Assembly: GCA_002551355.1 (NCBI GenBank)
Contig: NTHE01000037.1
Location: 1-64,000, forward strand
Length of the DNA: 64,000 bases
Direction of reading: 5' to 3'
DNA from: Streptomyces sp. man185
GTDB lineage: Bacteria > Actinomycetota > Actinomycetes > Streptomycetales > Streptomycetaceae
Below are positions 1-64,000 of the stretch, piece after piece. Position 1 is the stretch's first letter. The number at the start of each line of letters is the position of its first letter. The position numbers and the translations under genes were made by a program. The notes beneath the pieces were generated by a model that worked only from the letters and a program-made list of their open reading frames with translations, was not told the origin of the DNA and did not search any database.

Positions 1-19
1 AGATGTGTATAAGAGACAG
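1..19. other. Tn5/Nextera mosaic-end adapter remnant
   Basis: The first 19 bases read AGATGTGTATAAGAGACAG, which is exactly the Tn5 transposase mosaic end used in tagmentation libraries. It is untrimmed adapter at a contig edge and not genome sequence. The true genome probably begins at about base 20. Confidence 0.95.
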
Positions 20-195
20 CCGTGGAAACCGGCGCCGGCCGGTTCCGTACGGCGTACCGGGGCGGGGCGACGGCGCCTCCCGCATCCGGCGGCCGGGCCG
101 CCGGACGCGGAGACCGCGGCACGCGCCGAGCGGAGCCGCCGGGGCAAGTGCGCCCCGTCCGCCCGCGTTTCGTTCCGGTCCGTTCTCACACAGGG
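20..195. other. Contig-edge stretch without a supportable gene
   Basis: No reading frame here has recognisable protein features. A leftward promoter (196-224) fires into it, so it may hold the 5' leader or N-terminus of a minus-strand gene that continues off the contig. A minus-strand ATG exists at 85, but too little of the protein is left to judge. Confidence 0.4.
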
Positions 196-224
196 GGTTC
201 GGCGCCGGTGGCCCAAAGGATTGG
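196..224 (-). promoter_or_regulatory. Putative leftward SigK-type promoter
   Basis: Read on the minus strand, CCAATCC (218-224) is followed by 16 bases and CGAACC (196-201). The spacing and -35 are identical to the motif before the lipid operon and before sigK in this window. It points toward the contig edge. The -10 matches less well than the other two copies. Confidence 0.5.
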
Positions 225-288
225 TCCCGGGCTCTCATTCACTCGTTCGGAGCAGATCCGATGATCGACCAATCCTTTCGGCCACCGG
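205..288. repeat. 22-bp inverted repeat, arms 205-226 and 267-288
   Basis: The two arms match as reverse complements at 21 of 22 positions and are separated by 40 bases. Each arm contains CCAATCC in outward orientation, so the repeat is best explained as two divergent copies of the same sigma-factor promoter, with the conserved sequence continuing into the spacer. Confidence 0.8.
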
Positions 289-297
289 CCACGAATA
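269..297 (+). promoter_or_regulatory. SigK-type promoter of the lipid-modification operon
   Basis: CCAATCC (269-275), 16 bases, then CGAATA (292-297). The same motif precedes the sigK-like gene at 8662-8690. It resembles my recollection of the mycobacterial SigK consensus (CCATCC near -35 and a CGAAT-like -10). It would start transcription about 50 bases before the ATG at 357. Confidence 0.65.
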
Positions 298-356
298 GGG
301 ACTGAGGGGCGCTCAGCAGCGCTCCGACCAGTGCGGAAGGACCGGAGGGAGCCGGA

Positions 357-1631
357 ATGGCAGGGGAACGGCGGCGGACGGCCGTGGTGGGAGCAGGAGT
401 GGCGGGACTGACCGCTGCCCACGTTCTCCGGGACGCTCATGAGGTGACGCTGTACGAGGCCGACGACCGCGTCGGGGGCCACGCCCACACCCACGATCTG
501 GGCGCGTCCGACGGCCGCATGCACCGCGTCGACTCCGGGTTCATCGTGCACAACCGGCGGACCTATCCCCACCTGCTGCGACTCTTCGACGAACTGGGCG
601 TCGCCACCCAGGAGTCCGAGATGTCGATGTCCGTACGGTGCGAGGGCTGCGGTCTGGAGTACGCCGGAGCGCGGGGTCCCGCCGGGCTCTTCGCGCAGCC
701 GCGCTCCGCTGTGCGCGGCCCCTATCTGCGGATGCTCGCCGACGTGCCGCGCTTCCACCGCGCCGCCCGGGCCCTGCTGGCGCTGCCGGAGAGCGGGGCG
801 AGCGAGATGACGCTGGGGGAGTTCGCCCGGCGCGGGCGCTTCTCGCCGTACTTCCACGCCCACTTCCTGACGCCCATGGTCTCCGCCGTCTGGTCCTGCG
901 ACCCGGTCACCGCCCTGCGCTACCCGGCCCGTTATCTGTTCCGCTTCCTCGATCACCACGGCATGCTCACCATCGGCGGCTCGCCGGTCTGGCGCACCGT
1001 CACCGGCGGGTCGCGCGCTTACGTCGACCTCGTCGTCAAGCAGCTCACCGCCGTGCACACCGCGACCCCGGTGCGCGCCATCACCCGGCACGCGGACGGC
1101 GTCGAGGTCACCACGGAGGACGGCACGACCACCCCGTACGACTCCGTCGTCATCGCCGCCCACCCCGACCAGGCGCTGCGGATGCTCGCCGACCCGAGCG
1201 ACGCCGAGCGCAGCACGCTCGGCGCGTTCCGGTACTCCCGCAACCCGACCCTGCTGCACACGGACACCGCACTGCTGCCGCGCGCCCCGGGGGCCAGGGC
1301 CTCCTGGAACTACCTGATGCCCTCCTGCGCCGCCGACGCCGACCGGGTCACCGTCAGCTACGACATGAACCGGCTCCAGCGGCTCGACGCCCCGGACACC
1401 TTCGTCGTCACGCTGAACGGCGCCGACCGGGTGGATCCGGACACCGTCCGCGCCCGCATGGTCTACGAGCACCCCGTCTACACCCCGGAGTCGGTGGCGG
1501 CCCAGTCCCGGCTGCCCGCCCTGTCCGGTCCCGTCACCGCCTACGCGGGGGCGTACCACGGCTGGGGCTTCCACGAGGACGGCTGCCGTTCGGGGGTCGA
1601 GGCCGCCGCCGCCCTGGGGGTGCGGTGGTGA
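357..1631 (+). CDS. FAD/NAD(P)-binding amine-oxidase-like oxidoreductase
   Basis: A 424-residue flavoprotein with an N-terminal dinucleotide-binding motif (GAGVAG, residues 12-17) followed by the acidic residue that ends the second beta strand. The overall pattern is that of the amine oxidase/phytoene-desaturase fold. The exact reaction is unknown. Homologues accompany fatty-acyl methyltransferases, for example at the mycobacterial sigK locus (Rv0449c), and flavoproteins of this type act with methyltransferases in modifying unsaturated acyl chains, so a redox step on phospholipid acyl chains is inferred. A GGAGGGA Shine-Dalgarno lies 7 bases before the ATG. It is the first gene of a five-gene operon with every junction overlapped, preceded by a SigK-type promoter. 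Confidence 0.88.
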   Translation: MAGERRRTAVVGAGVAGLTAAHVLRDAHEVTLYEADDRVGGHAHTHDLGASDGRMHRVDSGFIVHNRRTYPHLLRLFDELGVATQESEMSMSVRCEGCGLEYAGARGPAGLFAQPRSAVRGPYLRMLADVPRFHRAARALLALPESGASEMTLGEFARRGRFSPYFHAHFLTPMVSAVWSCDPVTALRYPARYLFRFLDHHGMLTIGGSPVWRTVTGGSRAYVDLVVKQLTAVHTATPVRAITRHADGVEVTTEDGTTTPYDSVVIAAHPDQALRMLADPSDAERSTLGAFRYSRNPTLLHTDTALLPRAPGARASWNYLMPSCAADADRVTVSYDMNRLQRLDAPDTFVVTLNGADRVDPDTVRARMVYEHPVYTPESVAAQSRLPALSGPVTAYAGAYHGWGFHEDGCRSGVEAAAALGVRW

Positions 1632-2350
1632 GCGCCCTCTACCCGTGCACCATCACGCACGTACGGAACCGGCCGACCAAGTACGCGTTCCGCCACCGGA
1701 CGTATCTGTGGCTGATCGACCCCGACCGGCCGCCCCGGCTGCCGCGCGCCCTGCGGCCGCTGGCCCGGTTCGACCCCCGCGACCACTTCGGCGGCACCGC
1801 CCCCACCATCCGGGGCGGGCTCGAACGCTTCCTGCGGGCGCGGGATGTGGAACTGGGCGACGGCACCGTCACCATGCTCACCCAGGCCCGGGTGTTCGGG
1901 TACGTCTTCAACCCGATCACCGTCTACTGGTGCCACCGCGCCGACGGCAGTCCCCTCTGCATCGTCGCCGAGGTGCACAACACGTACGGCGGGCGGCACG
2001 GCTACCTTCTGCGCCCCGACGGGAACGACCGAGCCGTGACCGGCAAGGACTTCTACGTCTCGCCGTTCTTCCCCGTGGACGGCGGCTACCGGATGCGGCT
2101 GCCCGAGCCCGGGTCCCGTCTCGACCTGAGCATCCACCTGGAGCGCGACGGGGCCCGCCCCTTCACCGCGACCGTGCGGGGCGGCCGCCGCCCGGCCACC
2201 CCCCGGCAGCTGGTGCGCCTCGCCCTGCGCCACCCTCTCTCCACCCTCCTCGTCTCCGCCGCGATCCGCCTGCACGGCATCCGGCTCTACCTGCGCGGGC
2301 TCCCCGTGCAACCCCGTCCCCCTCAACGCACACAGGAAGGCATGCAGTGA
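1628..2350 (+). CDS. DUF1365 family protein
   Basis: A 240-residue protein matching the DUF1365 family, with the conserved N-terminal pattern (YPCTITHVR, then HRTYLWLIDPDRPP) and the central FGYVFNPITVYWCH and YVSPFFPVDGGY stretches. No biochemical role is established. The family is almost always encoded between an FAD oxidoreductase and a CFA-synthase-like methyltransferase, as here and at mycobacterial Rv0448c, so a role in acyl-chain modification is inferred from context. The GTG start at 1628 overlaps the preceding TGA. A GTG one codon earlier is possible but lies inside the same overlap. Confidence 0.88.
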   Translation: MSALYPCTITHVRNRPTKYAFRHRTYLWLIDPDRPPRLPRALRPLARFDPRDHFGGTAPTIRGGLERFLRARDVELGDGTVTMLTQARVFGYVFNPITVYWCHRADGSPLCIVAEVHNTYGGRHGYLLRPDGNDRAVTGKDFYVSPFFPVDGGYRMRLPEPGSRLDLSIHLERDGARPFTATVRGGRRPATPRQLVRLALRHPLSTLLVSAAIRLHGIRLYLRGLPVQPRPPQRTQEGMQ

Positions 2351-3612
2351 CCGCTCCCACCTCGGCGCTGCCGGCAGAACACACCCCCGGGACCGACCCG
2401 GAACGCTGGCCCGACATCGTCACCCTGCCCCGGGGCTCCCGCGCCCGGACCGCCGTCGCCGAACGCATCGTCCGCAACGCGCTCGGCCGGCTCCCGCTGC
2501 GCGCCCGGCTCGCCGGCACCGACGACATCGGCCTCGGCGGGCCGCTCATGGACATCCGCGACCCCGACGCCTTCTTCCGGCGGATCGGCGCGAGCGGACT
2601 CATCGGCTTCGGCGAGTCCTACATGGCGGGGGAGTGGGACGCGCCCGACCTCGTCGGCGTGCTGACCGTGCTCGCCGACAACGCGGCCGACCTCGTCCCC
2701 CGGTCCCTGCAGCGCCTCCGCGGGATCTGGGCCCTGCGCAGGCCCGCCGCGCAGATGAACACCCCCGAGGGCTCCCGGGACAACATCAGCCACCATTACG
2801 ACCTGTCCAACGAGCTCTTCGCCCTCTTCCTCGACGAGACGCTCTCCTACTCCTCCGCCGTCTTCCGCGGCTTCCCCGCCGAGCAGGACCTGCTTCCCGC
2901 CGCCCAGCACCGCAAGATCGACCGGCTGCTCGACGCCGCCGGGGTCACCGAGGGCACCCGGCTCCTGGAGATCGGCACCGGCTGGGGCGAACTGGCCATC
3001 CGTGCGGCCGCCCGCGGCGCCCGGGTCACCACCGTGACGCTCTCCGCCGAGCAGCGCGAACTGGCCCGGGTCCGCATCCGCGAGGCAGGGTACGAGGACC
3101 GCGTCGAGGTGCGGCTGAGCGACTACCGCCACGTCACCGGCGACTACGACGCCATCGTCAGCGTCGAGATGATCGAGGCGGTCGGCGAGGAGTTCTGGCC
3201 GGTCTACTTCCAGACCCTGGACCGGCTGCTCGCCCCCGGCGGCCGGGTCGCCCTCCAGGCCATCACTATGCCCGACGACCGGCTGCGCGTCAGCCGCTCC
3301 ACGTACACCTGGATCCACAAGTACATCTTCCCCGGCGGACTGCTGCCCTCCACCGAGGCCGTGGAGCGGATCACCACCGAACACACCCGCCTGCGCACCA
3401 CCCAGCGCATCCGCTTCGGCGCGCACTACGCCGAGACGCTCCGGCTGTGGCGGGAGAGGTTCACCGAACGGGCGGCCGAGGTCGACGCCCTCGGCTTCGA
3501 CGCCGTCTTCCGCCGGATGTGGACCTTCTACCTCGCCTACTCCGAGGCGGGCTTCCGCTCCGGCTATCTCGATGTGCAGCAGTTGCTTCTGACCCGCGAG
3601 GAGACCGCGTGA
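2347..3612 (+). CDS. Cyclopropane-fatty-acyl-phospholipid synthase family methyltransferase (copy 1)
   Basis: A 421-residue SAM-dependent methyltransferase. The CFA-synthase signature ISHHYDLSN lies at residues 148-156 and the SAM-binding glycine loop (LEIGTGWGE) at 207-215, followed by the family's SVEMIEAVGEE stretch. Family members add a methylene or methyl group from SAM to double bonds of phospholipid acyl chains. The product here could be a cyclopropane, a 10-methyl-branched or another methylated acyl chain. It occupies the position of mycobacterial Rv0447c (ufaA1). The GTG start overlaps the DUF1365 stop, so translational coupling is likely. A second paralogue follows directly. Confidence 0.9.
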   Translation: MTAPTSALPAEHTPGTDPERWPDIVTLPRGSRARTAVAERIVRNALGRLPLRARLAGTDDIGLGGPLMDIRDPDAFFRRIGASGLIGFGESYMAGEWDAPDLVGVLTVLADNAADLVPRSLQRLRGIWALRRPAAQMNTPEGSRDNISHHYDLSNELFALFLDETLSYSSAVFRGFPAEQDLLPAAQHRKIDRLLDAAGVTEGTRLLEIGTGWGELAIRAAARGARVTTVTLSAEQRELARVRIREAGYEDRVEVRLSDYRHVTGDYDAIVSVEMIEAVGEEFWPVYFQTLDRLLAPGGRVALQAITMPDDRLRVSRSTYTWIHKYIFPGGLLPSTEAVERITTEHTRLRTTQRIRFGAHYAETLRLWRERFTERAAEVDALGFDAVFRRMWTFYLAYSEAGFRSGYLDVQQLLLTREETA

Positions 3613-4961
3613 CCACGACCGCAGCCAAGCCCCCCGCCCGGCGCACCCCGACCGGGGCAGCCCAGCGTGTCGAGCCGCTGATCGAGCGGTTCCTCGGCGG
3701 TGGACTGCCGGTCCGGATACGGATGTGGGACGGCAGCGAGACGGGCCCGCAGGACGCCCCCACCGTCCATGTGCGGACCCGCAGAGCGCTGCGCCGCCTC
3801 CTGTGGGAGCCGGGCGAACTCGGTCTCGCCGAGGCCTACATCACCGGCGACATCGACCTCGACTCCGATCTCGGCGACGGGCTGCGGGCCATGCGCCGCG
3901 CCGTACGCGAACGCGGCCTCACCGCGCCCTCGCCCGCCCTCGCCGACCGGGTCAAGGCGGCCGGCCTGGCCCTGCGCCTCGGTGCGGTCGGCCCCCGGCC
4001 GCCGGTGCCCGCCGCCCGCGCCGGACTGCGCGGAACGCTTCACAGCAAGGCCCGCGACCGGGCGGCGATCAGCCACCACTACGACCTGTCCAACGCCTTC
4101 TACGCCCTGCTCCTCGACGAGACGATGGCGTACTCCTGCGGCTACTGGACGAGCGACGCACCCGGCTACGGCCCGGCCGACGCCCAGCGCGACAAGCTGG
4201 AGCTGATCTGCCGCAAGCTCGGACTGCGGTCCGGCGCACGGCTGCTGGACGTCGGCTGCGGCTGGGGTTCGCTGACCCTGTACGCGGCGGAGCGCCTCGG
4301 CGTCCACGTCACCGCCGTCACCCTCGCCGCCGAACAGGCCGCGTACGTACGGCAGCAGGTCGCGAGCCGTGGACTCGGCGACCTCGTCGAGGTGCTGAAC
4401 ATCGACTACCGGGACATCGCGGAGCGGCCCGAGACCCGGGGCGCGTACGACGCCGTGTCCACCATCGAGATGGGCGAACACGTCGGGGACGCCGAGTACC
4501 CGGCGTTCACCGCGATCCTGCACGACGTGCTCCGGCCCCGGGGCCGGGCCCTGGTCCAGCAGATGTCCCGGGGGACGACCGCCCCCGGCGGCGGCGCGTT
4601 CATCGAGTCCTACATCGCCCCCGACATGCACATGCGGCCGCTCGGCGAGACCGTCGCCCTGCTGGAGGGGTCCGGTCTGGAGGTCCGCGACGTCGAATCA
4701 CTGCGCGAGCACTACGTCCTGACCGTGGAGGCCTGGCGGCGCACCCTGGAGGAGCGCTGGACGGAGTTCGCCGCGATGGTGGGGGAGGAGACCGCGCGGG
4801 TGTGGCGGCTCTATCTCGTCGGCGGCGCGCTCGCGTTCGAGGAACGGCGGATGGGCGTCGACCAGATCCTCTCCGTGCGGCCCGACCCGGTCGGCGCCGC
4901 CGCGATGCCGGCCACCCGGCGCGACTGGTACGCGCCTGCCGCCCCGGAGGAGAGCCGGTGA
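3609..4961 (+). CDS. Cyclopropane-fatty-acyl-phospholipid synthase family methyltransferase (copy 2)
   Basis: A 450-residue paralogue of the preceding gene with the same order of elements: AISHHYDLSN near residue 153, a SAM loop LLDVGCGWGS near 215, and TIEMGEHVGD in place of the SVEMIEAVGEE stretch. It is clearly divergent from copy 1, including an N-terminal extension of about 15 residues, so the two probably differ in substrate or product. Mycobacterial sigK loci carry one methyltransferase at this position, so the tandem pair is a difference from that arrangement. The GTG start at 3609 overlaps the previous stop (GTGA). Confidence 0.9.
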   Translation: MTTTAAKPPARRTPTGAAQRVEPLIERFLGGGLPVRIRMWDGSETGPQDAPTVHVRTRRALRRLLWEPGELGLAEAYITGDIDLDSDLGDGLRAMRRAVRERGLTAPSPALADRVKAAGLALRLGAVGPRPPVPAARAGLRGTLHSKARDRAAISHHYDLSNAFYALLLDETMAYSCGYWTSDAPGYGPADAQRDKLELICRKLGLRSGARLLDVGCGWGSLTLYAAERLGVHVTAVTLAAEQAAYVRQQVASRGLGDLVEVLNIDYRDIAERPETRGAYDAVSTIEMGEHVGDAEYPAFTAILHDVLRPRGRALVQQMSRGTTAPGGGAFIESYIAPDMHMRPLGETVALLEGSGLEVRDVESLREHYVLTVEAWRRTLEERWTEFAAMVGEETARVWRLYLVGGALAFEERRMGVDQILSVRPDPVGAAAMPATRRDWYAPAAPEESR

Positions 4962-5761
4962 GCGGCTTCGCCTGGGCCGCGTTCGCGAGCGGGCTCGCGG
5001 GCGCGGCCGTCGCCGCCCTCGGTGTCATGCTCGTCACCTTCGCCGTCGCCCTCAACAAGGGCGTCCACCGGATCGTCGACATCGCCTGGGGCCTCGGCTT
5101 CGCCGCCGTCGCCCTGGTCTCCTACGGCCTCTCGGCGGGCGCGGGCGACGACGGCCGCAGACTCCTGGTGACCGCGCTGACCGTGATCTGGGGGGTGCGC
5201 CTCGCCGTCCACATCGGACGGCGCGGCCGGGGCCACGGCGAGGACCCGCGCTACGAGAAGATGCTGGCCAAGGCCCCCGGCAACCCCCAGCTGTACGCCC
5301 TGCGCAAGGTGTACCTGCTCCAGGGCGCGCTGGTCTGGCTCGTCTCGCTCCCGGTGCAGGCCGCGCAGTACCTCACCGCGCCGCTCGCCTGGTGGGCCTG
5401 GGCGGGGGCGCTCCTGTGGGCGGTCGGGCTCGCCTTCGAGGCGATCGGCGACGCCCAGCTCGCCCGGTTCAAGGCCGACCCCGCGAACAAGGGGAAGATC
5501 ATGGACCGGGGGCTGTGGTCCTGGACCCGCCATCCGAACTACTTCGGCGACTTCTGCGTCTGGTGGGGACTCTTCCTCTTCGTCTGCCAGGCGCCGGCCG
5601 CCGCTGCCGCCACCGTCGTGGCTCCGCTGGTGATGAGCTTCCTGCTGACCAAGGGCAGCGGCGCGGCCCTGCTGGAGCGTCATATGGCGGACCGGCCCGG
5701 GTTCGCCGAGTACCGGGCCCGGACGAGCGGCTTCTTCCCGCGCCCGCCGCGCCGGGCATGA
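4958..5761 (+). CDS. DUF1295 / steroid 5-alpha-reductase-like membrane protein
   Basis: A 267-residue polytopic membrane protein with about six hydrophobic segments. The C-terminal WSWTRHPNYFGDF motif is characteristic of DUF1295 proteins related to steroid 5-alpha reductases and isoprenylcysteine methyltransferases. Such proteins reduce or methylate membrane-embedded substrates, typically with NADPH or SAM. Its place at the end of the operon, equivalent to mycobacterial Rv0446c, suggests it finishes an acyl-chain modification in the membrane. The GTG start overlaps the preceding stop. A strong hairpin follows the stop codon. Confidence 0.88.
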   Translation: MSGFAWAAFASGLAGAAVAALGVMLVTFAVALNKGVHRIVDIAWGLGFAAVALVSYGLSAGAGDDGRRLLVTALTVIWGVRLAVHIGRRGRGHGEDPRYEKMLAKAPGNPQLYALRKVYLLQGALVWLVSLPVQAAQYLTAPLAWWAWAGALLWAVGLAFEAIGDAQLARFKADPANKGKIMDRGLWSWTRHPNYFGDFCVWWGLFLFVCQAPAAAAATVVAPLVMSFLLTKGSGAALLERHMADRPGFAEYRARTSGFFPRPPRRA

Positions 5762-5767
5762 GTACCT

Positions 5768-5805
5768 GGAAGGGCCCGTACCGCAGCTGCGGAACGGGCC
5801 CTTCC
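5768..5805. terminator. Bidirectional terminator hairpin
   Basis: A perfect 12-bp stem (GGAAGGGCCCGT at 5768-5779 pairing with 5794-5805) lies between two converging stop codons. The loop region itself contains a small CCGCAGCTGCGG palindrome. It should end the lipid operon and the photolyase transcript. Confidence 0.8.
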
Positions 5806-5819
5806 GTCTGCTCGTGCGG

Positions 5820-7187
5820 TCAGTCCAGGCCACGCGCGCGTTCGAAGCGGGACCGGGCCTCGGCCAGGTCCACCACCGGGTCCGGGTAGTCGACGCCCGC
5901 CCGGTCCAGGCCCTCCAGCTTCCAGGGCTCGTGGATCGCGGCCCCCTCCACCGCCGCCAGCTCCGGCACCCACCGCCGTACGTAATCGCCCCGGGGGTCG
6001 AAGCGCTTGCCCTGGATCACCGGGTTGAGGATCCGGTTGGGGCGGGTGTCCGTGCCGGTGCCCGCCACCCACTGCCAGTTGAGCTGGTTGTTCGCCATGT
6101 CCCCGTCGACCAGCAGGTCGAGGAAGTGGCGGGCGCCCACCCGCCAGTCCACGTACAACGTCTTGGTGAGGAAGCTCGCGGCCAGCATCCGGCCCCGGTT
6201 GTGCATCCAGCCCTCGTGCGCGAGCTGCCGCATCGCCGCGTCCACCAGCGGATAGCCGGTGTGCCCGGTCTTCCAGGCGTCGATCTCGTCCTCGTCGGAG
6301 CGCCAGCGGTCGTGGCGCGGCCGGTAGTCGGACCAGGAGGCGTCGTGGCGGGCCGCGAGGACCTGGTGGTGGAAGTCGCGCCAGGCCAGCTGCCGGACGA
6401 ACGCCTCGCCGCCGGGTCCGCCCTTCTCCCGTGCTCGGTTGGCCAGTTCGGCGGCGGAGACCGTACCGAAGTGCAGATGCGGGGAGAGCCGGGAGGTGGC
6501 GTCGCCGGCCAGGTCGTCGTGGCCGTCCTCGTAGTCGGCCATGGGGCCGTGCAGCCAGGAGGTCACCAGCTTGCGGCCCGCCTCCTCGCCGCCCCGGGCC
6601 AGGCCGGGGGAGAGATCCTTGATGGTGTCCCGGTCCGGGAGCGGGTCGCCTGACACGTCGTCGGGCACCCGGACCGTGCGGGGAGCGGTCAGTGTGCCCC
6701 GTACTCCCTCCGCCTCCCAACGGCGGAAGTAAGGGGTGAACACCGCGAAGTGGTCCTTGCCACCCGTCGGGACCACCCGTCCCGGAGCGAGCGCGGTGAC
6801 CACCGCGTCATGGATGCGCAGCTCGCAGCCCGTGCCCGTGAGGGCCTCCCGGATCCGCTCCTCTCGCTGTGCCGCGTACCGGCTGACGCCGGCGGCGATG
6901 TGCACGGATTCCGCCCCGGTCTCCCCGACGACCCGTTTCACCTCGCGGGGCGTCTCGCCCTGGCGGACGATCAGCCTGCCGCCCCGGTCACGGAGTCCGG
7001 CGTCCAGGTCCGCCAGGCAGTCCGCGAGGAACGCCAGCCGGTTGGGCGCGTCGAACCCCGCGCGGTGGACGAGGTCGTCCCGGACGAACAACGGGACGAC
7101 CTCGTCCGCGTCCCGCAGGGCGGCACGCAGCACCGGGTTGTCGTGCAGACGCAGATCGGAGGTGAACAGCACCACCGCGACACTCAT
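5820..7187 (-). CDS. phr: Class I deoxyribodipyrimidine photolyase
   Basis: A 455-residue protein with the N-terminal photolyase alpha/beta domain (VVLFTSDLRLHDNPVL) and the C-terminal FAD-binding domain carrying ANNQLNWQWVAGTGTDTRP and NPVIQGKRFDP, hallmarks of class I CPD photolyases. It repairs UV-induced pyrimidine dimers using reduced FAD and visible light. The ATG at 7187 was chosen over an upstream in-frame start at 7259 because it has an AAGGGAG Shine-Dalgarno and begins directly at the conserved beta strand. It lies 102 bases downstream of rskA on the same strand, with no clear terminator between them, so read-through from the sigK promoter is plausible. Confidence 0.92.
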   Translation of the reverse strand: MSVAVVLFTSDLRLHDNPVLRAALRDADEVVPLFVRDDLVHRAGFDAPNRLAFLADCLADLDAGLRDRGGRLIVRQGETPREVKRVVGETGAESVHIAAGVSRYAAQREERIREALTGTGCELRIHDAVVTALAPGRVVPTGGKDHFAVFTPYFRRWEAEGVRGTLTAPRTVRVPDDVSGDPLPDRDTIKDLSPGLARGGEEAGRKLVTSWLHGPMADYEDGHDDLAGDATSRLSPHLHFGTVSAAELANRAREKGGPGGEAFVRQLAWRDFHHQVLAARHDASWSDYRPRHDRWRSDEDEIDAWKTGHTGYPLVDAAMRQLAHEGWMHNRGRMLAASFLTKTLYVDWRVGARHFLDLLVDGDMANNQLNWQWVAGTGTDTRPNRILNPVIQGKRFDPRGDYVRRWVPELAAVEGAAIHEPWKLEGLDRAGVDYPDPVVDLAEARSRFERARGLD

Positions 7188-7236
7188 GGAACACGTGCTC
7201 CCTTGCGGTATCCGTCGACCGGCGGCCGGATGGTTC

Positions 7237-7278
7237 GTGGCCGGTCGGTCAGTGGCCATGGGTCAGTGGCCGGTCGGT
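7237..7278. repeat. Short direct repeats between rskA and phr
   Basis: GTGGCCGGTCGGT occurs at 7237-7249 and again at 7266-7278, with GGTCAGTGGCC repeated between them. Function is unknown. It may be replication slippage or a protein-binding region in the rskA-phr intergenic space. Confidence 0.6.
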
Positions 7279-7289
7279 GAGGTGATCGG

Positions 7290-8042
7290 TCAGGCGGTCG
7301 GGAAGTCCATCAGCGCCACCGGGGACGAGGTCGGTTCGGCGGAGCCCCCGGCGGGCTCGACCGTGATGCCCATGCCGGACGCCCGGTCCACGGGACCGTC
7401 CAGCAGGACCGCGTCGTCGCTCGCCTTCGGGTCCATCAGGCCCGCCGAACGCATCGTGCCCTCGTCGTTGAACCAGATCTGGTAGACCTTGCCGCTCGGC
7501 GGCCGATCCATCCCCGAGGCCAGGAACACCGCGCGGTTCTGGCTCTGCGACACGACGACGGTGCCGTGCGCGCCGCCGGTCAGATCGGCCGAGGAGGTCT
7601 TCGCGTCCGGGGCGGAGAGCACCTGGGCCACCTGCTCGTTCTGCCGCTGCGCCTGGTTCGCCTCCTGCCGCGCGTCCTGTGCCACCTGGTTCTGCCAGAC
7701 CGCGACCCCGCCGAACGCGGCGGCCGCCGCGACGCAGGCGGCGAGCGCGTAGGCGTACCACCGTCCGGTGCGTCCGCCGCCACCGGTCCGCTCTCGTCTG
7801 CCGTGGGCCGGAGTCTCCTGGCGTACGGTCGTGATCTCCCGCAGCACCCTCTCGCGCAGGTCGCGCGGAGGGGCCTCGGCGACGGCGAGGCCGAGCCGGG
7901 CGGCGGTGGCCGACAGCTCCCGCACCTCCTGGGTGCAGGCCTCGCAGTCCTCCAGATGCCGCTCGAACGCCTGCCGTTCGGACTCCGGCAGCGCATGCAG
8001 GGCATAGGCTCCGGTCAGCGTGTGCAGTTCGGCCGTGCTCAT
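7290..8042 (-). CDS. rskA: Anti-sigma-K factor RskA-like
   Basis: A 250-residue membrane anti-sigma factor. The N-terminal cytoplasmic domain carries a zinc-anti-sigma HxxxCxxC pattern (H29, C33, C36). A single transmembrane helix spans about residues 95-116, and the extracytoplasmic part matches the RskA C-terminal domain (GKVYQIWFNDEG, ASGMGITVEPAGGS). Known RskA proteins hold SigK inactive and release it after regulated proteolysis or a redox cue. The ATG overlaps the sigK stop (ATGA), giving coupled synthesis of sigma and anti-sigma factor. Confidence 0.9.
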   Translation of the reverse strand: MSTAELHTLTGAYALHALPESERQAFERHLEDCEACTQEVRELSATAARLGLAVAEAPPRDLRERVLREITTVRQETPAHGRRERTGGGGRTGRWYAYALAACVAAAAAFGGVAVWQNQVAQDARQEANQAQRQNEQVAQVLSAPDAKTSSADLTGGAHGTVVVSQSQNRAVFLASGMDRPPSGKVYQIWFNDEGTMRSAGLMDPKASDDAVLLDGPVDRASGMGITVEPAGGSAEPTSSPVALMDFPTA

Positions 8043-8623
8043 GCGCTCACCCCCAGGCAGTCGCGCAGCCGGATGAGGCCGTCGCGGAGTCGTGTCTTGA
8101 TGGTGCCCAGCGGCACGGAGAGGAGTTCGGAGACCTCACGGTAGGTCAGGCCCCGGTAGTAGGCCAGGGTCACCGACTCCCGTTGCAGCTCGGACAGGGT
8201 GCGCATACAGCGCCGTACCTGTTCTCTCTCCAACCGGGTCTCGACCTGTTCGGACACCTCGTCGAAGGCGGGCGTCCGGTCCAGCAGCGCCGCCTTGTGC
8301 TCCCGGGCCGCGGCGGCCTCGGCCGAGCGGACCCGGTCGACGGCCCGGTGGTGGGCCAGGGTGAGCACCCAGTTCATCGCGCTGCCCCGGGCGGCCTGGA
8401 AACGGGGCGCGGTGCGCCACACCTCCACCAGCACCTCCTGCGCCACCTCCTCCGACTGGGCCGGATCGCGGAGCACGCTGCGCACCAGGCCGAGCACGGG
8501 CCCGCTCACCGCGTCGTACACCGAGGCGAACGCGTCCTGGTCGCCCCGCGCGACCCGCACCAGGAGCTCCTGGAGATCGGGACCCGGCGAGGGCACCCCA
8601 CTGATGTGTACGGCTTCCTTCAC
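8039..8623 (-). CDS. sigK: ECF sigma factor, SigK family
   Basis: A 194-residue ECF sigma factor with region 2 (residues about 25-95, including AQEVLVEVWRTAPRF and the region 2.4 helix ending in HHRAVDRVRS) and region 4 (about 130-190, LSELQRESVTLAYYRGLTYREVSELL, then the LGTIKTRLRDGL helix that contacts the -35). The overlapping rskA-type partner and the lipid operon nearby identify it as SigK-like. It is preceded by a promoter motif identical in design to that of the lipid operon, implying positive autoregulation and control of that operon. The ATG start follows a GGGAGGAAACC Shine-Dalgarno. Confidence 0.9.
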   Translation of the reverse strand: MKEAVHISGVPSPGPDLQELLVRVARGDQDAFASVYDAVSGPVLGLVRSVLRDPAQSEEVAQEVLVEVWRTAPRFQAARGSAMNWVLTLAHHRAVDRVRSAEAAAAREHKAALLDRTPAFDEVSEQVETRLEREQVRRCMRTLSELQRESVTLAYYRGLTYREVSELLSVPLGTIKTRLRDGLIRLRDCLGVSA

Positions 8624-8661
8624 GCGGGTTTCCTCCCGGGGCGATCGTCGGTTCCAGCAGT

Positions 8662-8690
8662 GATACGGAGCCGACGGCCGAGCGGATTGG
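8662..8690 (-). promoter_or_regulatory. SigK-type autoregulatory promoter
   Basis: On the minus strand: CCAATCC (8684-8690), a 16-base spacer, then CGTATC (8662-8667). This matches the promoter before the lipid operon at 269-297 in both -35 sequence and spacing. The sigK ATG is about 39 bases downstream. Confidence 0.65.
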
Positions 8691-8738
8691 TCGGGTGCGG
8701 GCGATCTTCGCAGATCCGGTCCCGGGAGGACGCGCGAC

Positions 8739-9182
8739 TCAGCCGACGCGTGTTGCGCGCCGAGGCCGCCGCAGCCGGACGGCGCGTACGGCGAGGAAGA
8801 TCAGCAGCCCGAACGGCGACAGCAGGATCGTCAGGACCAGCAACGGCCCCATCAGCAGCGGCGAGAGCCCGAGCTTCCGGCTCTGGAGGTACATCCACTG
8901 CCCGAGCAGGAGATCCCAGGCGATCACCTGCGCCCAGACGGCCCCCGCTCCGCCCGCCAGCGCCGTCAGATCACGGAAGGTGTCGATGTCCGGGCTGCTC
9001 ACCGCCGTCCAGAGCTCGGGGAACACCGGGACGGCCAGGACGACGTAGACGACGAGCACCGGCAGCACGGTCAGCGGTGAGGCGACGACACGTGCGGTGC
9101 CGGACCAGGTGGGAGCGAAGATCATCAGCAGCCAGAACGGGGCGGCCAGATAGAACGTGATCTCGAAGAGTGCGCCGGTCAT
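8739..9182 (-). CDS. ABA4-like family membrane protein
   Basis: A 147-residue polytopic membrane protein matching the ABA4-like (DUF4281) family, with four hydrophobic segments and the motif AWDLLLGQWMYLQSRKLGLSPLLMGPLL split across them. Plant ABA4 is needed for neoxanthin formation. The bacterial members have no proven reaction, so a carotenoid or lipid link is only a possibility. The ATG overlaps the stop of the upstream membrane protein gene (ATGA), so the two are probably co-transcribed and divergent from the MerR regulator. Confidence 0.8.
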   Translation of the reverse strand: MTGALFEITFYLAAPFWLLMIFAPTWSGTARVVASPLTVLPVLVVYVVLAVPVFPELWTAVSSPDIDTFRDLTALAGGAGAVWAQVIAWDLLLGQWMYLQSRKLGLSPLLMGPLLVLTILLSPFGLLIFLAVRAVRLRRPRRATRVG

Positions 9183-10153
9183 GCCACGTGCTCCTTGTCC
9201 GAGGCGGAGGAGGCGTTACGGGCCGGGCGGGCGGGGGCGGCCGGGCGCAGCGCCCTCCAGGTCCCGTACGCCACCGCCGCGAGGATCGCTCCGGCGACGG
9301 TCAGCGTGGCCCCGTCCGGGTGGATCAGCGGCTGGCCCCGCAGCGCCTGCCAGGTGATGAGCGCGACGAGCGCCGCGTGGCCGCCGACGGCGACCCGTAC
9401 CAGGCGCAGCCGCACCCCGGCATCGCGCAGCGGAGCGAAGCGGGGCGCGAGCAGTACCAGCGCGATCAGGAACAGCGGGAGCAACTGGAGCGCGTGCATG
9501 CCCACGAAGTGCGGGGCCCGCAGATCGCCTCCGGTCGTCGACCAGCCGGTCAGCGCCATGGACGGGCCGCCGTCCGGTACGCCCACGGAGTGCGCGCCGA
9601 TCACATCGGCCGTGTCGAGGTTCCCGGCCGCCCGCTGGCTCTCGCTCGGCAGCGCCATCGGGAAGCCGAGAGCGGCGCCGGCCAGGGCGATCAGGAGTCC
9701 GCCCCGGACGGCCAGAGCCGTCGCACGGTCGGTGAGGCGGGTGCGCAGCAGCAGGACGGCGATCACCAGAGTGGCCGCCCACAGAACGACGATGGTCATC
9801 CCCATCGCGTCCCACAGCGCCGAGTCGAACGCGGTCGCGGTGTTGAAGTGGCTGCGTTTTCCCCGGACGACCTGCACGGTGATGATCACCATCTCGGCCA
9901 GACTCGTCAGCACGACGACGTGTCCCGCCCACCGGCCGATCCGCCGCCCGCGCGTGAGGAGCGTCAGCATCCAGGCCAGCGTCAGGCAGTACGCGGTGAA
10001 GGACACGGCGAATTTGAACGGCTTCGCCCAGATCGGCGCGCCCACCAGCATCCGGTCGTCGACCACGAGGCCGACGGCGGAGACGACGGCGAGAGCGGCC
10101 ATCGCGGCGGAGAAGACGACTAACGGGCGATGCCAGGAACGCCAGGACGGCAT
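9179..10153 (-). CDS. Polytopic membrane protein of unknown function
   Basis: A 324-residue protein with about eight hydrophobic segments and no motif I can tie to a known reaction. Conserved-looking features are WAKPFKFAVSF near residue 43, HFNTATAFDSALWDAMG in the middle, and PHFVGMHALQLLPL. Histidines facing membrane segments could bind a cofactor, but that is speculation. It forms a two-gene unit with the ABA4-like gene and shares a divergent regulatory region with a MerR-family regulator, which is the likely controller. Confidence 0.75.
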   Translation of the reverse strand: MPSWRSWHRPLVVFSAAMAALAVVSAVGLVVDDRMLVGAPIWAKPFKFAVSFTAYCLTLAWMLTLLTRGRRIGRWAGHVVVLTSLAEMVIITVQVVRGKRSHFNTATAFDSALWDAMGMTIVVLWAATLVIAVLLLRTRLTDRATALAVRGGLLIALAGAALGFPMALPSESQRAAGNLDTADVIGAHSVGVPDGGPSMALTGWSTTGGDLRAPHFVGMHALQLLPLFLIALVLLAPRFAPLRDAGVRLRLVRVAVGGHAALVALITWQALRGQPLIHPDGATLTVAGAILAAVAYGTWRALRPAAPARPARNASSASDKEHVA

Positions 10154-10198
10154 GAGGGACCCCCTGTGGTGATGTGACTGTGGTGACGTGGTCGGTAT

Positions 10199-10239
10199 GG
10201 ATAGTCGCGCTTACCGCTATCCGATAGGAGGACTATCTA
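10199..10239 (+). promoter_or_regulatory. MerR-type operator/promoter
   Basis: Two nested dyads occur: GGATAG (10199-10204) with CTATCC (10217-10222), and GATAG (10223-10227) with CTATC (10233-10237). A candidate promoter TTACCG (10211-10216), N17, TATCTA (10234-10239) encloses the second dyad, which is the usual MerR arrangement. Confidence 0.6.
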
Positions 10240-10282
10240 TGATGGGGATGGTTTCTGGCAAGGGTGAAAGGGCGAACACACG

Positions 10283-11122
10283 GTGCGCATCGGTGAATTG
10301 AGTCGCAGGTCCGGGGTCCCGGTGCCGACGATCAAGTACTACCTACGTGAAGGGCTCCTGGCCGCAGGGGAGTTGACCAGCCCGAACCAGGCGCACTACG
10401 GACCCGGGCACGAGCGCAGACTGCGCCTGATCCGGGCGCTGCTGGACGTCGGCGGCCTCTCGCTCGCCACCATCGGCGAGGTCCTGGATGCCATGGACGA
10501 TCCCGAGCAGCCGGTGCACAAGGTGCTCGGTGTCGCGGCGGACGGCGTCACGCCGACCGGCGAGGAGATGCCGGGGCCCGAACTGGAGCACGCGCGGGAG
10601 GAGGCGGCCGAACTGGTGCGGCGGCGCGGCTGGGAGGTGGACGAGCGGGGCTCCGCCGCCGAATCGCTGGCGGGGGTGCTGTGCGCGCTGCGCAGGGCCG
10701 GACACGGCGGACTCATCGACCTGCTGGACGTCTACGCGGACGCCGCCGAGCCGGTCGCCCGCGCCGACCTCGACTACGTACAGCGGCGGGTGGCCCGCGA
10801 GGACCTGGTCGAGAGCGTCGTCGTGGGAACCGTCCTCGGCCAGGCGATGTTCGGCGCGCTGCGGAGGCTGGCGCACATCGACGTGTCCTTCCGGCGCTTC
10901 GAGTCGCCGGAGTACCTCTCGGGGCCGCTCGAGCGGGAGGGCGCGGGTGCCACGGAGGATTCCGGTGGCGCGAAGGGGGCCGGCACCACGGAGGGCTCCG
11001 GTGGTGCGCAGGGGTCCGGGGGTGCGGAGGGCTCCGGTGGTGCGCAGGGGTCCGGGGGTGCGGAAGGCTCCGGTGTTGCGGAGGGCCCCGGTGGCATGGA
11101 GGCGGGTGCTGCGGGCGGCTGA
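10283..11122 (+). CDS. MerR family transcriptional regulator with a Gly/Ser/Glu repeat tail
   Basis: A 279-residue protein. The N-terminal winged helix (MRIGELSRRSGVPVPTIKYY, ending near residue 75) is a standard MerR DNA-binding domain. The middle part (about 90-215) looks like a helical effector domain of unknown ligand. No B12-binding motif is seen, so it is not a LitR-type light sensor. The last 60 residues are low-complexity EGSGGA/QGSGGA repeats. It starts at a GTG and is divergent from the two membrane-protein genes, which it probably controls through the nested dyads between them. Confidence 0.88.
   Translation: MRIGELSRRSGVPVPTIKYYLREGLLAAGELTSPNQAHYGPGHERRLRLIRALLDVGGLSLATIGEVLDAMDDPEQPVHKVLGVAADGVTPTGEEMPGPELEHAREEAAELVRRRGWEVDERGSAAESLAGVLCALRRAGHGGLIDLLDVYADAAEPVARADLDYVQRRVAREDLVESVVVGTVLGQAMFGALRRLAHIDVSFRRFESPEYLSGPLEREGAGATEDSGGAKGAGTTEGSGGAQGSGGAEGSGGAQGSGGAEGSGVAEGPGGMEAGAAGG
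10954..11097 (+). repeat. 18-bp tandem repeat inside the MerR gene
   Basis: Eight 18-bp units encode a six-residue repeat (EGSGGA and variants). Units at 10990-11061 alternate between two versions, A-B-A-B, which are identical within each version and so form a 36-bp higher-order repeat. This suggests recent slippage and a length-variable tail. Confidence 0.85.
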
Positions 11123-11162
11123 AGCCGGGGCCGGCTCCCCGCCCCGCCGCGCTCCAGCGGGC

Positions 11163-11199
11163 GGACCCCGCCCACCGCGATGCGCGGCGGACGGGGTCC
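11163..11199. terminator. Hairpin between convergent genes
   Basis: GGACCCCG (11163-11170) pairs with CGGGGTCC (11192-11199), with further GC-rich pairing inside the loop. It lies between the converging MerR and siderophore-interacting protein genes. Confidence 0.5.
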
Positions 11200-11245
11200 G
11201 GGGTCTGTCGGCCGGGCGAACGGGCGCCCCGGCCGGCCGGGGCCG

Positions 11246-12097
11246 CTACGCGGCGGCCGTACCGCTCTCCTGCTCGCGCTCCACCTGCTCGTTCCACTCG
11301 CGCTTCACGGCGCGCCAGGCGTCGTCGTCCTTGCCGAGACGCCAGTAGCCCGAGATCGACAGCTGGGCCAGCGGGATCTGCCGTTCCACGCGCAGGTAGC
11401 GGCGGATCTCCTTCACGAAGCCCGCCTCCCCGTGCACGAACGCCTGGATCTCGCCCTCGGGGAAGTCGAGCCCCTTCACGGCGGCGGTCAGCAGCTCGCC
11501 GACGGGCCGGTCCCCGCGGTGCAGCCAGGTCACGGCCACCCCGTCCGGCGTGACGATCTTCTGCTCCTCCGAGGCGTCCTGCACCTCGACGAAGGCGTGC
11601 ACCGGCGCGCCCACGGGCATCTGCTCCAGCGCCGCCGCGATCGCCGGCAGCGCGCTCTCGTCGCCGACCAGCAGGTGCCAGTCCGCCGAGGCGTCGGGTC
11701 CGTAACCGCCGCCGGGACCGAGGAAGGTCACCTGCTCGCCCACCCGCGCCCGTTGGGCCCACGGTCCTGCCAGGCCCTCGTCGCCGTGCACGACGAAGTC
11801 GACGGCCATCTCCCGGGCGACCGGGTCCCACGAACGCACCGTGTACGTGCGGGTGGTGGGCCACAGCTCGCGCGGATACTCCTCGCGGACTGCGGCCATG
11901 TCGAACGGGTGCGCGTAGTCCGCGCCCTCGGGCGCGAAGCACAGCTTGATGTAGTGGTCGGTGAAGCCTGAGAGGGTGAAGTCCGCGAGCCCTTCGCCGC
12001 CGAGGACCACCCGCACCATGTGCGGGGTGATCTGCTCGGTGCGCACGACCTGCGCCCCCTGCGCCTTGGGTCCCTGCCGGGCCGGCCGCTCTGCCAC
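11246..12097 (-). CDS. Siderophore-interacting FAD-binding protein (ferric-siderophore reductase-like)
   Basis: A 283-residue protein of the SIP family: an FAD-binding barrel with TTRTYTVRSWD (about residues 81-91) and an NAD(P)H-binding domain with LLVGDESALPAI. The C-terminal YWRLGKDDDAWRAVKREW is typical of the family. Such proteins reduce iron in imported ferric siderophores and release it in the cytoplasm. A near-palindromic iron box lies about 34 bases upstream of its ATG, so DmdR/IdeR repression under iron-replete conditions is expected. No siderophore biosynthesis genes are adjacent. Confidence 0.92.
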   Translation of the reverse strand: MAERPARQGPKAQGAQVVRTEQITPHMVRVVLGGEGLADFTLSGFTDHYIKLCFAPEGADYAHPFDMAAVREEYPRELWPTTRTYTVRSWDPVAREMAVDFVVHGDEGLAGPWAQRARVGEQVTFLGPGGGYGPDASADWHLLVGDESALPAIAAALEQMPVGAPVHAFVEVQDASEEQKIVTPDGVAVTWLHRGDRPVGELLTAAVKGLDFPEGEIQAFVHGEAGFVKEIRRYLRVERQIPLAQLSISGYWRLGKDDDAWRAVKREWNEQVEREQESGTAAA

Positions 12098-12130
12098 GAG
12101 GTACTCCCTGGTTCGTAGACTTCCGAAGAC

Positions 12131-12149
12131 TTAGGTATACCTAAGTTAG
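12131..12149 (-). promoter_or_regulatory. Iron box (DmdR/IdeR operator)
   Basis: TTAGGTATACCTAAGTTAG contains the perfect palindrome CTTAGGTATACCTAAG and fits the TTAGGTTAGGCTAACCTAA-type actinobacterial iron box. It sits between the SIP gene start (12097) and the end of the exonuclease gene (12154). Confidence 0.85.
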
Positions 12150-12153
12150 CACT

Positions 12154-13077
12154 TCACCGCTGAAGCACGGTCAGCAGCCGTTGCAGGGCTCCGCCCAGCC
12201 CCCACTGCTCCGCCAGCGCCTCCAGGGCGGCCGGGTCGCGAGGTTCGTGCGGCAGTGCCGGATCGAAGTCGGGCAGGGGGACGTCCCCGGCCACCCGGAC
12301 CACCTTCGGCGCGACGGCCACATAGGCGCGCGACTCGTCCAGCCGCTTGCGCTGCGACGGGGTCAGCTTCGCCTTCGGGTCGTCCACCGCCGCCATGATC
12401 CCGTCGAGATCGCCGTACGCGTCCAGCAGCTTGGCCGCCGTCTTCTCGCCGATGCCGGGGACGCCCGGGAGTCCGTCGCTCGGGTCGCCGCGCAGCAGCG
12501 CCAGATCGACGTACCCCGCGCCGTCCACGCCGTACTTCTCGCGCAGCCACGCCTCGTCGGTCACCTGGAGGGTGCCGACGCCCTTGAGCGGGTAGAGCAC
12601 GCGCACCCGGCGGGCGTCGTCGACCAGCTGATAGAGATCCCGGTCGCCGGTGACGATGTCGACCGGTCCGGTCGCCCGCGCCGTGAGCGTGCCGATGATG
12701 TCGTCCGCCTCGTACGGCGTGACGCCGACCCGGGCGATCCCGAGGGCCGCCAGCACGTCCTCGATGATCGGGACCTGCGGGGAGAGCGTGTCCGGGATCT
12801 CCTCCTCGTCCGTCTGCCCAGCGGGCGTCTCCTCGGCGACCCGGTGCGCCTTGTACGTCGGGATCAGGTCGACCCGCCACTGCGGCCGCCAGTCGTTGTC
12901 CCAGCAGGCGACCAGCTCGTCCGGCCGGTGGTCGTGCACCAGGCGGCCGATGAAGTCGAGGAGGCCGCGCACGGCGTTCACGGGCGTCCCGTCCGGCGCG
13001 CGCACCGAATCGGGCACCCCGAAGTAGGCGCGGAAGTACAGGGAGGCGGTGTCGAGGAGCATCAGGCGTCGCGTCAC
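12154..13077 (-). CDS. 5'-3' exonuclease (PIN-like/H3TH domain)
   Basis: A 307-residue protein resembling the 5' nuclease domain of DNA polymerase I as a stand-alone enzyme. It has metal-binding acidic motifs (LMLLDTASLYFR, VACWDNDWRP, YEADDIIGTL, DIVTGDRDLYQLV) and the helix-hairpin-helix DNA-binding stretch GLPGVPGIGEKTAAKLL. It probably removes RNA primers or flaps during replication and repair. The ATG start at 13077 begins directly at the conserved MTRRLMLLDTAS. Upstream in-frame sequence is the divergent leader of the betaine transporter. Confidence 0.92.
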   Translation of the reverse strand: MTRRLMLLDTASLYFRAYFGVPDSVRAPDGTPVNAVRGLLDFIGRLVHDHRPDELVACWDNDWRPQWRVDLIPTYKAHRVAEETPAGQTDEEEIPDTLSPQVPIIEDVLAALGIARVGVTPYEADDIIGTLTARATGPVDIVTGDRDLYQLVDDARRVRVLYPLKGVGTLQVTDEAWLREKYGVDGAGYVDLALLRGDPSDGLPGVPGIGEKTAAKLLDAYGDLDGIMAAVDDPKAKLTPSQRKRLDESRAYVAVAPKVVRVAGDVPLPDFDPALPHEPRDPAALEALAEQWGLGGALQRLLTVLQR

Positions 13078-13267
13078 AGACCCGATGATGCCCCACCGCG
13101 CCGACAGTCGCTCCGGGTAACCGCTTACTGTCCCTCCGTCGCAGGTCAGTGACCTGGGTCACGGTCGCGTTTGGGTTGTGTAAGTGCGGGCAGGCGCGCC
13201 ACCGGAGCGGACCACGTCGCACTTTCAACTAGTGCATGTGCCACGCGGACAGAGCCCGCATCGCTCC

Positions 13268-13300
13268 ACGGTCTGCCGGAGGGGGTGGCAGACCGTTTTT
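13268..13300 (+). terminator. Intrinsic terminator/attenuator in the betaine-transporter leader
   Basis: A perfect 10-bp stem (ACGGTCTGCC at 13268-13277 with GGCAGACCGT at 13287-13296) is followed by a five-T run, 23 bases before the start codon of a plus-strand operon. No plus-strand gene lies upstream that it could terminate, so it probably regulates read-through into the transporter genes. A seven-base alternative pairing of 13189-13195 with 13271-13277 could act as antiterminator. Confidence 0.7.
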
Positions 13301-13322
13301 CGGTTCAACGCGTGAGGTGTAT

Positions 13323-14459
13323 GTGTCCAGGCTGCAAGCCGAGCACTTGTACAAAGTCTTCGGCAGACGACCCGATGAAGCCGTGCGGAAGCTCGAGAGC
13401 GGCTCCGACCGCGACGAGTTGCGCGCCGACGGAACGACCGCAGCAGTGATCGACGCCTCGTTCACCGTGGAGCCGGGTCAGATCTTCGTCGTCATGGGGT
13501 TGTCCGGCTCGGGCAAGTCCACCCTGCTGCGGATGCTCAACGGTCTGCTCGACCCCACCGCGGGCCGGGTGCTCTTCGACGGCCAGGACCTGACCGCCCT
13601 GAGCCCCCGCGACCTGCGGCACGTCCGCTCCACCAAGATCAGCATGGTGTTCCAGCACTTCGCGCTCTTCCCCCACCGGAGCGTCCTGGAGAACGCGGCC
13701 TACGGCCTGGAGGTCCAGGGCGTCTCGCGTGAGGAGCGAGAGGTGCGCGCCGCCGAGGCGCTGCGGCTCACCGGCCTCGAAGGCTGGGAGAAGTCCTGGC
13801 CCGACGAGCTGTCCGGCGGTATGCAGCAGCGCGTGGGCCTCGCCCGCGCCCTGGCCACCGACGCCGACCTGCTGCTCATGGACGAGTCCTTCAGCGCCCT
13901 CGACCCGCTGATCCGCCGTGACATGCAGGACCAGCTCCTGGAGCTCCAGAAGCGGCTGAAGAAGACCATCGTCTTCATCACCCACGACCTCAACGAGGCC
14001 ATGCGCCTGGGCGACCGGATCGCCGTGATGCGCGACGGGGAGATCGTCCAGCTCGGCACCGCCGAGGACATCCTCGTCACCCCGGCCAACGACTACGTCG
14101 CCTCCTTCACCCAGGACGTCGACCGCTCCCGGGTGCTCACCGCGGGCGCGATCATGGCCGAGGCGCACACCGTGATGGGCACCAGGGCGGCGGACGGCAA
14201 GGAACTGCGCACCCCGCAGGACGTGCTCGCCGCGGCCCCCGCCACGGTCCCGGAGTCCACGCCGATCATCGACCTGTTCACGCCCTGCTCGCAGAGCGCG
14301 AACCCGGTCGCCGTGACCGACGCCAAGGGCAAGCTCGTCGGCGTCGTCCCCAGCTCCCGGCTGCTCGCCGTCCTCGGCGAGCCGATGACCCCGGCCGAGG
14401 CCCCCCGCGACACCGAGCCCGCGCCCGCGGGCGGCGAGAAGAAGGTGGCCAGTGTTTAG
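13323..14459 (+). CDS. Glycine betaine/L-proline ABC transporter ATP-binding protein with C-terminal regulatory (CBS-like) region
   Basis: A 378-residue ABC ATPase of the ProV/OpuAA type. It has Walker A (GLSGSGKST), Q-loop (MVFQHFALFPHRSVLENAAYG), signature (LSGGMQQRVGLARAL), Walker B (LLLMDESFSALDP) and the H-loop (VFITHD). The C-terminal 110 residues look like a single degenerate CBS-type regulatory segment (NPVAVTDAKGKLVGVVPSSRLL), the region that senses ionic strength in related transporters. The start is probably GTG at 13323 behind GAGG. A GTG two codons earlier is the alternative. The stop overlaps the permease start by 8 bases. Confidence 0.92.
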   Translation: MSRLQAEHLYKVFGRRPDEAVRKLESGSDRDELRADGTTAAVIDASFTVEPGQIFVVMGLSGSGKSTLLRMLNGLLDPTAGRVLFDGQDLTALSPRDLRHVRSTKISMVFQHFALFPHRSVLENAAYGLEVQGVSREEREVRAAEALRLTGLEGWEKSWPDELSGGMQQRVGLARALATDADLLLMDESFSALDPLIRRDMQDQLLELQKRLKKTIVFITHDLNEAMRLGDRIAVMRDGEIVQLGTAEDILVTPANDYVASFTQDVDRSRVLTAGAIMAEAHTVMGTRAADGKELRTPQDVLAAAPATVPESTPIIDLFTPCSQSANPVAVTDAKGKLVGVVPSSRLLAVLGEPMTPAEAPRDTEPAPAGGEKKVASV

Positions 14460-17073
14460 GCTCCCCCTCGGCGAGTGGGTCGACTCCGCGGTCGAATGGC
14501 TGCAGACCCACCTCGCCTGGCTCTTCGATGCCATCAGCTCCATCGTCAGCGGCATGTTCGACGGCATAGCCGCCGTCCTGTCCGCCCCCGCGCCGCTGCT
14601 GTTCGCGGGCATCGTCGCCGTCATCGCCTGGTGGCTGCGCGGCCTGCCCGCGGCCCTGCTCACCTTCGTCGGGTTCGCCCTCATCGACTCCGTCGAGCTG
14701 TGGGACGAAGCGATGGACACCCTCACCCTGGTGCTCGTCGCGACCCTCGTCACCCTGGTCATCGCCGTGCCGCTGGGCATCTGGGCCTCCCGGTCCCGGA
14801 CGGTCAGCGCGATCACCCGGCCGGTCCTGGACTTCATGCAGACCATGCCCGCCATGGTCTACCTGATCCCCGGCGTCATCTTCTTCGGCGTCGGCGTGGT
14901 CCCCGGCATCATCGCCACGATCATCTTCGCCCTGCCCCCGGGCGTCCGGATGACCGAACTCGGCATCCGCCAGGTCGACGGCGAACTCGTCGAGGCGGCC
15001 GAGGCCTTCGGCACCACCTCGCGCAACACCCTGCTGCGCGTCCAGCTGCCGCTCGCCCTGCCCACGATCATGGCCGGAATCAACCAGGTCATCATGCTCG
15101 GCCTGTCCATGGTCGTCATTGCGGGCATGGTCGGCGGCGGCGGCCTCGGCGGCTCCGTCTACCGCGCCATCGGCAACGTCGACGTCGGCCTCGGCTTCGA
15201 GGCGGGCATCTCCATCGTCATCCTCGCCATGTACCTGGACCGGATGACCGGCGCGCTGGGCACCGAGGTCTCCCCGCTGGGCCGCCGTGCGGTCGCCAAG
15301 GCCCAGGCCATGGCCGAGGGCTGGAAGATCTGGACCTACCGCCCGCAGCCCCGCATCGCGGCCGTCGGCATCGTCGTCCTCGCGCTCGTCGCGGGCAGCA
15401 TGAGCCTCTTCGGCGGTTCCAAGGACGACACCGCCGGCGCGAGCGCGCAGATCGGCGACGGCAAGAAGGTCAGCATCGGCTACATCCCCTGGGACGAGGG
15501 CATCGCCTCCACGTTCCTCTGGAAGGAGATGCTGGAGCAGCGCGGCTTCGAGGTCGACGTCAAGCAGTACGAGGCCGGCGCGCTGTACACCGGCATGGCC
15601 AACGGGCAGATCGACTTCCAGACCGACTCCTGGCTGCCGGTCACCCACGCCAGCTACTGGAAGAAGTACAAGGACCGCCTGGAAGACCTCGGCGCCTGGT
15701 ACTCCCCGACCTCGCTGGAGCTCGCGGTCCCCGCGTACATGAAGGACGTCCGGACCATGGACGACCTGAAGGGCCGGGCTTCCGAGTTCAAGGACCGGAT
15801 CGTCGGCATCGAGCCGAGCGCCGGTGAGATGGGCCTGCTCAAGGACAAGCTGCTGCCGGGCTACGGCCTGGACAAGGAGTACAAGCTCATCGACGGCTCC
15901 ACGCCGTCCATGCTGGCCGAGCTGAAGCGCGCCTACGCCAAGAAGGAACCGATCGTCGTTCCGCTCTGGTCGCCGCACTGGGCGTACAACGAGTACGACC
16001 TCACCAAGCTGAAGGACCCCAAGGGTCTCTGGGGCAAGGGCGACGGCGTCCACAGCCTGGCGCGCAAGGGCTTCTCCGCCGAGAACCCCGAGGTCGCCAA
16101 GTGGGTCAAGAACTTCAAGATGAGCGAGAAGCAGCTCACCAGCCTTGAGGCCGAGATCCAGAAGGCCGGTTCCGGCAAGGAGCAGGAAGCCGTCCGCACC
16201 TGGCTGAAGGACAACCCGGGCGTCGCCGACAAGTGGACCCCGGTCCCGAAGGACGCCCAGGGCGCCGGCGGCAAGGACGAGCGTGACCGCGCTCTGGAGG
16301 TCGCCTGGTTCCCCTGGGAGGAGGACATCGCCGCCACGTACCTGTGGAAGGCGGTCCTGGAGGAGCGCGGTTACAAGATCAACCTCAAGCAGTTCGAGGT
16401 CGGTCCGATGTACGCCGCGATGTCACGCGGCCAGATCGACGTGCAGTTCGACGGCTGGCTGCCGTACACCCAGAAGAATTACTGGGACAAGTACGGCGAC
16501 CAGCTGACGGACATCGGCTCCTGGTACGGGCCGACCTCCATCGAGGTCGCCGTCCCCGACTACGTCAAGGACGTCAAGTCCCTCGACGACCTCAAGGGCA
16601 AGGGCTCCGACTTCAAGGGCCGGATCGTCGGCATCGAGCCCGGCACCGCCACCATGGAGAACCTCAAGAAGAACGTCCTGCCGAGTTACGGCCTGGACGA
16701 GGAGTACGAGGTCCTCGACTCCTCCACGCCCGGCATGCTGGCCGAGCTGAAGCGCGCGTACGCCAAGAAGGAGCCCATCGCGGTTCTGCTGTGGACCCCG
16801 CACTGGGCGTACAACGAGTACGGCATGACCAAGCTGAAGGACCCGAAGAAGGCGTTCGGTGAGGGCGACCGGCTGCACACCATCGCCTCCAAGGAGTTCC
16901 CGAAGCAGTACCCGCAGCTGACGAAGTGGTTCAAGGACTTCAAGCTCACCGAGAAGCAGCTCGGCGGACTGGAGAACGAGATCCAGAAGCGCGGCGCGGG
17001 TCACGAGGAGGAAGCCGTGAAGGCCTGGATGGACGACAACCCGGGCATCGCGGACACCATGGCGCCCCAGTAA
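14452..17073 (+). CDS. Betaine/proline ABC permease fused to two tandem substrate-binding domains
   Basis: A single 873-residue polypeptide. Residues 1-290 are a ProW-type permease with the EAA-like loop (VDGELVEAAEAFGTTSRNTL). An extra transmembrane helix near 305-325 leads to an external binding domain (about 340-605), followed by a second homologous one (about 612-873). Each has the OpuAC-type aromatic clusters (WLPVTHASYW and WSPHWAYNEY in the first, WLPYTQKNYW and WTPHWAYNEY in the second). It imports quaternary-amine osmoprotectants together with the upstream ATPase. Tethering two binding domains per permease subunit would place four on a dimeric transporter. Confidence 0.92.
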   Translation: MFRLPLGEWVDSAVEWLQTHLAWLFDAISSIVSGMFDGIAAVLSAPAPLLFAGIVAVIAWWLRGLPAALLTFVGFALIDSVELWDEAMDTLTLVLVATLVTLVIAVPLGIWASRSRTVSAITRPVLDFMQTMPAMVYLIPGVIFFGVGVVPGIIATIIFALPPGVRMTELGIRQVDGELVEAAEAFGTTSRNTLLRVQLPLALPTIMAGINQVIMLGLSMVVIAGMVGGGGLGGSVYRAIGNVDVGLGFEAGISIVILAMYLDRMTGALGTEVSPLGRRAVAKAQAMAEGWKIWTYRPQPRIAAVGIVVLALVAGSMSLFGGSKDDTAGASAQIGDGKKVSIGYIPWDEGIASTFLWKEMLEQRGFEVDVKQYEAGALYTGMANGQIDFQTDSWLPVTHASYWKKYKDRLEDLGAWYSPTSLELAVPAYMKDVRTMDDLKGRASEFKDRIVGIEPSAGEMGLLKDKLLPGYGLDKEYKLIDGSTPSMLAELKRAYAKKEPIVVPLWSPHWAYNEYDLTKLKDPKGLWGKGDGVHSLARKGFSAENPEVAKWVKNFKMSEKQLTSLEAEIQKAGSGKEQEAVRTWLKDNPGVADKWTPVPKDAQGAGGKDERDRALEVAWFPWEEDIAATYLWKAVLEERGYKINLKQFEVGPMYAAMSRGQIDVQFDGWLPYTQKNYWDKYGDQLTDIGSWYGPTSIEVAVPDYVKDVKSLDDLKGKGSDFKGRIVGIEPGTATMENLKKNVLPSYGLDEEYEVLDSSTPGMLAELKRAYAKKEPIAVLLWTPHWAYNEYGMTKLKDPKKAFGEGDRLHTIASKEFPKQYPQLTKWFKDFKLTEKQLGGLENEIQKRGAGHEEEAVKAWMDDNPGIADTMAPQ

Positions 17074-17103
17074 GGGCCCACGGGCACGAAAGCGCAGGTC
17101 GAG

Positions 17104-17140
17104 AAGGGGTGGCTCCCGCCTTCGGGCGGGGCCACCCCTT
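17104..17140 (+). terminator. Terminator of the betaine transporter operon
   Basis: AAGGGGTGGC (17104-17113) pairs with GCCACCCCTT (17131-17140) around an inner CCCGCC-TTCG-GGCGGG stem-loop. It starts 31 bases after the stop codon. Confidence 0.85.
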
Positions 17141-17237
17141 CCGGCTGCCCGGAGTCGTTTTCCGGACGTCGTGCGCAACCATGTGCGTAAGGTGCTGGCA
17201 ACCGCGAGGATGGGCGGGTGCGGGAGGGAGCTCGGAC

Positions 17238-17783
17238 ATGGACGACAAGGACACGCCGCGGGTAGGCGCCGCGGTCCGGCGTCGGCGCAGAACCCTCGGC
17301 CTCACGCTGGCCGCGGTCGCCGAGCGCAGCGGGCTCTCCGTGCCCTTCCTCAGCCAGATCGAGAACGAACGGGCCCGCCCCAGCGCCCGCTCCCTCGACC
17401 GGGTCGCCGAGGCGCTGGAGACCACCACCAAGAAGCTCCACGCCGCCGCCGACTCCGCCCGCGCCGTGGACGTCGTCCGGGGCGCGGAGGGCGAGGGCGT
17501 ACGCCGCCTGGTGCGCGGCCGGCACCAGCTCAGCGCCCTGGAGTTCTCCGGCGAGCCGGACCTCGGGCGCGAGTTCCAGCACCGCAACGACGAGCTGATG
17601 TACGTCGTCGCGGGCGCCGTCGACGTCGAGGCCGAGGGCCAGGTCCACCGCTTGGAGAGCGGCGACACACTGTTTCTCTCCGGCGGGGTCCGCCACCGCT
17701 GGCGCGCCACCGTGCCGAACACCCGGCTCCTGGTCGTCTCGGTGGCCGAGCACATCGACGCCACCTTCGACTCGCGCCGCTGA
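17238..17783 (+). CDS. XRE family regulator with cupin domain
   Basis: A 181-residue protein with an N-terminal Cro/C1-type helix-turn-helix (GAAVRRRRRTLGLTLAAVAE, then SGLSVPFLSQIENERARPS) and a C-terminal cupin barrel (about 105-175, DELMYVVAGAVDVEAEGQVH, LESGDTLFLSGGVRHRW). Such proteins are small-molecule-responsive repressors, often of amino-acid, polyamine or osmolyte metabolism. It follows the betaine operon after a terminator, and whether it controls that operon is unknown. The ATG at 17238 has a GGAGGGAG sequence upstream. In-frame sequence further upstream lacks features. Confidence 0.85.
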   Translation: MDDKDTPRVGAAVRRRRRTLGLTLAAVAERSGLSVPFLSQIENERARPSARSLDRVAEALETTTKKLHAAADSARAVDVVRGAEGEGVRRLVRGRHQLSALEFSGEPDLGREFQHRNDELMYVVAGAVDVEAEGQVHRLESGDTLFLSGGVRHRWRATVPNTRLLVVSVAEHIDATFDSRR

Positions 17784-17792
17784 GAGGCCGGG

Positions 17793-18509
17793 GTGCCTGT
17801 GCGCGTCGTCTCGCTGGTCCCCTCGCTCACCGAGGCCGTCGCCGCGACCGCCCCCGGGCTGCTCGTCGGCGTCACCGACTGGTGCACCCACCCCGCGGAC
17901 CTCATCGCCGCCCGGATCGGCGGCACGAAGAACCCTGACGTGGCCGCGATCATCGCCCTCGCCCCCGACCTCGTGATCGCCAACGAGGAGGAGAACCGGG
18001 CCCCCGACCTCGACGCGCTCCGGGCCGCCGGGCTCGACGTCCTGGTCACCGAGGTCCGCACCCTGGACCAGGCCTTCACCGAACTGCACCGCGTCCTCGT
18101 CGACGGCTGCGGGCTCGCCCGGCCCCGCTGGCTGGACGAGGCCGAGGCCGCCTGGGCCGCCCGCCCCGCCCCGGCCGGAGGCCCCCGCCCCGCCGTCGTA
18201 CCGATCTGGCGCAGGCCCTGGATGGTGCTGGGCCACGACACCTTCGCCGGCGACCTCCTCGCCCGCCTCGGCATCCGCAACGTCTACGCCGACCACGCCG
18301 AGCGCTACCCCCGCGTCCCGATCGACGAGCTGAACGCCTCCGGGGCCGACCTGGTCGTGCTGCCCGACGAGCCCTACCGCTTCACCGCCGACGACGGGCC
18401 CGAGGCCTTCCCCGCCCTGCCCGCCGCACTCGTCGACGGGCGGCTGCTCACGTGGTACGGGCCGTCGCTGGCCGAGGCGGCACGGGCGCTGCCGTCAGCG
18501 CTCCGCTGA
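17793..18509 (+). CDS. Helical-backbone metal receptor (BtuF-like) without export signal
   Basis: A 238-residue protein resembling the periplasmic-binding fold of vitamin B12/iron-siderophore receptors (VVSLVPSLTEAVAATAPG, LVGVTDWCTHP, KNPDVAAIIALAPDLVIANE, and a C-terminal ADLVVLPDEPYRF lobe). It has no signal peptide or lipobox, so it probably acts in the cytoplasm, and the ligand is unknown. The GTG start is 10 bases after the XRE-cupin stop, suggesting co-transcription. Confidence 0.8.
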   Translation: MPVRVVSLVPSLTEAVAATAPGLLVGVTDWCTHPADLIAARIGGTKNPDVAAIIALAPDLVIANEEENRAPDLDALRAAGLDVLVTEVRTLDQAFTELHRVLVDGCGLARPRWLDEAEAAWAARPAPAGGPRPAVVPIWRRPWMVLGHDTFAGDLLARLGIRNVYADHAERYPRVPIDELNASGADLVVLPDEPYRFTADDGPEAFPALPAALVDGRLLTWYGPSLAEAARALPSALR

Positions 18510-19632
18510 GCACCCCGCGCGCCGTCCGCGTCCCGGCCGCCGCCCAGGCCGCCACCAAAAACACGTACAGCGCCACCGCCAGCCAGGTCAGCGCGTCCAG
18601 ACCGGTGTGGCGGGCCAGACCCGCCGCGCCCGTCACACACGTGCCGACGGGGAAGGTGAACGCCCACCACGTCATCGCGAACCCCATCCCGTCCCGCGCG
18701 GCCCGCACCACCATCGCGGCCGCCAGGGCCAGCCACAGCAGCGCGAAACCCATCACCGGCACCCCGTACAGCACGGCGAACGCGCCGAACGCGGAGGCGT
18801 AAGGAGCCCCGACCGCCCCCGGGGCGACGTCGGCCAGCTGGTTCACGGCGGTCGTCGACTGGCCGAGCGGCCCCAGCACCAGAAACAGCGTCGGGGTCAG
18901 CGCGAGCGGCAGCGGGCCGTGGTGGACCAGCCGCGAGAAGACCAGCGGCAGCACCACCAGCGTGGCCAGCAGCGACAGGCCGAACATCGCGTAGCAGGCG
19001 AGCAGCAGCGCCTCGCGCCCCTGCCCGGCCCCGAGGTGCGGCACCAGCAGCGCACCCTGCGAGGCCGAGACCATCGGCGCGACCAGCGGCAGCAGCCAGA
19101 CCGGCGACGCGGTCCCGGGCGCGGGACGGTGGCGCACGACCATCAGATACGGCACCACGACGGCGGCAGCCAGACCGATCACCGTGCCCGCCACGAACAG
19201 CACCACGTCCACCGCGAGCGCCGCCCGCGCGCCCACCACGTCCGCGCCGACCATCAGGGTGGCCCCGCCGACGGCCATCAGCGCCATCGACAGACAGCCG
19301 TAGAACGGGGCGATCGACGGGTCCAGCAGGTGGGCGCGGGCCTGGTCCCGGTGGCAGAGCCAGTGCCCGGCCCGCGCGGTGAGGACGGTCAGCAACAGCA
19401 CGACCGACAGCGCCCACACCAGCGTGCACACGGCCCGCAGACCGGGAACGTCCACCGGCAGCGCCGCGCCGGCGGACGCGACGATCGCGGTGCCCATCAC
19501 GCTCGCGTACCAGTTCGGGCCGATGTGCCGCAGGGACGGCAGCCGTGTCGCGTCGCCGGTGCCCGCCGGGCGAGGCGGTATCGCGGCCGAGGGGGACGGT
19601 ACAGCGGTCCGGGTCTGCGGAAAGATGGCCAT
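18448..19632 (-). CDS. TDT-family (tellurite-resistance/dicarboxylate, SLAC1-like) transporter
   Basis: A 394-residue membrane protein with about ten transmembrane helices. The RHIGPNWYASVMGTAIVASA stretch near residue 35 and the later FAMTWWAFTFPVGT segment are typical of TDT/SLAC1 channels and exporters for anions such as sulfite, malate or tellurite. The substrate cannot be deduced. Its 3' end overlaps the end of the metal-receptor gene by 62 bases on the opposite strand. It is divergent from a LysR regulator with a palindrome-rich 70-base gap, so LysR control is likely. The ATG at 19632 has no strong Shine-Dalgarno. Confidence 0.85.
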   Translation of the reverse strand: MAIFPQTRTAVPSPSAAIPPRPAGTGDATRLPSLRHIGPNWYASVMGTAIVASAGAALPVDVPGLRAVCTLVWALSVVLLLTVLTARAGHWLCHRDQARAHLLDPSIAPFYGCLSMALMAVGGATLMVGADVVGARAALAVDVVLFVAGTVIGLAAAVVVPYLMVVRHRPAPGTASPVWLLPLVAPMVSASQGALLVPHLGAGQGREALLLACYAMFGLSLLATLVVLPLVFSRLVHHGPLPLALTPTLFLVLGPLGQSTTAVNQLADVAPGAVGAPYASAFGAFAVLYGVPVMGFALLWLALAAAMVVRAARDGMGFAMTWWAFTFPVGTCVTGAAGLARHTGLDALTWLAVALYVFLVAAWAAAGTRTARGVLSGALTAAPVPPRPATARTT

Positions 19633-19692
19633 GCCACGATTCTTCGTGGCCGGGCCCCCGCCCGCCAGGGACCCCGTTCCTATGAGGTCATA
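19633..19692. promoter_or_regulatory. Divergent TDT-LysR control region with two palindromes
   Basis: GCCACGA-TTCT-TCGTGGC (19633-19650) abuts the TDT start. TATGAGGTCATA (19681-19692) lies just before the LysR start and is followed by a further TTATGAC half-site. The second fits a LysR-type operator that would also autoregulate the regulator. Confidence 0.55.
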
Positions 19693-19702
19693 AGCTGGAT
19701 TT

Positions 19703-20638
19703 ATGACCGGCGACGACGCACACGCACCCCGCATCCCCCTGTCCCACCGGGTCCCCGACCTCGGGGCGCTGGAACTGCTGCTCGCCGTCGCCCGGCACGG
19801 CAGCCTCGGCCGCGCCGCCAAGGACGTCGGGATCACCCAGCCGGCCGCCTCCAGCCGCGTCCGGTCCATGGAGCGGCAGCTCGGCGTCGCCCTGCTGGAC
19901 CGTTCCCCGCGCGGCTCCCGGCTCACCGACGCCGGCGCGCTGGTCACCGACTGGGCGCGCCGGGTCGTCGAGGCGGCGGAGGCCTTCGACGCGGGCACGC
20001 AGGCGCTGCGCGACCGCCGCGACTCCCGGCTGCGGGTCGCCGCCAGCATGACGATCGCCGAGTACCTGCTGCCGGGCTGGCTGATCGCCCTGCGCGGGGA
20101 ACGCCCGGACACGGCGGTCTCGCTGCTCGTCGGCAACTCCGCAGCCGTCGCCCGCCGCCTGGTCACGGGCGAGGCGGACCTCGGCTTCGTCGAGGGCCTG
20201 TCGATACCGGAGGGCCTCGACGGCACCGTCATCGCCCATGACCGCCTCGTCGTCGTGGTCGCCCCCAGCCACCCCTGGGCCCGCCGCCGCACCCCGCTGC
20301 TGCCCGGCGAACTCGCCGCCACCCCGCTCATCCTCCGCGAACACGGCTCCGGCACCCGCCAGGTCCTGGACGCCGCGCTCGCCGTGCACGGCGGACTGGC
20401 CCAGCCGCTGCTGGAACTCTCCTCCACCACGGCGGTCAAGGGTGCGGCGGAGAGCGGCGCGGGCCCCTGCGTCCTGAGCGAACTGGCCCTCGGCGAGGAG
20501 CTGTCGGCCCGCCGGCTCGTCAAGGTCCCGGTCGCGGGCGTACGGCTGCGCCGCCAACTGCGCGCCGTCTGGCCCGGCGGCCACCGCCCGACCGGCCCCG
20601 CGCGCGATCTGCTGTCCCTGACCGGTCGCGACGCGTGA
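19703..20638 (+). CDS. LysR family transcriptional regulator
   Basis: A 311-residue LTTR. The winged helix-turn-helix occupies residues about 17-76 (LELLLAVARHGSLGRAAKDV, GITQPAASSRVRSMERQLGV, then LLDRSPRGSRLT) and the effector-binding domain residues 105-300 (LRVAASMTIAEYLLPGWL). It probably activates the adjacent divergent TDT transporter gene in response to an anion or sulfur metabolite, inferred from position only. The ATG start has no strong Shine-Dalgarno and may give a short-leader transcript. Confidence 0.9.
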   Translation: MTGDDAHAPRIPLSHRVPDLGALELLLAVARHGSLGRAAKDVGITQPAASSRVRSMERQLGVALLDRSPRGSRLTDAGALVTDWARRVVEAAEAFDAGTQALRDRRDSRLRVAASMTIAEYLLPGWLIALRGERPDTAVSLLVGNSAAVARRLVTGEADLGFVEGLSIPEGLDGTVIAHDRLVVVVAPSHPWARRRTPLLPGELAATPLILREHGSGTRQVLDAALAVHGGLAQPLLELSSTTAVKGAAESGAGPCVLSELALGEELSARRLVKVPVAGVRLRRQLRAVWPGGHRPTGPARDLLSLTGRDA

Positions 20639-20640
20639 CC

Positions 20641-20722
20641 CCGGAACCCAGAGGACCCGCGAACCCCGAGAACACCCAAGAACCCCGAGAACACCCGAGA
20701 ACTCAGCGAATCCCGAGAACCT
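20641..20722. repeat. Degenerate 19-bp tandem repeats after the LysR gene
   Basis: Two copies of GAACCCCGAGAACACCCRA (20661-20679 and 20680-20698) differ by one base, and diverged GAAC-CCGAG units flank them. The stretch lies between the LysR stop and the DUF2510 gene. It lacks dyad symmetry and looks like slippage-derived spacer DNA. Confidence 0.75.
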
Positions 20723-20767
20723 CGGGGACCCGGTGACCGTGTCGGAGCCGGACTTTAGAGTGTGGGC

Positions 20768-21733
20768 ATGAGTTACGCGACGCCGCCCGGCTGGTATCCG
20801 GACACCGGCGCACCCGGCCTTGAGCGCTGGTGGGACGGCGCGGCCTGGACCGCGCACACCCGCCCGCTCGCCGCCGCCGCCCGGCCCGCACCGGCGGAGT
20901 TCGGCCCCGTGGAGTTCGGCCCGCCGTCGCTTCCGCTCCCGCACCAGCGCCGCCCCCAGGACGGACCGGTGGGCGGCAGCCGGACGAAGATCCTGGCGAT
21001 CACGCTCTCCGGGGTGCTGGTCCTGGGCGCGGCCGTCACCGGGGCGGTCCTGCTGGGCCGCGACGACAGCGGTACGCCGACGGCTCCGACGACGACCACC
21101 TCGTCCCCGGGCCCCGTCACCACTCCCACGGCGACCGCCACGACCTCCGCCGAGCCCGACCCCGACGAGGACCCGGCCGTCCTCGTCGACCAGCTCAACG
21201 GGGTCACATTGCCGGTGCCGGAGGGCTGGGAGAAGCCGGAGGGCACCACCGCGGGCGTCCCCACCATCCGCACCGAGCAGTCCTACGACTGCCCCGGCGG
21301 CTCGTCGTTCTGCTACCACGGCACGGTCACCACCCACACCGCCCGGGGCGGGGAGAGCGATCCCGAGGCCCTCGCCGAGGCCGACATCGTCACCGCCGCC
21401 GACCGTGCCTACGACGAGGACACCTTCGGCCGGCGCCTCCACGGCGGCATCAGGTCCCACAAGGTGCTCAGGACGCAGGAGCTGACCGTCGCCGGACGCA
21501 CCGGCTATCTGGTGCGCTGGCAGGTCACCACCGGCAAGGGGCCCGGCGGTTACGTGCAGTCCCTCGCCTTCCCCTCGTCGGTGGGCACCGAGACCCCGGT
21601 GATCGTCCGGTTCGCCTTCGACGCCGACGCGGCTGACCTGCCGCTCTCCCTGATGGACACGATCACCAAGGGCATCCGCCCGCTCGGCGACAGCGAGACG
21701 AGCGGCGGCGTGGGCGCGTCCATCGGCCCCTGA
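20768..21733 (+). CDS. DUF2510 domain membrane-anchored protein
   Basis: A 321-residue protein. The N-terminal DUF2510 motif (PPGWYPDTGAPGLERWWDG, then AAWTAHTRP) lies in the cytoplasm. A transmembrane helix (about 77-97) follows, then a Thr/Pro/Ser-rich linker and an extracellular domain of about 190 residues with two cysteines in CPGGSSFC that may form a disulfide. DUF2510 is a small actinobacterial module of unknown role, usually at the N-terminus of membrane proteins. Function unknown. The ATG at 20768 was preferred to a GTG two codons upstream. Confidence 0.82.
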   Translation: MSYATPPGWYPDTGAPGLERWWDGAAWTAHTRPLAAAARPAPAEFGPVEFGPPSLPLPHQRRPQDGPVGGSRTKILAITLSGVLVLGAAVTGAVLLGRDDSGTPTAPTTTTSSPGPVTTPTATATTSAEPDPDEDPAVLVDQLNGVTLPVPEGWEKPEGTTAGVPTIRTEQSYDCPGGSSFCYHGTVTTHTARGGESDPEALAEADIVTAADRAYDEDTFGRRLHGGIRSHKVLRTQELTVAGRTGYLVRWQVTTGKGPGGYVQSLAFPSSVGTETPVIVRFAFDADAADLPLSLMDTITKGIRPLGDSETSGGVGASIGP

Positions 21734-21776
21734 ACCCGCGCACGCCACAGCTCAGGCCAGGTCGGGTCGGGCCGGG

Positions 21777-22979
21777 TCAGAGGAAGGTCTGTCCCTCGCC
21801 CCGGTACGTCGGAACGCTCGCCGTGACCCGGTCGCCCTCGATCAGCTGCAGCGCGTCGAAGCGCTCGCACAGCTCCCCGGCCTTGGCGTGCCGGAACCAG
21901 ACCTTGTCACCGATCAGCAGGTCGTCGGCGGGGGAGCCCAGCAGCGGCGTCTGCACCTCACCCGCGCCCTCCTGCGGGTCGTACCGCAGCCCCTCCGGCA
22001 GATACGGCACCGGCGAGCGGTCCGCACCGGCCGCGCCGGACGCCGGATAGCCGCCGCCGAGGACCGTCACCACGCCCACGCCGGGCCTGCGCACCACCGG
22101 CTGTGCGAACAGGGCCGCCGGCCGGCCGGTGAACGACGTGTAGTTGTCGAACAGCCGCGGCACGTACAGCCCCGACCCGGCGGCGATCTCCGTGACCGCG
22201 CTCTCGGCCGCCGTGTGCTGCACGCTGCCGGTCCCGCCGCCGTTCACGAACTCCAGGTCCGGTGCGACCGCCCGGACCGCCCGCACCACCTCGGCCCGGC
22301 GCACCGCCAGCTCCTTGCGGGCGGCGGCCTGCATCAGCCGGATCGCCCGGGACCGCAGCGGCCGTCCCGTCAGCGCGTCGCCGACCCCGGCGACATGCCC
22401 CTCGTACGCCATCAGTCCCACCAGCCGGAAGCCCGGCCGCCGGGCCACCGAGCGGGCCAGCTCGGCGAGCTGGGCGGGGGAGCGCAGCGGCGAGCGCAGC
22501 GCGCCGATCCGCACACGGCCGCCCAGCATGCGCAGCGAGGTGTCCAGCTCCAGACAGACCCGGATCTCCTCCTGGCCGCCCGCCCGGGACGCGTCGATCA
22601 GCTCCAGTTGGGCGTGGTCGTCGACCATCACCGTCACGGTCGCGGCCAGCTTCGGATCGGCGGCCAGTTCGGCGAAGGCGGCCCGGTCGGCGGAGGGATA
22701 GGCCAGCAGCACGTCGTCGAATCCGGCCCGCGCCAGCCACAGCGACTCCGCCAGCGTGTACGACATGATCCCGGCGAACCCGGGCCGCGCGAGCACCCGC
22801 TCCAGCAGGGCCCGGCACCGCACCGACTTGCTCGCCACCCGGACCGGCTTTCCGGCCGCCCGCCGCACCAGATCGTCGGCGTTGGCGTCGAACGCCTCCA
22901 GATCGACGATCGCGATCGGGGCGTCGAGATGGGCGGTGGCCCGGTTGTAGCGGGTCCGGTCAGCGGCGCGGGCAGTCAT
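21777..22979 (-). CDS. PLP-dependent amino acid deaminase/aldolase-like protein (alanine racemase N-terminal fold)
   Basis: A 400-residue protein with an N-terminal alanine-racemase-like barrel (IAIVDLEAFDANADDLVRRA) and the PLP lysine in VRVASKSVR (about residue 51). ELDTSLRMLGGRVRIG and LVGLMAYEGHVAG occur further on, with VNGGGTGSV as a likely phosphate-binding loop. The C-terminal metal-binding region resembles D-threonine/D-serine aldolase-dehydratases. It probably acts on a D- or beta-hydroxy amino acid, but the substrate is not evident. It converges with the DUF2510 gene. Confidence 0.82.
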   Translation of the reverse strand: MTARAADRTRYNRATAHLDAPIAIVDLEAFDANADDLVRRAAGKPVRVASKSVRCRALLERVLARPGFAGIMSYTLAESLWLARAGFDDVLLAYPSADRAAFAELAADPKLAATVTVMVDDHAQLELIDASRAGGQEEIRVCLELDTSLRMLGGRVRIGALRSPLRSPAQLAELARSVARRPGFRLVGLMAYEGHVAGVGDALTGRPLRSRAIRLMQAAARKELAVRRAEVVRAVRAVAPDLEFVNGGGTGSVQHTAAESAVTEIAAGSGLYVPRLFDNYTSFTGRPAALFAQPVVRRPGVGVVTVLGGGYPASGAAGADRSPVPYLPEGLRYDPQEGAGEVQTPLLGSPADDLLIGDKVWFRHAKAGELCERFDALQLIEGDRVTASVPTYRGEGQTFL

Positions 22980-23167
22980 GGCCGCAGCTTGCCAGAGAGC
23001 CGCTACGGCTGGGTAGGGGGACGATCAGGACAGATCCTCCGGCGACGGGGCGTCCCGTTCCCCGCCGCCCGCCCGCAGCCCGTAGAGTGACCTGCACGCG
23101 AGCACCAACGGGCCTGTCAGCGGCGGTGATCCGTGGTCGGTACGAGGACGTGTTAGCAGGGGGCCGG

Positions 23168-24568
23168 ATGAGTACCGAAGCGCAGCGCGCCCCTGTGCCG
23201 CCCCGCCCGACGACCCCTCCCACGCCCCCCGCTCCCGTACCCCCGGCACCTGCTTCCGCGCCCCCGGCACCAGCTTCCGGGACCGCGGCTCCTGCTTCCG
23301 TACCCCGGGCTCCTGCTTCCGTGCCCGCGGCTCCTGCTTCCAGGCCGTCGGCACCCGCTTCCGCACCCCCGGCACCCGCTTCCGCACCCCCGGCACCCGC
23401 TTCCGCACCCCCGGCACCCGCTTCCGCACCCCCGGCACCAGCTTCCGTGCCGTCGGCGCCGGCCGCCGGGCCGTCGGCCCGTCCGGCGGCTTCGGCCCCG
23501 CAGGCCGTACCGGCACCTTCCGCCCGGATGGCCCCGCCCGCCCCTTCCACCTCGCAGCCCCCGCCGGCCCCGCCTGTCCAGCGGCCCGCGCCTGCGTCGC
23601 CCTCCACCGGCCCTTCGTACCCGGGGCCGCCCCACGCGTCTCCTGCGCACCCGGTCCCGCCGCCCGTCACCCGGCGCAGGCCCGTCGGAGCCGTCCACCT
23701 GACGCCCGCGCCGGGAGCTGTCCCGCCGCCCCCCGGCGGCTACCGGGCGCCGGTCCGCCACGGCTACCCCGAGACCCCCGCCGAGACCACCACCCGGCTG
23801 CGCCCGGTCCGCCCCCGGCAGCGGTGGCGTACCGCCTCGGCCGCCGCCTGCGTCGTCCTCGGGCTCGGGCTGATCGGCGGGGCCGCCACCGGAGCCTGGC
23901 TGACCGGCGACTCCTCGGCCGAGACCACCAGAAGCCCGTACACCGCCGCACGCGCCGCGTGGCACAGCGTCCCCGTCGACACACTGTTCCCGCGCACCGT
24001 CCAGGGCAGGGGCGCGGGCCCCGGCGGCACCCATCGCACCTGGACCCGGGTCGCCGTGGCCGCCGACAGCACCTGCACCGACGGGCTCGACCCGCTCCTG
24101 CTGACCACGCTCCGGTCCGTCGGCTGCGAACGGCTGGTGCGCGCCTCGTACACCGACGCCACCCGCTCCGCCGTCACCACCGTCGGCCTGGTCTTCACGG
24201 AGGCCGACGCTTCGGGCATGAGGGTCCTGCGCACCCGGTTCACCGAGCAGAAGCTCGGCGCGCGCAAGGACCTCATGCCCCGTACGTACGCCCCCGAGGG
24301 CACCCCCGCGGCTCCCTTCGGCGACGGACAGCGCGCCAGCTGGACGGTCAACCCGCTCACCGAGATCCCCGTCGTCGTCCTCGCCGTCTCCGGCTTCGCG
24401 GACGGGCGCGCCGTCGCCGAGCCCCAGCCCGCGGCCGACGCCATGGCCCCGGGAGCCGGGACGGACATCGCCCAGGCCGGGCTCGGCCACGAGGCCAAGG
24501 GCATCGCGGACCGGGTGGAGCGCGGGCTGCGCACAGCCGTCGCCGAACTCACGGAGCAGCCCGGATGA
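23168..24568 (+). CDS. Pro/Ala-rich single-pass membrane protein, partner of the mycosin gene
   Basis: A 466-residue protein. Residues 1-220 are low-complexity Pro/Ala/Ser sequence including ten heptads related to ASAPPAP. A transmembrane helix (about 225-245, ASAAACVVLGLGLIGGAATG) separates it from an extracellular domain with two cysteines (CTDGLDPLLLTTLRSVGC). The stop overlaps the start of a mycosin-like protease (ATGA), so the two are co-translated and may work together at the cell surface. No family is recognised. ATG at 23168 was chosen because nothing upstream in frame is conserved-looking. Confidence 0.8.
   Translation: MSTEAQRAPVPPRPTTPPTPPAPVPPAPASAPPAPASGTAAPASVPRAPASVPAAPASRPSAPASAPPAPASAPPAPASAPPAPASAPPAPASVPSAPAAGPSARPAASAPQAVPAPSARMAPPAPSTSQPPPAPPVQRPAPASPSTGPSYPGPPHASPAHPVPPPVTRRRPVGAVHLTPAPGAVPPPPGGYRAPVRHGYPETPAETTTRLRPVRPRQRWRTASAAACVVLGLGLIGGAATGAWLTGDSSAETTRSPYTAARAAWHSVPVDTLFPRTVQGRGAGPGGTHRTWTRVAVAADSTCTDGLDPLLLTTLRSVGCERLVRASYTDATRSAVTTVGLVFTEADASGMRVLRTRFTEQKLGARKDLMPRTYAPEGTPAAPFGDGQRASWTVNPLTEIPVVVLAVSGFADGRAVAEPQPAADAMAPGAGTDIAQAGLGHEAKGIADRVERGLRTAVAELTEQPG
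23252..23461 (+). repeat. 21-bp tandem repeat encoding Ala/Pro/Ser heptads
   Basis: Ten 21-bp units encode variants of ASAPPAP. Four adjacent units near 23357-23440 are nearly identical, a mark of recent expansion. It is a coding repeat and not a CRISPR array, because the units are contiguous without spacers. Confidence 0.9.
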
Positions 24569-25746
24569 CCCGACGACCCCACCGCGCCCTCGCCGCGGTC
24601 TGCGCCGCCGCCGTCCTGGTCCTGACCCCCGCCGCGCCCGCCCAGGCGGACGCCATCCGCGACCAGCAGTGGGCCCTGGAGGCCCTGCACACGGACCGGG
24701 CCTGGGAGACCACCCGGGGCGGGGGAGTCACCGTCGCCGTCCTGGACACCGGGGTCGACGACGCCCACCCCGACCTGACGGGCCAGGTGCTCCCGGGCAA
24801 GGACCTCGTCGGTTTCGGCGCCGCCCGCGGCGACTCCTCCTGGGCCCTGCACGGCACCGCGATGGCCGGCATCATCGCCGGACGCGGCAACGGCCCCGGT
24901 CGCACCGACGGCGTCCTCGGCATCGCGCCCGAGGCCCGGATCCTGCCGGTCCGGGTCATCCTGGAGTCCAAGGACCCGGCCCGCGCCAAGGCGCGCAAGT
25001 CCCGCGGTGCCGCCCTCGCCGACGGCATCCGCTGGGCCGCCGACAACGGCGCCGACGTCATCAACCTCTCCCTGGGCGACGACAGCGAGTCCGCCCACCC
25101 CGACCCCGGCGAGGACGCGGCCATCCAGTACGCCCTCTCCAAGGGCGTTCCCGTGGTCGCCTCGGCGGGCAACGGCGGGGAGAAGGGGGACCGGATCTCC
25201 TACCCCGCCGCCTATCCGGGGGTGATCGCGGTCGCCGCCGTCGACGAGTACGGCACCCACGCCTCGTTCTCCACGCGCCGCTGGTATGCCACCGTCAGCG
25301 CCCCCGGCGTCGACATCGTGGTCGCCAACCCGGACGGTCACTACTACATCGAGTGGGGCACCTCGGCCGCCGCCGCGTTCGTCTCCGGCGCGGTCGCCCT
25401 GGTCCGCGCCGCCCACCCCGGCCTCGGCCCGGCCCAGATCAAGAAGCTCCTCGCCGACACCGCCCGCGACGCCCCCGCCCAGGGTCGCGACGACGCCCGC
25501 GGCTACGGCATCGTCGACCCGGCGGAGGCCATCGAGGCGGGCGGCCGGATGCGCCCGGCGGACCTGGACGCCAAGGCCGCCCCGGCCGGACACCAGGGGC
25601 GGTACTTCGGCGAGGGCCCGACCCCGCCCCGTACCGAGGAGGCAACGGTCAACTGGGCCGCCCCGCTCGCCGGCGGCCTCGGCGCGGCGCTGCTGGCCGT
25701 CGCCGTCGTCCTGTGGCGCGGCCGCAACGCTTCCGGCCGCCGCTGA
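24565..25746 (+). CDS. Mycosin-like S8 serine protease, membrane-anchored
   Basis: A 393-residue subtilisin. A signal peptide (about residues 1-29, ending AQA-DA) precedes the catalytic domain with Asp61 (VAVLDTGVDDAHPD), His96 (ALHGTAMAG) and Ser267 (WGTSAAAAFVSG). A Pro-rich linker leads to a C-terminal transmembrane helix (about 363-385), the architecture of mycosins of type VII secretion systems. No EccB-EccE or WXG100 genes are nearby, so it is an orphan here. It is translationally coupled to the upstream membrane protein, which may be its partner or substrate. Confidence 0.9.
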   Translation: MTRRPHRALAAVCAAAVLVLTPAAPAQADAIRDQQWALEALHTDRAWETTRGGGVTVAVLDTGVDDAHPDLTGQVLPGKDLVGFGAARGDSSWALHGTAMAGIIAGRGNGPGRTDGVLGIAPEARILPVRVILESKDPARAKARKSRGAALADGIRWAADNGADVINLSLGDDSESAHPDPGEDAAIQYALSKGVPVVASAGNGGEKGDRISYPAAYPGVIAVAAVDEYGTHASFSTRRWYATVSAPGVDIVVANPDGHYYIEWGTSAAAAFVSGAVALVRAAHPGLGPAQIKKLLADTARDAPAQGRDDARGYGIVDPAEAIEAGGRMRPADLDAKAAPAGHQGRYFGEGPTPPRTEEATVNWAAPLAGGLGAALLAVAVVLWRGRNASGRR

Positions 25747-26066
25747 ACGCCGCCCGGACCGGATCGGACCGCCGCACCACCTCACCGGGCCGCCCCGGGC
25801 ACCGCGTCCCTCGTGCCGCGGGCGGCCGGACCCGGGTCCCCGGCGGGCCCGTCGCCGCGCGGGGCGGCCCCGCGCCGCACCACGACCACCGCCACCAGGC
25901 CGGGTCTTCCGGACCTCATCGCCCACGCCCGCGACGAGGCGGACGCGCCGCTGGCCGGGGCGGCGAAGCGCCATTGACGCGTGGGGCTCGCGCGGCGGAA
26001 CCCGGGCCCGCGCCCCCCACCCCACCTGCGGGCAGGACGCCGGACGCCAGGCACTACCCTCGTCCC
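25747..26066. other. Intergenic stretch without a clear gene
   Basis: This 320-base gap holds no clear promoter or terminator. The protease frame stays open for 76 further codons after its TGA, ending in DLIAHARDEADAPLAGAAKRH. That resembles a short coding tail, but it lacks its own convincing start or family. Confidence 0.5.
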
Positions 26067-26795
26067 GTGGAGCTCAAGAACATTCCGGACCCCGGTTTCT
26101 CCGACGACGACGGCTCGGCGTCCCCCGCCCTGACCGGGGCGCTGGATGCCTGGTCCCGGGACCGGAGCGCCGTCGGCCCGGTCCTCGCGGCCCTGAAGGA
26201 CGCCCGGCTCCTGGTCCCCGTCGTCGCCGTCCTCGGCGAGGTCGAGGAGGACGAGAAGGGGCTCCGGCGCGAGAAGACCAGCGACATGGCCGTGCCCACC
26301 CTGAAGGCCGGTGACCGGCGCGCGCTGCCCGCCTTCACCTCGACCGCCTCGCTCGCGCTCTGGGACCCCGAGGCGCGCCCCGTCGCCGTACCGCTGCACC
26401 AGGCCCTCCAGGCCGCCGCCCACGAGAAGGCCGACACCGTCGTGCTGGACCTCGCCGGGCCCGTCGCCTTCGAGCTGAGCGGGCAGGCGCTCCTGGCGCT
26501 GGCCGAGAACCGCACGAGCACCGACCCGCTCCAGGACCCCGCCGTCATCGAGGCCGTACGGGAGGCCGTGGCCGCCGACCCCGCCGTGGTCCGCGCTCAT
26601 CTCGGGCCCGGCAGCGCGGACGGCACCCTCGCGCTCGTCCTCGCCCCGGACGCGGTGCCCGCCGAGGCGGCCCGCCGCATCGCCGGCGCGCTGTCGGCCA
26701 GCGAGGTGCTGCGGGCCCGGCTGGTGAGCGGCCTGGACCTGGCCCTCCTCCCGGCCGGTACGGCCACGCCGGGGGAGCCCCTCTTCGCCCGCTGA
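26067..26795 (+). CDS. SseB family protein
   Basis: A 242-residue protein of the SseB N-terminal domain family, recognised by LVPVVAVLGE, TLKAGDRRALPAFTSTASLALW and a later VVLDLAGPVAFELSG stretch. The family is widespread in actinobacteria, soluble and of unknown biochemical role. The name comes from an enterobacterial protein linked to serine sensitivity. It starts at a GTG and stands alone between the mycosin and aquaporin genes. Confidence 0.85.
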   Translation: MELKNIPDPGFSDDDGSASPALTGALDAWSRDRSAVGPVLAALKDARLLVPVVAVLGEVEEDEKGLRREKTSDMAVPTLKAGDRRALPAFTSTASLALWDPEARPVAVPLHQALQAAAHEKADTVVLDLAGPVAFELSGQALLALAENRTSTDPLQDPAVIEAVREAVAADPAVVRAHLGPGSADGTLALVLAPDAVPAEAARRIAGALSASEVLRARLVSGLDLALLPAGTATPGEPLFAR

Positions 26796-26901
26796 CCGGC
26801 GGCCGATCCGGTCCGACGAGCGCGAAGCGCCCGCCGCCGTGAGAATTGGTCGGGAAAATCGGAGGAATCCGACGAACCGGACTACATCGCGAGGTGGTTC
26901 C

Positions 26902-27615
26902 ATGCAGAAGCGGATCGTGGCGTCAGAGTTCCTCGGTACTCTGCTGCTGGTGTTCTTCGCCGTGGGGTCCGCGGTGGTCGCCGTCGAATACCTCGGCACG
27001 GTGGGCATCGCCCTCACCTTCGGCTTCACCCTCCTCGCTCTGGCCTACGCGCTCGGCCCGATCTCCGGGTGCCACGTGAACCCGGCCGTGACGCTGGGCA
27101 TGCTGATGGCCGGCCGGATCGACCTCCGAACCGCCGTGGAGCGCTGGGTGGCCCAGTTCCTCGGCGCGATCGTCGGGTCGGCCCTGCTGTTCCTGCTGGC
27201 GAAGCAGATCCCCGGTCTGGAGACCAGCGGCGAGTTCGGCACCAACGGCTACGACGACCGGTCGGCCGTCGGCATCAACATCGGCGGCGCGTTCCTCGCC
27301 GAGGTGGTGCTCACCTTCCTGCTCGTCTACGTGGTCCTCGCGGTGACCCACAAAGTGGCGGTCACCGGCTTCGACGGGCTGCCCATCGGCCTGGCGCTCG
27401 CCGCGATCCACCTGGTGGGCATCCCGTTGACCGGGACCTCGGTCAACCCGGCGCGGAGCTTCGGACCGGCGCTCTTCGCGGGCGGCGCCGCGCTCTCCCA
27501 GCTCTGGCTGTTCATCGTCGCGCCCCTCGTCGGCGGAGCGATCGCCGCCTACGTCCACCGGCTCACCCACCCCTTCCCCAACGTCCTGCCCGAGGAGACG
27601 GAGGACGCCATCTGA
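26902..27615 (+). CDS. aqpZ: MIP family aquaporin (AqpZ-like)
   Basis: A 237-residue protein with six transmembrane helices and both NPA half-helices (NPAVT at 60, NPARS at 182). The selectivity filter includes His170 and Arg185, the aquaporin type, which favours water transport over glycerol. The GAGGTGG Shine-Dalgarno lies 5 bases before the ATG at 26902. An in-frame GTG 63 bases upstream is less likely because it would add a polar extension. A bidirectional terminator follows. Confidence 0.92.
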   Translation: MQKRIVASEFLGTLLLVFFAVGSAVVAVEYLGTVGIALTFGFTLLALAYALGPISGCHVNPAVTLGMLMAGRIDLRTAVERWVAQFLGAIVGSALLFLLAKQIPGLETSGEFGTNGYDDRSAVGINIGGAFLAEVVLTFLLVYVVLAVTHKVAVTGFDGLPIGLALAAIHLVGIPLTGTSVNPARSFGPALFAGGAALSQLWLFIVAPLVGGAIAAYVHRLTHPFPNVLPEETEDAI

Positions 27616-27650
27616 GGAACCGCGAACCGTCGACGGCCGCCGCACACACG

Positions 27651-27688
27651 CGGGAGCCCGCCGCCCCACGGGGGACGGCGGGCTCCCG
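27651..27688. terminator. Bidirectional terminator between aqpZ and DUF1844
   Basis: A perfect 13-bp stem (CGGGAGCCCGCCG at 27651-27663 with 27676-27688) and a 12-base loop, between two converging stop codons. Confidence 0.85.
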
Positions 27689-27708
27689 GGCGTACGGGGG
27701 AGGGGCGG

Positions 27709-28071
27709 CTAGCCGTAGACCGGGCCGGTGTACTTCTCGCCGGGGCCCTGGCCGGGCTCGTCCGGCACCAGCGAGGCCTCGCGGAAGGCGAGCTGGAGGG
27801 ACTTCAGGCCGTCGCGCAGCGGCGAGGCGTGGAAGGTGCTGATCTCCGTGGCGCTCGCGTCCAGCAGCCCGGCCAGCGCCTGGACCAGCTTGCGGGCCTC
27901 GTCGAGGTCCTTGTGCTGCTCGCCCTCCTCGGTGAGGCCGAGCTTCACGGCGGCTGCGCTCATCAGGTTGACGGCGACCGTCACGATCACCTCGACCGCG
28001 GGGACCTCCGCGATGTCGCGGGCCATGTCGTCGAAGCCGGGGTTCTCACTGCTGGGGGTCGCGTCACTCAT
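27709..28071 (-). CDS. DUF1844 family protein
   Basis: A 120-residue acidic soluble protein of the DUF1844 family ([20 protein letters not shown], then [15 protein letters not shown], with [14 protein letters not shown] further on). Its function is unknown, but its divergent position beside infC is conserved across actinobacteria. The start is the second ATG of the frame, at 28071. The upstream ATG at 28095 would add only eight residues without conservation. Confidence 0.88.
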
Positions 28072-28473
28072 GCCCACACGATAAGGCCAGGCCATCGCCC
28101 TCCCGCGCGCGGGAGGCGGCCGGGAGGCCGGGCCGGACGCAGGATTAGCGCACCCGGGACCGGGCTGCTAACCTTGCGTAACGACCGGCCGGTCATCAAT
28201 GTGCCCGGCCCACAAGTGGAGGCTCCGATCTCCCACCTGGCCGTCCTCACCGGACGGCGGGTCACCGGTCAGGCGGTCCCCATCGTTCCGTACGGACGAT
28301 GGAGCCGCCCGATGCGCCCCGCGGTTGACCGCGGCGGTGCTCCGGTAGTTCCTGGAGCCTCGCCTGTGTCCCGTCCGGGGCATTTTTGTGCTTCCGGCGC
28401 GGTTGGTCTTGACGTTATAAGACGTTACGCGGCTGTCCGCCAGGCGGTCGCGTGGTGCTACCGAGGAGGATCC
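28072..28473 (+). promoter_or_regulatory. Long infC leader, candidate autoregulatory attenuator
   Basis: This 402-base gap holds the divergent promoters of DUF1844 and infC and no gene. A perfect 12-bp palindrome GACCGGCCGGTC lies at 28183-28194. A small hairpin (TGTCCC-GTCC-GGGGCA, 28367-28382) followed by TTTTT (28383-28387) lies about 85 bases before the infC start and fits a premature terminator. In other bacteria infC-rpmI-rplT leaders are controlled by ribosomal protein L20 or by IF-3 itself, so similar control is inferred here. Confidence 0.6.
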
Positions 28474-29133
28474 ATCAGCGCCGAGCCCCGCATCAACGAC
28501 CGGATTCGCGTTCCCGAGGTCCGACTTGTCGGTCCCAGCGGTGAGCAGGTCGGGATTGTTCCGCTTGCCAAAGCCCTGGAACTCGCGCAGGAGTATGACC
28601 TCGACCTGGTCGAGGTGGCGGCGACAGCCCGTCCGCCCGTGTGCAAGCTCATGGACTACGGGAAGTTCAAGTACGAGTCGGCCATGAAGGCCCGTGAGGC
28701 GCGCAAGAACCAGGCGCACACGGTCATCAAGGAGATGAAGCTCCGGCCGAAGATCGACCCGCACGACTATGACACCAAGAAGGGTCATGTCGTCCGGTTC
28801 CTCAAGCAGGGCGACAAGGTCAAGATCACGATCATGTTCCGTGGTCGTGAGCAGTCCCGCCCCGAGCTGGGCTTCCGACTGCTCCAGCGTCTCGCTTCGG
28901 ACGTCGAGGACCTCGGCTTCATCGAGTCCAACCCGAAGCAGGACGGCCGGAACATGATCATGGTTCTGGGCCCGCACAAGAAGAAGACCGAAGCCATGGC
29001 CGAAGCCCGTGAGGCCCAGGCCGCCCGCAAGGCGGAGCGTCACGGCACGACCGACGCACCGTCCGAGGACGACACCGCTGAGGCCCCGGCCGCAGCGGCC
29101 GAGGCTCCGGCCGAGACACCTTCCGAGGCGTGA
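28474..29133 (+). CDS. infC: Translation initiation factor IF-3, rare ATC start
   Basis: A 219-residue IF-3 with the N-terminal domain ([20 protein letters not shown]), linker and C-terminal ribosome-binding domain ([18 protein letters not shown], then [17 protein letters not shown]). It ends in an Ala/Glu/Pro-rich tail of about 40 residues typical of actinobacteria. It binds the 30S subunit and checks start-codon pairing. The frame upstream of the conserved residues has no ATG or nearby GTG/TTG. The only fitting start is ATC at 28474, four bases after GAGGAGG. Non-canonical AUU/AUC starts on infC underlie its autoregulation elsewhere. First gene of infC-rpmI-rplT. Confidence 0.9.
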
Positions 29134-29254
29134 CCTCCGGGGGCGGCCACCCAGGCGCCCCCGGGTCACCCCGGAATCCCATAGAGATCTGACGCCCCTG
29201 CAGTCCGGTGCCCCGCACCGTGAGGGGCGCCACTGACGAGGAGAGAACGGCGCG

Positions 29255-29449
29255 ATGCCGAAGAACAAGACGCACAGCGGTGCCAGCAAGCGCTTCAAGA
29301 TCACCGGCTCCGGCAAGGTGCTTCGCGAGAGGGCCGGCAAGCGCCACCTGCTCGAGCACAAGTCGTCCAAGAAGACCCGCTCGCTGACCGGCACGGTCGT
29401 CGTGGCTCCGGCCGACGCCAAGAAGATCAAGAAGCTTCTCGGCAAGTGA
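29255..29449 (+). CDS. rpmI: 50S ribosomal protein L35
   Basis: A 64-residue basic protein with the L35 signature ([20 protein letters not shown], then [12 protein letters not shown]). It is a component of the large ribosomal subunit. The ATG follows GAGGAGAG by 9-10 bases. It is the second gene of the conserved infC-rpmI-rplT operon and lies 121 bases after infC. Confidence 0.96.
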
Positions 29450-29556
29450 GGCTCGGCCTCCGGCCCGCCCCGGAGGCACGACCTCGATCACACCGGGACC
29501 AATTCGTTTCCGGGCCGTGTGAAGACACCCACGGCCCCGCTACAAGGAGTTAACAA

Positions 29557-29940
29557 GTGGCACGCGTCAAGCGGGCAGTCAACGCCCACAAGAAGCGCCG
29601 GGCAATCCTCGAAGCCGCCAGCGGCTACCGCGGTCAGCGCTCGCGTCTGTACCGCAAGGCCAAGGAGCAGGTCACCCACTCCCTGGTCTACAACTACAAC
29701 GACCGCAAGAAGCGCAAGGGCGACTTCCGTCAGCTGTGGATCCAGCGCATCAACGCCGCTGCCCGCCAGAACGGCATGACGTACAACCGCCTCATCCAGG
29801 GTCTGAAGGCCGCCAACATCGAGGTGGACCGCAAGATCCTGGCCGAGCTCGCGGTCAACGACGCCAACGCGTTCGCCGCCCTCGTCGAGGTCGCCCAGAA
29901 GGCCCTCCCGAGCGACGTCAACGCCCCGAAGGCCGCCTGA
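29557..29940 (+). CDS. rplT: 50S ribosomal protein L20
   Basis: A 127-residue basic protein with the full L20 pattern ([39 protein letters not shown], then [18 protein letters not shown]). It is an early-assembly protein of the large subunit and in other bacteria represses this operon by binding leader RNA. It starts at a GTG behind AAGGAG. A strong hairpin follows. Confidence 0.96.
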
Positions 29941-29967
29941 TCCAGGCACCGCTTTCTTGGTACGTGA

Positions 29968-30004
29968 ACCGGACCCGCAGGCGCACGCCGTCTGCGGGTC
30001 CGGT
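29968..30004 (+). terminator. Terminator after rplT
   Basis: A perfect 13-bp stem (ACCGGACCCGCAG at 29968-29980 with 29992-30004) and an 11-base loop. It lies 28 bases after the rplT stop and should separate the ribosomal operon from the methylase gene. Confidence 0.8.
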
Positions 30005-30054
30005 GCGTTGCCGCTGAATCCCACCGCCGTACGCAGAGAGGCTCGCCGCCGACC

Positions 30055-30900
30055 ATGGGCACCCCCGAACTGATCTCCCCGCGCTCCCCGCGCGTTGCCG
30101 CCGCCCGCCGGCTGGCCCGCCGCAACTTCCGGAGCAAGGAGCGCAGGTTCATCGCCGAGGGGCCCCAGGCCGTGCGTGAGGCCGCCGCCCACCGGGGCGG
30201 GGACGGCGAGCCGACCCTCATCGAGCTGTTCGCCACCCCCGAGGCGGCCGACCGCTACGCCGACATCGTCGAGGCCGCCCACACGGCGGGCGCCCGGGTC
30301 CACCTGGCCGACGCCGACGTCCTCGCCGACGTCTCGCAGACCGTCACCCCGCAGGGCCTCATCGGCGTCTGCCGCTTCCTGGACTCCCCGTTCCAGGAGA
30401 TCCTCGCCGCCAAGCCCACCCTGGTGGCCGTTCTGGCCAATGTCCGCGACCCCGGGAACGCCGGCACGGTACTGCGCTGCGCGGACGCGGCGGGCGCGGA
30501 CGCGGTCATCCTGACCGACGCGTCCGTCGACCTCTACAACCCCAAGTCCGTACGGGCCTCGGCCGGTTCGCTGTACCACCTGCCCGTCGCCGTCGGCGTC
30601 CCCGTCGAACAGGCCGTACAGGGCCTCCGCGACGCCGGGGTGCGGATCCTCGCCGCCGACGGGGCCGGGGCGGACGACCTGGACGACGAGCTGGACGCGG
30701 GCACCATGGGCACCCCCACCGCCTGGGTCTTCGGCAACGAGGCATGGGGGCTCCCCGAGGAGACCCGCGCGCTCGCCGACGCCGTCGTCCGCGTCCCCAT
30801 CCACGGCAGGGCGGAGAGCCTCAACCTCGCCACCGCCGCCGCCGTCTGCCTCTACGCCTCCGCCCGCGCTCAGCGTCCGCGGCGTGCCCCCGACGCGTAA
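30055..30900 (+). CDS. TrmH/SpoU family RNA 2'-O-methyltransferase
   Basis: A 281-residue SPOUT methyltransferase. It has an N-terminal substrate-recognition domain (about 1-110) and the knotted SAM-binding domain with the three family motifs (VLANVRDPGNAGTVLRCADA, TDASVDLYNPKSVRASAGS, then VFGNEAWGLPEE with VRVPIHGRAESLNLATA). It methylates ribose in rRNA or tRNA, but the target nucleotide cannot be told from sequence. It sits between rplT and the histidine kinase gene. Confidence 0.92.
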   Translation: MGTPELISPRSPRVAAARRLARRNFRSKERRFIAEGPQAVREAAAHRGGDGEPTLIELFATPEAADRYADIVEAAHTAGARVHLADADVLADVSQTVTPQGLIGVCRFLDSPFQEILAAKPTLVAVLANVRDPGNAGTVLRCADAAGADAVILTDASVDLYNPKSVRASAGSLYHLPVAVGVPVEQAVQGLRDAGVRILAADGAGADDLDDELDAGTMGTPTAWVFGNEAWGLPEETRALADAVVRVPIHGRAESLNLATAAAVCLYASARAQRPRRAPDA

Positions 30901-31072
30901 CACAGCGCCCTCCCACGGCCCGTCAGCACCCGATCCCCGCCATTCCCGCGCCCCCTCCCACCGGCGCACCCCCCTCCGCGCCCCCACAGGGTGTCGCCGG
31001 TTCACCGACGACTAGTAGGGTGACGAACTCGGGGGCCGACTGCACCGGTTCGAGAGGTGGGGATACGGGAAG

Positions 31073-33505
<2,433 letters not shown>

Positions 33506-33506
<1 letters not shown>

Positions 33507-36019
33507 TGCGCGTCCCGCTTTCCTGGCTGCGGGAGTACGTCGACCTGCCGGCGACGGAGACCGGCCGTGACGTACAGGCCAAGCTCGTCTCCGTCGGCCT
33601 GGAGGTCGAGACCGTCGAGCAGATCGGCGCGGGCCTCAAGGGTCCCCTGGTCGTCGGACAGGTCCTGACCATCGAGGAGCTGGAGGGCTTCAAGAAGCCC
33701 ATCCGCTTCTGCACGGTCGACGTCGGCACCGCCAACGGCACCGGTGAACCGCAGGAGATCGTCTGCGGCGCCCGTAACTTCTCGGTCGGCGACAAGGTCG
33801 TCGTGGTCCTCCCGGGCGCGGTCCTGCCCGGCGACTTCGCGATCGCCGCCCGCAAGACGTACGGCAAGACCTCCCACGGCATGATCTGCTCCACCGACGA
33901 GCTCGGCATGGGCGACGACGGCACGCACGGCATCATCGTGCTGCCGCCGGAGCACGAGGTCGGCACCGACGCGATCGAGCTGCTCCAGCTCGTCGACGAG
34001 GTCCTCGACATCGCCGTCACCCCTGACCGCGGCTACTGCCTCTCGATGCGCGGTGTCGCCCGCGAGACCGCCATCGCGTACGGGCTGCCGCTGCGCGACC
34101 CGGCGCTCCTGGACGTGCCCGCGCCGAACGCGTACGGCTACCCCGTCCAGATCTCCGACCCGCTTCGCTGCGACCGCTTCACCGCCCGCACCGTCACCGG
34201 TCTCCAGCCCGAGGCCCGCTCCCCGATCTGGATGCAGCGCCGCCTCCAGAAGGCGGGCATGCGCTCCATCTCGCTGGCCGTCGACATCACCAACTACGTG
34301 ATGCTGGAGCTGGGCCAGCCGCTGCACGCCTACGACCGCAACCGGGTCGACGGCCCGATCGGCGTGCGCCGCGCCACCCAGGGCGAGAAGCTCACCACGC
34401 TGGACGGCACCGTGCGCGTGCTGGACGCCGAGGACCTGGTCATCACCGACAACCGCGGGCCCATCGGCCTCGCGGGCGTCATGGGCGGCGCCAACACCGA
34501 GATCGCCGACGCGGACGGCGAGCACGCGCTCACCACCGAGGTCGTCATCGAGGCCGCGCACTTCGACGCGATCTCGATCGCCCGCACCGCGCGCCGTCAC
34601 AAGCTGTCCTCCGAGGCGTCCAAGCGCTTCGAGCGCGGCGTCGACCCGCAGGCCGCCGCCGCTGCCGCGCAGCGCACGGTCGACCTGCTGGTCCTCCTCG
34701 CGGGCGGCACCGCCGAGGCCGGGGTCACCGAGATCACCTCGCCCCACGCGCCGCGCACCATCGCGATGCCGGCGAACCACCCCGACAAGGTCGCCGGTGT
34801 GGAGTACGGCCGCGAGACCGTCGTCCGCCGCCTCCAGGAGGTCGGCTGCGACGTGTACGGGCAGGACGAGCTGATCGTCACCGCCCCGTCCTGGCGACCC
34901 GACCTGAACGAGCCGAACGACCTCGCCGAAGAGGTCATCCGGCTGGAGGGCTACGAGAACCTGCCCTCCACTCTGCCCACGCCCCCGTCCGGGCGCGGTC
35001 TCACCGACCGGCAGCGGCTGCACCGCCGCATCGGCCGGGTGCTGGCCGGAGCCGGTTACGTCGAGGCGCTGAGCTACCCGTTCATCGGCGACGCGGTCCT
35101 CGACCAGCTCGGCCTGGAGGCGGACGACGCCCGCCGCCGTACGGTCAAGCTGGTCAACCCGATCTCCGACGAGGAGCCGGCGCTGCGCACCACGCTGCTG
35201 CCCGGTCTCCTCGGCGCACTGCGGCGCAACGACGGCCGGGGCAGCCACGACCTGGCGCTCTTCGAGACGGGCCTGGTCTTCCGGCCGACCGGCGAGGAGA
35301 CCCCCGCCGTCCGGCTGCCCGTCGACCGCCGGCCCACCGACGAGGAGATCGCCGGTCTCGACGCGGCCCTGCCGCGTCAGCCGCGCCGCGCCGCCGTCGT
35401 CCTCGCGGGAGCCCGCGAGCAGGCCGGCTGGTGGGGCAAGGGCACCCCGGCGACCTGGGCGGACGCCGTCGAGGCGGCCCGTTCGATCGCCGCGGAGGCC
35501 GGTGTCGAGGTCATCGTCCGCGCCGACCAGCACGCTCCGTGGCACCCGGGCCGCTGCGCCGCGCTGTACATCAACGTGAACGGCGAGGAGACCCTCTTCG
35601 GACACGCGGGCGAACTGCACCCGCGCGTGATCAAGGCGCTCCACCTGCCCGAGCGGACCTGCGCCGCCGAGGTCGAGCTGGACGTCCTGGAGCGGGCCGT
35701 CGACGGAGCGCTCCAGGCGCCCCGGATCTCCACCTTCCCGGTGGCGACCCAGGACGTCGCGCTCGTCGTCGCCGGGGACGTCCCGGCCGCCGACGTGGAG
35801 CGGGCGCTGCGTGAGGGCGCGGGCGAACTCCTCGAATCGCTGCGGCTGTTCGACGTCTTCACCGGCGAGCAGATCGGCGGGGGCAACAAGTCCCTGGCGT
35901 ACGCGCTGCGCTTCCGCGCCGCCGACCGCACGCTGACCGTCGAGGAGGCCTCGGCCGCCCGCGACAGCGCGGTGGCCCTGGCCGCCGAGCGCACGGGCGC
36001 GGTGCTGCGCGGCGCGTAG
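33506..36019 (+). CDS. pheT: Phenylalanyl-tRNA synthetase beta subunit
   Basis: An 837-residue subunit of usual bacterial length. Domains in order: tRNA-binding (EMAP/OB-like, about 40-155), the B3/B4 editing domain (about 215-390), B5 (about 415-490), the catalytic-like core and the C-terminal ferredoxin-fold anticodon-binding domain (about 745-837, [20 protein letters not shown]). It edits mischarged tyrosyl-tRNA-Phe and binds the tRNA. It is translationally coupled to pheS and followed by a very strong terminator. Confidence 0.96.
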
Positions 36020-36032
36020 CACCCTGGGCGTT

Positions 36033-36071
36033 GAGAAGGGGCGTATCCGGCCACCGGATACGCCCCTTCTC
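36033..36071. terminator. Strong terminator after pheST
   Basis: A perfect 18-bp stem (36033-36050 with 36054-36071) around a three-base loop, 13 bases after the pheT stop. It has no long T-run, as is common in Streptomyces terminators. Confidence 0.9.
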
Positions 36072-36433
36072 CGTCCCGCCGATCGGCGGAGGGACCACAC
36101 GCCGGACCGGAGCGGGAACCGGGAGGAAACGCGGTTCCGGCCGCCGTTCCGCAGCCACCCTCCTTCGTCGTCGGTCAGTGGGTCGTGCGGTCCGGGCGCC
36201 GTCCGCGCTGCCTCGGAGTGTCGGGCAGGTCGGCAGTGCGGACGGCGCGGGTGCGGGTCGTAGGCCGTTACGAGGGGGAGCCGACGACCCGGCCGCCTCT
36301 TGCGAGGGAGTTCATTCAACCGAGCCCGGGTCCCGCGCGGCAGAGCGCACAGCAGGAGGGTTCGGGCATTCCGTTCACACCCCGTGTGAATCGTGCTCCA
36401 CTAGGCTCATTGCGACACGCACCTGGGGGGACG
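36072..36433 (+). promoter_or_regulatory. Upstream region of the TPR regulator with a 17-bp palindrome
   Basis: No gene is seen here. A perfect palindrome TTCACACCCCGTGTGAA (36374-36390) lies just upstream of a -10-like TAGGCT (36402-36407), about 43 bases before the ATG at 36434. It is placed like an operator at the -35 of the regulator gene. Confidence 0.55.
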
Positions 36434-37783
36434 ATGGAGCCCAATGTCCTGCTCGAATCGCTGATCGAGGAGGCCGGTGTGTCCCGTGCGGGCCTCGCCG
36501 GTCGCGTCAACCGGGCGGGCCTGGTCCGCGGGCTGAGCCTGCGGTACGAACACACGGCGGTCTCCCGCTGGCTCAAGGGCCAGCGCCCGCGCGGGCAGGT
36601 GCCCGACCTGATCTGCGACGTGCTGGCCGGCCGGCTGGGGCGGCCCGTCGGGCTCGACGACATCGGGATGGGCGCCTTCGCCGCGTCGGGGGCGGACGCC
36701 GGCGCGGAGAGCGCCTCCCTCTCCGGATTCGTCGAGCGGGCCACCGCCCTGTGGCGCTCCGACGAACAGCAGCGCCCGCACCTCGCGACCGTCCCCGCCG
36801 TCACGGGGACCCCGGCGATCATGCCGGTCTGGGAGTGGGAGAACCCCCCGGAGGACACCGACGTCTCCCGCCCCGGGCCCGGCCGGGTGAGCGCCTCCGA
36901 CATAGCGGTGCTCAAGTCGGCCCGCGACCACTACGAGCAGATGTACCGCAAGACCGGCGGCATCGCGACCAGGTCCCGTGTCGTCCGCTTCCTCAACGCG
37001 GAGGCCGCGCCGCTGCTGCGCGGCGGCTACAGCGACGCGCTCGGCCGGAGCCTGCACCGTGCGACGGCGGGGCTGGTGGCCGTGGCGGGCATCTGCGCCT
37101 ACGACTCCGACGCCCACGGGCTCGCCCAGCGCTACTTCCACCAGGCGCTGCGGCTCGCCAAGTCCAGCGGGGACCGGGGGCTCGGCGGCTATGTGATCGC
37201 CCTGCTGGTCACCCAGTCGCTGTTCCTCGGCGACTACCGCCGCTCCATCGCCTTCGCCGAGGCCGCGCTGCGGGCCGCCGGAGCCCACATCACCCCGGCC
37301 CTCGCCGCCGATCTGCACGCCATGCAGGCCAAGGCGTACGCCCAGCTCGGCGACGCGGCGAGCGCCCGGGCCTGCATCGGGCGTGCCGAGGCCCAGGCGG
37401 GCCGGATCCACATCGGCCGGGAGCCGGACGAGACGGGGTACGTCCAGCCGGGCCTGGTCGACGTCCAGGTGGCGGAGGCGCTGCTCGGTCTCGGAGATCT
37501 GCCCGCCGCCCGGGAGCACGCGGCCTCCGCGGTGCGCGCCCCGGCGCACGACCGGGGGCGCGTGCACCGGCTCGCGATGTTGAGTCATATCGAGCTGCTG
37601 CAGGGCGAGGCCGACCGCGCGGCCGGTACAGCTGCCGAAATGGCGACACGCGCCCGGGGAATGGAGTCCCAGCGGCTGCGCGACCGGCTGCGGCAGATCC
37701 GGCGCGAGCTGGCCGCGAGCGGGTGCGCCGACGCCGTCGAAACCACCGACCTCATCGACGAGGCGCTCCGCGTGCCTCTGTGA
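36434..37783 (+). CDS. TPR-containing transcriptional regulator (NsdA-like)
   Basis: A 449-residue protein. The first 80 residues resemble a degenerate helix-turn-helix in which the recognition helix is near TAVSRWLKGQRPRGQVP. The rest is alpha-helical, with TPR-like pairs (GICAYDSDAHGLAQRYFHQA, LGDYRRSIAFAEAALRAA, AEALLGLGDLPAAREHAASA). Streptomyces carry several such proteins, for example NsdA, a negative regulator of differentiation and antibiotic production. Which developmental process this one controls is unknown. The ATG at 36434 was chosen because earlier in-frame sequence is promoter-like DNA. Confidence 0.8.
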   Translation: MEPNVLLESLIEEAGVSRAGLAGRVNRAGLVRGLSLRYEHTAVSRWLKGQRPRGQVPDLICDVLAGRLGRPVGLDDIGMGAFAASGADAGAESASLSGFVERATALWRSDEQQRPHLATVPAVTGTPAIMPVWEWENPPEDTDVSRPGPGRVSASDIAVLKSARDHYEQMYRKTGGIATRSRVVRFLNAEAAPLLRGGYSDALGRSLHRATAGLVAVAGICAYDSDAHGLAQRYFHQALRLAKSSGDRGLGGYVIALLVTQSLFLGDYRRSIAFAEAALRAAGAHITPALAADLHAMQAKAYAQLGDAASARACIGRAEAQAGRIHIGREPDETGYVQPGLVDVQVAEALLGLGDLPAAREHAASAVRAPAHDRGRVHRLAMLSHIELLQGEADRAAGTAAEMATRARGMESQRLRDRLRQIRRELAASGCADAVETTDLIDEALRVPL

Positions 37784-37833
37784 GCTCCACCGACGCCCCG
37801 CCGTTCGTTCACCACCGCGGCCGAGCCTGCTGG

Positions 37834-37851
37834 CATGTTGACCCCAACATG
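37834..37851. promoter_or_regulatory. Perfect 18-bp palindrome at the NUDIX start
   Basis: CATGTTG-ACCC-CAACATG is a perfect 7-bp inverted repeat. It covers the upstream candidate ATG (37849-37851), which argues that this is an operator and that translation begins at the GTG at 37870. Confidence 0.6.
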
Positions 37852-37869
37852 TCGAAAGGCGGCAGAACC

Positions 37870-38400
37870 GTGCAGTGGACGAACTTAAGCGAACAGAATG
37901 TGTACCAGAACCCGTGGTTCCGGGTGAATCTGGCGGATGTCGAGCTCCCCGACGGCAGCCACCTCGACCACTTCGTGATCCGGCTGCGCCCCGTCGCGGC
38001 CGCCACCGTCGTCAACGAGGCGAACGAGGTGCTGCTGCTCTGGCGGCACCGGTTCATCACCGACAGCTGGGGGTGGGAGCTGGCCGCGGGCGTCGTCGAG
38101 GACGGCGAGGACATCGCGGTGGCAGCGGCCCGGGAGATGGAGGAGGAGACCGGCTGGCGCCCCGGCGAACTGCGCCCCCTGCTCACCGTGGAACCGTCGA
38201 ACGGCCTCACCGACGCCCGCCACCACCTGTACTGGTCCGACGAGGCGCACTGGACCGGGCATCCGCAGGACGCCTTCGAGTCCTCACGCCGGGAGTGGAT
38301 ACCCCTCAAGGTGGTCCCGGACATGATCGCCCGGGGCGAGGTGCCCGCCGCGAACATGGCGGCCGCCCTGCTGATGCTGCACCACCTGAGACTGGGCTGA
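37870..38400 (+). CDS. NUDIX hydrolase
   Basis: A 176-residue protein with the complete Nudix box at residues 74-96 (GVVEDGEDIAVAAAREMEEE, then TGW), which coordinates Mg2+ and cleaves a nucleoside diphosphate linked to another moiety. ADP-ribose pyrophosphatases are the closest functional type by pattern, but the substrate is uncertain. GTG at 37870 is favoured (AAAGGCGG upstream). ATG at 37849 would add seven residues but lies inside a perfect palindrome and lacks a Shine-Dalgarno. Confidence 0.88.
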   Translation: MQWTNLSEQNVYQNPWFRVNLADVELPDGSHLDHFVIRLRPVAAATVVNEANEVLLLWRHRFITDSWGWELAAGVVEDGEDIAVAAAREMEEETGWRPGELRPLLTVEPSNGLTDARHHLYWSDEAHWTGHPQDAFESSRREWIPLKVVPDMIARGEVPAANMAAALLMLHHLRLG

Positions 38401-38512
38401 CCCCGGCCCCGTAAGAACCGCTCTCCGGTACGCGCAGGAGCCGGCCCCGGGGTGGCCGGGACCGGATCCTGGCGGCGTCGAGGCGGCTCGGCCGGACCAC
38501 CGGCACGTCACC

Positions 38513-39709
38513 TCATCGAGGCGGCGGATCTCCGAGCAGGACGGGAAGAGAATCCAGCCCGCGAACGAGCCGGGTCCGCCGCCAGTCCAACCGGTCCGCC
38601 GATACGGCGAGCCGGATGTTCGGGAAGCGGATCAGGATCGCGCGTAGGGCGATGTGGGCTTCGGCTTTCGCGAGTGGTGCGCCGACGCAGCGGTGGATGC
38701 CGTGGCCGAAGCTGAGGTGACCCGTCGCGTCCCGGTCCAGGTCGAGCTGGTCCGGTGCCGGGAAGCGTTCCGGGTCACGGTTGGCGGCTCCGAGGGCGAC
38801 GAGTACGGGGACGCCCGCGGGGATCTCGGTTCCGCCCAGGGTGATGGCTTCCGTGGTGAACCTGAAGGTGGAGGTGCTGACCGGGGCGTCGAAGCGGAGC
38901 AGCTCGTCCAGTGCGTGCGGGATGGCGTCCGGGTCGCTGCGCAGGCGTTCCATCGCGGCGGGGTGCCGCAGCAGGGCCAGTGCGGCGTTGCCGAGAAAGT
39001 GGGTGGTCGTCTCGTGGCCGGCGACGAGCAGCAGCACGGCCAGGGACACCAGCTCCTCCTCGTCGAGGCGGTCCTCGCCGTCGCGCGCGGCGATGAGACG
39101 GTCCAGGAGCGAATCGCCCGGCCGGAGGCGCTTCGACGCGATGAGGCCGATCATGTACGCGGCGACGGCGTGCGAGGCGGCGTCGGTACGGTCGGGCCGT
39201 CCGGCGGCGAACAGTTCGGCGGACCAGTGCCGGACCTTCGGCCGGTCGGTCTCCGGCACGCCGAGCAGTTCGCAGATCACCATGACCGGAAGTGGGACGG
39301 CGAGGTCGGCGACGAGGTCGACCGGCCCGTCGGCGGGCCACCGGTCCAGCAGTTCATCGGTCAGCCTGGTGATGAAGGGGCGGATCCCGGCGACAGCGCC
39401 GCTCGTGAACGCACCGGTGACCAGCTTGCGGAGCCTGGTGTGGCGCGGCGGGTCGCTGGCCAGCATGGTGTGCGCGACGGCGGGATGCAGCCGGCGCTTC
39501 GAGTCCTTGCCGGCGAAGAAGGCGGAGGTGTCCTTGGAAAGCCGCTCGTCGCCGAGAGCCTGCCGGGCTTCCGCGTATCCGGTGACCAGGTAGCTGTGGC
39601 GCCCGCCGGCCCCGGATGCCACGGCCTGCACGGGGCACTCGGAGCGCATGGCCGCGTATGCGGGATAGGGGTCGCGGGCGGACCGGCTGTCCCCGGCGGC
39701 GTCGTTCAT
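38513..39709 (-). CDS. Cytochrome P450
   Basis: A 398-residue soluble bacterial P450. It shows the I-helix oxygen-activation motif AGHETT (230-235), the K-helix ExxR in ELLR (269-272) and the haem-binding loop FGHGIHRCVG with proximal Cys341. It hydroxylates an unknown substrate and needs separate ferredoxin and reductase, none of which are adjacent. The ATG at 39709 has GGAG 9-10 bases upstream. A TTG start five codons earlier is unlikely. It lies just beyond the displaced hbd 3' end on the same strand. Confidence 0.93.
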   Translation of the reverse strand: MNDAAGDSRSARDPYPAYAAMRSECPVQAVASGAGGRHSYLVTGYAEARQALGDERLSKDTSAFFAGKDSKRRLHPAVAHTMLASDPPRHTRLRKLVTGAFTSGAVAGIRPFITRLTDELLDRWPADGPVDLVADLAVPLPVMVICELLGVPETDRPKVRHWSAELFAAGRPDRTDAASHAVAAYMIGLIASKRLRPGDSLLDRLIAARDGEDRLDEEELVSLAVLLLVAGHETTTHFLGNAALALLRHPAAMERLRSDPDAIPHALDELLRFDAPVSTSTFRFTTEAITLGGTEIPAGVPVLVALGAANRDPERFPAPDQLDLDRDATGHLSFGHGIHRCVGAPLAKAEAHIALRAILIRFPNIRLAVSADRLDWRRTRLVRGLDSLPVLLGDPPPR

Positions 39710-39785
39710 GGTGTCGCACTCCAAGCGGCGAGGTGTACCGGTGACCAGACGCCTGTGGGCGGTGCGGCACGCCCTTGCCGAACAA

Positions 39786-39832
39786 CCCGCCCCGGCGCGC
39801 CCGGCGGCGTGAGCGCCGGGCCCGCGGGCGGG
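39786..39832 (-). terminator. Hairpin after the displaced hbd 3' end
   Basis: An inner perfect stem GCCCGGCG/CGCCGGGC (39799-39806 with 39814-39821) is extended outward by CCCGCC/GGCGGG. It is the counterpart of the terminator after the intact gene at 41746-41788, so the duplicated unit includes the original downstream terminator. Confidence 0.65.
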
Positions 39833-39835
39833 TGG

Positions 39836-39950
39836 TCAGGCGTACGGGTAGAAGCCCGACCCGGTCTTGCGGCCGAGGCGGCCCGCGTCGACCATCCGCT
39901 GGAGCAGCGGGGGAGCGGCGTACAGGGGCTCCTTGTACTCGGCGTACAAC
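39836..39950 (-). pseudogene. Displaced 3' end of a 3-hydroxybutyryl-CoA dehydrogenase gene
   Basis: The minus strand encodes YAEYKEPLYAAPPLLQRMVD and AGRLGRKTGSGFYPYA followed by a stop. This is the last 37 codons or so of the intact gene at 41794-42663, and the 101 bases at 39848-39948 match 41803-41903 at 98 of 101 positions. The two ends differ after GSGFY (PYA here, AY in the intact gene), and each is followed by its own terminator hairpin. The upstream part of the gene is missing. It is a fragment separated from its parent by the islet, not an independent gene. Confidence 0.9.
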
Positions 39951-40180
39951 TGGTCGGCGCTGGGCGCCCTGGTCGGTGTTCGGGGAAAGACTACCTACCC
40001 GAGCGTCGAGGACCGCCTGATCGCGCTCGGTTCGACGGCGTCTTCGCCGGCATCTGTCTGGAGCAGGCGCTCAAGGGACGCTTCAGGTGCGGTCCGCCGC
40101 GTTCGGTGTTCTTGGCTAGCCGCCCCGGAAGTCGCGCCCAAGGCACTCGTCCTCACTGCTTGGGCCCGCTTCCGTACGGC

Positions 40181-40843
40181 CTACACCCCGCTGCGTTTCC
40201 CCGGCCAGTACTACGACCCGGAGGCCGGTCCCCACTACAACCTCTTCCGCCACTACGACCCGGAGACCGGTCGCTACACCTCCCCGGACCCCGCTCGGCC
40301 TCGGCCCCGCGCCAAATCCGGTTGCCTATGTGCACAATCCGTTCACGGTCTGTGGTCCCCTCGGGCTGTCGCCGTACTCGCGGTTCAAAGGTCTGGGTTG
40401 GCTGAGGGACAAGCTGCTTGAGCGCCCGTCATACCGGTACCAGCGGCTCGTCACCGACCAGAGCTACGAGCAGCAATGGATCCGCCGGACGGCCGGGAGC
40501 TCTACGTCGACGGAGGCCCGCGGGACGGCTGGATCACGGAGGTGAAGTGGACCGGCGGTGACAACCTCGGTGAATGGAAGAAGTCCCCGTACAACCCCGA
40601 TTTCATGCATTACAACGAGAGCCGGCTGAGAGCCGGCTTGTCGCCCAGGCAGACAAGTTGCTCCCCCTCAACGAGGACCTGGGAGGCAAGGGAGTCCGCT
40701 ATGTGGTGTCGAATGAATGGAGTGCCGCGCATGTGAACGAAGTGCTGTCCAAGGCCTTCCCCGAGGCCTACGCCAGCGGGCAGCTGAAGGCGTATCACGT
40801 GCCTGGCAACGGCATGAGTGGAATGAGTTCATGGCTGCAGTGA
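40181..40843 (+). pseudogene. C-terminal fragment of an RHS-repeat polymorphic toxin, frameshifted
   Basis: The RHS core end is unmistakable (RFPGQYYDPEAGPHYNLFRH, then YDPETGRYTSPDP). It is followed, across frameshifts, by LGLGPAPNPVAYVHNPF and a variable C-terminal domain with GRELYVDGG, DGWITEVKW, KLLPLNEDLGGKGVRYVVSN and HVPGNGM. That domain looks like a restriction-endonuclease-fold nuclease toxin, with the E-x-K of TEVKW as a candidate catalytic motif. Three lesions are visible: one extra G at 40293, a one-base loss near 40481, and an 11-bp tandem duplication (40617-40627 and 40628-40638). The core upstream of about 40190 is absent, so this is a displaced, inactivated tip. Confidence 0.85.
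40617..40638 (+). repeat. 11-bp tandem duplication in the toxin pseudogene
   Basis: GAGAGCCGGCT occurs twice in direct succession. Deleting one copy restores a continuous frame reading YNESRLVAQADKLLPLN, so the duplication is a frameshift mutation and appears to be an inactivating event. Confidence 0.85.
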
Positions 40844-41313
40844 TCGCAATGCTGGAAGAGCTGAGGGACATCACCCCGGTGGCCGCCGGGAGCGCGGCGG
40901 CGTGCTTCGGGGCCCGGGAGTGGATGCCCAGAGGTAAGCCACGCGACGGCGTGGAGACGTCGTGGCAAAAGGGCGGTGTCCGGGGCTGGATCCAGACGTT
41001 CCGCACCGGTGCGGTCCGCGTCTCGTTCGCCGTCTGGATCCGCGACGTCGACGAATCGGGCTACTTCGACGACCTGGATGCCGTCTACGAGCAGGGGAAG
41101 CAGGTGCTGGCCGACTTCCTCCCCGAGATCGAAGAGTCCCCGCTCGCCGGCCACCTTGTCGAGGCTGAGCAGACGGAGGCGGACAGGGACGAGTTCATCA
41201 AGCTGAAGAAGTGGACCCTTGGCGCCCGGACCCTGACCGCCGGTGTGATCCAGCAGGACGCCGATCTTCCGGTGATGGTCATGGTGGTGCTGGAGGAGCC
41301 GGGGGCCGCCTGA
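40831..41313 (+). CDS. Putative immunity protein of the RHS toxin
   Basis: A 160-residue acidic soluble protein of no family I recognise. It begins at an ATG that overlaps the end of the toxin domain by 13 bases, the usual position of an immunity gene behind a polymorphic toxin. The frame is intact although the toxin is broken. Features include GGVRGWIQTFRTGAVRVSFA and a C-terminal LPVMVMVVLEEPGAA strand. The assignment rests on position, since no immunity-family motif is identified. Confidence 0.6.
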   Translation: MAAVIAMLEELRDITPVAAGSAAACFGAREWMPRGKPRDGVETSWQKGGVRGWIQTFRTGAVRVSFAVWIRDVDESGYFDDLDAVYEQGKQVLADFLPEIEESPLAGHLVEAEQTEADRDEFIKLKKWTLGARTLTAGVIQQDADLPVMVMVVLEEPGAA

Positions 41314-41745
41314 CTGAGCCCGTACGCCAGGCCGCCCGCGTCTCCATCAGATGCCAGTCAGTGAGGGCGATGGGGAGGCGCAGACCCCTCTGGGCGTGCC
41401 GACACGGGACAACATGAGCGCACCCAACTAGTGCCTTCTGAACAGGCGAAACAACATCTGGCGGCACTCCCGGGCACGGTGTGTCGGACCGCTCGTGGAC
41501 TCGCGATGCGTAGGTCCCAGGTCCGAGTCGCAGGGACTTTTCAGGGACTTTCAGCTCTGTCGGAGGGACATCCGAGGGGGTTTTCGCAGTACAAGCACGG
41601 AAGGCTGCGACAGCGCTGAAAGGCCCCGGGCTTCGGGCCCACGCATCCGCGCCGTCGCTCCATAGCGCTCCGGCACGGGGTCGGTTCGGCAGTGAAAGAC
41701 GAGGCTCTCTCGGAGCCGCACACGGCCCTGACCTCGGAGAACGTG
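41314..41745. other. Non-coding remainder of the islet
   Basis: No supportable gene is present. A short direct repeat (CAGGGACTTT twice near 41530-41555) and a tRNA T-arm-like stretch near 41518-41542 are present, but no cloverleaf can be folded. It looks like decayed accessory DNA. Confidence 0.5.
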
Positions 41746-41788
41746 CCCCGGGCGGGCCCGCCGACGTGAGCGACGGGCCCGCCCGGGG
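41746..41788 (-). terminator. Terminator of hbd
   Basis: A perfect 15-bp stem (CCCCGGGCGGGCCCG at 41746-41760 with 41774-41788) and a 13-base loop, ending 5 bases before the minus-strand stop at 41794. Confidence 0.88.
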
Positions 41789-41793
41789 GACGG

Positions 41794-42663
41794 TCAGTAG
41801 GCGTAGAAGCCCGACCCCGTCTTGCGGCCGAGGCGGCCCGCGTCGACCATGCGCTGGAGCAGCGGGGGAGCGGCGTACAGCGGCTCCTTGTACTCGGCGT
41901 ACATCGAGTCCGCGACCGAGGCCACGGTGTCCAGGCCGATCAGGTCCGCCAGCTTGAGCGGGCCCATCGGGTGGGCGCAGCCCATCTCCATGCCGTTGTC
42001 GATGTCCTCGCGGCTGGCGATGCCCGACTCGAACATCCGGATCGCGGAGAGCAGGTACGGGATCAGCAGCGCGTTCACGACGAAACCGGACCGGTCCTGG
42101 GCCCGGATCGGGTGCTTGCCGAGCACGTCCTGCACGACGGCCTCGGCGCGCGCGATCGTCTCGTCCGAGGTGGTCAGTGCCGGGATCAGCTCGACGAGCT
42201 TCTGCACGGGCGCCGGGTTGAAGAAGTGGATGCCGATGACCCGGTCCGGGCGCGAGGTGGCGACGGCCAGCTTCACCAGCGGGATCGAGGAGGTGTTGGA
42301 GGCCAGGATCGCGTCCTGCCGGGTCACCACCTGGTCGAGCACCTGGAAGATCTCGGTCTTGACCTGCTCGTTCTCCACGACGGCCTCGATGACGAGATCA
42401 CGGTCGGCGAACTCCCCGAGATCGGTGGTGAAGCTCAGTCGGCCGAGGGTCTCGTCCCGCTCCTCCGCGCTGATCTTGCCGCGCTCGGCGGCCTTCGAGA
42501 GGGAGTTGTGCAGACGGGTGCGGCCGATCTCCAGCGCTTCCCCCGTGGTCTCGGCGACCTTCACTTCGAGGCCGCTGCGCGCGCACACCTCCGCGATACC
42601 TGCGCCCATCTGGCCACAGCCCACCACTCCGACGCGTGCAATGTCGGCCATAAGGTCCGTCAC
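41794..42663 (-). CDS. hbd: 3-hydroxybutyryl-CoA dehydrogenase
   Basis: A 289-residue NAD(P)-dependent 3-hydroxyacyl-CoA dehydrogenase: Rossmann fold with GCGQMGAGIAE near residue 15, the catalytic His in IGIHFFNPAPVQKLVE, and a C-terminal dimerisation domain (NGMEMGCAHPMGPLKLADLI). It interconverts 3-hydroxybutyryl-CoA and acetoacetyl-CoA in butyrate/ethylmalonyl-CoA or PHB-linked metabolism. GTG at 42663 is chosen for its AAAGG six to eight bases upstream. ATG at 42651 is an equally used alternative. A partial copy of its 3' end lies 1.95 kb downstream. Confidence 0.93.
   Translation of the reverse strand: MTDLMADIARVGVVGCGQMGAGIAEVCARSGLEVKVAETTGEALEIGRTRLHNSLSKAAERGKISAEERDETLGRLSFTTDLGEFADRDLVIEAVVENEQVKTEIFQVLDQVVTRQDAILASNTSSIPLVKLAVATSRPDRVIGIHFFNPAPVQKLVELIPALTTSDETIARAEAVVQDVLGKHPIRAQDRSGFVVNALLIPYLLSAIRMFESGIASREDIDNGMEMGCAHPMGPLKLADLIGLDTVASVADSMYAEYKEPLYAAPPLLQRMVDAGRLGRKTGSGFYAY
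41803..41903. repeat. 101-bp direct repeat, copy B (copy A at 39848-39948)
   Basis: The two copies are in the same orientation, match without indels and differ at three bases. Copy B is the functional 3' end of hbd. The pair brackets the RHS islet. Confidence 0.95.
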
Positions 42664-42851
42664 CTCGTGCCTTTCGCTGTTCTCCGTATCGCAGGGTCCC
42701 GTGTGATTCCGGTTCCCGCCTCGACCCCACGACGTTACTCCGAATGCCGACGCAAACGTCCCGCGGGTCATGGCGGCTACGGATGGGCATGATGCGGTTA
42801 CGTAGAGCCATCGGAGTCGGTGCGGGACATGGTGGAGAGAGGTGGGTCAGG

Positions 42852-44159
42852 ATGCGTCGAACGGGTGTGGCGAGAAGGGCGTTCGTGCTGAGTGCGGCCG
42901 GACTGCTGGCGGCGATGACGACGGCCGGCGACGCGGTCGCCTCCCCGTCGGGGAGGCGGAGGGGCGGCGGGCTTCCGGAGGCGGTGGCGGGGCAGGTGCG
43001 CGGCATGTGGATCGCCACGGTCGCCAACATCGACTGGCCGTCCAAGCCGGGGCTCACGGCGGCGCGGCAGGAGGCCGAGCTGTTCGCGTATCTGGACCGG
43101 GCGGTCGAGCTGCGGCTCAACACGGTGGTGTTCCAGGTCCGGCCGACCGCCGACGCCCTGTGGCCCTCGCCGCACGAGCCGTGGGCCGACTGCCTCACCG
43201 GGACCCAGGGCAAGGATCCGGGCTGGGACCCGCTGGGCACAGCGGTGCGCGCGGCGCACGACCGGAGCCTGGAGCTGCACGCCTGGTTCAACCCCTACCG
43301 CGTGGCGAACCACACGGACCCGTCCCGCCTGATCGCCTCCCACCCGGCCCGGAAGCACCCGGACTGGGTCGTGCCGTACGGCGGGAAGCTCTACTACAAC
43401 CCCGGGCTGCCGGAGGTCCGCCGCTTCGTCCAGGACGCGATGCTGGACGCCGTGCGGCGCTACGACATCGACGCGGTGCACTGGGACGACTACTTCTACC
43501 CGTATCCGGTGGCCGGGCAGACCTTCGACGACGACGCGGAGTTCGAGCGGTACGGCGGCGGCTTCGCCGACCGGGCGTCCTGGCGGCGCGACAACATCGA
43601 CCGGCTCGTGCGCGAGACGGCGGAGCGGATCCGGGCGATCAAGCCGAACGTCCGCTTCGGCATCAGCCCCTTCGCGGTCTGGCGCAACAAGGAGACCGAC
43701 CCGCTGGGGTCGGACACCCGGGCGGGCGTGCAGACCTACGACGACCTGCACGCGGACACCCGCAAGTGGGTCAGGGAAGGGTGGATCGACTACATCTGCC
43801 CGCAGATCTACTGGCACATCGGCCAGACCGCCGCCGACTACGCCAAGGTCCTCGCCTGGTGGAGCGCGACCGTGCGCGGCACGGGCGTCGAGCTGTACGT
43901 GGGCGAGGCGCTGTACAAGGCGGGCGACCCGGCTCAGGCCGACGCCTGGCAGGACCCGGCGGAGCTCTCCCGCCACCTCACCCTCGCCCGGGACCACGAG
44001 GAGGCGGGCGGCCATGTCTTCTTCTCCGGGAAGAGCGTGATGGCGGACCGTATCGGTGCGATGCGACGCGTGGTGGCCGACCACTACACGGACCGGGTCC
44101 GGCTCTACCCGGACCGGGGCAGCGCCCGTTCGTCCCATCGGGGCCGGCCCTCGGAGTGA
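42852..44159 (+). CDS. Secreted GHL10-type glycoside hydrolase (family 10-like, DUF187)
   Basis: A 435-residue protein with a Tat-like signal (MRRTGVARRAFVLSAAGLLA, processed near residue 32). The GHL10 TIM barrel follows: GMWIATVANIDWPSKPGL, LNTVVFQVRPTADALWPSP, HAWFNPYRV, VHWDDYFYPYP, FGISPFAVWRNKE and IDYICPQIYWHIGQT. Family members are secreted enzymes acting on cell-wall or polysaccharide substrates, but the substrate is unresolved. The ATG at 42852 follows GAGAGG. In-frame starts further upstream would place the signal peptide internally. Confidence 0.88.
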   Translation: MRRTGVARRAFVLSAAGLLAAMTTAGDAVASPSGRRRGGGLPEAVAGQVRGMWIATVANIDWPSKPGLTAARQEAELFAYLDRAVELRLNTVVFQVRPTADALWPSPHEPWADCLTGTQGKDPGWDPLGTAVRAAHDRSLELHAWFNPYRVANHTDPSRLIASHPARKHPDWVVPYGGKLYYNPGLPEVRRFVQDAMLDAVRRYDIDAVHWDDYFYPYPVAGQTFDDDAEFERYGGGFADRASWRRDNIDRLVRETAERIRAIKPNVRFGISPFAVWRNKETDPLGSDTRAGVQTYDDLHADTRKWVREGWIDYICPQIYWHIGQTAADYAKVLAWWSATVRGTGVELYVGEALYKAGDPAQADAWQDPAELSRHLTLARDHEEAGGHVFFSGKSVMADRIGAMRRVVADHYTDRVRLYPDRGSARSSHRGRPSE

Positions 44160-44228
44160 GCCGTCGGGCCCGGCCCGGGGAGCGTTCCGGGGCGAGCCCC
44201 CGGTAGCGGCCCCCGGGGCCGCCCGGGA

Positions 44229-44255
44229 GCCGGGACCCAGCCGCGCGGTCCCGGC
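44229..44255. terminator. Hairpin between GHL10 and DUF1918 genes
   Basis: GCCGGGAC (44229-44236) pairs with GTCCCGGC (44248-44255). It lies between two converging stop codons and probably acts on both. Confidence 0.6.
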
Positions 44256-44269
44256 CCCGTGCGCCACCG

Positions 44270-44479
44270 CTACCGCGCCTGCCCGTCCTTCGGCGCCTCC
44301 CTGTGCTGTACGACGCTGTCGGGACCCGGTGACATCAGGTGTTCGTGGCCGTCGTCGAAGCGGAGCCGGTACGGGGGAGCTCCCCCGTCGCCGAGCACCT
44401 CGATGATCTCGGCGACCCGGTCGTGCTGTCCCACGGTCCTGCCGTGCATCAGCAGCCGGTCGCCCGTGTGTGCCTCCAT
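44270..44479 (-). CDS. DUF1918 domain small protein
   Basis: A 69-residue protein of the DUF1918 family (MEAHTGDRLLMHGRTVGQHD, RVAEIIEVLGDGGAPPYRLR and then HEHLMSPGPD). The fold is a small beta barrel related to SH3-like domains. No role is known. An AGGAGG Shine-Dalgarno lies upstream of the ATG at 44479, which decides the start over the longer open frame. Confidence 0.88.
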   Translation of the reverse strand: MEAHTGDRLLMHGRTVGQHDRVAEIIEVLGDGGAPPYRLRFDDGHEHLMSPGPDSVVQHREAPKDGQAR

Positions 44480-44526
44480 CGGGAGCGACCTCCTCACAGG
44501 GGGAGACGGTGTCCGTGTCGACAAGT

Positions 44527-45543
44527 CTATGACCGTACGGGCCGGGATTCCCGTCCTGCGCGGCGGCCGGCCCGCTGGGTGGCGGCGATGCAGACGAGCA
44601 CGGCCACCGCCGCGACCGGGGCAGCGGCCGAGATCTCCTCGCCGAGCAGGAGGAAGGACCATACGAGCGTCAGCAGCGGCTGGGCGAGCTGGAGCTGACT
44701 GGCGCGGGCCACGCCGATCGCCGCCATCCCCCGGTACCAGACGTACAGCCCGAGGAAGGTCGATCCGGCGGCGACCCAGACCAGGCCGAGGACGCCGTGG
44801 GCGTTCAGGTGCACGGGTTCGAGCGGCAGGGCCACCAGGCTGCCCGCCACCGCGAGCGGCAGGCACAGGACCAGCGCCCAGCCGATCACCTGCCACCCCG
44901 GCATCACCCGGGCGAGCCGGCCGCCCTCGGTGTACCCGGCCGCGCAGACCAGCAGCGCGCCGAACAGATACAGGTCGCCGGAGGCGAGAGTCCCGCCGCT
45001 CTGCTGCACGGTGAAGGCGATCACCACGGCCGCCCCGGCGAGGGCCGCGATCCAGAACGTGCGCGGGGGTCGCTCGCCGGTGCGAAGGGACCCCAGGACC
45101 GCCGTGGTCAGCGGGAGCAGGCCCACGACCACGGCCGCGTGCGAGGTGGTGGAGGTCTGCAGGGCCAGTGTCGTCAGCAGCGGGAAGCCCACCACCACCC
45201 CGCCCCCGACGACCGCGAGCCCCGCCCAGTGCCGACGCGCCGGGAGCGGGACGCGCGCGGCCAGCAGCACCCCGCCCGCGACCAGGGCGGCGAGCACGCT
45301 GCGCAGAGCGACCAGGGACCAGGGGCCGAAGCTCTCCAGGCCCCAGGCCGTGGCCGGAAAGGTGAGGGAGAACGCCACGACGCCGAGCCCGGCGAGAACG
45401 GTGCCGCTCCGGTCGGCCGAGGGCCCTGGCGCGGGCCCGTTCCCGGATGTTGTCCGGGTGATCGCCGAAGCTGCCTGCGGAGTGACGGCCGGATCGGCGA
45501 CCGCTATCGATGAAGCTGGGGTAGCGCTATCCTGTGCTCTCAT
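44527..45543 (-). CDS. EamA/DMT superfamily transporter
   Basis: A 338-residue membrane protein with ten predicted helices in two EamA repeats (TVLAGLGVVAFSLTFPATAW begins the first, YLFGALLVCAAGYTEGGRLA the second). It probably exports an amino acid or other small metabolite. Its ATG (45541-45543, minus) shares the bases CATG with the plus-strand ATG of the divergent MocR regulator. The first 33 codons are unusually poor in G/C-ending codons (AGA, ATA, TCA, GCT, CCA), suggesting the DNA doubles as control region. No later in-frame start precedes the first helix. Confidence 0.85.
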   Translation of the reverse strand: MRAQDSATPASSIAVADPAVTPQAASAITRTTSGNGPAPGPSADRSGTVLAGLGVVAFSLTFPATAWGLESFGPWSLVALRSVLAALVAGGVLLAARVPLPARRHWAGLAVVGGGVVVGFPLLTTLALQTSTTSHAAVVVGLLPLTTAVLGSLRTGERPPRTFWIAALAGAAVVIAFTVQQSGGTLASGDLYLFGALLVCAAGYTEGGRLARVMPGWQVIGWALVLCLPLAVAGSLVALPLEPVHLNAHGVLGLVWVAAGSTFLGLYVWYRGMAAIGVARASQLQLAQPLLTLVWSFLLLGEEISAAAPVAAVAVLVCIAATQRAGRRAGRESRPVRS

Positions 45544-45557
45544 GCAAGAGCGTAGCA
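45528..45557. promoter_or_regulatory. Overlapping divergent leaderless promoters
   Basis: TATCCT ends about eight bases before the plus-strand ATG (45542), and a minus-strand TACGCT ends about nine bases before the minus-strand ATG (45543). Neither gene has a Shine-Dalgarno, so both are probably leaderless, with each promoter inside the other gene's first codons. Confidence 0.5.
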
Positions 45558-46996
45558 GCGTCGCCGAACTGGTTACTTCCCTGCGGGCCGAGCTCAACCG
45601 CTACTCATATGGTGGAAAGCTGCCGTCGAGTCGCGCTCTCGTCGAACGGTTCCGGGTCAGCCCCGTCACCGTCTCCCGCGCCATCGCCCAGCTCGCCGCC
45701 GAGGGGCTCGTCACCACCCGCCCCGGCTCCGGTGCCTTCCGGGCGGAGCCTCGCGTCGACCTGCCCGCCCCGGGCGACACGTCCTGGCAGGAGGTGTCGC
45801 TGAGCGGCGACGGCGGGCCCGAGGTGGTGCCCCGAACCGTCGACGCCTCCGGGGTGCTGGTCACCCTCGCCGCTCCGCCGCCCGGCGTCATCGAGTTCAA
45901 CGGCGGCTACCTCCACGCCTCGCTCCAGCCCGAGCGGGCGCTCTCCGCGGCCCTGGCCCGCGCGGGCCGCAGGCCGGGCGCCTGGGGCCGCCCCCCGACG
46001 GACGGGCTGCCCGAGCTGCGGTCCTGGTTCGCCCGCGAGATCGGCCCCACCGTCTCGGCCGCCGACGTCCTGATCACCGCGGGCGGCCAGAGCGCACTGG
46101 CCACCGCCCTGCGTGCCCTCGCCCCGCCCGGCGCCCCGGTCCTCGTGGAGTCGCCGACCTACCCCGGGATGCTCGCCGCCGCCCGCGCCACCGGACTGCG
46201 CCCCGTCCCTGTGCCGATGGACGCCGACGGGGTCAGGCCCGAGCTGCTCGCCGACGCGTTCCGGGCCACCGGCGCCCGGGTCCTCGTCACCCAGCCGCTC
46301 TTCCAGAACCCCACCGGGGCCACCCTCGCCCCCGCCCGCCGCCCCGAGATCCTGGCCATCGCCCGGGCCGCCGGGGCGTTCGTGGTCGAGGACGACTTCG
46401 CCCGTCGGCTCGTCCACGACGACGCCGGACCGCTCCCCGCGCCGCTGGCCGCCGACGACCCCGACGGCGTCGTCGTGCACGTCTGCTCGCTCACCAAGGT
46501 CACCTCGCCCAGCCTCCGGGTCGGCGCGCTGGCAGCCCGCGGCCCGGTGCTGGAACGCCTGCGAGCCATCCAGGTCGTCGACAGCTTCTTCGTGCCCCGG
46601 CCGCTCCAGGAAGCCGCGCTGGAGCTCGTCGGCTCCCCGTCCTGGGGCCGCCACCTGGCCGCCGTCGCCACCGAGCTGCGCCACCGCCGTACGGCCATGG
46701 CCACCGCCCTCGGCAGCGAGCTGCCCGCCCTCACGCTGCCGCTCCTCCCAGCGGGCGGCGGCAGCCTCTGGCTCCGGCTCCCGGGCAGCGGCGCGGGAAC
46801 GGGCGCCGACGAACCGGCCGTCGTCTCGGCCGCCCTGCGCGCCTCGGTCGCCATCGCCCCCGGCCGCCCCTACTTCTGCGCCGAACCCCCCGCCGGACAC
46901 GTCCGCCTGAGCTTCGCCGCGGTCTCCGGAGCGGCCGAGATCGCGGAGGGCGTCCGCCGTCTCCGTACCGCTTTCGACGGCCTCCTGGACGGCTGA
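45542..46996 (+). CDS. MocR-type regulator (GntR helix-turn-helix fused to aminotransferase domain)
   Basis: A 484-residue protein. Residues about 5-72 form a GntR winged helix (SSRALVERFRVSPVTVSRAI, then AQLAAEGLVTTRPGSGAF). Residues about 115-480 are a class I aminotransferase-like domain with the PLP lysine near 319 (CSLTKVTSPSLRVG) and FQNPTGATLAPARR. MocR proteins sense PLP or amino-group metabolites and usually control a divergent neighbour, here the EamA transporter. The start codon overlaps that of the transporter on the other strand. Confidence 0.92.
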   Translation: MQERSSVAELVTSLRAELNRYSYGGKLPSSRALVERFRVSPVTVSRAIAQLAAEGLVTTRPGSGAFRAEPRVDLPAPGDTSWQEVSLSGDGGPEVVPRTVDASGVLVTLAAPPPGVIEFNGGYLHASLQPERALSAALARAGRRPGAWGRPPTDGLPELRSWFAREIGPTVSAADVLITAGGQSALATALRALAPPGAPVLVESPTYPGMLAAARATGLRPVPVPMDADGVRPELLADAFRATGARVLVTQPLFQNPTGATLAPARRPEILAIARAAGAFVVEDDFARRLVHDDAGPLPAPLAADDPDGVVVHVCSLTKVTSPSLRVGALAARGPVLERLRAIQVVDSFFVPRPLQEAALELVGSPSWGRHLAAVATELRHRRTAMATALGSELPALTLPLLPAGGGSLWLRLPGSGAGTGADEPAVVSAALRASVAIAPGRPYFCAEPPAGHVRLSFAAVSGAAEIAEGVRRLRTAFDGLLDG

Positions 46997-47058
46997 AGGC
47001 CACGGTCCGGCCCGCAGGCCCTCTTGACCAAACATGCGTTCGGCCCGACGATCCCGCC

Positions 47059-47634
47059 ATGACGCTTCGGGTCACCCTGGTCGCAGCGGCGCGCAGCTCC
47101 TCCCGGCTGGCCGAACGCTTCGACGACGACCGGCCCCTCGATCAGGCCGGCTGGCACGAGGTGCAGCTCGTCGCCCACATGCTCGTCCCGCTCGGCGCCG
47201 CCGAGCTGCGCTACTGCTCGCCCACCCCGCGCAGCCGGGCCACCGGGGACGCACTCGGCTACGCGCCGATGGCGCAACCCGCCCTGCGCGACTGGGAGAT
47301 GGGCCGCTGGCGGGGGCTGACCCTGGGCGAGGTCACCGCCCGCGAGCCGGCCGCCGTGAATCTCTGGCTCGCCGACCCGCGCAGCGCCCCGCACGGCGGC
47401 GAGTCGATGCTCGGCTTCATCGGGCGGGTGGGCGGCTGGCTGGACACCCGCCCCGCCGCCGAAGGCCTCGTCGTCGCGGTCGCCGAACCCGCCGTGATCC
47501 GGGCCGCCCTCGTCTACGCCCTGAACGCCCCGCCCTCCGCCTACTGGAACGTCGACGTCCGCCCCCTCTCGACCATCACGCTGACCGGCCTGCCGGGCCG
47601 CTGGAGCCTGCGCCTGGAGGCGGGCATCCGCTGA
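47059..47634 (+). CDS. Histidine phosphatase family protein, degenerate active site
   Basis: A 191-residue phosphoglycerate-mutase-like protein. The later elements are present: SPTPRSRATGDAL, WEMGRWRGLTLGEV, GGESMLGFIGRV, and a VVAVAEPAVIRAALVYAL helix region. The N-terminal RHG motif that carries the catalytic histidine is replaced by LVAAARSSSRLAERF, and the late His motif is also missing. It may be catalytically dead or bind ligands only. It lies downstream of the MocR gene by 62 bases. Confidence 0.75.
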   Translation: MTLRVTLVAAARSSSRLAERFDDDRPLDQAGWHEVQLVAHMLVPLGAAELRYCSPTPRSRATGDALGYAPMAQPALRDWEMGRWRGLTLGEVTAREPAAVNLWLADPRSAPHGGESMLGFIGRVGGWLDTRPAAEGLVVAVAEPAVIRAALVYALNAPPSAYWNVDVRPLSTITLTGLPGRWSLRLEAGIR

Positions 47635-47764
47635 CCCGCGCAGGCGCCGGAGGCCTTCCGGGCCCCTCAGGTGCTGCCTCTTCCCTCCGGTCCGACCAGT
47701 CGGTATGTTGCGGGGCATCCGGTTTCGCCGCCGGACGCCCGCCCGCCCGCGAGGAGGAGGCCCC

Positions 47765-48934
47765 GTGCCGCAGATCCACGGCCACTGCGACGACCGGTAC
47801 GCCGGGGTCCGGGACGCCTTCGAGGAGAACTTCACGGAGCGCGGTGAACTGGGCGCGGCGGTGACCGTCCTGGTCGACGGCGACCCGGTCGTGGACCTCT
47901 GGGGCGGCTGGGCCGACGCGGCCCGCACCCGCCCCTGGGAGCGGGACACCCTGGTCAACGTCTGGTCCACCGGCAAGGGCCCGACCGCGCTCTGCGCCCA
48001 TGTCCTGGCCGACCGGGGACTGCTCGACCTCGACGCCCCGGTCGCCGCCTACTGGCCGGAGTTCGGCGCGAACGGCAAGGAATCCGTCCTCGTACGCCAC
48101 CTCCTCTCGCACCGCTCCGGAGTCGCCGGGCCCGACACCCCGCTCACCCTGGAGGAGCTGTACGACTGGGAGACGGCCTGCGCCAAGCTCGCCGCCACCG
48201 CCCCCTGGTGGGAGCCGGGAACCCGCTCCGGCTACCACGCGATCAGTTACGGATTCCTCGTCGGCGAAGTGGTCCGCCGGATCACGGGACTGCGGCCCGG
48301 GGCCTTCCTCCGGCGGGAGATCACCGGACCGCTGGGCATCGACTTCACCTTCGGCCTCCCCGAGAGCGAGACCCACCGGCTCGCCGAACTCGTCCAGGAA
48401 CGCCCCGACCGGGCTGCCCAGGCGGCCCTCCTGGAACGGATGACCCCGGTCGCCGTCGCCTCCCTGCTCAACCCGCCCACCGGCCGGGCCGCCGCCAACA
48501 CGCCCGCCTGGCGGGCCGCGGAGATCCCCGCCGCCAACGGCCACGGCACCGCCCGCGCGGTCGCCGCGCTCTACGGGATCCTGGCCGGACGCGGCAGCCT
48601 CGACGGCCACCGGATCCTCTCCGAGAAGGCCGCCGCCCGGGTCGGGGAAGGGCAGGGGGCCTGTCGCGACCTCGTCCTCGGCGACGGCTTCGCCCAGGAG
48701 ACGGAGATCGCCCTCGGCCTCTGGCTGAGCGGTGCGAACCGCTCCTACGGCCCCGACCCGCGTGCGATCGGCCACGACGGCGCGGGCGGCTCCTGCGGCC
48801 TGGCAGACCCGGATGCCTCCATCGCCCTCGGATACGTCATGAACCGGATGGGCTCCCGGCTCGCCGACGACCCGCGCAAGACAGCCCTGGTGAACGCCGT
48901 CTACGCGGCCCGCGGGGAGAGTGCCGGGAGGTGA
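47765..48934 (+). CDS. Beta-lactamase-fold serine hydrolase (EstB/class C-like)
   Basis: A 389-residue protein with the SxxK motif (Ser68-Thr-Gly-Lys71), the YxA/S-type tyrosine (Tyr157 in SGYHAIS) and a late HDGAGG motif. It has no signal peptide, so it is a cytoplasmic esterase-like member of the class C beta-lactamase family and not a penicillinase. The GTG at 47765 follows AGGAGGAGG, which fixes the start 60 bases inside the open frame. Confidence 0.9.
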
Positions 48935-49008
48935 GCGGAACGGCACGTCCGACGTGCCGAACCAACCCGGGTTTCACCTGTGGTTGCCAGGAATGTGAGG
49001 ATGTCACC

Positions 49009-49506
49009 ATGACAACCAAGGTCTACTTCGACATCACCATCGACAATGCGCCCGCAGGGCGGATCACGTTCAACCTGTTCGACGACGTCGTCCCCAAGAC
49101 GGCGGAGAACTTCCGCGCGCTCGCCACCGGCGAGAAGGGCTTCGGCTACGCCGGCTCGTCCTTCCACCGTGTCATCACCGACTTCATGCTCCAGGGTGGC
49201 GACTTCACCCGCGGCGACGGCACCGGCGGCAAGAGCATCTACGGCGAGAAGTTCGCCGACGAGAACTTCAAGCTCAAGCACGACCGCGTGGGCCTGCTCT
49301 CGATGGCCAACGCCGGCCCGAACACCAACGGTTCGCAGTTCTTCGTCACCACGGTGCTCACCCCGTGGCTGGACGGCAAGCACGTGGTCTTCGGCGAGGT
49401 CGCCGACGAGGACAGCATGGCCCTCGTCCGCAAGATCGAGGCGCTCGGCTCCTCCAGCGGCCGCACCAGCGCCAAGGTCACCATCGCCGAGTCCGGCGTT
49501 CTCTGA
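49009..49506 (+). CDS. Cyclophilin-type peptidyl-prolyl isomerase
   Basis: A 165-residue cytoplasmic cyclophilin with the catalytic arginine and neighbours ([18 protein letters not shown]) and the conserved [18 protein letters not shown] and [11 protein letters not shown] stretches. It catalyses cis-trans isomerisation of X-Pro bonds in protein folding. The ATG at 49009 is preceded by GAGG. The much longer open frame upstream is a shadow of the serine hydrolase gene. Confidence 0.95.
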
Positions 49507-49530
49507 CCGGTCAGGCAACCCGACGGGCCC

Positions 49531-49548
49531 GTGGCAGGGCCGTGCCAC
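49531..49548. terminator. Small hairpin between cyclophilin and DUF5997 genes
   Basis: GTGGCA (49531-49536) pairs with TGCCAC (49543-49548), with GC-rich flanks that may extend the stem. It lies between converging stops. Confidence 0.45.
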
Positions 49549-49631
49549 CGACGTACGCGTCGGAGGTGCGGCCCGGTCGCGGGCCCGTGGCGTGCGCCCG
49601 CCCGATGCGGCCGGACCTCGGATCAGCGGGA

Positions 49632-50030
49632 CTACTGATCCCCGGACTGCGCGGCCCGCTCGGCGTTGCGCTCCTTGATGCGAGCGGTCTCCTTGCGCAC
49701 CTCGGCCTGCGTGGCGCGCTCCTTCTGGAGCCAGTCGGGCATCTCGTCCTTCAGGGCGTCGACCTGCTCGGTGGTGAGCGGCTCGGTGACCCCGCCGCGG
49801 GCGAGCCCCGCGATGGAGATGCCGAGCTTCGCGGCGACGACCGGGCGGGGGTGCGGACCGGTGCGGCGCAGCTCCACCAGCCAGGCGGGCGGGTCGGTCT
49901 GGAGGGCGTTGAGCTCGGTGCGGGAGACGGCACCCTCCTGGAACTCGGCGGGGGTGGCCTGGAGGTACACACCCAGCTTCTTCGCCGCCGTGGCGGGCTT
50001 CATGGTCTGGGCGGTCTTGTGCGACGTCAT
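49632..50030 (-). CDS. DUF5997 family protein
   Basis: A 132-residue soluble protein (TMKPATAAKKLGVYLQATPA, FQEGAVSRTELNALQ, PPAWLVELRRTGPHPRPVVA). A helix-turn-helix-like KLGISIAGLARGG segment sits in the middle and a charged helical tail at the end. Function unknown. It is divergent from a LysR effector-domain protein with only 58 bases between the starts, a pairing that recurs in actinobacteria, so the two may work together. Confidence 0.8.
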   Translation of the reverse strand: MTSHKTAQTMKPATAAKKLGVYLQATPAEFQEGAVSRTELNALQTDPPAWLVELRRTGPHPRPVVAAKLGISIAGLARGGVTEPLTTEQVDALKDEMPDWLQKERATQAEVRKETARIKERNAERAAQSGDQ

Positions 50031-50088
50031 GGGTCCAGGGTATCGACCATGGGACATACCTCCGACCACCGACCGGTAGCCTGGTTCC

Positions 50089-50889
50089 GTGACAGGCTCG
50101 GACATCCCCTCATCCTTCAGGCTCGCGTACGTTCCCGGCGTGACGCCCACCAAGTGGGTGAGGGTCTGGCACGAGCGGCTGCCCCACACCACCCTGGAGC
50201 TCGTCCAGGCCACCGCCTCCGAGGCGCCGCAGCTGCTGGCGGGCGGTGGCGCCGACGCCGGTCTCGTACGGCTTCCGGTCGACCGGAGCGCCCTGAGCGC
50301 GATCCCCCTGTACACCGAGACCACCGTCGTCGTGATCCCCAAGGACCATGTCGCGACCGCCGCGGACGAGGTGTCGCTCGCCGAGCTGTCCGACGAGATC
50401 GTGCTGCATCCGCTGGACGACGTCCTCGACTGGGAGACCCTGCCCGGCCGCCCCGCCGTCGAGCGCCCGGCCACCACGGCGGACGCGATCGAGCTGGTGG
50501 CGGCGGGCGTGGGTGTCCTCCTCGTCCCGCAGTCCCTGGCCCGGCTCCACCACCGCAAGGACCTCACCTACCGACCGGTCCCGGAATCCCCCGAGTCACG
50601 CGTCGCCCTGTCCTGGCCGGAGGCGGAGGAAACCCCCGACCTGGTGGAGGAGTTCATCGGGATCGTCCGGGGCCGCACCGTCAACAGCACCCGAGGCCGC
50701 GCGGCCACCCCGCAGCGCCCCACGGCGAAAGCCAAGGACAAGGCCAAGGAGAAGGCCAAGGGCAAGCGGGCCGGCACCGGCGGCGGGTCGGGCGGCGCCC
50801 GGCACAAGCCCGCCGCGGGCAGGAAGCCCACGTCGGGCGGCCGGGCCGGCGGCCAGAGCGGCAAGCGCGGAAAGCCGCGCGGCCGGTAG
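50089..50889 (+). CDS. LysR-type effector-binding domain protein lacking a DNA-binding domain
   Basis: A 266-residue protein. Residues 8-190 match the periplasmic-binding-like effector domain of LysR regulators (FRLAYVPGVTPTKWVRVWHE, LVRLPVDRSALSAIPLYTET, then AAGVGVLLVPQSLARLHHR). There is no N-terminal helix-turn-helix. A strongly basic Lys/Gly/Arg tail of about 65 residues ends the protein and could bind nucleic acid nonspecifically. The divergent DUF5997 protein might supply the missing regulatory half, which is inference only. GTG start. Confidence 0.82.
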   Translation: MTGSDIPSSFRLAYVPGVTPTKWVRVWHERLPHTTLELVQATASEAPQLLAGGGADAGLVRLPVDRSALSAIPLYTETTVVVIPKDHVATAADEVSLAELSDEIVLHPLDDVLDWETLPGRPAVERPATTADAIELVAAGVGVLLVPQSLARLHHRKDLTYRPVPESPESRVALSWPEAEETPDLVEEFIGIVRGRTVNSTRGRAATPQRPTAKAKDKAKEKAKGKRAGTGGGSGGARHKPAAGRKPTSGGRAGGQSGKRGKPRGR

Positions 50890-51002
50890 CGCGCCGAGCG
50901 GTCGGTCCGCACGCGTTCTGGGCGGGCGCCTGCCGGAAACGCCACCCCGCGGCGGTTCTCTCGTTGATGAGGCAACCGCCGTACCAGGGGAGCGCCCGAC
51001 CG

Positions 51003-52676
51003 ATGCCGAACATCCGCAGAACCCAGCACCTTGGCCTCATCGGGATGGTGCTCATCGCCGTGGCCTTCGCCGGACTCCAGCTGACCGCGGTCACCGGACG
51101 GGCCTCGCCCGACACGAAGAACTACCTCTCCTACGCCCTGAGCCTCAGTGGTGACAGCCGGGAGGACGCGGGCCGAAGGGCCATCGCCCACTCCTGCGCC
51201 AGCGGGCAGCACGCACCCCTGAACACCATCCCCTGGACCAGCAGGAAGACCGCGGGGGAGTCGGAGGAGAGTTGCGTGCGCCGGCTGAACGACTCGGTCG
51301 CGTACTGGTCCCGCCACGGCAACACCTCAGGGATGACCGCGCCGTTCGCCAACCAGCGGTTCATGGCCATCTTCGAGGCCAGGCCCGGCTACCCGCTGTT
51401 CCTGGTCCCCTTCGTGGCGGCCTTCGGCGCGACCTGGGGCCTCTGGCTCGCCGGCCTCGTCGTCGCGCTGGCCGGAAGCATCTGCGTCCTGCTCACCCTC
51501 CGTGTCGCGGGCGCTTCCCGGCGCGCCGGTCTGGCCGGGCAGGCTCTGTACCTCGCTCTGCCGACCGGCACCGTCGCCATGAACCCCCTCAGCGACGGGC
51601 TCTCCCTGGCGCTCGGCACGGCGGTCGTCCTCGGCTGCACCCTGCTGCTGCGGGAGCGGCCCCGTGCGGGCGCGGCGCTCGTCGCGGGCGGCCTGGCCCT
51701 GATGTTCCTCGTCCGCTACTCGCAGGCACTGCTGCTGGCGGCAGCCCTCGCGGGAGTCTTCCTGGCCCGGTCCGGGTGGCTCCGTCTGAAGGGGCGGCAG
51801 ACCACCCCCGTCCTCCGTGCGGCCGTACTGTGCGGTGCGTCGGCGGCCTTCATCTACGCGGGGGCGCATCTGCTGGGGTGGCCCATGGGCCAGGACAGCG
51901 CCCAGGACCTGCTGACCCACCACTATCAGCGCCCCGATCTGCCCAACCCCTGGCCCGAGTTCTTCGTGCAGGAAGGGGTCTTCTGGTCGGCGTGGCTGCG
52001 ACGCCAGGCCACCTATCCCGTTCTTCCCGTCCTGCTCGCCCTCTCGGCCTGGTCGCTGCTGAGGCGGCGCTCCGTGGTGCTGCCCATCGCCCTGGCGGCA
52101 GGTGCGGCGGGCCTCCTCAACCAGGCGGGCCACCCGAATCTGGCCCAACTGCTCGGCTACCGACTCATCGTGTTCGTCTGGCTGCTGCCCGCTCTGGCGA
52201 TCCCGCTGCTGCTGGACCGGCCGGCCCGGGATCCCTCACCCGTCCCCGCGCACCCGGAGAACGCAGGCGTCGGTCAGCGCGACGACACGGCCGACGCCGC
52301 CCAGCAGCTACGTCAGGGCGTGAGCCTCCGGGGAGGCCGGGGCCCGTCTCACGGTCCGCGCCAGACGTTGGCGAAGGCCGTGTTCTCGATGGTCCGCCTC
52401 TGCCGTACGGCCTCCAGCTCCATCACCGCCTCGTGGACGGCGGCGACCACCGTGGTCGCCGACTCGTCGTCGAGGCGGAGTTGGTCGTCGGACCGCCCGC
52501 CGTCGAGGCCCACGGCCGACGCGAGCGCGGCAAGGACGGGCTCCCCCTCCTCCCAGCGGTCCACGGCCCGGCGGCGGCCGGGCGTATCCACCAGCTCCAC
52601 GCGCTTCGGCCCGAAGGGCAGCCGGCCGCTTCTCTGCTGGGTGAGCTCGCCGTCCCGCTCCAGAGCGTCCTGGTAG
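51003..52676 (+). CDS. Polytopic membrane protein (glycosyltransferase-like architecture), 3' end uncertain
   Basis: A 557-codon open frame. Residues 1-410 are a membrane protein with about nine helices and a large loop after the first (containing DTKNYLSYALS), reminiscent of the GT-C/DUF2079-type organisation, but no family is recognised. The open frame then runs antisense through most of the GPP34 gene as low-complexity Ser/Arg sequence, which is unlikely to be real protein. A +1 shift near the end would stop at 52323, so a late frameshift or sequencing error is possible. Confidence 0.7.
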   Translation: MPNIRRTQHLGLIGMVLIAVAFAGLQLTAVTGRASPDTKNYLSYALSLSGDSREDAGRRAIAHSCASGQHAPLNTIPWTSRKTAGESEESCVRRLNDSVAYWSRHGNTSGMTAPFANQRFMAIFEARPGYPLFLVPFVAAFGATWGLWLAGLVVALAGSICVLLTLRVAGASRRAGLAGQALYLALPTGTVAMNPLSDGLSLALGTAVVLGCTLLLRERPRAGAALVAGGLALMFLVRYSQALLLAAALAGVFLARSGWLRLKGRQTTPVLRAAVLCGASAAFIYAGAHLLGWPMGQDSAQDLLTHHYQRPDLPNPWPEFFVQEGVFWSAWLRRQATYPVLPVLLALSAWSLLRRRSVVLPIALAAGAAGLLNQAGHPNLAQLLGYRLIVFVWLLPALAIPLLLDRPARDPSPVPAHPENAGVGQRDDTADAAQQLRQGVSLRGGRGPSHGPRQTLAKAVFSMVRLCRTASSSITASWTAATTVVADSSSRRSWSSDRPPSRPTADASAARTGSPSSQRSTARRRPGVSTSSTRFGPKGSRPLLCWVSSPSRSRASW

Positions 52677-52954
52677 GTGGCCGAGAGGTCCCGGCCGCGA
52701 CGCCACAGCCAGTCCTCGATCCGCTCGTGGGGCGGCTGCCGGGAGATGTGCCCCGCCGCGTCGCCGAGCAGCCGGTCGTCCGGCGCCGGCGCCGCGCCCG
52801 GCACGATGCGGTCGCCGTCCAGGGTGACGGCTCCCGCGCCGATGAGTTCGAACAGCTCGGCTCCGGCGAGTGCGAGCGACAGGTCGCCCTGCCCCACGGT
52901 GTGCTCCGGCTCCGGGTCCATGGCGATGATGAACAGGTCTTTCGCCGTGGTCAT
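52349..52954 (-). CDS. GPP34 (GOLPH3-like) family protein
   Basis: A 201-residue soluble protein of the GPP34 family (TTAKDLFIIAMDPEPEHTVG, LSLALAGAELFELIGAGAVT, then DDRLLGDAAGHI). Eukaryotic GOLPH3 binds phosphatidylinositol-4-phosphate at the Golgi. Bacterial members, abundant in Streptomyces, are of unknown role and may bind membranes. The ATG is at 52954. Its 3' two-thirds overlaps the antisense continuation of the neighbouring membrane-protein frame. Confidence 0.88.
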   Translation of the reverse strand: MTTAKDLFIIAMDPEPEHTVGQGDLSLALAGAELFELIGAGAVTLDGDRIVPGAAPAPDDRLLGDAAGHISRQPPHERIEDWLWRRGRDLSATYQDALERDGELTQQRSGRLPFGPKRVELVDTPGRRRAVDRWEEGEPVLAALASAVGLDGGRSDDQLRLDDESATTVVAAVHEAVMELEAVRQRRTIENTAFANVWRGP

Positions 52955-53202
52955 GAACGGCTCCCCTCATAGGCGTCGGCTGAGGACGGGACCCCACCGG
53001 CCGGGCCCGGCCCGGGGCCGGACGGGCGGCGAGGCGTCTGCCATGACCAGTATCGCCCCCCGCCCGGCGGGCGCGGCCCGGCCCCGCTGACCGCCGGCGG
53101 ACTACGCTCACCCAGGGGTCCGGCCCACATCAGCCCGGGCTCCGCAGGCCGAGGCCCTGACCTTCGGACCTGCGGCGCATCACGGGACGGGGGCGGCAGA
53201 GC

Positions 53203-54636
53203 ATGGGTGCGGGGGAGCTGGAAACGGCGGTCCGGCGGAGGGACGCGGAGGCTGTGACCGCACTGCTGGAGGCGGGGGCGGACCCGGAGACCCGCACGGA
53301 CGACGGCCTGCCGGTGCTCTGCCTGGCGGTCGCCGCGTACGACGCCGCCGTCGCGAGGGCCCTGGTCGAGGGCGGCGCGGACCCGGACCGCGGGCTGCCG
53401 GACGGAACGACCGCGCTGGTACGGGCCATCGACGGCGGTTCTCCCGCGGTGACGAAGGCCGTGCTGGGCCGGGAGCCCCGGCTGGGCCTCCCGGAGGCCC
53501 GGAGGGCGTACCTGCTCGCCCTGGCCCGGGACCGGTACGAGCGGGGCGCGGAAGCCGTGCTCCGGGACAGGGCGGGCGGAACCGGCTCCGTGCGTGAGTG
53601 CCGGGTCGAGGACGACGAGTACGACCACGTCACGCAGTTGACGCTCGGCGACGTCACGGTCCGCGCCGGACACGGCGCGATCCTCACGGACCTGGAGTGG
53701 GCCTTCCGCGTCCTGACGCCCGTGGAGGAGTTGGTGGCCAGGGCCGTGGCACCGCGCGACCACGACCATGTCGACCGGTCGTCCGCCCGGTGGGTACTCG
53801 GCGAACGCCGCAGCAAGGAGACCTGGTCCGCCGTCACGGCGTACCGCCACAGCCCGGATCCGGAGCACCGTCACTTCGTCCTCGACGTGCTCGCGTGTTA
53901 CCAGTTGACGCAGTCGAGCCGACGGAACTCCTACGAGAAGGAGACGGCGGATCTGCTCGTGGCCTGGGCCGCGGAGGGGGAGGGCGACCCGAGCGTCCTC
54001 GCGGAGGTGCTCCGCGTCCTGAGCGAGGTGGAACACCGGGAAGCGGAGGCCGTGGGGCTGCGGCACGCCGGCCACCCGGACCCGCGCGTCCGCGCCCAGG
54101 TCCCCGGCCTCCTCCTGGGCTGGGACGACACCCGCCCCACCTTCGGCAGGGCGGCCCGGGCCGCCCTGCTGGAACTCGCCGGGGACGACCACGGGAGGGT
54201 GCGCGCGCTGACCGGCGGGGCCCTGGCCGCGGCTCATGACGGAAGTTCCGAGTGCACGGACGCCGTCGTCGCACTGCTCCGGGACCCGGTCGCCGAAGTG
54301 CGGGACCGCACCGCGGAGGCAGCGGCCGAGGGCACGGACGGCACAGCGGCGGTCGCCGACGCCCTGGCTGCACTGCTCGACGAGGACGACCTCGGAACCC
54401 GGCTCACCGCGGCCTACGGCCTGCTTCGTCGGAACGACCCGCGTACCGGGGAGGCGATCGACCGCGTGGGATCGCACACCCGCCCCGGCTTCGAGCACGA
54501 CCACCGCCTCGCCGCGCTCTGGAGATGGGAGTGGGACCACAAGGATCGCGCGGACCATCAGGAACGCGAGCACCCGGGCCACCCGGACCACCCGGACCAC
54601 CAAGGCCACCCGGACCACCAGGGCCACGAAGCCTGA
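53203..54636 (+). CDS. Ankyrin/HEAT-repeat protein with His/Pro/Asp tail
   Basis: A 477-residue repeat protein. Three ankyrin-like repeats occupy about residues 1-95 (AVTALLEAGADPETRTDDGL, ARALVEGGADPDRGLPDGTT). HEAT-like helical repeats follow to about 430 (RALTGGALAAAHDGS, VVALLRDPVAEVRDRTAEAA). The last 30 residues are HPDHPDHQGHPDHQGH repeats, which could bind metal ions. It is probably a protein-interaction scaffold. Specific role unknown. It is divergent from GPP34 across 248 bases. Confidence 0.82.
   Translation: MGAGELETAVRRRDAEAVTALLEAGADPETRTDDGLPVLCLAVAAYDAAVARALVEGGADPDRGLPDGTTALVRAIDGGSPAVTKAVLGREPRLGLPEARRAYLLALARDRYERGAEAVLRDRAGGTGSVRECRVEDDEYDHVTQLTLGDVTVRAGHGAILTDLEWAFRVLTPVEELVARAVAPRDHDHVDRSSARWVLGERRSKETWSAVTAYRHSPDPEHRHFVLDVLACYQLTQSSRRNSYEKETADLLVAWAAEGEGDPSVLAEVLRVLSEVEHREAEAVGLRHAGHPDPRVRAQVPGLLLGWDDTRPTFGRAARAALLELAGDDHGRVRALTGGALAAAHDGSSECTDAVVALLRDPVAEVRDRTAEAAAEGTDGTAAVADALAALLDEDDLGTRLTAAYGLLRRNDPRTGEAIDRVGSHTRPGFEHDHRLAALWRWEWDHKDRADHQEREHPGHPDHPDHQGHPDHQGHEA
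54571..54636 (+). repeat. Short tandem repeat encoding His/Pro/Asp units
   Basis: Nine-base units of the CACCCGGAC type encode HPD, HPG and HQG triplets at the end of the ankyrin/HEAT gene. They give a histidine-rich tail. Confidence 0.75.
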
Positions 54637-54681
54637 GGAAATCGCTGGCCGCCGCCCCGCCCCGGTTCCTAGGCTGGGCCG

Positions 54682-55011
54682 ATGAGCCACGGGAAAACGT
54701 CGTACGTCTGCCTCTCCTGCCGGGTGTCGTACAAGCAGCCCCACGACACGGCGAGGCAGCGGACCTGCCCGAACTGTGCGGAGCCGATGACCCACGCGGG
54801 CTCGGCCTTCGCGGCACCGCGACGGCGGGACGTCGCGGCCTGGCGGGCCCTCGCCGTGCTGCTGAACGCGGGCGTGGGCTTCCACAAGAGCTGTTGCGGC
54901 GGGCCCGGCTACCGCCCCCGAGGGCTGCGTGAGGTGCGCGAGCGGTTGACGTACGCGCGGCGCAGCGGCACACCGGTGGCCAAGGCGCTCGTACGGTTCA
55001 ACGTGCCGTAG
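54682..55011 (+). CDS. Small zinc-ribbon-like protein
   Basis: A 109-residue basic protein with two CxxC pairs (C10/C13 and C29/C32) forming a probable zinc ribbon (YVCLSCRVSYK, RTCPNCAEPM) and a later CC pair near residue 70. Related Streptomyces proteins have, as I recall, been labelled deoxyxylulose-5-phosphate synthase, which the sequence does not support. Function unknown. Its last 14 bases overlap the end of the opposite-strand beta-propeller gene. Confidence 0.8.
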   Translation: MSHGKTSYVCLSCRVSYKQPHDTARQRTCPNCAEPMTHAGSAFAAPRRRDVAAWRALAVLLNAGVGFHKSCCGGPGYRPRGLREVRERLTYARRSGTPVAKALVRFNVP

Positions 55012-56620
55012 TGATCAGGACGCGGCCGTCGCTGGTGCCCAGCAGGATTCGGCCGGGTCCTGCGACCGTGACCGCGGTGGGGACGACGGGGACGCCGCGC
55101 ACATGGACATGGCCCCTGGCGAGGAGCGTGCCGGTCGTCGCCTCCAGGGCGATCAGCTCGCCGCTGCCGAGGGCGACGAGGACAGTGCCGGTGGCCGGGT
55201 CGATGTCGAGCGCGGTCGGCGTGCGGTCGACGGGGAAGACCCACGAAGGGGCGCCGGTGGAGCTTTCGGCCAGGGAACGACGGGTCACGAAGCCCTGGAC
55301 CGGTAGACCGACGCGGCCGTCGTGGCGGACGGTGGCCATGACCAGGTCCGTCTCCCCGGCCCTCACGCCGGGGCCGCCGGAGTGGGTCTCGCCGGGCTCC
55401 CAGGACCAGGGAAAGAGACGTCGGCAGCGATCTGCGGCGGGGAACGCGAGGTCCGCCGGGCGGCCGGTGCGGTGGGCGTCGACCATCGTCAGCCACACCT
55501 CCGCGTCCTCGCCCTCGACGGCGCAAACAGGGCAGGTGCAGCGACAGTCGCAGTCCTCGTCGTCGTCCCAGGGGCAGTCGCATACGCAGGAGGATCCGGA
55601 TATGTCCCGGAAGATCGCGTGGGGGCCGTGCCCGAACCGGCTCCGTGACCGTTCTCCGTACCCCGCACGCATCGGCACGAGCAGGGGGCCCTCGGACGTC
55701 GTGACGAGTGAGGCCGGACCAGGGGTGGTGCGGCGGTCGAGTTCGGTCCCGTCGGACAGGCCGATCCGGAGGAACGTCCCGCTGTCGCCGTGCCAGGGGC
55801 CGAGGGCTTCCACCCAGGCGGAGTCTCTTTCGGGGAGAACGACCGCGGTCCGGCCGCCGCCGAGGTCCGGATCGGCGGGTATCGACCACCGTCGCTTCCC
55901 CCGCGCCGACCATCGCTCCAGCAGCACGTGGTCCGCCGTGAGCAGGATGTCCCCGTCCGGCAGGACGGTCAGGGAGCGGATCTCTCCAGGACGTGGCCCA
56001 TCCGTGTCCCGTGCCGCGAGGGCCGGGGTGGGCTCGGGCAGGGAGGTCGGCACGCGCGGCCCGGTCAGCTCCGTGTGCCGGACCGAGCGAGCCGGGACGG
56101 TCCGCCAGTCGGGGCGTACGAGGTCGACGCGGTGCCCCTCCAGCCAGGCGGCCCGGTCCTCCCAGTCGTCGTACGGGGCGAGGAGGATCCGGAGGGTCTG
56201 GGCGTCCGTCCATTCCAGGGAGCGGACCTCCCGCCGGCAGCCCTCCTCGAAGAGGTGGCGGTGCTCACCCGTGGCGAGGTCGAGGAGCACGAGCTCACCT
56301 TCGAAGAAGTAGCCGCCGTCATGGGAACCGGTACCGAGGACGAGCAACGGCCGGGTGGGGTGGAAGGCCGCGGCCCGCAGTCGCCAGCCGGTTCTGAGCC
56401 ACTGCAGGGCCGGGACGCGTGCCGGGGAGTCCGAGGTGTCGGCTCCCGGTAGCGGAGCGGCGTAGACACCGATCGGGTAGCCGTCCGCCGAACCCCGCGG
56501 ATCGTGGCCGCCGAGGACGACATGCGTACCGGTGGGCGCCGAGACGGTGAGGACGGAGCGGCCGAGCTCGGCGCGGGACCGGTCGGCGAGAATCCGGTCG
56601 ACGGCGAGGGGAAGGATCAC
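54998..56620 (-). CDS. WD40/PQQ-like beta-propeller protein with a cysteine cluster
   Basis: A 540-residue soluble protein built of repeated beta-propeller blades (LRAAAFHPTRPLLVLGTGSH, EIRSLTVLPDGDILLTADHV, PTALDIDPATGTVLVALGSG). Between two blades (about residues 345-367) is a cluster of eight cysteines with CxC spacing (SSCVCDCPW, then DCDCRCTCPVC) interrupted by acidic residues, a possible metal site. The GTG at 56620 is chosen. The open frame extends 56 codons further, but that part is basic and lacks propeller character. Function unknown. Confidence 0.78.
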   Translation of the reverse strand: MILPLAVDRILADRSRAELGRSVLTVSAPTGTHVVLGGHDPRGSADGYPIGVYAAPLPGADTSDSPARVPALQWLRTGWRLRAAAFHPTRPLLVLGTGSHDGGYFFEGELVLLDLATGEHRHLFEEGCRREVRSLEWTDAQTLRILLAPYDDWEDRAAWLEGHRVDLVRPDWRTVPARSVRHTELTGPRVPTSLPEPTPALAARDTDGPRPGEIRSLTVLPDGDILLTADHVLLERWSARGKRRWSIPADPDLGGGRTAVVLPERDSAWVEALGPWHGDSGTFLRIGLSDGTELDRRTTPGPASLVTTSEGPLLVPMRAGYGERSRSRFGHGPHAIFRDISGSSCVCDCPWDDDEDCDCRCTCPVCAVEGEDAEVWLTMVDAHRTGRPADLAFPAADRCRRLFPWSWEPGETHSGGPGVRAGETDLVMATVRHDGRVGLPVQGFVTRRSLAESSTGAPSWVFPVDRTPTALDIDPATGTVLVALGSGELIALEATTGTLLARGHVHVRGVPVVPTAVTVAGPGRILLGTSDGRVLITTAR

Positions 56621-56756
56621 CGGCCTCAGCCTCGCCGATCCGGGCCGCGCGGGCAAGAGCTCCGTCGCAGGCCATGCTCTCCCCGACCAGCGGGGCCGCC
56701 CGACAGCCACTCGCGACCACCGTAAGGATCTGCGCAGGTCGGCCCTCACGGAAGCT

Positions 56757-58987
<2,231 letters not shown>

Positions 58988-58991
<4 letters not shown>

Positions 58992-59917
58992 GCGCCGCGC
59001 GGAAGCACACCGCACTCCCGAAGGCGCAGATCCTCATCGAGGCGCTGCCCTGGCTGACCCGTCACCACGGCAAGACCGTCGTCATCAAGTTCGGCGGCAA
59101 CGCCATGATCGACGAGGAGCTGAAGGCCGCCTTCGCCCAGGACGTCGTCTTCCTGCGGCACGCCGGCCTCAAGCCCGTCGTCGTGCACGGCGGCGGCCCG
59201 CAGATCAGCGCCCAGCTCGACAAGCAGGGCCTGATCAGCGAGTTCAAGGCCGGGCTGCGGGTCACCACCCCCGAGGCGATGGACGTCGTCCGGATGGTGC
59301 TCGCCGGACAGGTCCAGCGCGAGCTGGTCGGCCTCCTCAACCAGCACGGCCCCCTCGCCGTCGGCATGACCGGCGAGGACGCCCACACCATCACCGCCAC
59401 CCAGCACCGGCCCACCATCGACGGCGAGTCCGTCGACATCGGCCGGGTCGGCGAGATCACCGCCATCGACACCGGGGCCATCCAGGCGCTGCTGGACGAC
59501 GGGCGCATCCCGGTCGTCTCCTCCATCGCCCGCTCCGCCGACGACCACCACGTCTACAACGTCAACGCCGACACCGCGGCCGCCGCGCTCGCCGCCGCGC
59601 TGAACGCCGAGACGCTGATGGTCCTCACCGACGTCGAGGGGCTGTACGAGGACTGGCCCAACAGCGACGACGTCATCAGCCGGCTCACCGCGAGCGAGCT
59701 GGAGAAGCTGCTGCCCGAGCTGTCCAGCGGCATGGTCCCCAAGATGCAGGGCTGCCTGCACGCCGTGCGCAACGGCGTCGAGACCGCCAGGGTCATCGAC
59801 GGCCGCGTCCAGCACTCGATCCTGCTGGAGATCTTCACCGACGAGGGCATCGGCACGATGGTCGTGCCGGACGCCCCCATCGACGTACACACAGGGCCTG
59901 AACAGGGGGAATCATGA
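58988..59917 (+). CDS. argB: Acetylglutamate kinase
   Basis: A 309-residue amino-acid kinase with [10 protein letters not shown] near the N-terminus, the glycine-rich [11 protein letters not shown] loop and the [20 protein letters not shown] substrate region. The N-terminal helical extension ([18 protein letters not shown]) is the type found in arginine-inhibited hexameric forms, so feedback inhibition is likely. The ATG overlaps the argJ stop. Confidence 0.97.
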
Positions 59918-61119
59918 CCGGCACCGAAGCCGCGGGACTCACCTCGCGCTGGCAGGGCGCGCTGATGGACAACTACGGCACGCCCCGCCTGCCGCTCGTC
60001 CGCGGCGAAGGCGCGTACGTCTGGGACGAGGAGGGCACCCGCTACCTCGACTTCGTCGGCGGCATCGCGGTCAACGCCCTCGGCCACGCCCACCCCGCCG
60101 TCGTCGAGGCCGTCTCCACGCAGATCGCCTCCCTCGGCCATGTGTCGAACCTGTTCATCGCCGAGCCGCCCGTCGCGCTCGCCGAACGGCTGCTGCACCT
60201 GTTCGGCCGTCAGGGGCGGGTCTTCTTCGCCAACTCCGGCGCCGAGGCCAATGAGGCCGCCTTCAAGATCGGCCGGCTCACCGGGCGGGCCCACATGGTC
60301 GCCACCGACGGCGGCTTCCACGGCCGGACGATGGGCGCGCTCGCCCTCACCGGCCAGCCGGGGAAGCAGGAGCCGTTCCGCCCGCTGCCCGGTGATGTCA
60401 CGCACGTGCCGTACGGGGACGTGGACGCCCTGCGCGCAGCGGTGACCACCGACACCGCACTGGTCATCGTCGAGCCGACGCAGGGCGAGAACGGTGTCGT
60501 CGTCCCGCCCAAGGGGTATCTGGAGGCCGCCCGGGAGATCACCCGGGCGACCGGGACCCTGCTGGTCCTCGACGAGGTGCAGACCGGCATCGGGCGCTGC
60601 GGCCAGTGGTTCGAGCACCAGGCGCACCAAGGCGTCGAGCCCGACATCGTCACCCTCGCCAAGGGCCTCGGCGGCGGTCTGCCGATCGGCGCGACCGTCG
60701 CGTTCGGCCCGGCGGCCGACCTGCTGAAGCCTGGGCACCACGGCACCACCTTCGGCGGCAACCCGGTCGCCTGCGCCGCCGGACTCGCCGTCCTCGACAC
60801 CCTCGCCGCCGACGGCACGCTCGACGAGGTCAAGCGGCTCGGCGAGAAGATCCGCGACGGCGTGGAGGCGCTGGGCCACCCCCTGGTCTCCCATGTCCGC
60901 GGCAGCGGCCTGCTGCTGGGTATCGTGCTCACCGGACCCCTCGCACCGCAGGTGCAGCAGGCGGCCCAGGGAGCCGGCCTCCTGGTGAACGCGCCCGCCC
61001 CCGATGTCGTACGGCTCATGCCGCCGCTGATCATCGGTGACGCGGAGGTGGACGCGTTCCTGGAGATCCTGCCGGGAGCTCTCGACGCGGCACACGGGGA
61101 CGGACGATCCGGAGCATGA
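59914..61119 (+). CDS. argD: Acetylornithine aminotransferase
   Basis: A 401-residue class III aminotransferase. It has the PLP-phosphate region [12 protein letters not shown], the aspartate in [15 protein letters not shown], the PLP lysine in [15 protein letters not shown] and the [13 protein letters not shown] segment. It converts N-acetylglutamate semialdehyde to acetylornithine. The ATG overlaps the argB stop (ATGA). Confidence 0.97.
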
Positions 61120-61144
61120 CCCTCCGGAGAATGAGGCGACGACG

Positions 61145-61681
61145 ATGACCGAGGCGCAGGAAACCGAGCACGGCGGGCCGTCCGTGCCGCAGACCCGCAC
61201 CGCCCGCCACCGCCGGATCGTGGACATCCTGAACCGGCAGCCGGTCCGCTCGCAGAGCCAGCTGGCCAAGCTCCTCGCCGACGACGGGCTGAGCGTCACC
61301 CAGGCGACGCTCTCCCGCGACCTCGACGAGCTGGGCGCGGTGAAGATCCGCAATACCGGCGGCGAGCTGATCTACGCGGTGCCCAGCGAGGGCGGATTCC
61401 GCACCCCGCAGGCTCCGCTGGGCGGCTCGGCCAAGGAGGAGCGGATGCGCAGGCTCTCGGCCGAACTGCTCATCTCGGCGGAGGCCTCGGCCAACCTCGT
61501 GGTGCTGCGCACCCCGCCGGGCGCCGCCCAGTTCCTCGCCTCGGCCATCGACCAGGCCGAACTGCACGACATCCTCGGCACCATCGCGGGTGACGACACG
61601 CTGATGCTCATCAGCCGCGATCCGAACGGCGGCCAGGCGCTCGCCGACCACCTGCTGAGGCTCGCTCAGAACGACCGCTGA
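61145..61681 (+). CDS. argR: Arginine repressor
   Basis: A 178-residue ArgR: an N-terminal winged helix ([40 protein letters not shown]) and a C-terminal arginine-binding oligomerisation domain ([20 protein letters not shown]). With arginine it binds ARG boxes such as those before argC and argG in this window. Start ATG at 61145, 25 bases after argD, so it is probably in the operon and autoregulated. Confidence 0.96.
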
Positions 61682-61689
61682 ACTCCTTA

Positions 61690-62406
61690 CTAGTAGCGCG
61701 TGATCGCGGTCGGGCCCGAGGTGGTCCCGACCGCGATGTGCGGTTCGCGCTCCGGGTCCGCCCACGCCAGGATCTCCGCCATCGCGTCCGCCGGGACCGA
61801 GACGCAACCCGCCGTCGCCCCGCGCCCGTTCACATGCAGGAAGATCCCCGCACCCCGATTGCGCACCGGCTTCTCGTAGTTGAAGCCGATCACCAGCGCC
61901 CGGGCGTACTGCGTCCCGTAGGAGACCAGGTGCTCGGCCTCCGCCGCCCGGCAGTCGGCGGGGCGCGGTTCCACCCAACGGTTGTACGCGTTCGAGGCGT
62001 TGTCCTGGCACCACCAGGATTCCTCGTTCACCTTCCGGTACGGATACGTCGTGCCGACCGGGGCGTCCTCGATGCCGAAGGCGTACGGCAGGTCGTACAG
62101 CCCGGTCGGTGTGGTGCTGGTGCCCTGTTCCCGGGTGCCGCCCTCGGTCAGCCCGTTGGCCCCGAACCGCGCGGACGCCGACCCCGCCTCCGCCCACCGG
62201 CCCCCGCGCCGCTCCCACCAGGTCACCGTGCCCGTCGTGGAACCGGCGTCCGGGGCCTCGGCGGTGATCAGCTGGGAGCCGCCGCCCGTGTCCGCCAGCC
62301 GGTCCGGCAGGGGCGGTACGTCGGTGGCGGAGGCGTCGGTGGGCCCGGCCCCGAGGGAGCCGGCCAGGGCGAGGAGTACGGCGGCGGTCACCAGTGATCT
62401 GCGCAT
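61690..62406 (-). CDS. Secreted L,D-transpeptidase-like protein
   Basis: A 238-residue protein with a signal peptide (about 1-27) and a YkuD-type catalytic core. His191 (FLHVNGRGATAG) and Cys201 (GCVSVPADAM) are the active-site pair. Such enzymes make 3-3 cross-links in peptidoglycan or hydrolyse and exchange terminal D-amino acids. Additional cysteines (C133, C152) may form a disulfide outside the cell. It converges with argR, with only eight bases between the stops. Confidence 0.88.
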   Translation of the reverse strand: MRRSLVTAAVLLALAGSLGAGPTDASATDVPPLPDRLADTGGGSQLITAEAPDAGSTTGTVTWWERRGGRWAEAGSASARFGANGLTEGGTREQGTSTTPTGLYDLPYAFGIEDAPVGTTYPYRKVNEESWWCQDNASNAYNRWVEPRPADCRAAEAEHLVSYGTQYARALVIGFNYEKPVRNRGAGIFLHVNGRGATAGCVSVPADAMAEILAWADPEREPHIAVGTTSGPTAITRY

Positions 62407-62487
62407 GCTCCGGACCGTACGGCGGCCGGCGGACCCGCCCCACCGGACCTGCTCCGTACGGCCCAGCTGCTCACTCCGGGCGGGGAA

Positions 62488-63777
62488 TCACCGGTACCCG
62501 GGGTCCGGACGCCGCTGCCGCCCCGCCGCCCGCAACAGCCGATCCGCCGCCACCCGCACCGCGCGCGGCCGGTCCGGCGCACTCCGCTCGCGCAGCAGGC
62601 GCTCCGGGATCCCGGCGGCGTCCGGCAGCAGGGCCCGGGTCGCCGCCCGCACCACGGCCGGGCTCGGGTCGTCCAGCAACGGCGTCAGCCGCTCCCGGGC
62701 CACCACGTCCAGCGCGCGCAGCCCGGTGATCGCGTGCAGCCGCACGGCGGGCAGCGGGTGCTCCACCAGGGCCCACAGCGTCCCGGCGTCCGTCACCCGG
62801 TCGCCGCACTCGCCGAGGCCCGCGGCGGCCCCCGGGTGCGCGGCGGGGTCGGCGCACAGCTCCCGGTAGACGGGGAGCGGGTCGACGCCGCCCTGCCGCA
62901 GCACATAGCGCGCGCAGGCCCGAACGACGCCCGAGCGGTCGGCGAGGAACGGCTCCGCGTCACCGTGCCGCCCGGCCCGCCGCAGCGCGGTCACCCCGGC
63001 CGAGCGCACCCGGGGAGTGCGGGCGGTCAGCAGCCGGTCCAGCACGGCGGCCCCGCCCGGGGCCACGGCCCCACCCGCTGTCCCGGCCGCGATGGCGGCG
63101 TCCGCGCAGAGGTCCTGAAGGGTGACGTCACCGAGGGTCGCGGCCGTGGCGGCCAGCTCCATCGGCGTCAGCAGACCGCGTTCCACCGCGATCCGGTACG
63201 CGAGTCTGTACGTGGCCCGGTCCGGGTGGGTCGTCAGCGCCAGCACCTCGGCCGCCGGGCCCCCGCGCAGAGCGTCCTCCAGCAGAGCGCGGGCGAAGCC
63301 GCCCCGGTCCCGTCGTGCCAGCCGCAGGATCAGCTCGGCCAGCGGGAACAGGTCGTCGCCGGGCAGTTCGGCGAGCAGCGTCCGGGCCTTCTCGCGGACC
63401 GGAGCAACCCAGTCCGCGCACCGCACCACCAGCAGCGGGCGCAGCTCCGGGTCGGTGCGGGCCGCGTCCAGGGCCGCCTCCCGGACCCGCCCGTCCCGGT
63501 CGCACAGGGCGAGCGCGGGAGGCGGTGGCGGCGGTGAGGCCGGGGGAGCGGTCTTGGAACCCGCCCGTCCGCGCAATCGGTCCAGCAGCGTCGGGGCCGG
63601 TCGTTCCGGCTCTCCGGCCGGGCGGGTCCACAGCCAGGGGCGGTCGTCCAGATTCCGCACGCCGGCGTCGAAGGCCGGCCACGCCCCGGCCGACGCGATG
63701 TCGAACGCCTCCTCCGGCGTCGCGCCCTCGCACACGCGCACCACGGCTCTCATGGTCTCCCCGTCCCGGCCGTCCAT
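62488..63777 (-). CDS. HEAT-repeat protein of unknown function
   Basis: A 429-residue soluble protein composed of helical HEAT-like repeats (RDGRVREAALDAARTDPELR, DWVAPVREKARTLLAELPGD, VRSAGVTALRRAGRHGDAEP, DPSPAVVRAATRALLPDAAG). An N-terminal Pro-rich segment near residue 80 precedes the repeats. It is probably a protein-binding scaffold. Its repeat organisation recalls the ankyrin/HEAT protein at 53203-54636 but lacks the ankyrin part. It lies between the L,D-transpeptidase gene and the divergent argG. Confidence 0.78.
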   Translation of the reverse strand: MDGRDGETMRAVVRVCEGATPEEAFDIASAGAWPAFDAGVRNLDDRPWLWTRPAGEPERPAPTLLDRLRGRAGSKTAPPASPPPPPPALALCDRDGRVREAALDAARTDPELRPLLVVRCADWVAPVREKARTLLAELPGDDLFPLAELILRLARRDRGGFARALLEDALRGGPAAEVLALTTHPDRATYRLAYRIAVERGLLTPMELAATAATLGDVTLQDLCADAAIAAGTAGGAVAPGGAAVLDRLLTARTPRVRSAGVTALRRAGRHGDAEPFLADRSGVVRACARYVLRQGGVDPLPVYRELCADPAAHPGAAAGLGECGDRVTDAGTLWALVEHPLPAVRLHAITGLRALDVVARERLTPLLDDPSPAVVRAATRALLPDAAGIPERLLRERSAPDRPRAVRVAADRLLRAAGRQRRPDPGYR

Positions 63778-63878
63778 GGCGCCCCCCGTCGTCGGCTGCC
63801 GATGCTAGAGGCGTTCCGGCCAAGGGGCGTCAGCATTTTCCGTCCGTACGACCGCGCATGCCGCCCTGACCTGCCGTT

Positions 63879-63915
63879 TTGACAAACAATACGGAGGACT
63901 GCATAGTTATACCCA
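63879..63915 (+). promoter_or_regulatory. argG promoter with ARG box
   Basis: TTGACA (63879-63884), 17 bases, CATAGT (63902-63907) is a near-ideal housekeeping promoter. The ARG-box-like TGCATAGTTATACCCA overlaps the -10. AAGGAGAAA lies just before the argG start, so ArgR repression is expected. Confidence 0.8.
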
Positions 63916-63943
63916 TCAGTGATTGCACCGTAAGGAGAAACCC

Positions 63944-64000
63944 GTGACCGAGCGCGTCGTACTCGCCTACTCGGGCGGCCTGGACACCTCCGTCGCCATC
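63944..64000 (+). CDS. argG: Argininosuccinate synthase, N-terminal 19 codons only
   Basis: The window ends inside this gene. The visible residues, MTERVVLAYSGGLDTSVAI (GTG start), contain the ATP-pyrophosphatase P-loop SGGLDTS of argininosuccinate synthase. The enzyme joins citrulline and aspartate in arginine synthesis. A TAAGGAG Shine-Dalgarno precedes the GTG. The rest of the gene, and whether argH follows, cannot be seen. Confidence 0.93.
   Translation, partial: MTERVVLAYSGGLDTSVAI

Follow-up and report, generated by a model that had tools for sequence, protein, structure and literature searches.

We found that the region from 198 to 295, at the left edge of a 64,000-nucleotide stretch of Streptomyces sp. 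man185 DNA (the window), is very probably a shared control region, in which two divergent promoters of the SigK (ECF19) type surround one developmental operator. This reading is drawn from sequence comparison. One of the predicted promoters faces a fatty-acid-modifying operon inside the window, and the other faces a fasciclin lipoprotein gene that lies on a second contig of the same assembly.

Two exact and divergent SigK-type promoters

A motif scan of the window revealed two exact copies of CCAATCC-N16-CGAA in divergent orientation. P-left occupies 198-224 on the minus strand, with its -35 element at 218-224 and its -10 element at 198-201, and faces the fasciclin gene, while P-right occupies 269-295 on the plus strand, with its -35 at 269-275 and its -10 at 292-295, and faces the lipid operon. 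When two mismatches are tolerated, the motif is found 12 times in the window against 13.3 expected, which is the level of chance, and the case for the pair consequently rests on the exactness of the copies, their mirrored geometry and their conservation. The genome scan that had been suggested in an earlier reading of this DNA (the sequence-only reading) bore out the exact form of the motif: with spacers of 15 to 17 bases it occurs at 10 sites, compared with 1 for the reversed control. Exact sites on contigs C1, C13, C14, C104 and C129 were examined and rejected as candidates, two having a spacer of 17, one being intragenic and the others lacking a conserved context.

The lipid operon and its neighbouring sigK-rskA genes

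P-right lies ahead of a series of genes on the plus strand, the first of which encodes an FAD-dependent oxidoreductase (357-1631; Amino_oxidase, PF01593) that is a candidate counterpart of UfaD and Rv0449c. It is followed by a DUF1365 protein (1628-2350; PF07103, a domain that UfaO, a furan fatty acid enzyme, also contains), two methyltransferases of the cyclopropane synthase type (2347-3612 and 3609-4961; both CMAS, PF02353) and a DUF1295 membrane protein (4958-5761; PF06966).

The minus strand encodes an ECF sigma factor, SigK (8039-8623), which scores 295.9 bits against the NCBIfam model NF007228 (SigK; cut-off 226), and an RskA-type anti-sigma factor (7290-8042; PF10099 RskA_C, E 3e-32), whose gene adjoins sigK with a 4-bp overlap. 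Downstream of rskA, a domain search identified a DNA photolyase (5820-7259, minus strand). SigK has two conserved cysteines, at positions 133 and 183 in the literature, and the protein of the window, as judged by eye, carries a cysteine at each equivalent position (VRRCMRTL and LRDCLGVSA). The motif scan placed a third SigK-type promoter, CCAATCC-N16-CGTA, ahead of sigK itself (8664-8690, minus strand), which probably serves autoregulation. SigK-type sites are thus found ahead of sigK and of the target genes alike (8664-8690, 198-224 and 269-295).

Just upstream of sigK and on the same strand are genes for an ABA4-like membrane protein (8739-9182; PF14108) and a second membrane protein (9179-10153), which are possibly part of a light-related neighbourhood. 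A MerR-type regulator encoded at 10283-11122 has a C-terminal tail made up of consecutive GSGGAEGSGGAQ-like repeats.

Conservation of the divergent pair

The sequence-only reading had made its proposal depend on conservation of the inverted motif in related genomes, and such conservation was observed. In a scan that covered gaps of 8-38 bp, a range outside which the window's own 44-bp gap falls, we found the divergent pair in 21 of 393 Streptomyces genomes and the reversed pattern in 0. The pair extends to the wider actinobacteria: among the genomes of 84,980 species, searched with gaps of 22-52 bp, 65 stretches were recovered, all but one of them actinobacterial, and the named matches to the locus are mostly Streptomyces. 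A match in Neptuniibacter (L110) was discarded as probably due to chance.

The Streptomyces pairs have an oxidoreductase or fasciclin gene on one side and the FAD oxidoreductase gene on the other. In most pairs of the 393-genome scan the left neighbour is a molybdopterin oxidoreductase (PF00174), and in two it is fasciclin directly; in longer loci fasciclin stands behind the oxidoreductase. The start codon of the oxidoreductase is located 8-9 bp past the -10 element, so that its mRNA is probably leaderless. A DipZ-type protein (Pfam domains were checked in L105) adjoins the pair in several Microbacterium, a Demequina and an Actinomyces, often with fasciclin on the opposite side and sigK-rskA nearby, a set of genes known from the mycobacterial mpt83-dipZ-mpt70 locus.

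Fasciclin genes across the class were also surveyed, with at most one mismatch permitted. Upstream of 14 of the 30 genes, on the gene's own strand, we found a SigK-type site, always with a spacer of 16, compared with 1 (plus strand) and 0 (minus strand) in downstream stretches of equal length.

Two variants of the locus were noted. In Agrococcus (L126 and L150) the pair faces a secreted protein of an uncharacterised type in place of fasciclin. In Streptomyces sp. A3M-1-3 (L149) the pair sits between sigK-rskA and oxidoreductase-fasciclin, and a near-perfect BldM-type box lies 4 bp from one -35.

A predicted BldM-type box between the -35 elements

Alignment of the gaps between the divergent -35 elements revealed a 16-bp element, with TCACYCGATCGRRTGA as its best form. 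Footprinting in S. venezuelae has defined two boxes, TCACcCgnncGgGTGA for BldM (Group I) and TGnnCCGnnCGGGTGA for BldM-WhiI (Group II) (PMC4125116). The window contains a predicted Group II box, TGCTCCGAACGAGTGA, at 239-254 on the minus strand, 14 bp from each -35. It agrees with the published Group II consensus at 11 of 12 specified positions, with one mismatch, and matches as good as this occur four times in the 64 kb, or about 0.002 per 44-bp stretch.

The 45 distinct Streptomyces gaps, which are related by descent and hence not independent, have a mean best match of 11.2/14 to the Group I box and 10.1/12 to the Group II box, compared with 7.3 and 6.9 in dinucleotide shuffles. Boxes of relatives reach 13/14 (Group I) and 12/12 (Group II), and the pattern had no match in the reversed controls of ten genomes. 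The genomes found to have a divergent pair do not include the species used for BldM ChIP. BldD, Crp, PhoP and LexA were considered and rejected as owners of the palindrome; the BldM consensus fits its layout and length exactly.

The position of the box follows the length of the gap. In all 45 Streptomyces gaps the best match lies 4 or about 14 bp from each -35, with offsets of 4/4 in 24-bp gaps, of 4/13, 4/14 or 14/4 in 33-34-bp gaps, and of 14-15/14-16 in 44-46-bp gaps. The distance between the box and a -35 therefore shifts by about one helical turn, from 4 to 14 bp. Three related genomes from the same taxonomic order have oxidoreductase and sigK as the divergent genes, and there the element lies 14-16 bp from the oxidoreductase -35.

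These results lead us to propose, tentatively and with doubt slightly outweighing belief, that one BldM or BldM-WhiI dimer may serve two ECF-sigma promoters and so make the SigK regulon of lipid and surface-protein genes conditional on the sporulation programme. It is rather unlikely, and yet a serious contender, that the SigK promoters act alone, the pair working through SigK-RskA and the sequence between the -35 elements being conserved by another regulator, by shared ancestry or by DNA structure. That explanation gains from our finding no BldM-type box adjoining sigK's own promoter at 8664-8690, and from the pairs of Microbacterium, Agrococcus, Nocardioides and others, which keep the layout with no box; in divergent pairs outside Streptomyces box enrichment was not detected (7.5 against a background of 7.0), with one Amycolatopsis reaching 11. 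It is weakened by the Streptomyces pairs, in which the 16-bp box persists despite drift in the spacers of the promoters and the gap length moves in steps of about 10 bp, as well as by the fit of the box to a footprinted regulator site (PMC4125116) and the absence of the pattern from the ten reversed controls.

The left edge of the contig and the fasciclin gene

The genome, of 8.07 Mb, is assembled in 169 contigs, and the window lies on contig C101. Bases 1-19, as read directly, are a non-genomic sequence, AGATGTGTATAAGAGACAG, which we take to be the Nextera transposase adapter; further contig ends of the assembly may bear it as well. Bases 20-62 overlap exactly with the last 43 bases of contig C117, which means that C101 and C117 join there. 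Synteny supports the join: a fasciclin gene is located at the same position, facing the same FAD oxidoreductase, in S. anulatus, S. parvus and other relatives, and in the closest relatives the syntenic protein is 95-98% identical. The appearance of a promoter firing off the contig, as the sequence-only reading had put it, is thus an artefact of the assembly.

The gene that had been supposed to lie unseen beyond the left edge is present on the minus strand of C117 (84210-84854, the first gene on that contig), and the suspicion that it encodes a fasciclin protein was correct. Its product of 215 aa is an Mpt83/70-type lipoprotein with a FAS1 domain (PF02469, E 5.6e-34) and a lipobox, LTAC, read in the sequence, as befits a secreted lipoprotein. 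The ATG lies about 274 bp to the left of window base 1 and 462 nt past window base 188. Once the contigs are joined, P-left is in line with the gene, and we infer that P-left drives it. The neighbour had also been put forward as a new member of the SigK regulon; a fasciclin gene under a SigK site was indeed found, whereas mpt83-sigK-rskA is published as a cassette, so that the gene is not a new kind of member.

Between P-left and the fasciclin gene there is a relic of a leaderless molybdopterin oxidoreductase gene (20-189, minus strand; old GTG at 189-187). In a tblastn search with the protein of an intact relative against the joined region, residues 145-174 matched with 73% identity (E 5e-11) and residues 2-35 with 47% (E 8e-5). 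Residues from about 175 to 542 are lost and the relic is out of frame with the fasciclin gene, of whose leader of about 460 nt it now forms the first part. Close relatives (S. parvus, S. anulatus and others) have shorter leaders or relics of 58-152 nt. On this evidence, the oxidoreductase is lost in the clade of the window. This genome still encodes an intact relative of it on contig C83, where a separate SigK-type site directly precedes the gene.

With such a leader carrying a gene relic, fasciclin may also have another promoter. This raises the alternative that P-right is the only promoter that matters, P-left being a leftover since the decay of the oxidoreductase and fasciclin using a different promoter within the leader. 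We regard this as improbable: for all that the relic and the long leader speak in its favour, the left -35 and -10 elements are still perfect here and in all the sister species listed, even in those whose relic has shrunk to 58-152 nt.

Two further fasciclin genes were noted in this genome. A second divergent pair of SigK-type sites (C96:88987-89127; L065 3988-4128) stands between a fasciclin paralogue, which shares 76% identity with the query, and a degraded fragment of a polyketide synthase. The third fasciclin gene (C102:21825-22349; L078 5778-6356) has no recognisable SigK-type site; its neighbours include a MerR-type gene and one resembling DUF1206.

The long inverted repeat

The two promoters fall within an inverted repeat whose arms, 198-226 and 267-295, are 29 nt long, 90% complementary and separated by 40 nt; each arm is a promoter motif with two more bases at its -35 end. 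When inverted repeats of 22 bp were sought, allowing a single mismatch and loops up to 80 bp, the 64 kb yielded the promoter pair only, and five shuffled windows yielded none. To this extent the near-perfect 22-bp repeat with its two exact divergent copies is as first described in the sequence-only reading, which had overlooked the adapter, the oxidoreductase relic and the BldM-type box; as one entity, the repeat did not hold up.

Across 45 distinct Streptomyces pairs, the spacers of a pair agree at 8.0 of 16 positions on average, compared with 7.7 of 16 for randomly paired spacers. As spacers are thus no more alike within pairs than between them, the inverted repeat was rejected as a unit. 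In the window the two spacers agree at 13 of 16 positions, the highest value among the 45 pairs, which 0.45% of cross-pairs attain. Part of the symmetry is explained by conserved bases of the promoters themselves: among the 86 distinct sites of Streptomyces pairs a G four bases ahead of CGAA is invariant, with a strong C on both sides (CnGCnnCGAA). Pair sites of other genera also have this G as their commonest base (39 of 54), and 12 of 13 class-wide fasciclin promoters share it.

Judging from these comparisons, the long inverted repeat is two promoters with a chance-like spacer match, and what remains of that match is a peculiarity of the window's own pair. That the 22-bp repeat is a functional unit (a palindromic operator, a hairpin or the end of a mobile element) with an incidental likeness to promoters is highly improbable. 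In its favour, it is the sole repeat of such length in 64 kb. Against it, only the -35, the -10 and a few spacer positions are kept in relatives while their spacers diverge, neither predicted transcript would include the repeat, since both starts are placed downstream of it, and the flanking genes are conserved in order with no sign of insertion.

A proposed mechanism

From the sequence, gene content, contig join, conservation, box match and spacing observed here, we infer promoter activity, binding by SigK and by BldM-WhiI, a direction of the BldM effect and a signal, which would combine as follows. When RskA lets go of SigK, P-right would transcribe the fatty-acid-modifying operon (FAD oxidoreductase, DUF1365 protein, two CMAS methyltransferases and DUF1295 protein) and P-left the Mpt83-type fasciclin gene on C117, and the third SigK site (8664-8690) would feed back on sigK, rskA and the photolyase gene. 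A dimer of BldM and WhiI is predicted to bind between both -35 elements at helically phased distances; in other species a BldM-BldM dimer would probably take its place. The BldM-type operator would make the output of the lipid operon and of fasciclin depend on development also. If this is true, species use a homodimer or a heterodimer box and developmental timing would differ accordingly.

Relation to known systems

SigK-RskA controls major mycobacterial antigens. Its mycobacterial regulon comprises Rv0449c-Rv0444c and mpt83-dipZ-mpt70 (PMC7509140; PMC10540498). The present locus has in common with it SigK and RskA, fasciclin targets and autoregulation, and its lipid operon resembles the mycobacterial one in a gene pair of unknown function, a ufaA1-type methyltransferase and another gene (PMC7509140; PMC10540498). 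Unlike in mycobacteria, the lipid operon and fasciclin here share one divergent control region, a photolyase gene lies behind rskA, a BldM-type box lies between the promoters, and a molybdopterin oxidoreductase, not dipZ, is or was in the fasciclin operon.

It has been published that mpt83-type genes have SigK sites upstream and that such sites extend beyond mycobacteria (PMC7509140), and an mpt83-sigK-rskA cassette has likewise been described in actinobacteria and Yersinia (Veyrier 2008, via PMC7509140). The cassette, as summarised there, is similar to the present locus in having a fasciclin lipoprotein gene under a SigK site and tied to sigK-rskA; a back-to-back layout with a lipid operon and a developmental box is not mentioned in that description.

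The locus also resembles the RpoE-ChrR singlet-oxygen regulon (ufaM, ufaD, ufaO) in combining an ECF sigma factor, a membrane-lipid operon and a photolyase, the operon in both cases holding a methyltransferase, a DUF1365 protein and an oxidoreductase (PMC6852236; PMC7380195). Rhodobacter makes a furan fatty acid through the joint action of UfaM, UfaD and UfaO, the last of which contains DUF1365 (PMC7380195), and activation of its sigma factor by singlet oxygen requires such enzymes (PMC6852236). The CMAS, Amino_oxidase and DUF1365 proteins of the window stand in one operon, and their likeness to UfaM, UfaD and UfaO is at the level of domains only. RpoE-ChrR differs in kind, being of the ECF11 group with ChrR, whereas here an ECF19 factor is paired with RskA. 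The fasciclin genes mpk83 and mpk70 of M. kansasii are induced by light (PMC9861118). Because of this light induction, and of the Ufa-like enzymes and the photolyase found here, photo-oxidative or lipid-peroxidation stress is a plausible signal. With the SigK regulon tied to a photolyase and to furan-pathway-like enzymes, such a signal could be tested directly in Streptomyces.

The predicted box is of the same 16-bp types as those of the S. venezuelae promoters of Group I (BldM) and Group II (BldM-WhiI) (PMC4125116). If it is real, it shows a stress sigma factor and a regulator of development converging on a single DNA segment, where their sites obey rules of spacing. In the literature searched, which included few subscription papers, we found nothing relevant linking BldM, sigK and fasciclin, which is weak evidence of novelty. 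We know of no report of a BldM-type box set between two ECF-sigma promoters. Taken together, the comparisons suggest that the locus is new in its form, in which a predicted BldM-type operator is embedded between two divergent SigK promoters, the link between SigK and fasciclin being already known.

BldM-type palindromes also recur elsewhere, and from genome to genome they precede the same genes, which encode a secreted protein, a regulator of the MarR type and, beside lipB, an HTH regulator. In this genome they are located at C111:118130, C2:106244 and C86:2663, and they occupy similar places in nine other genomes.
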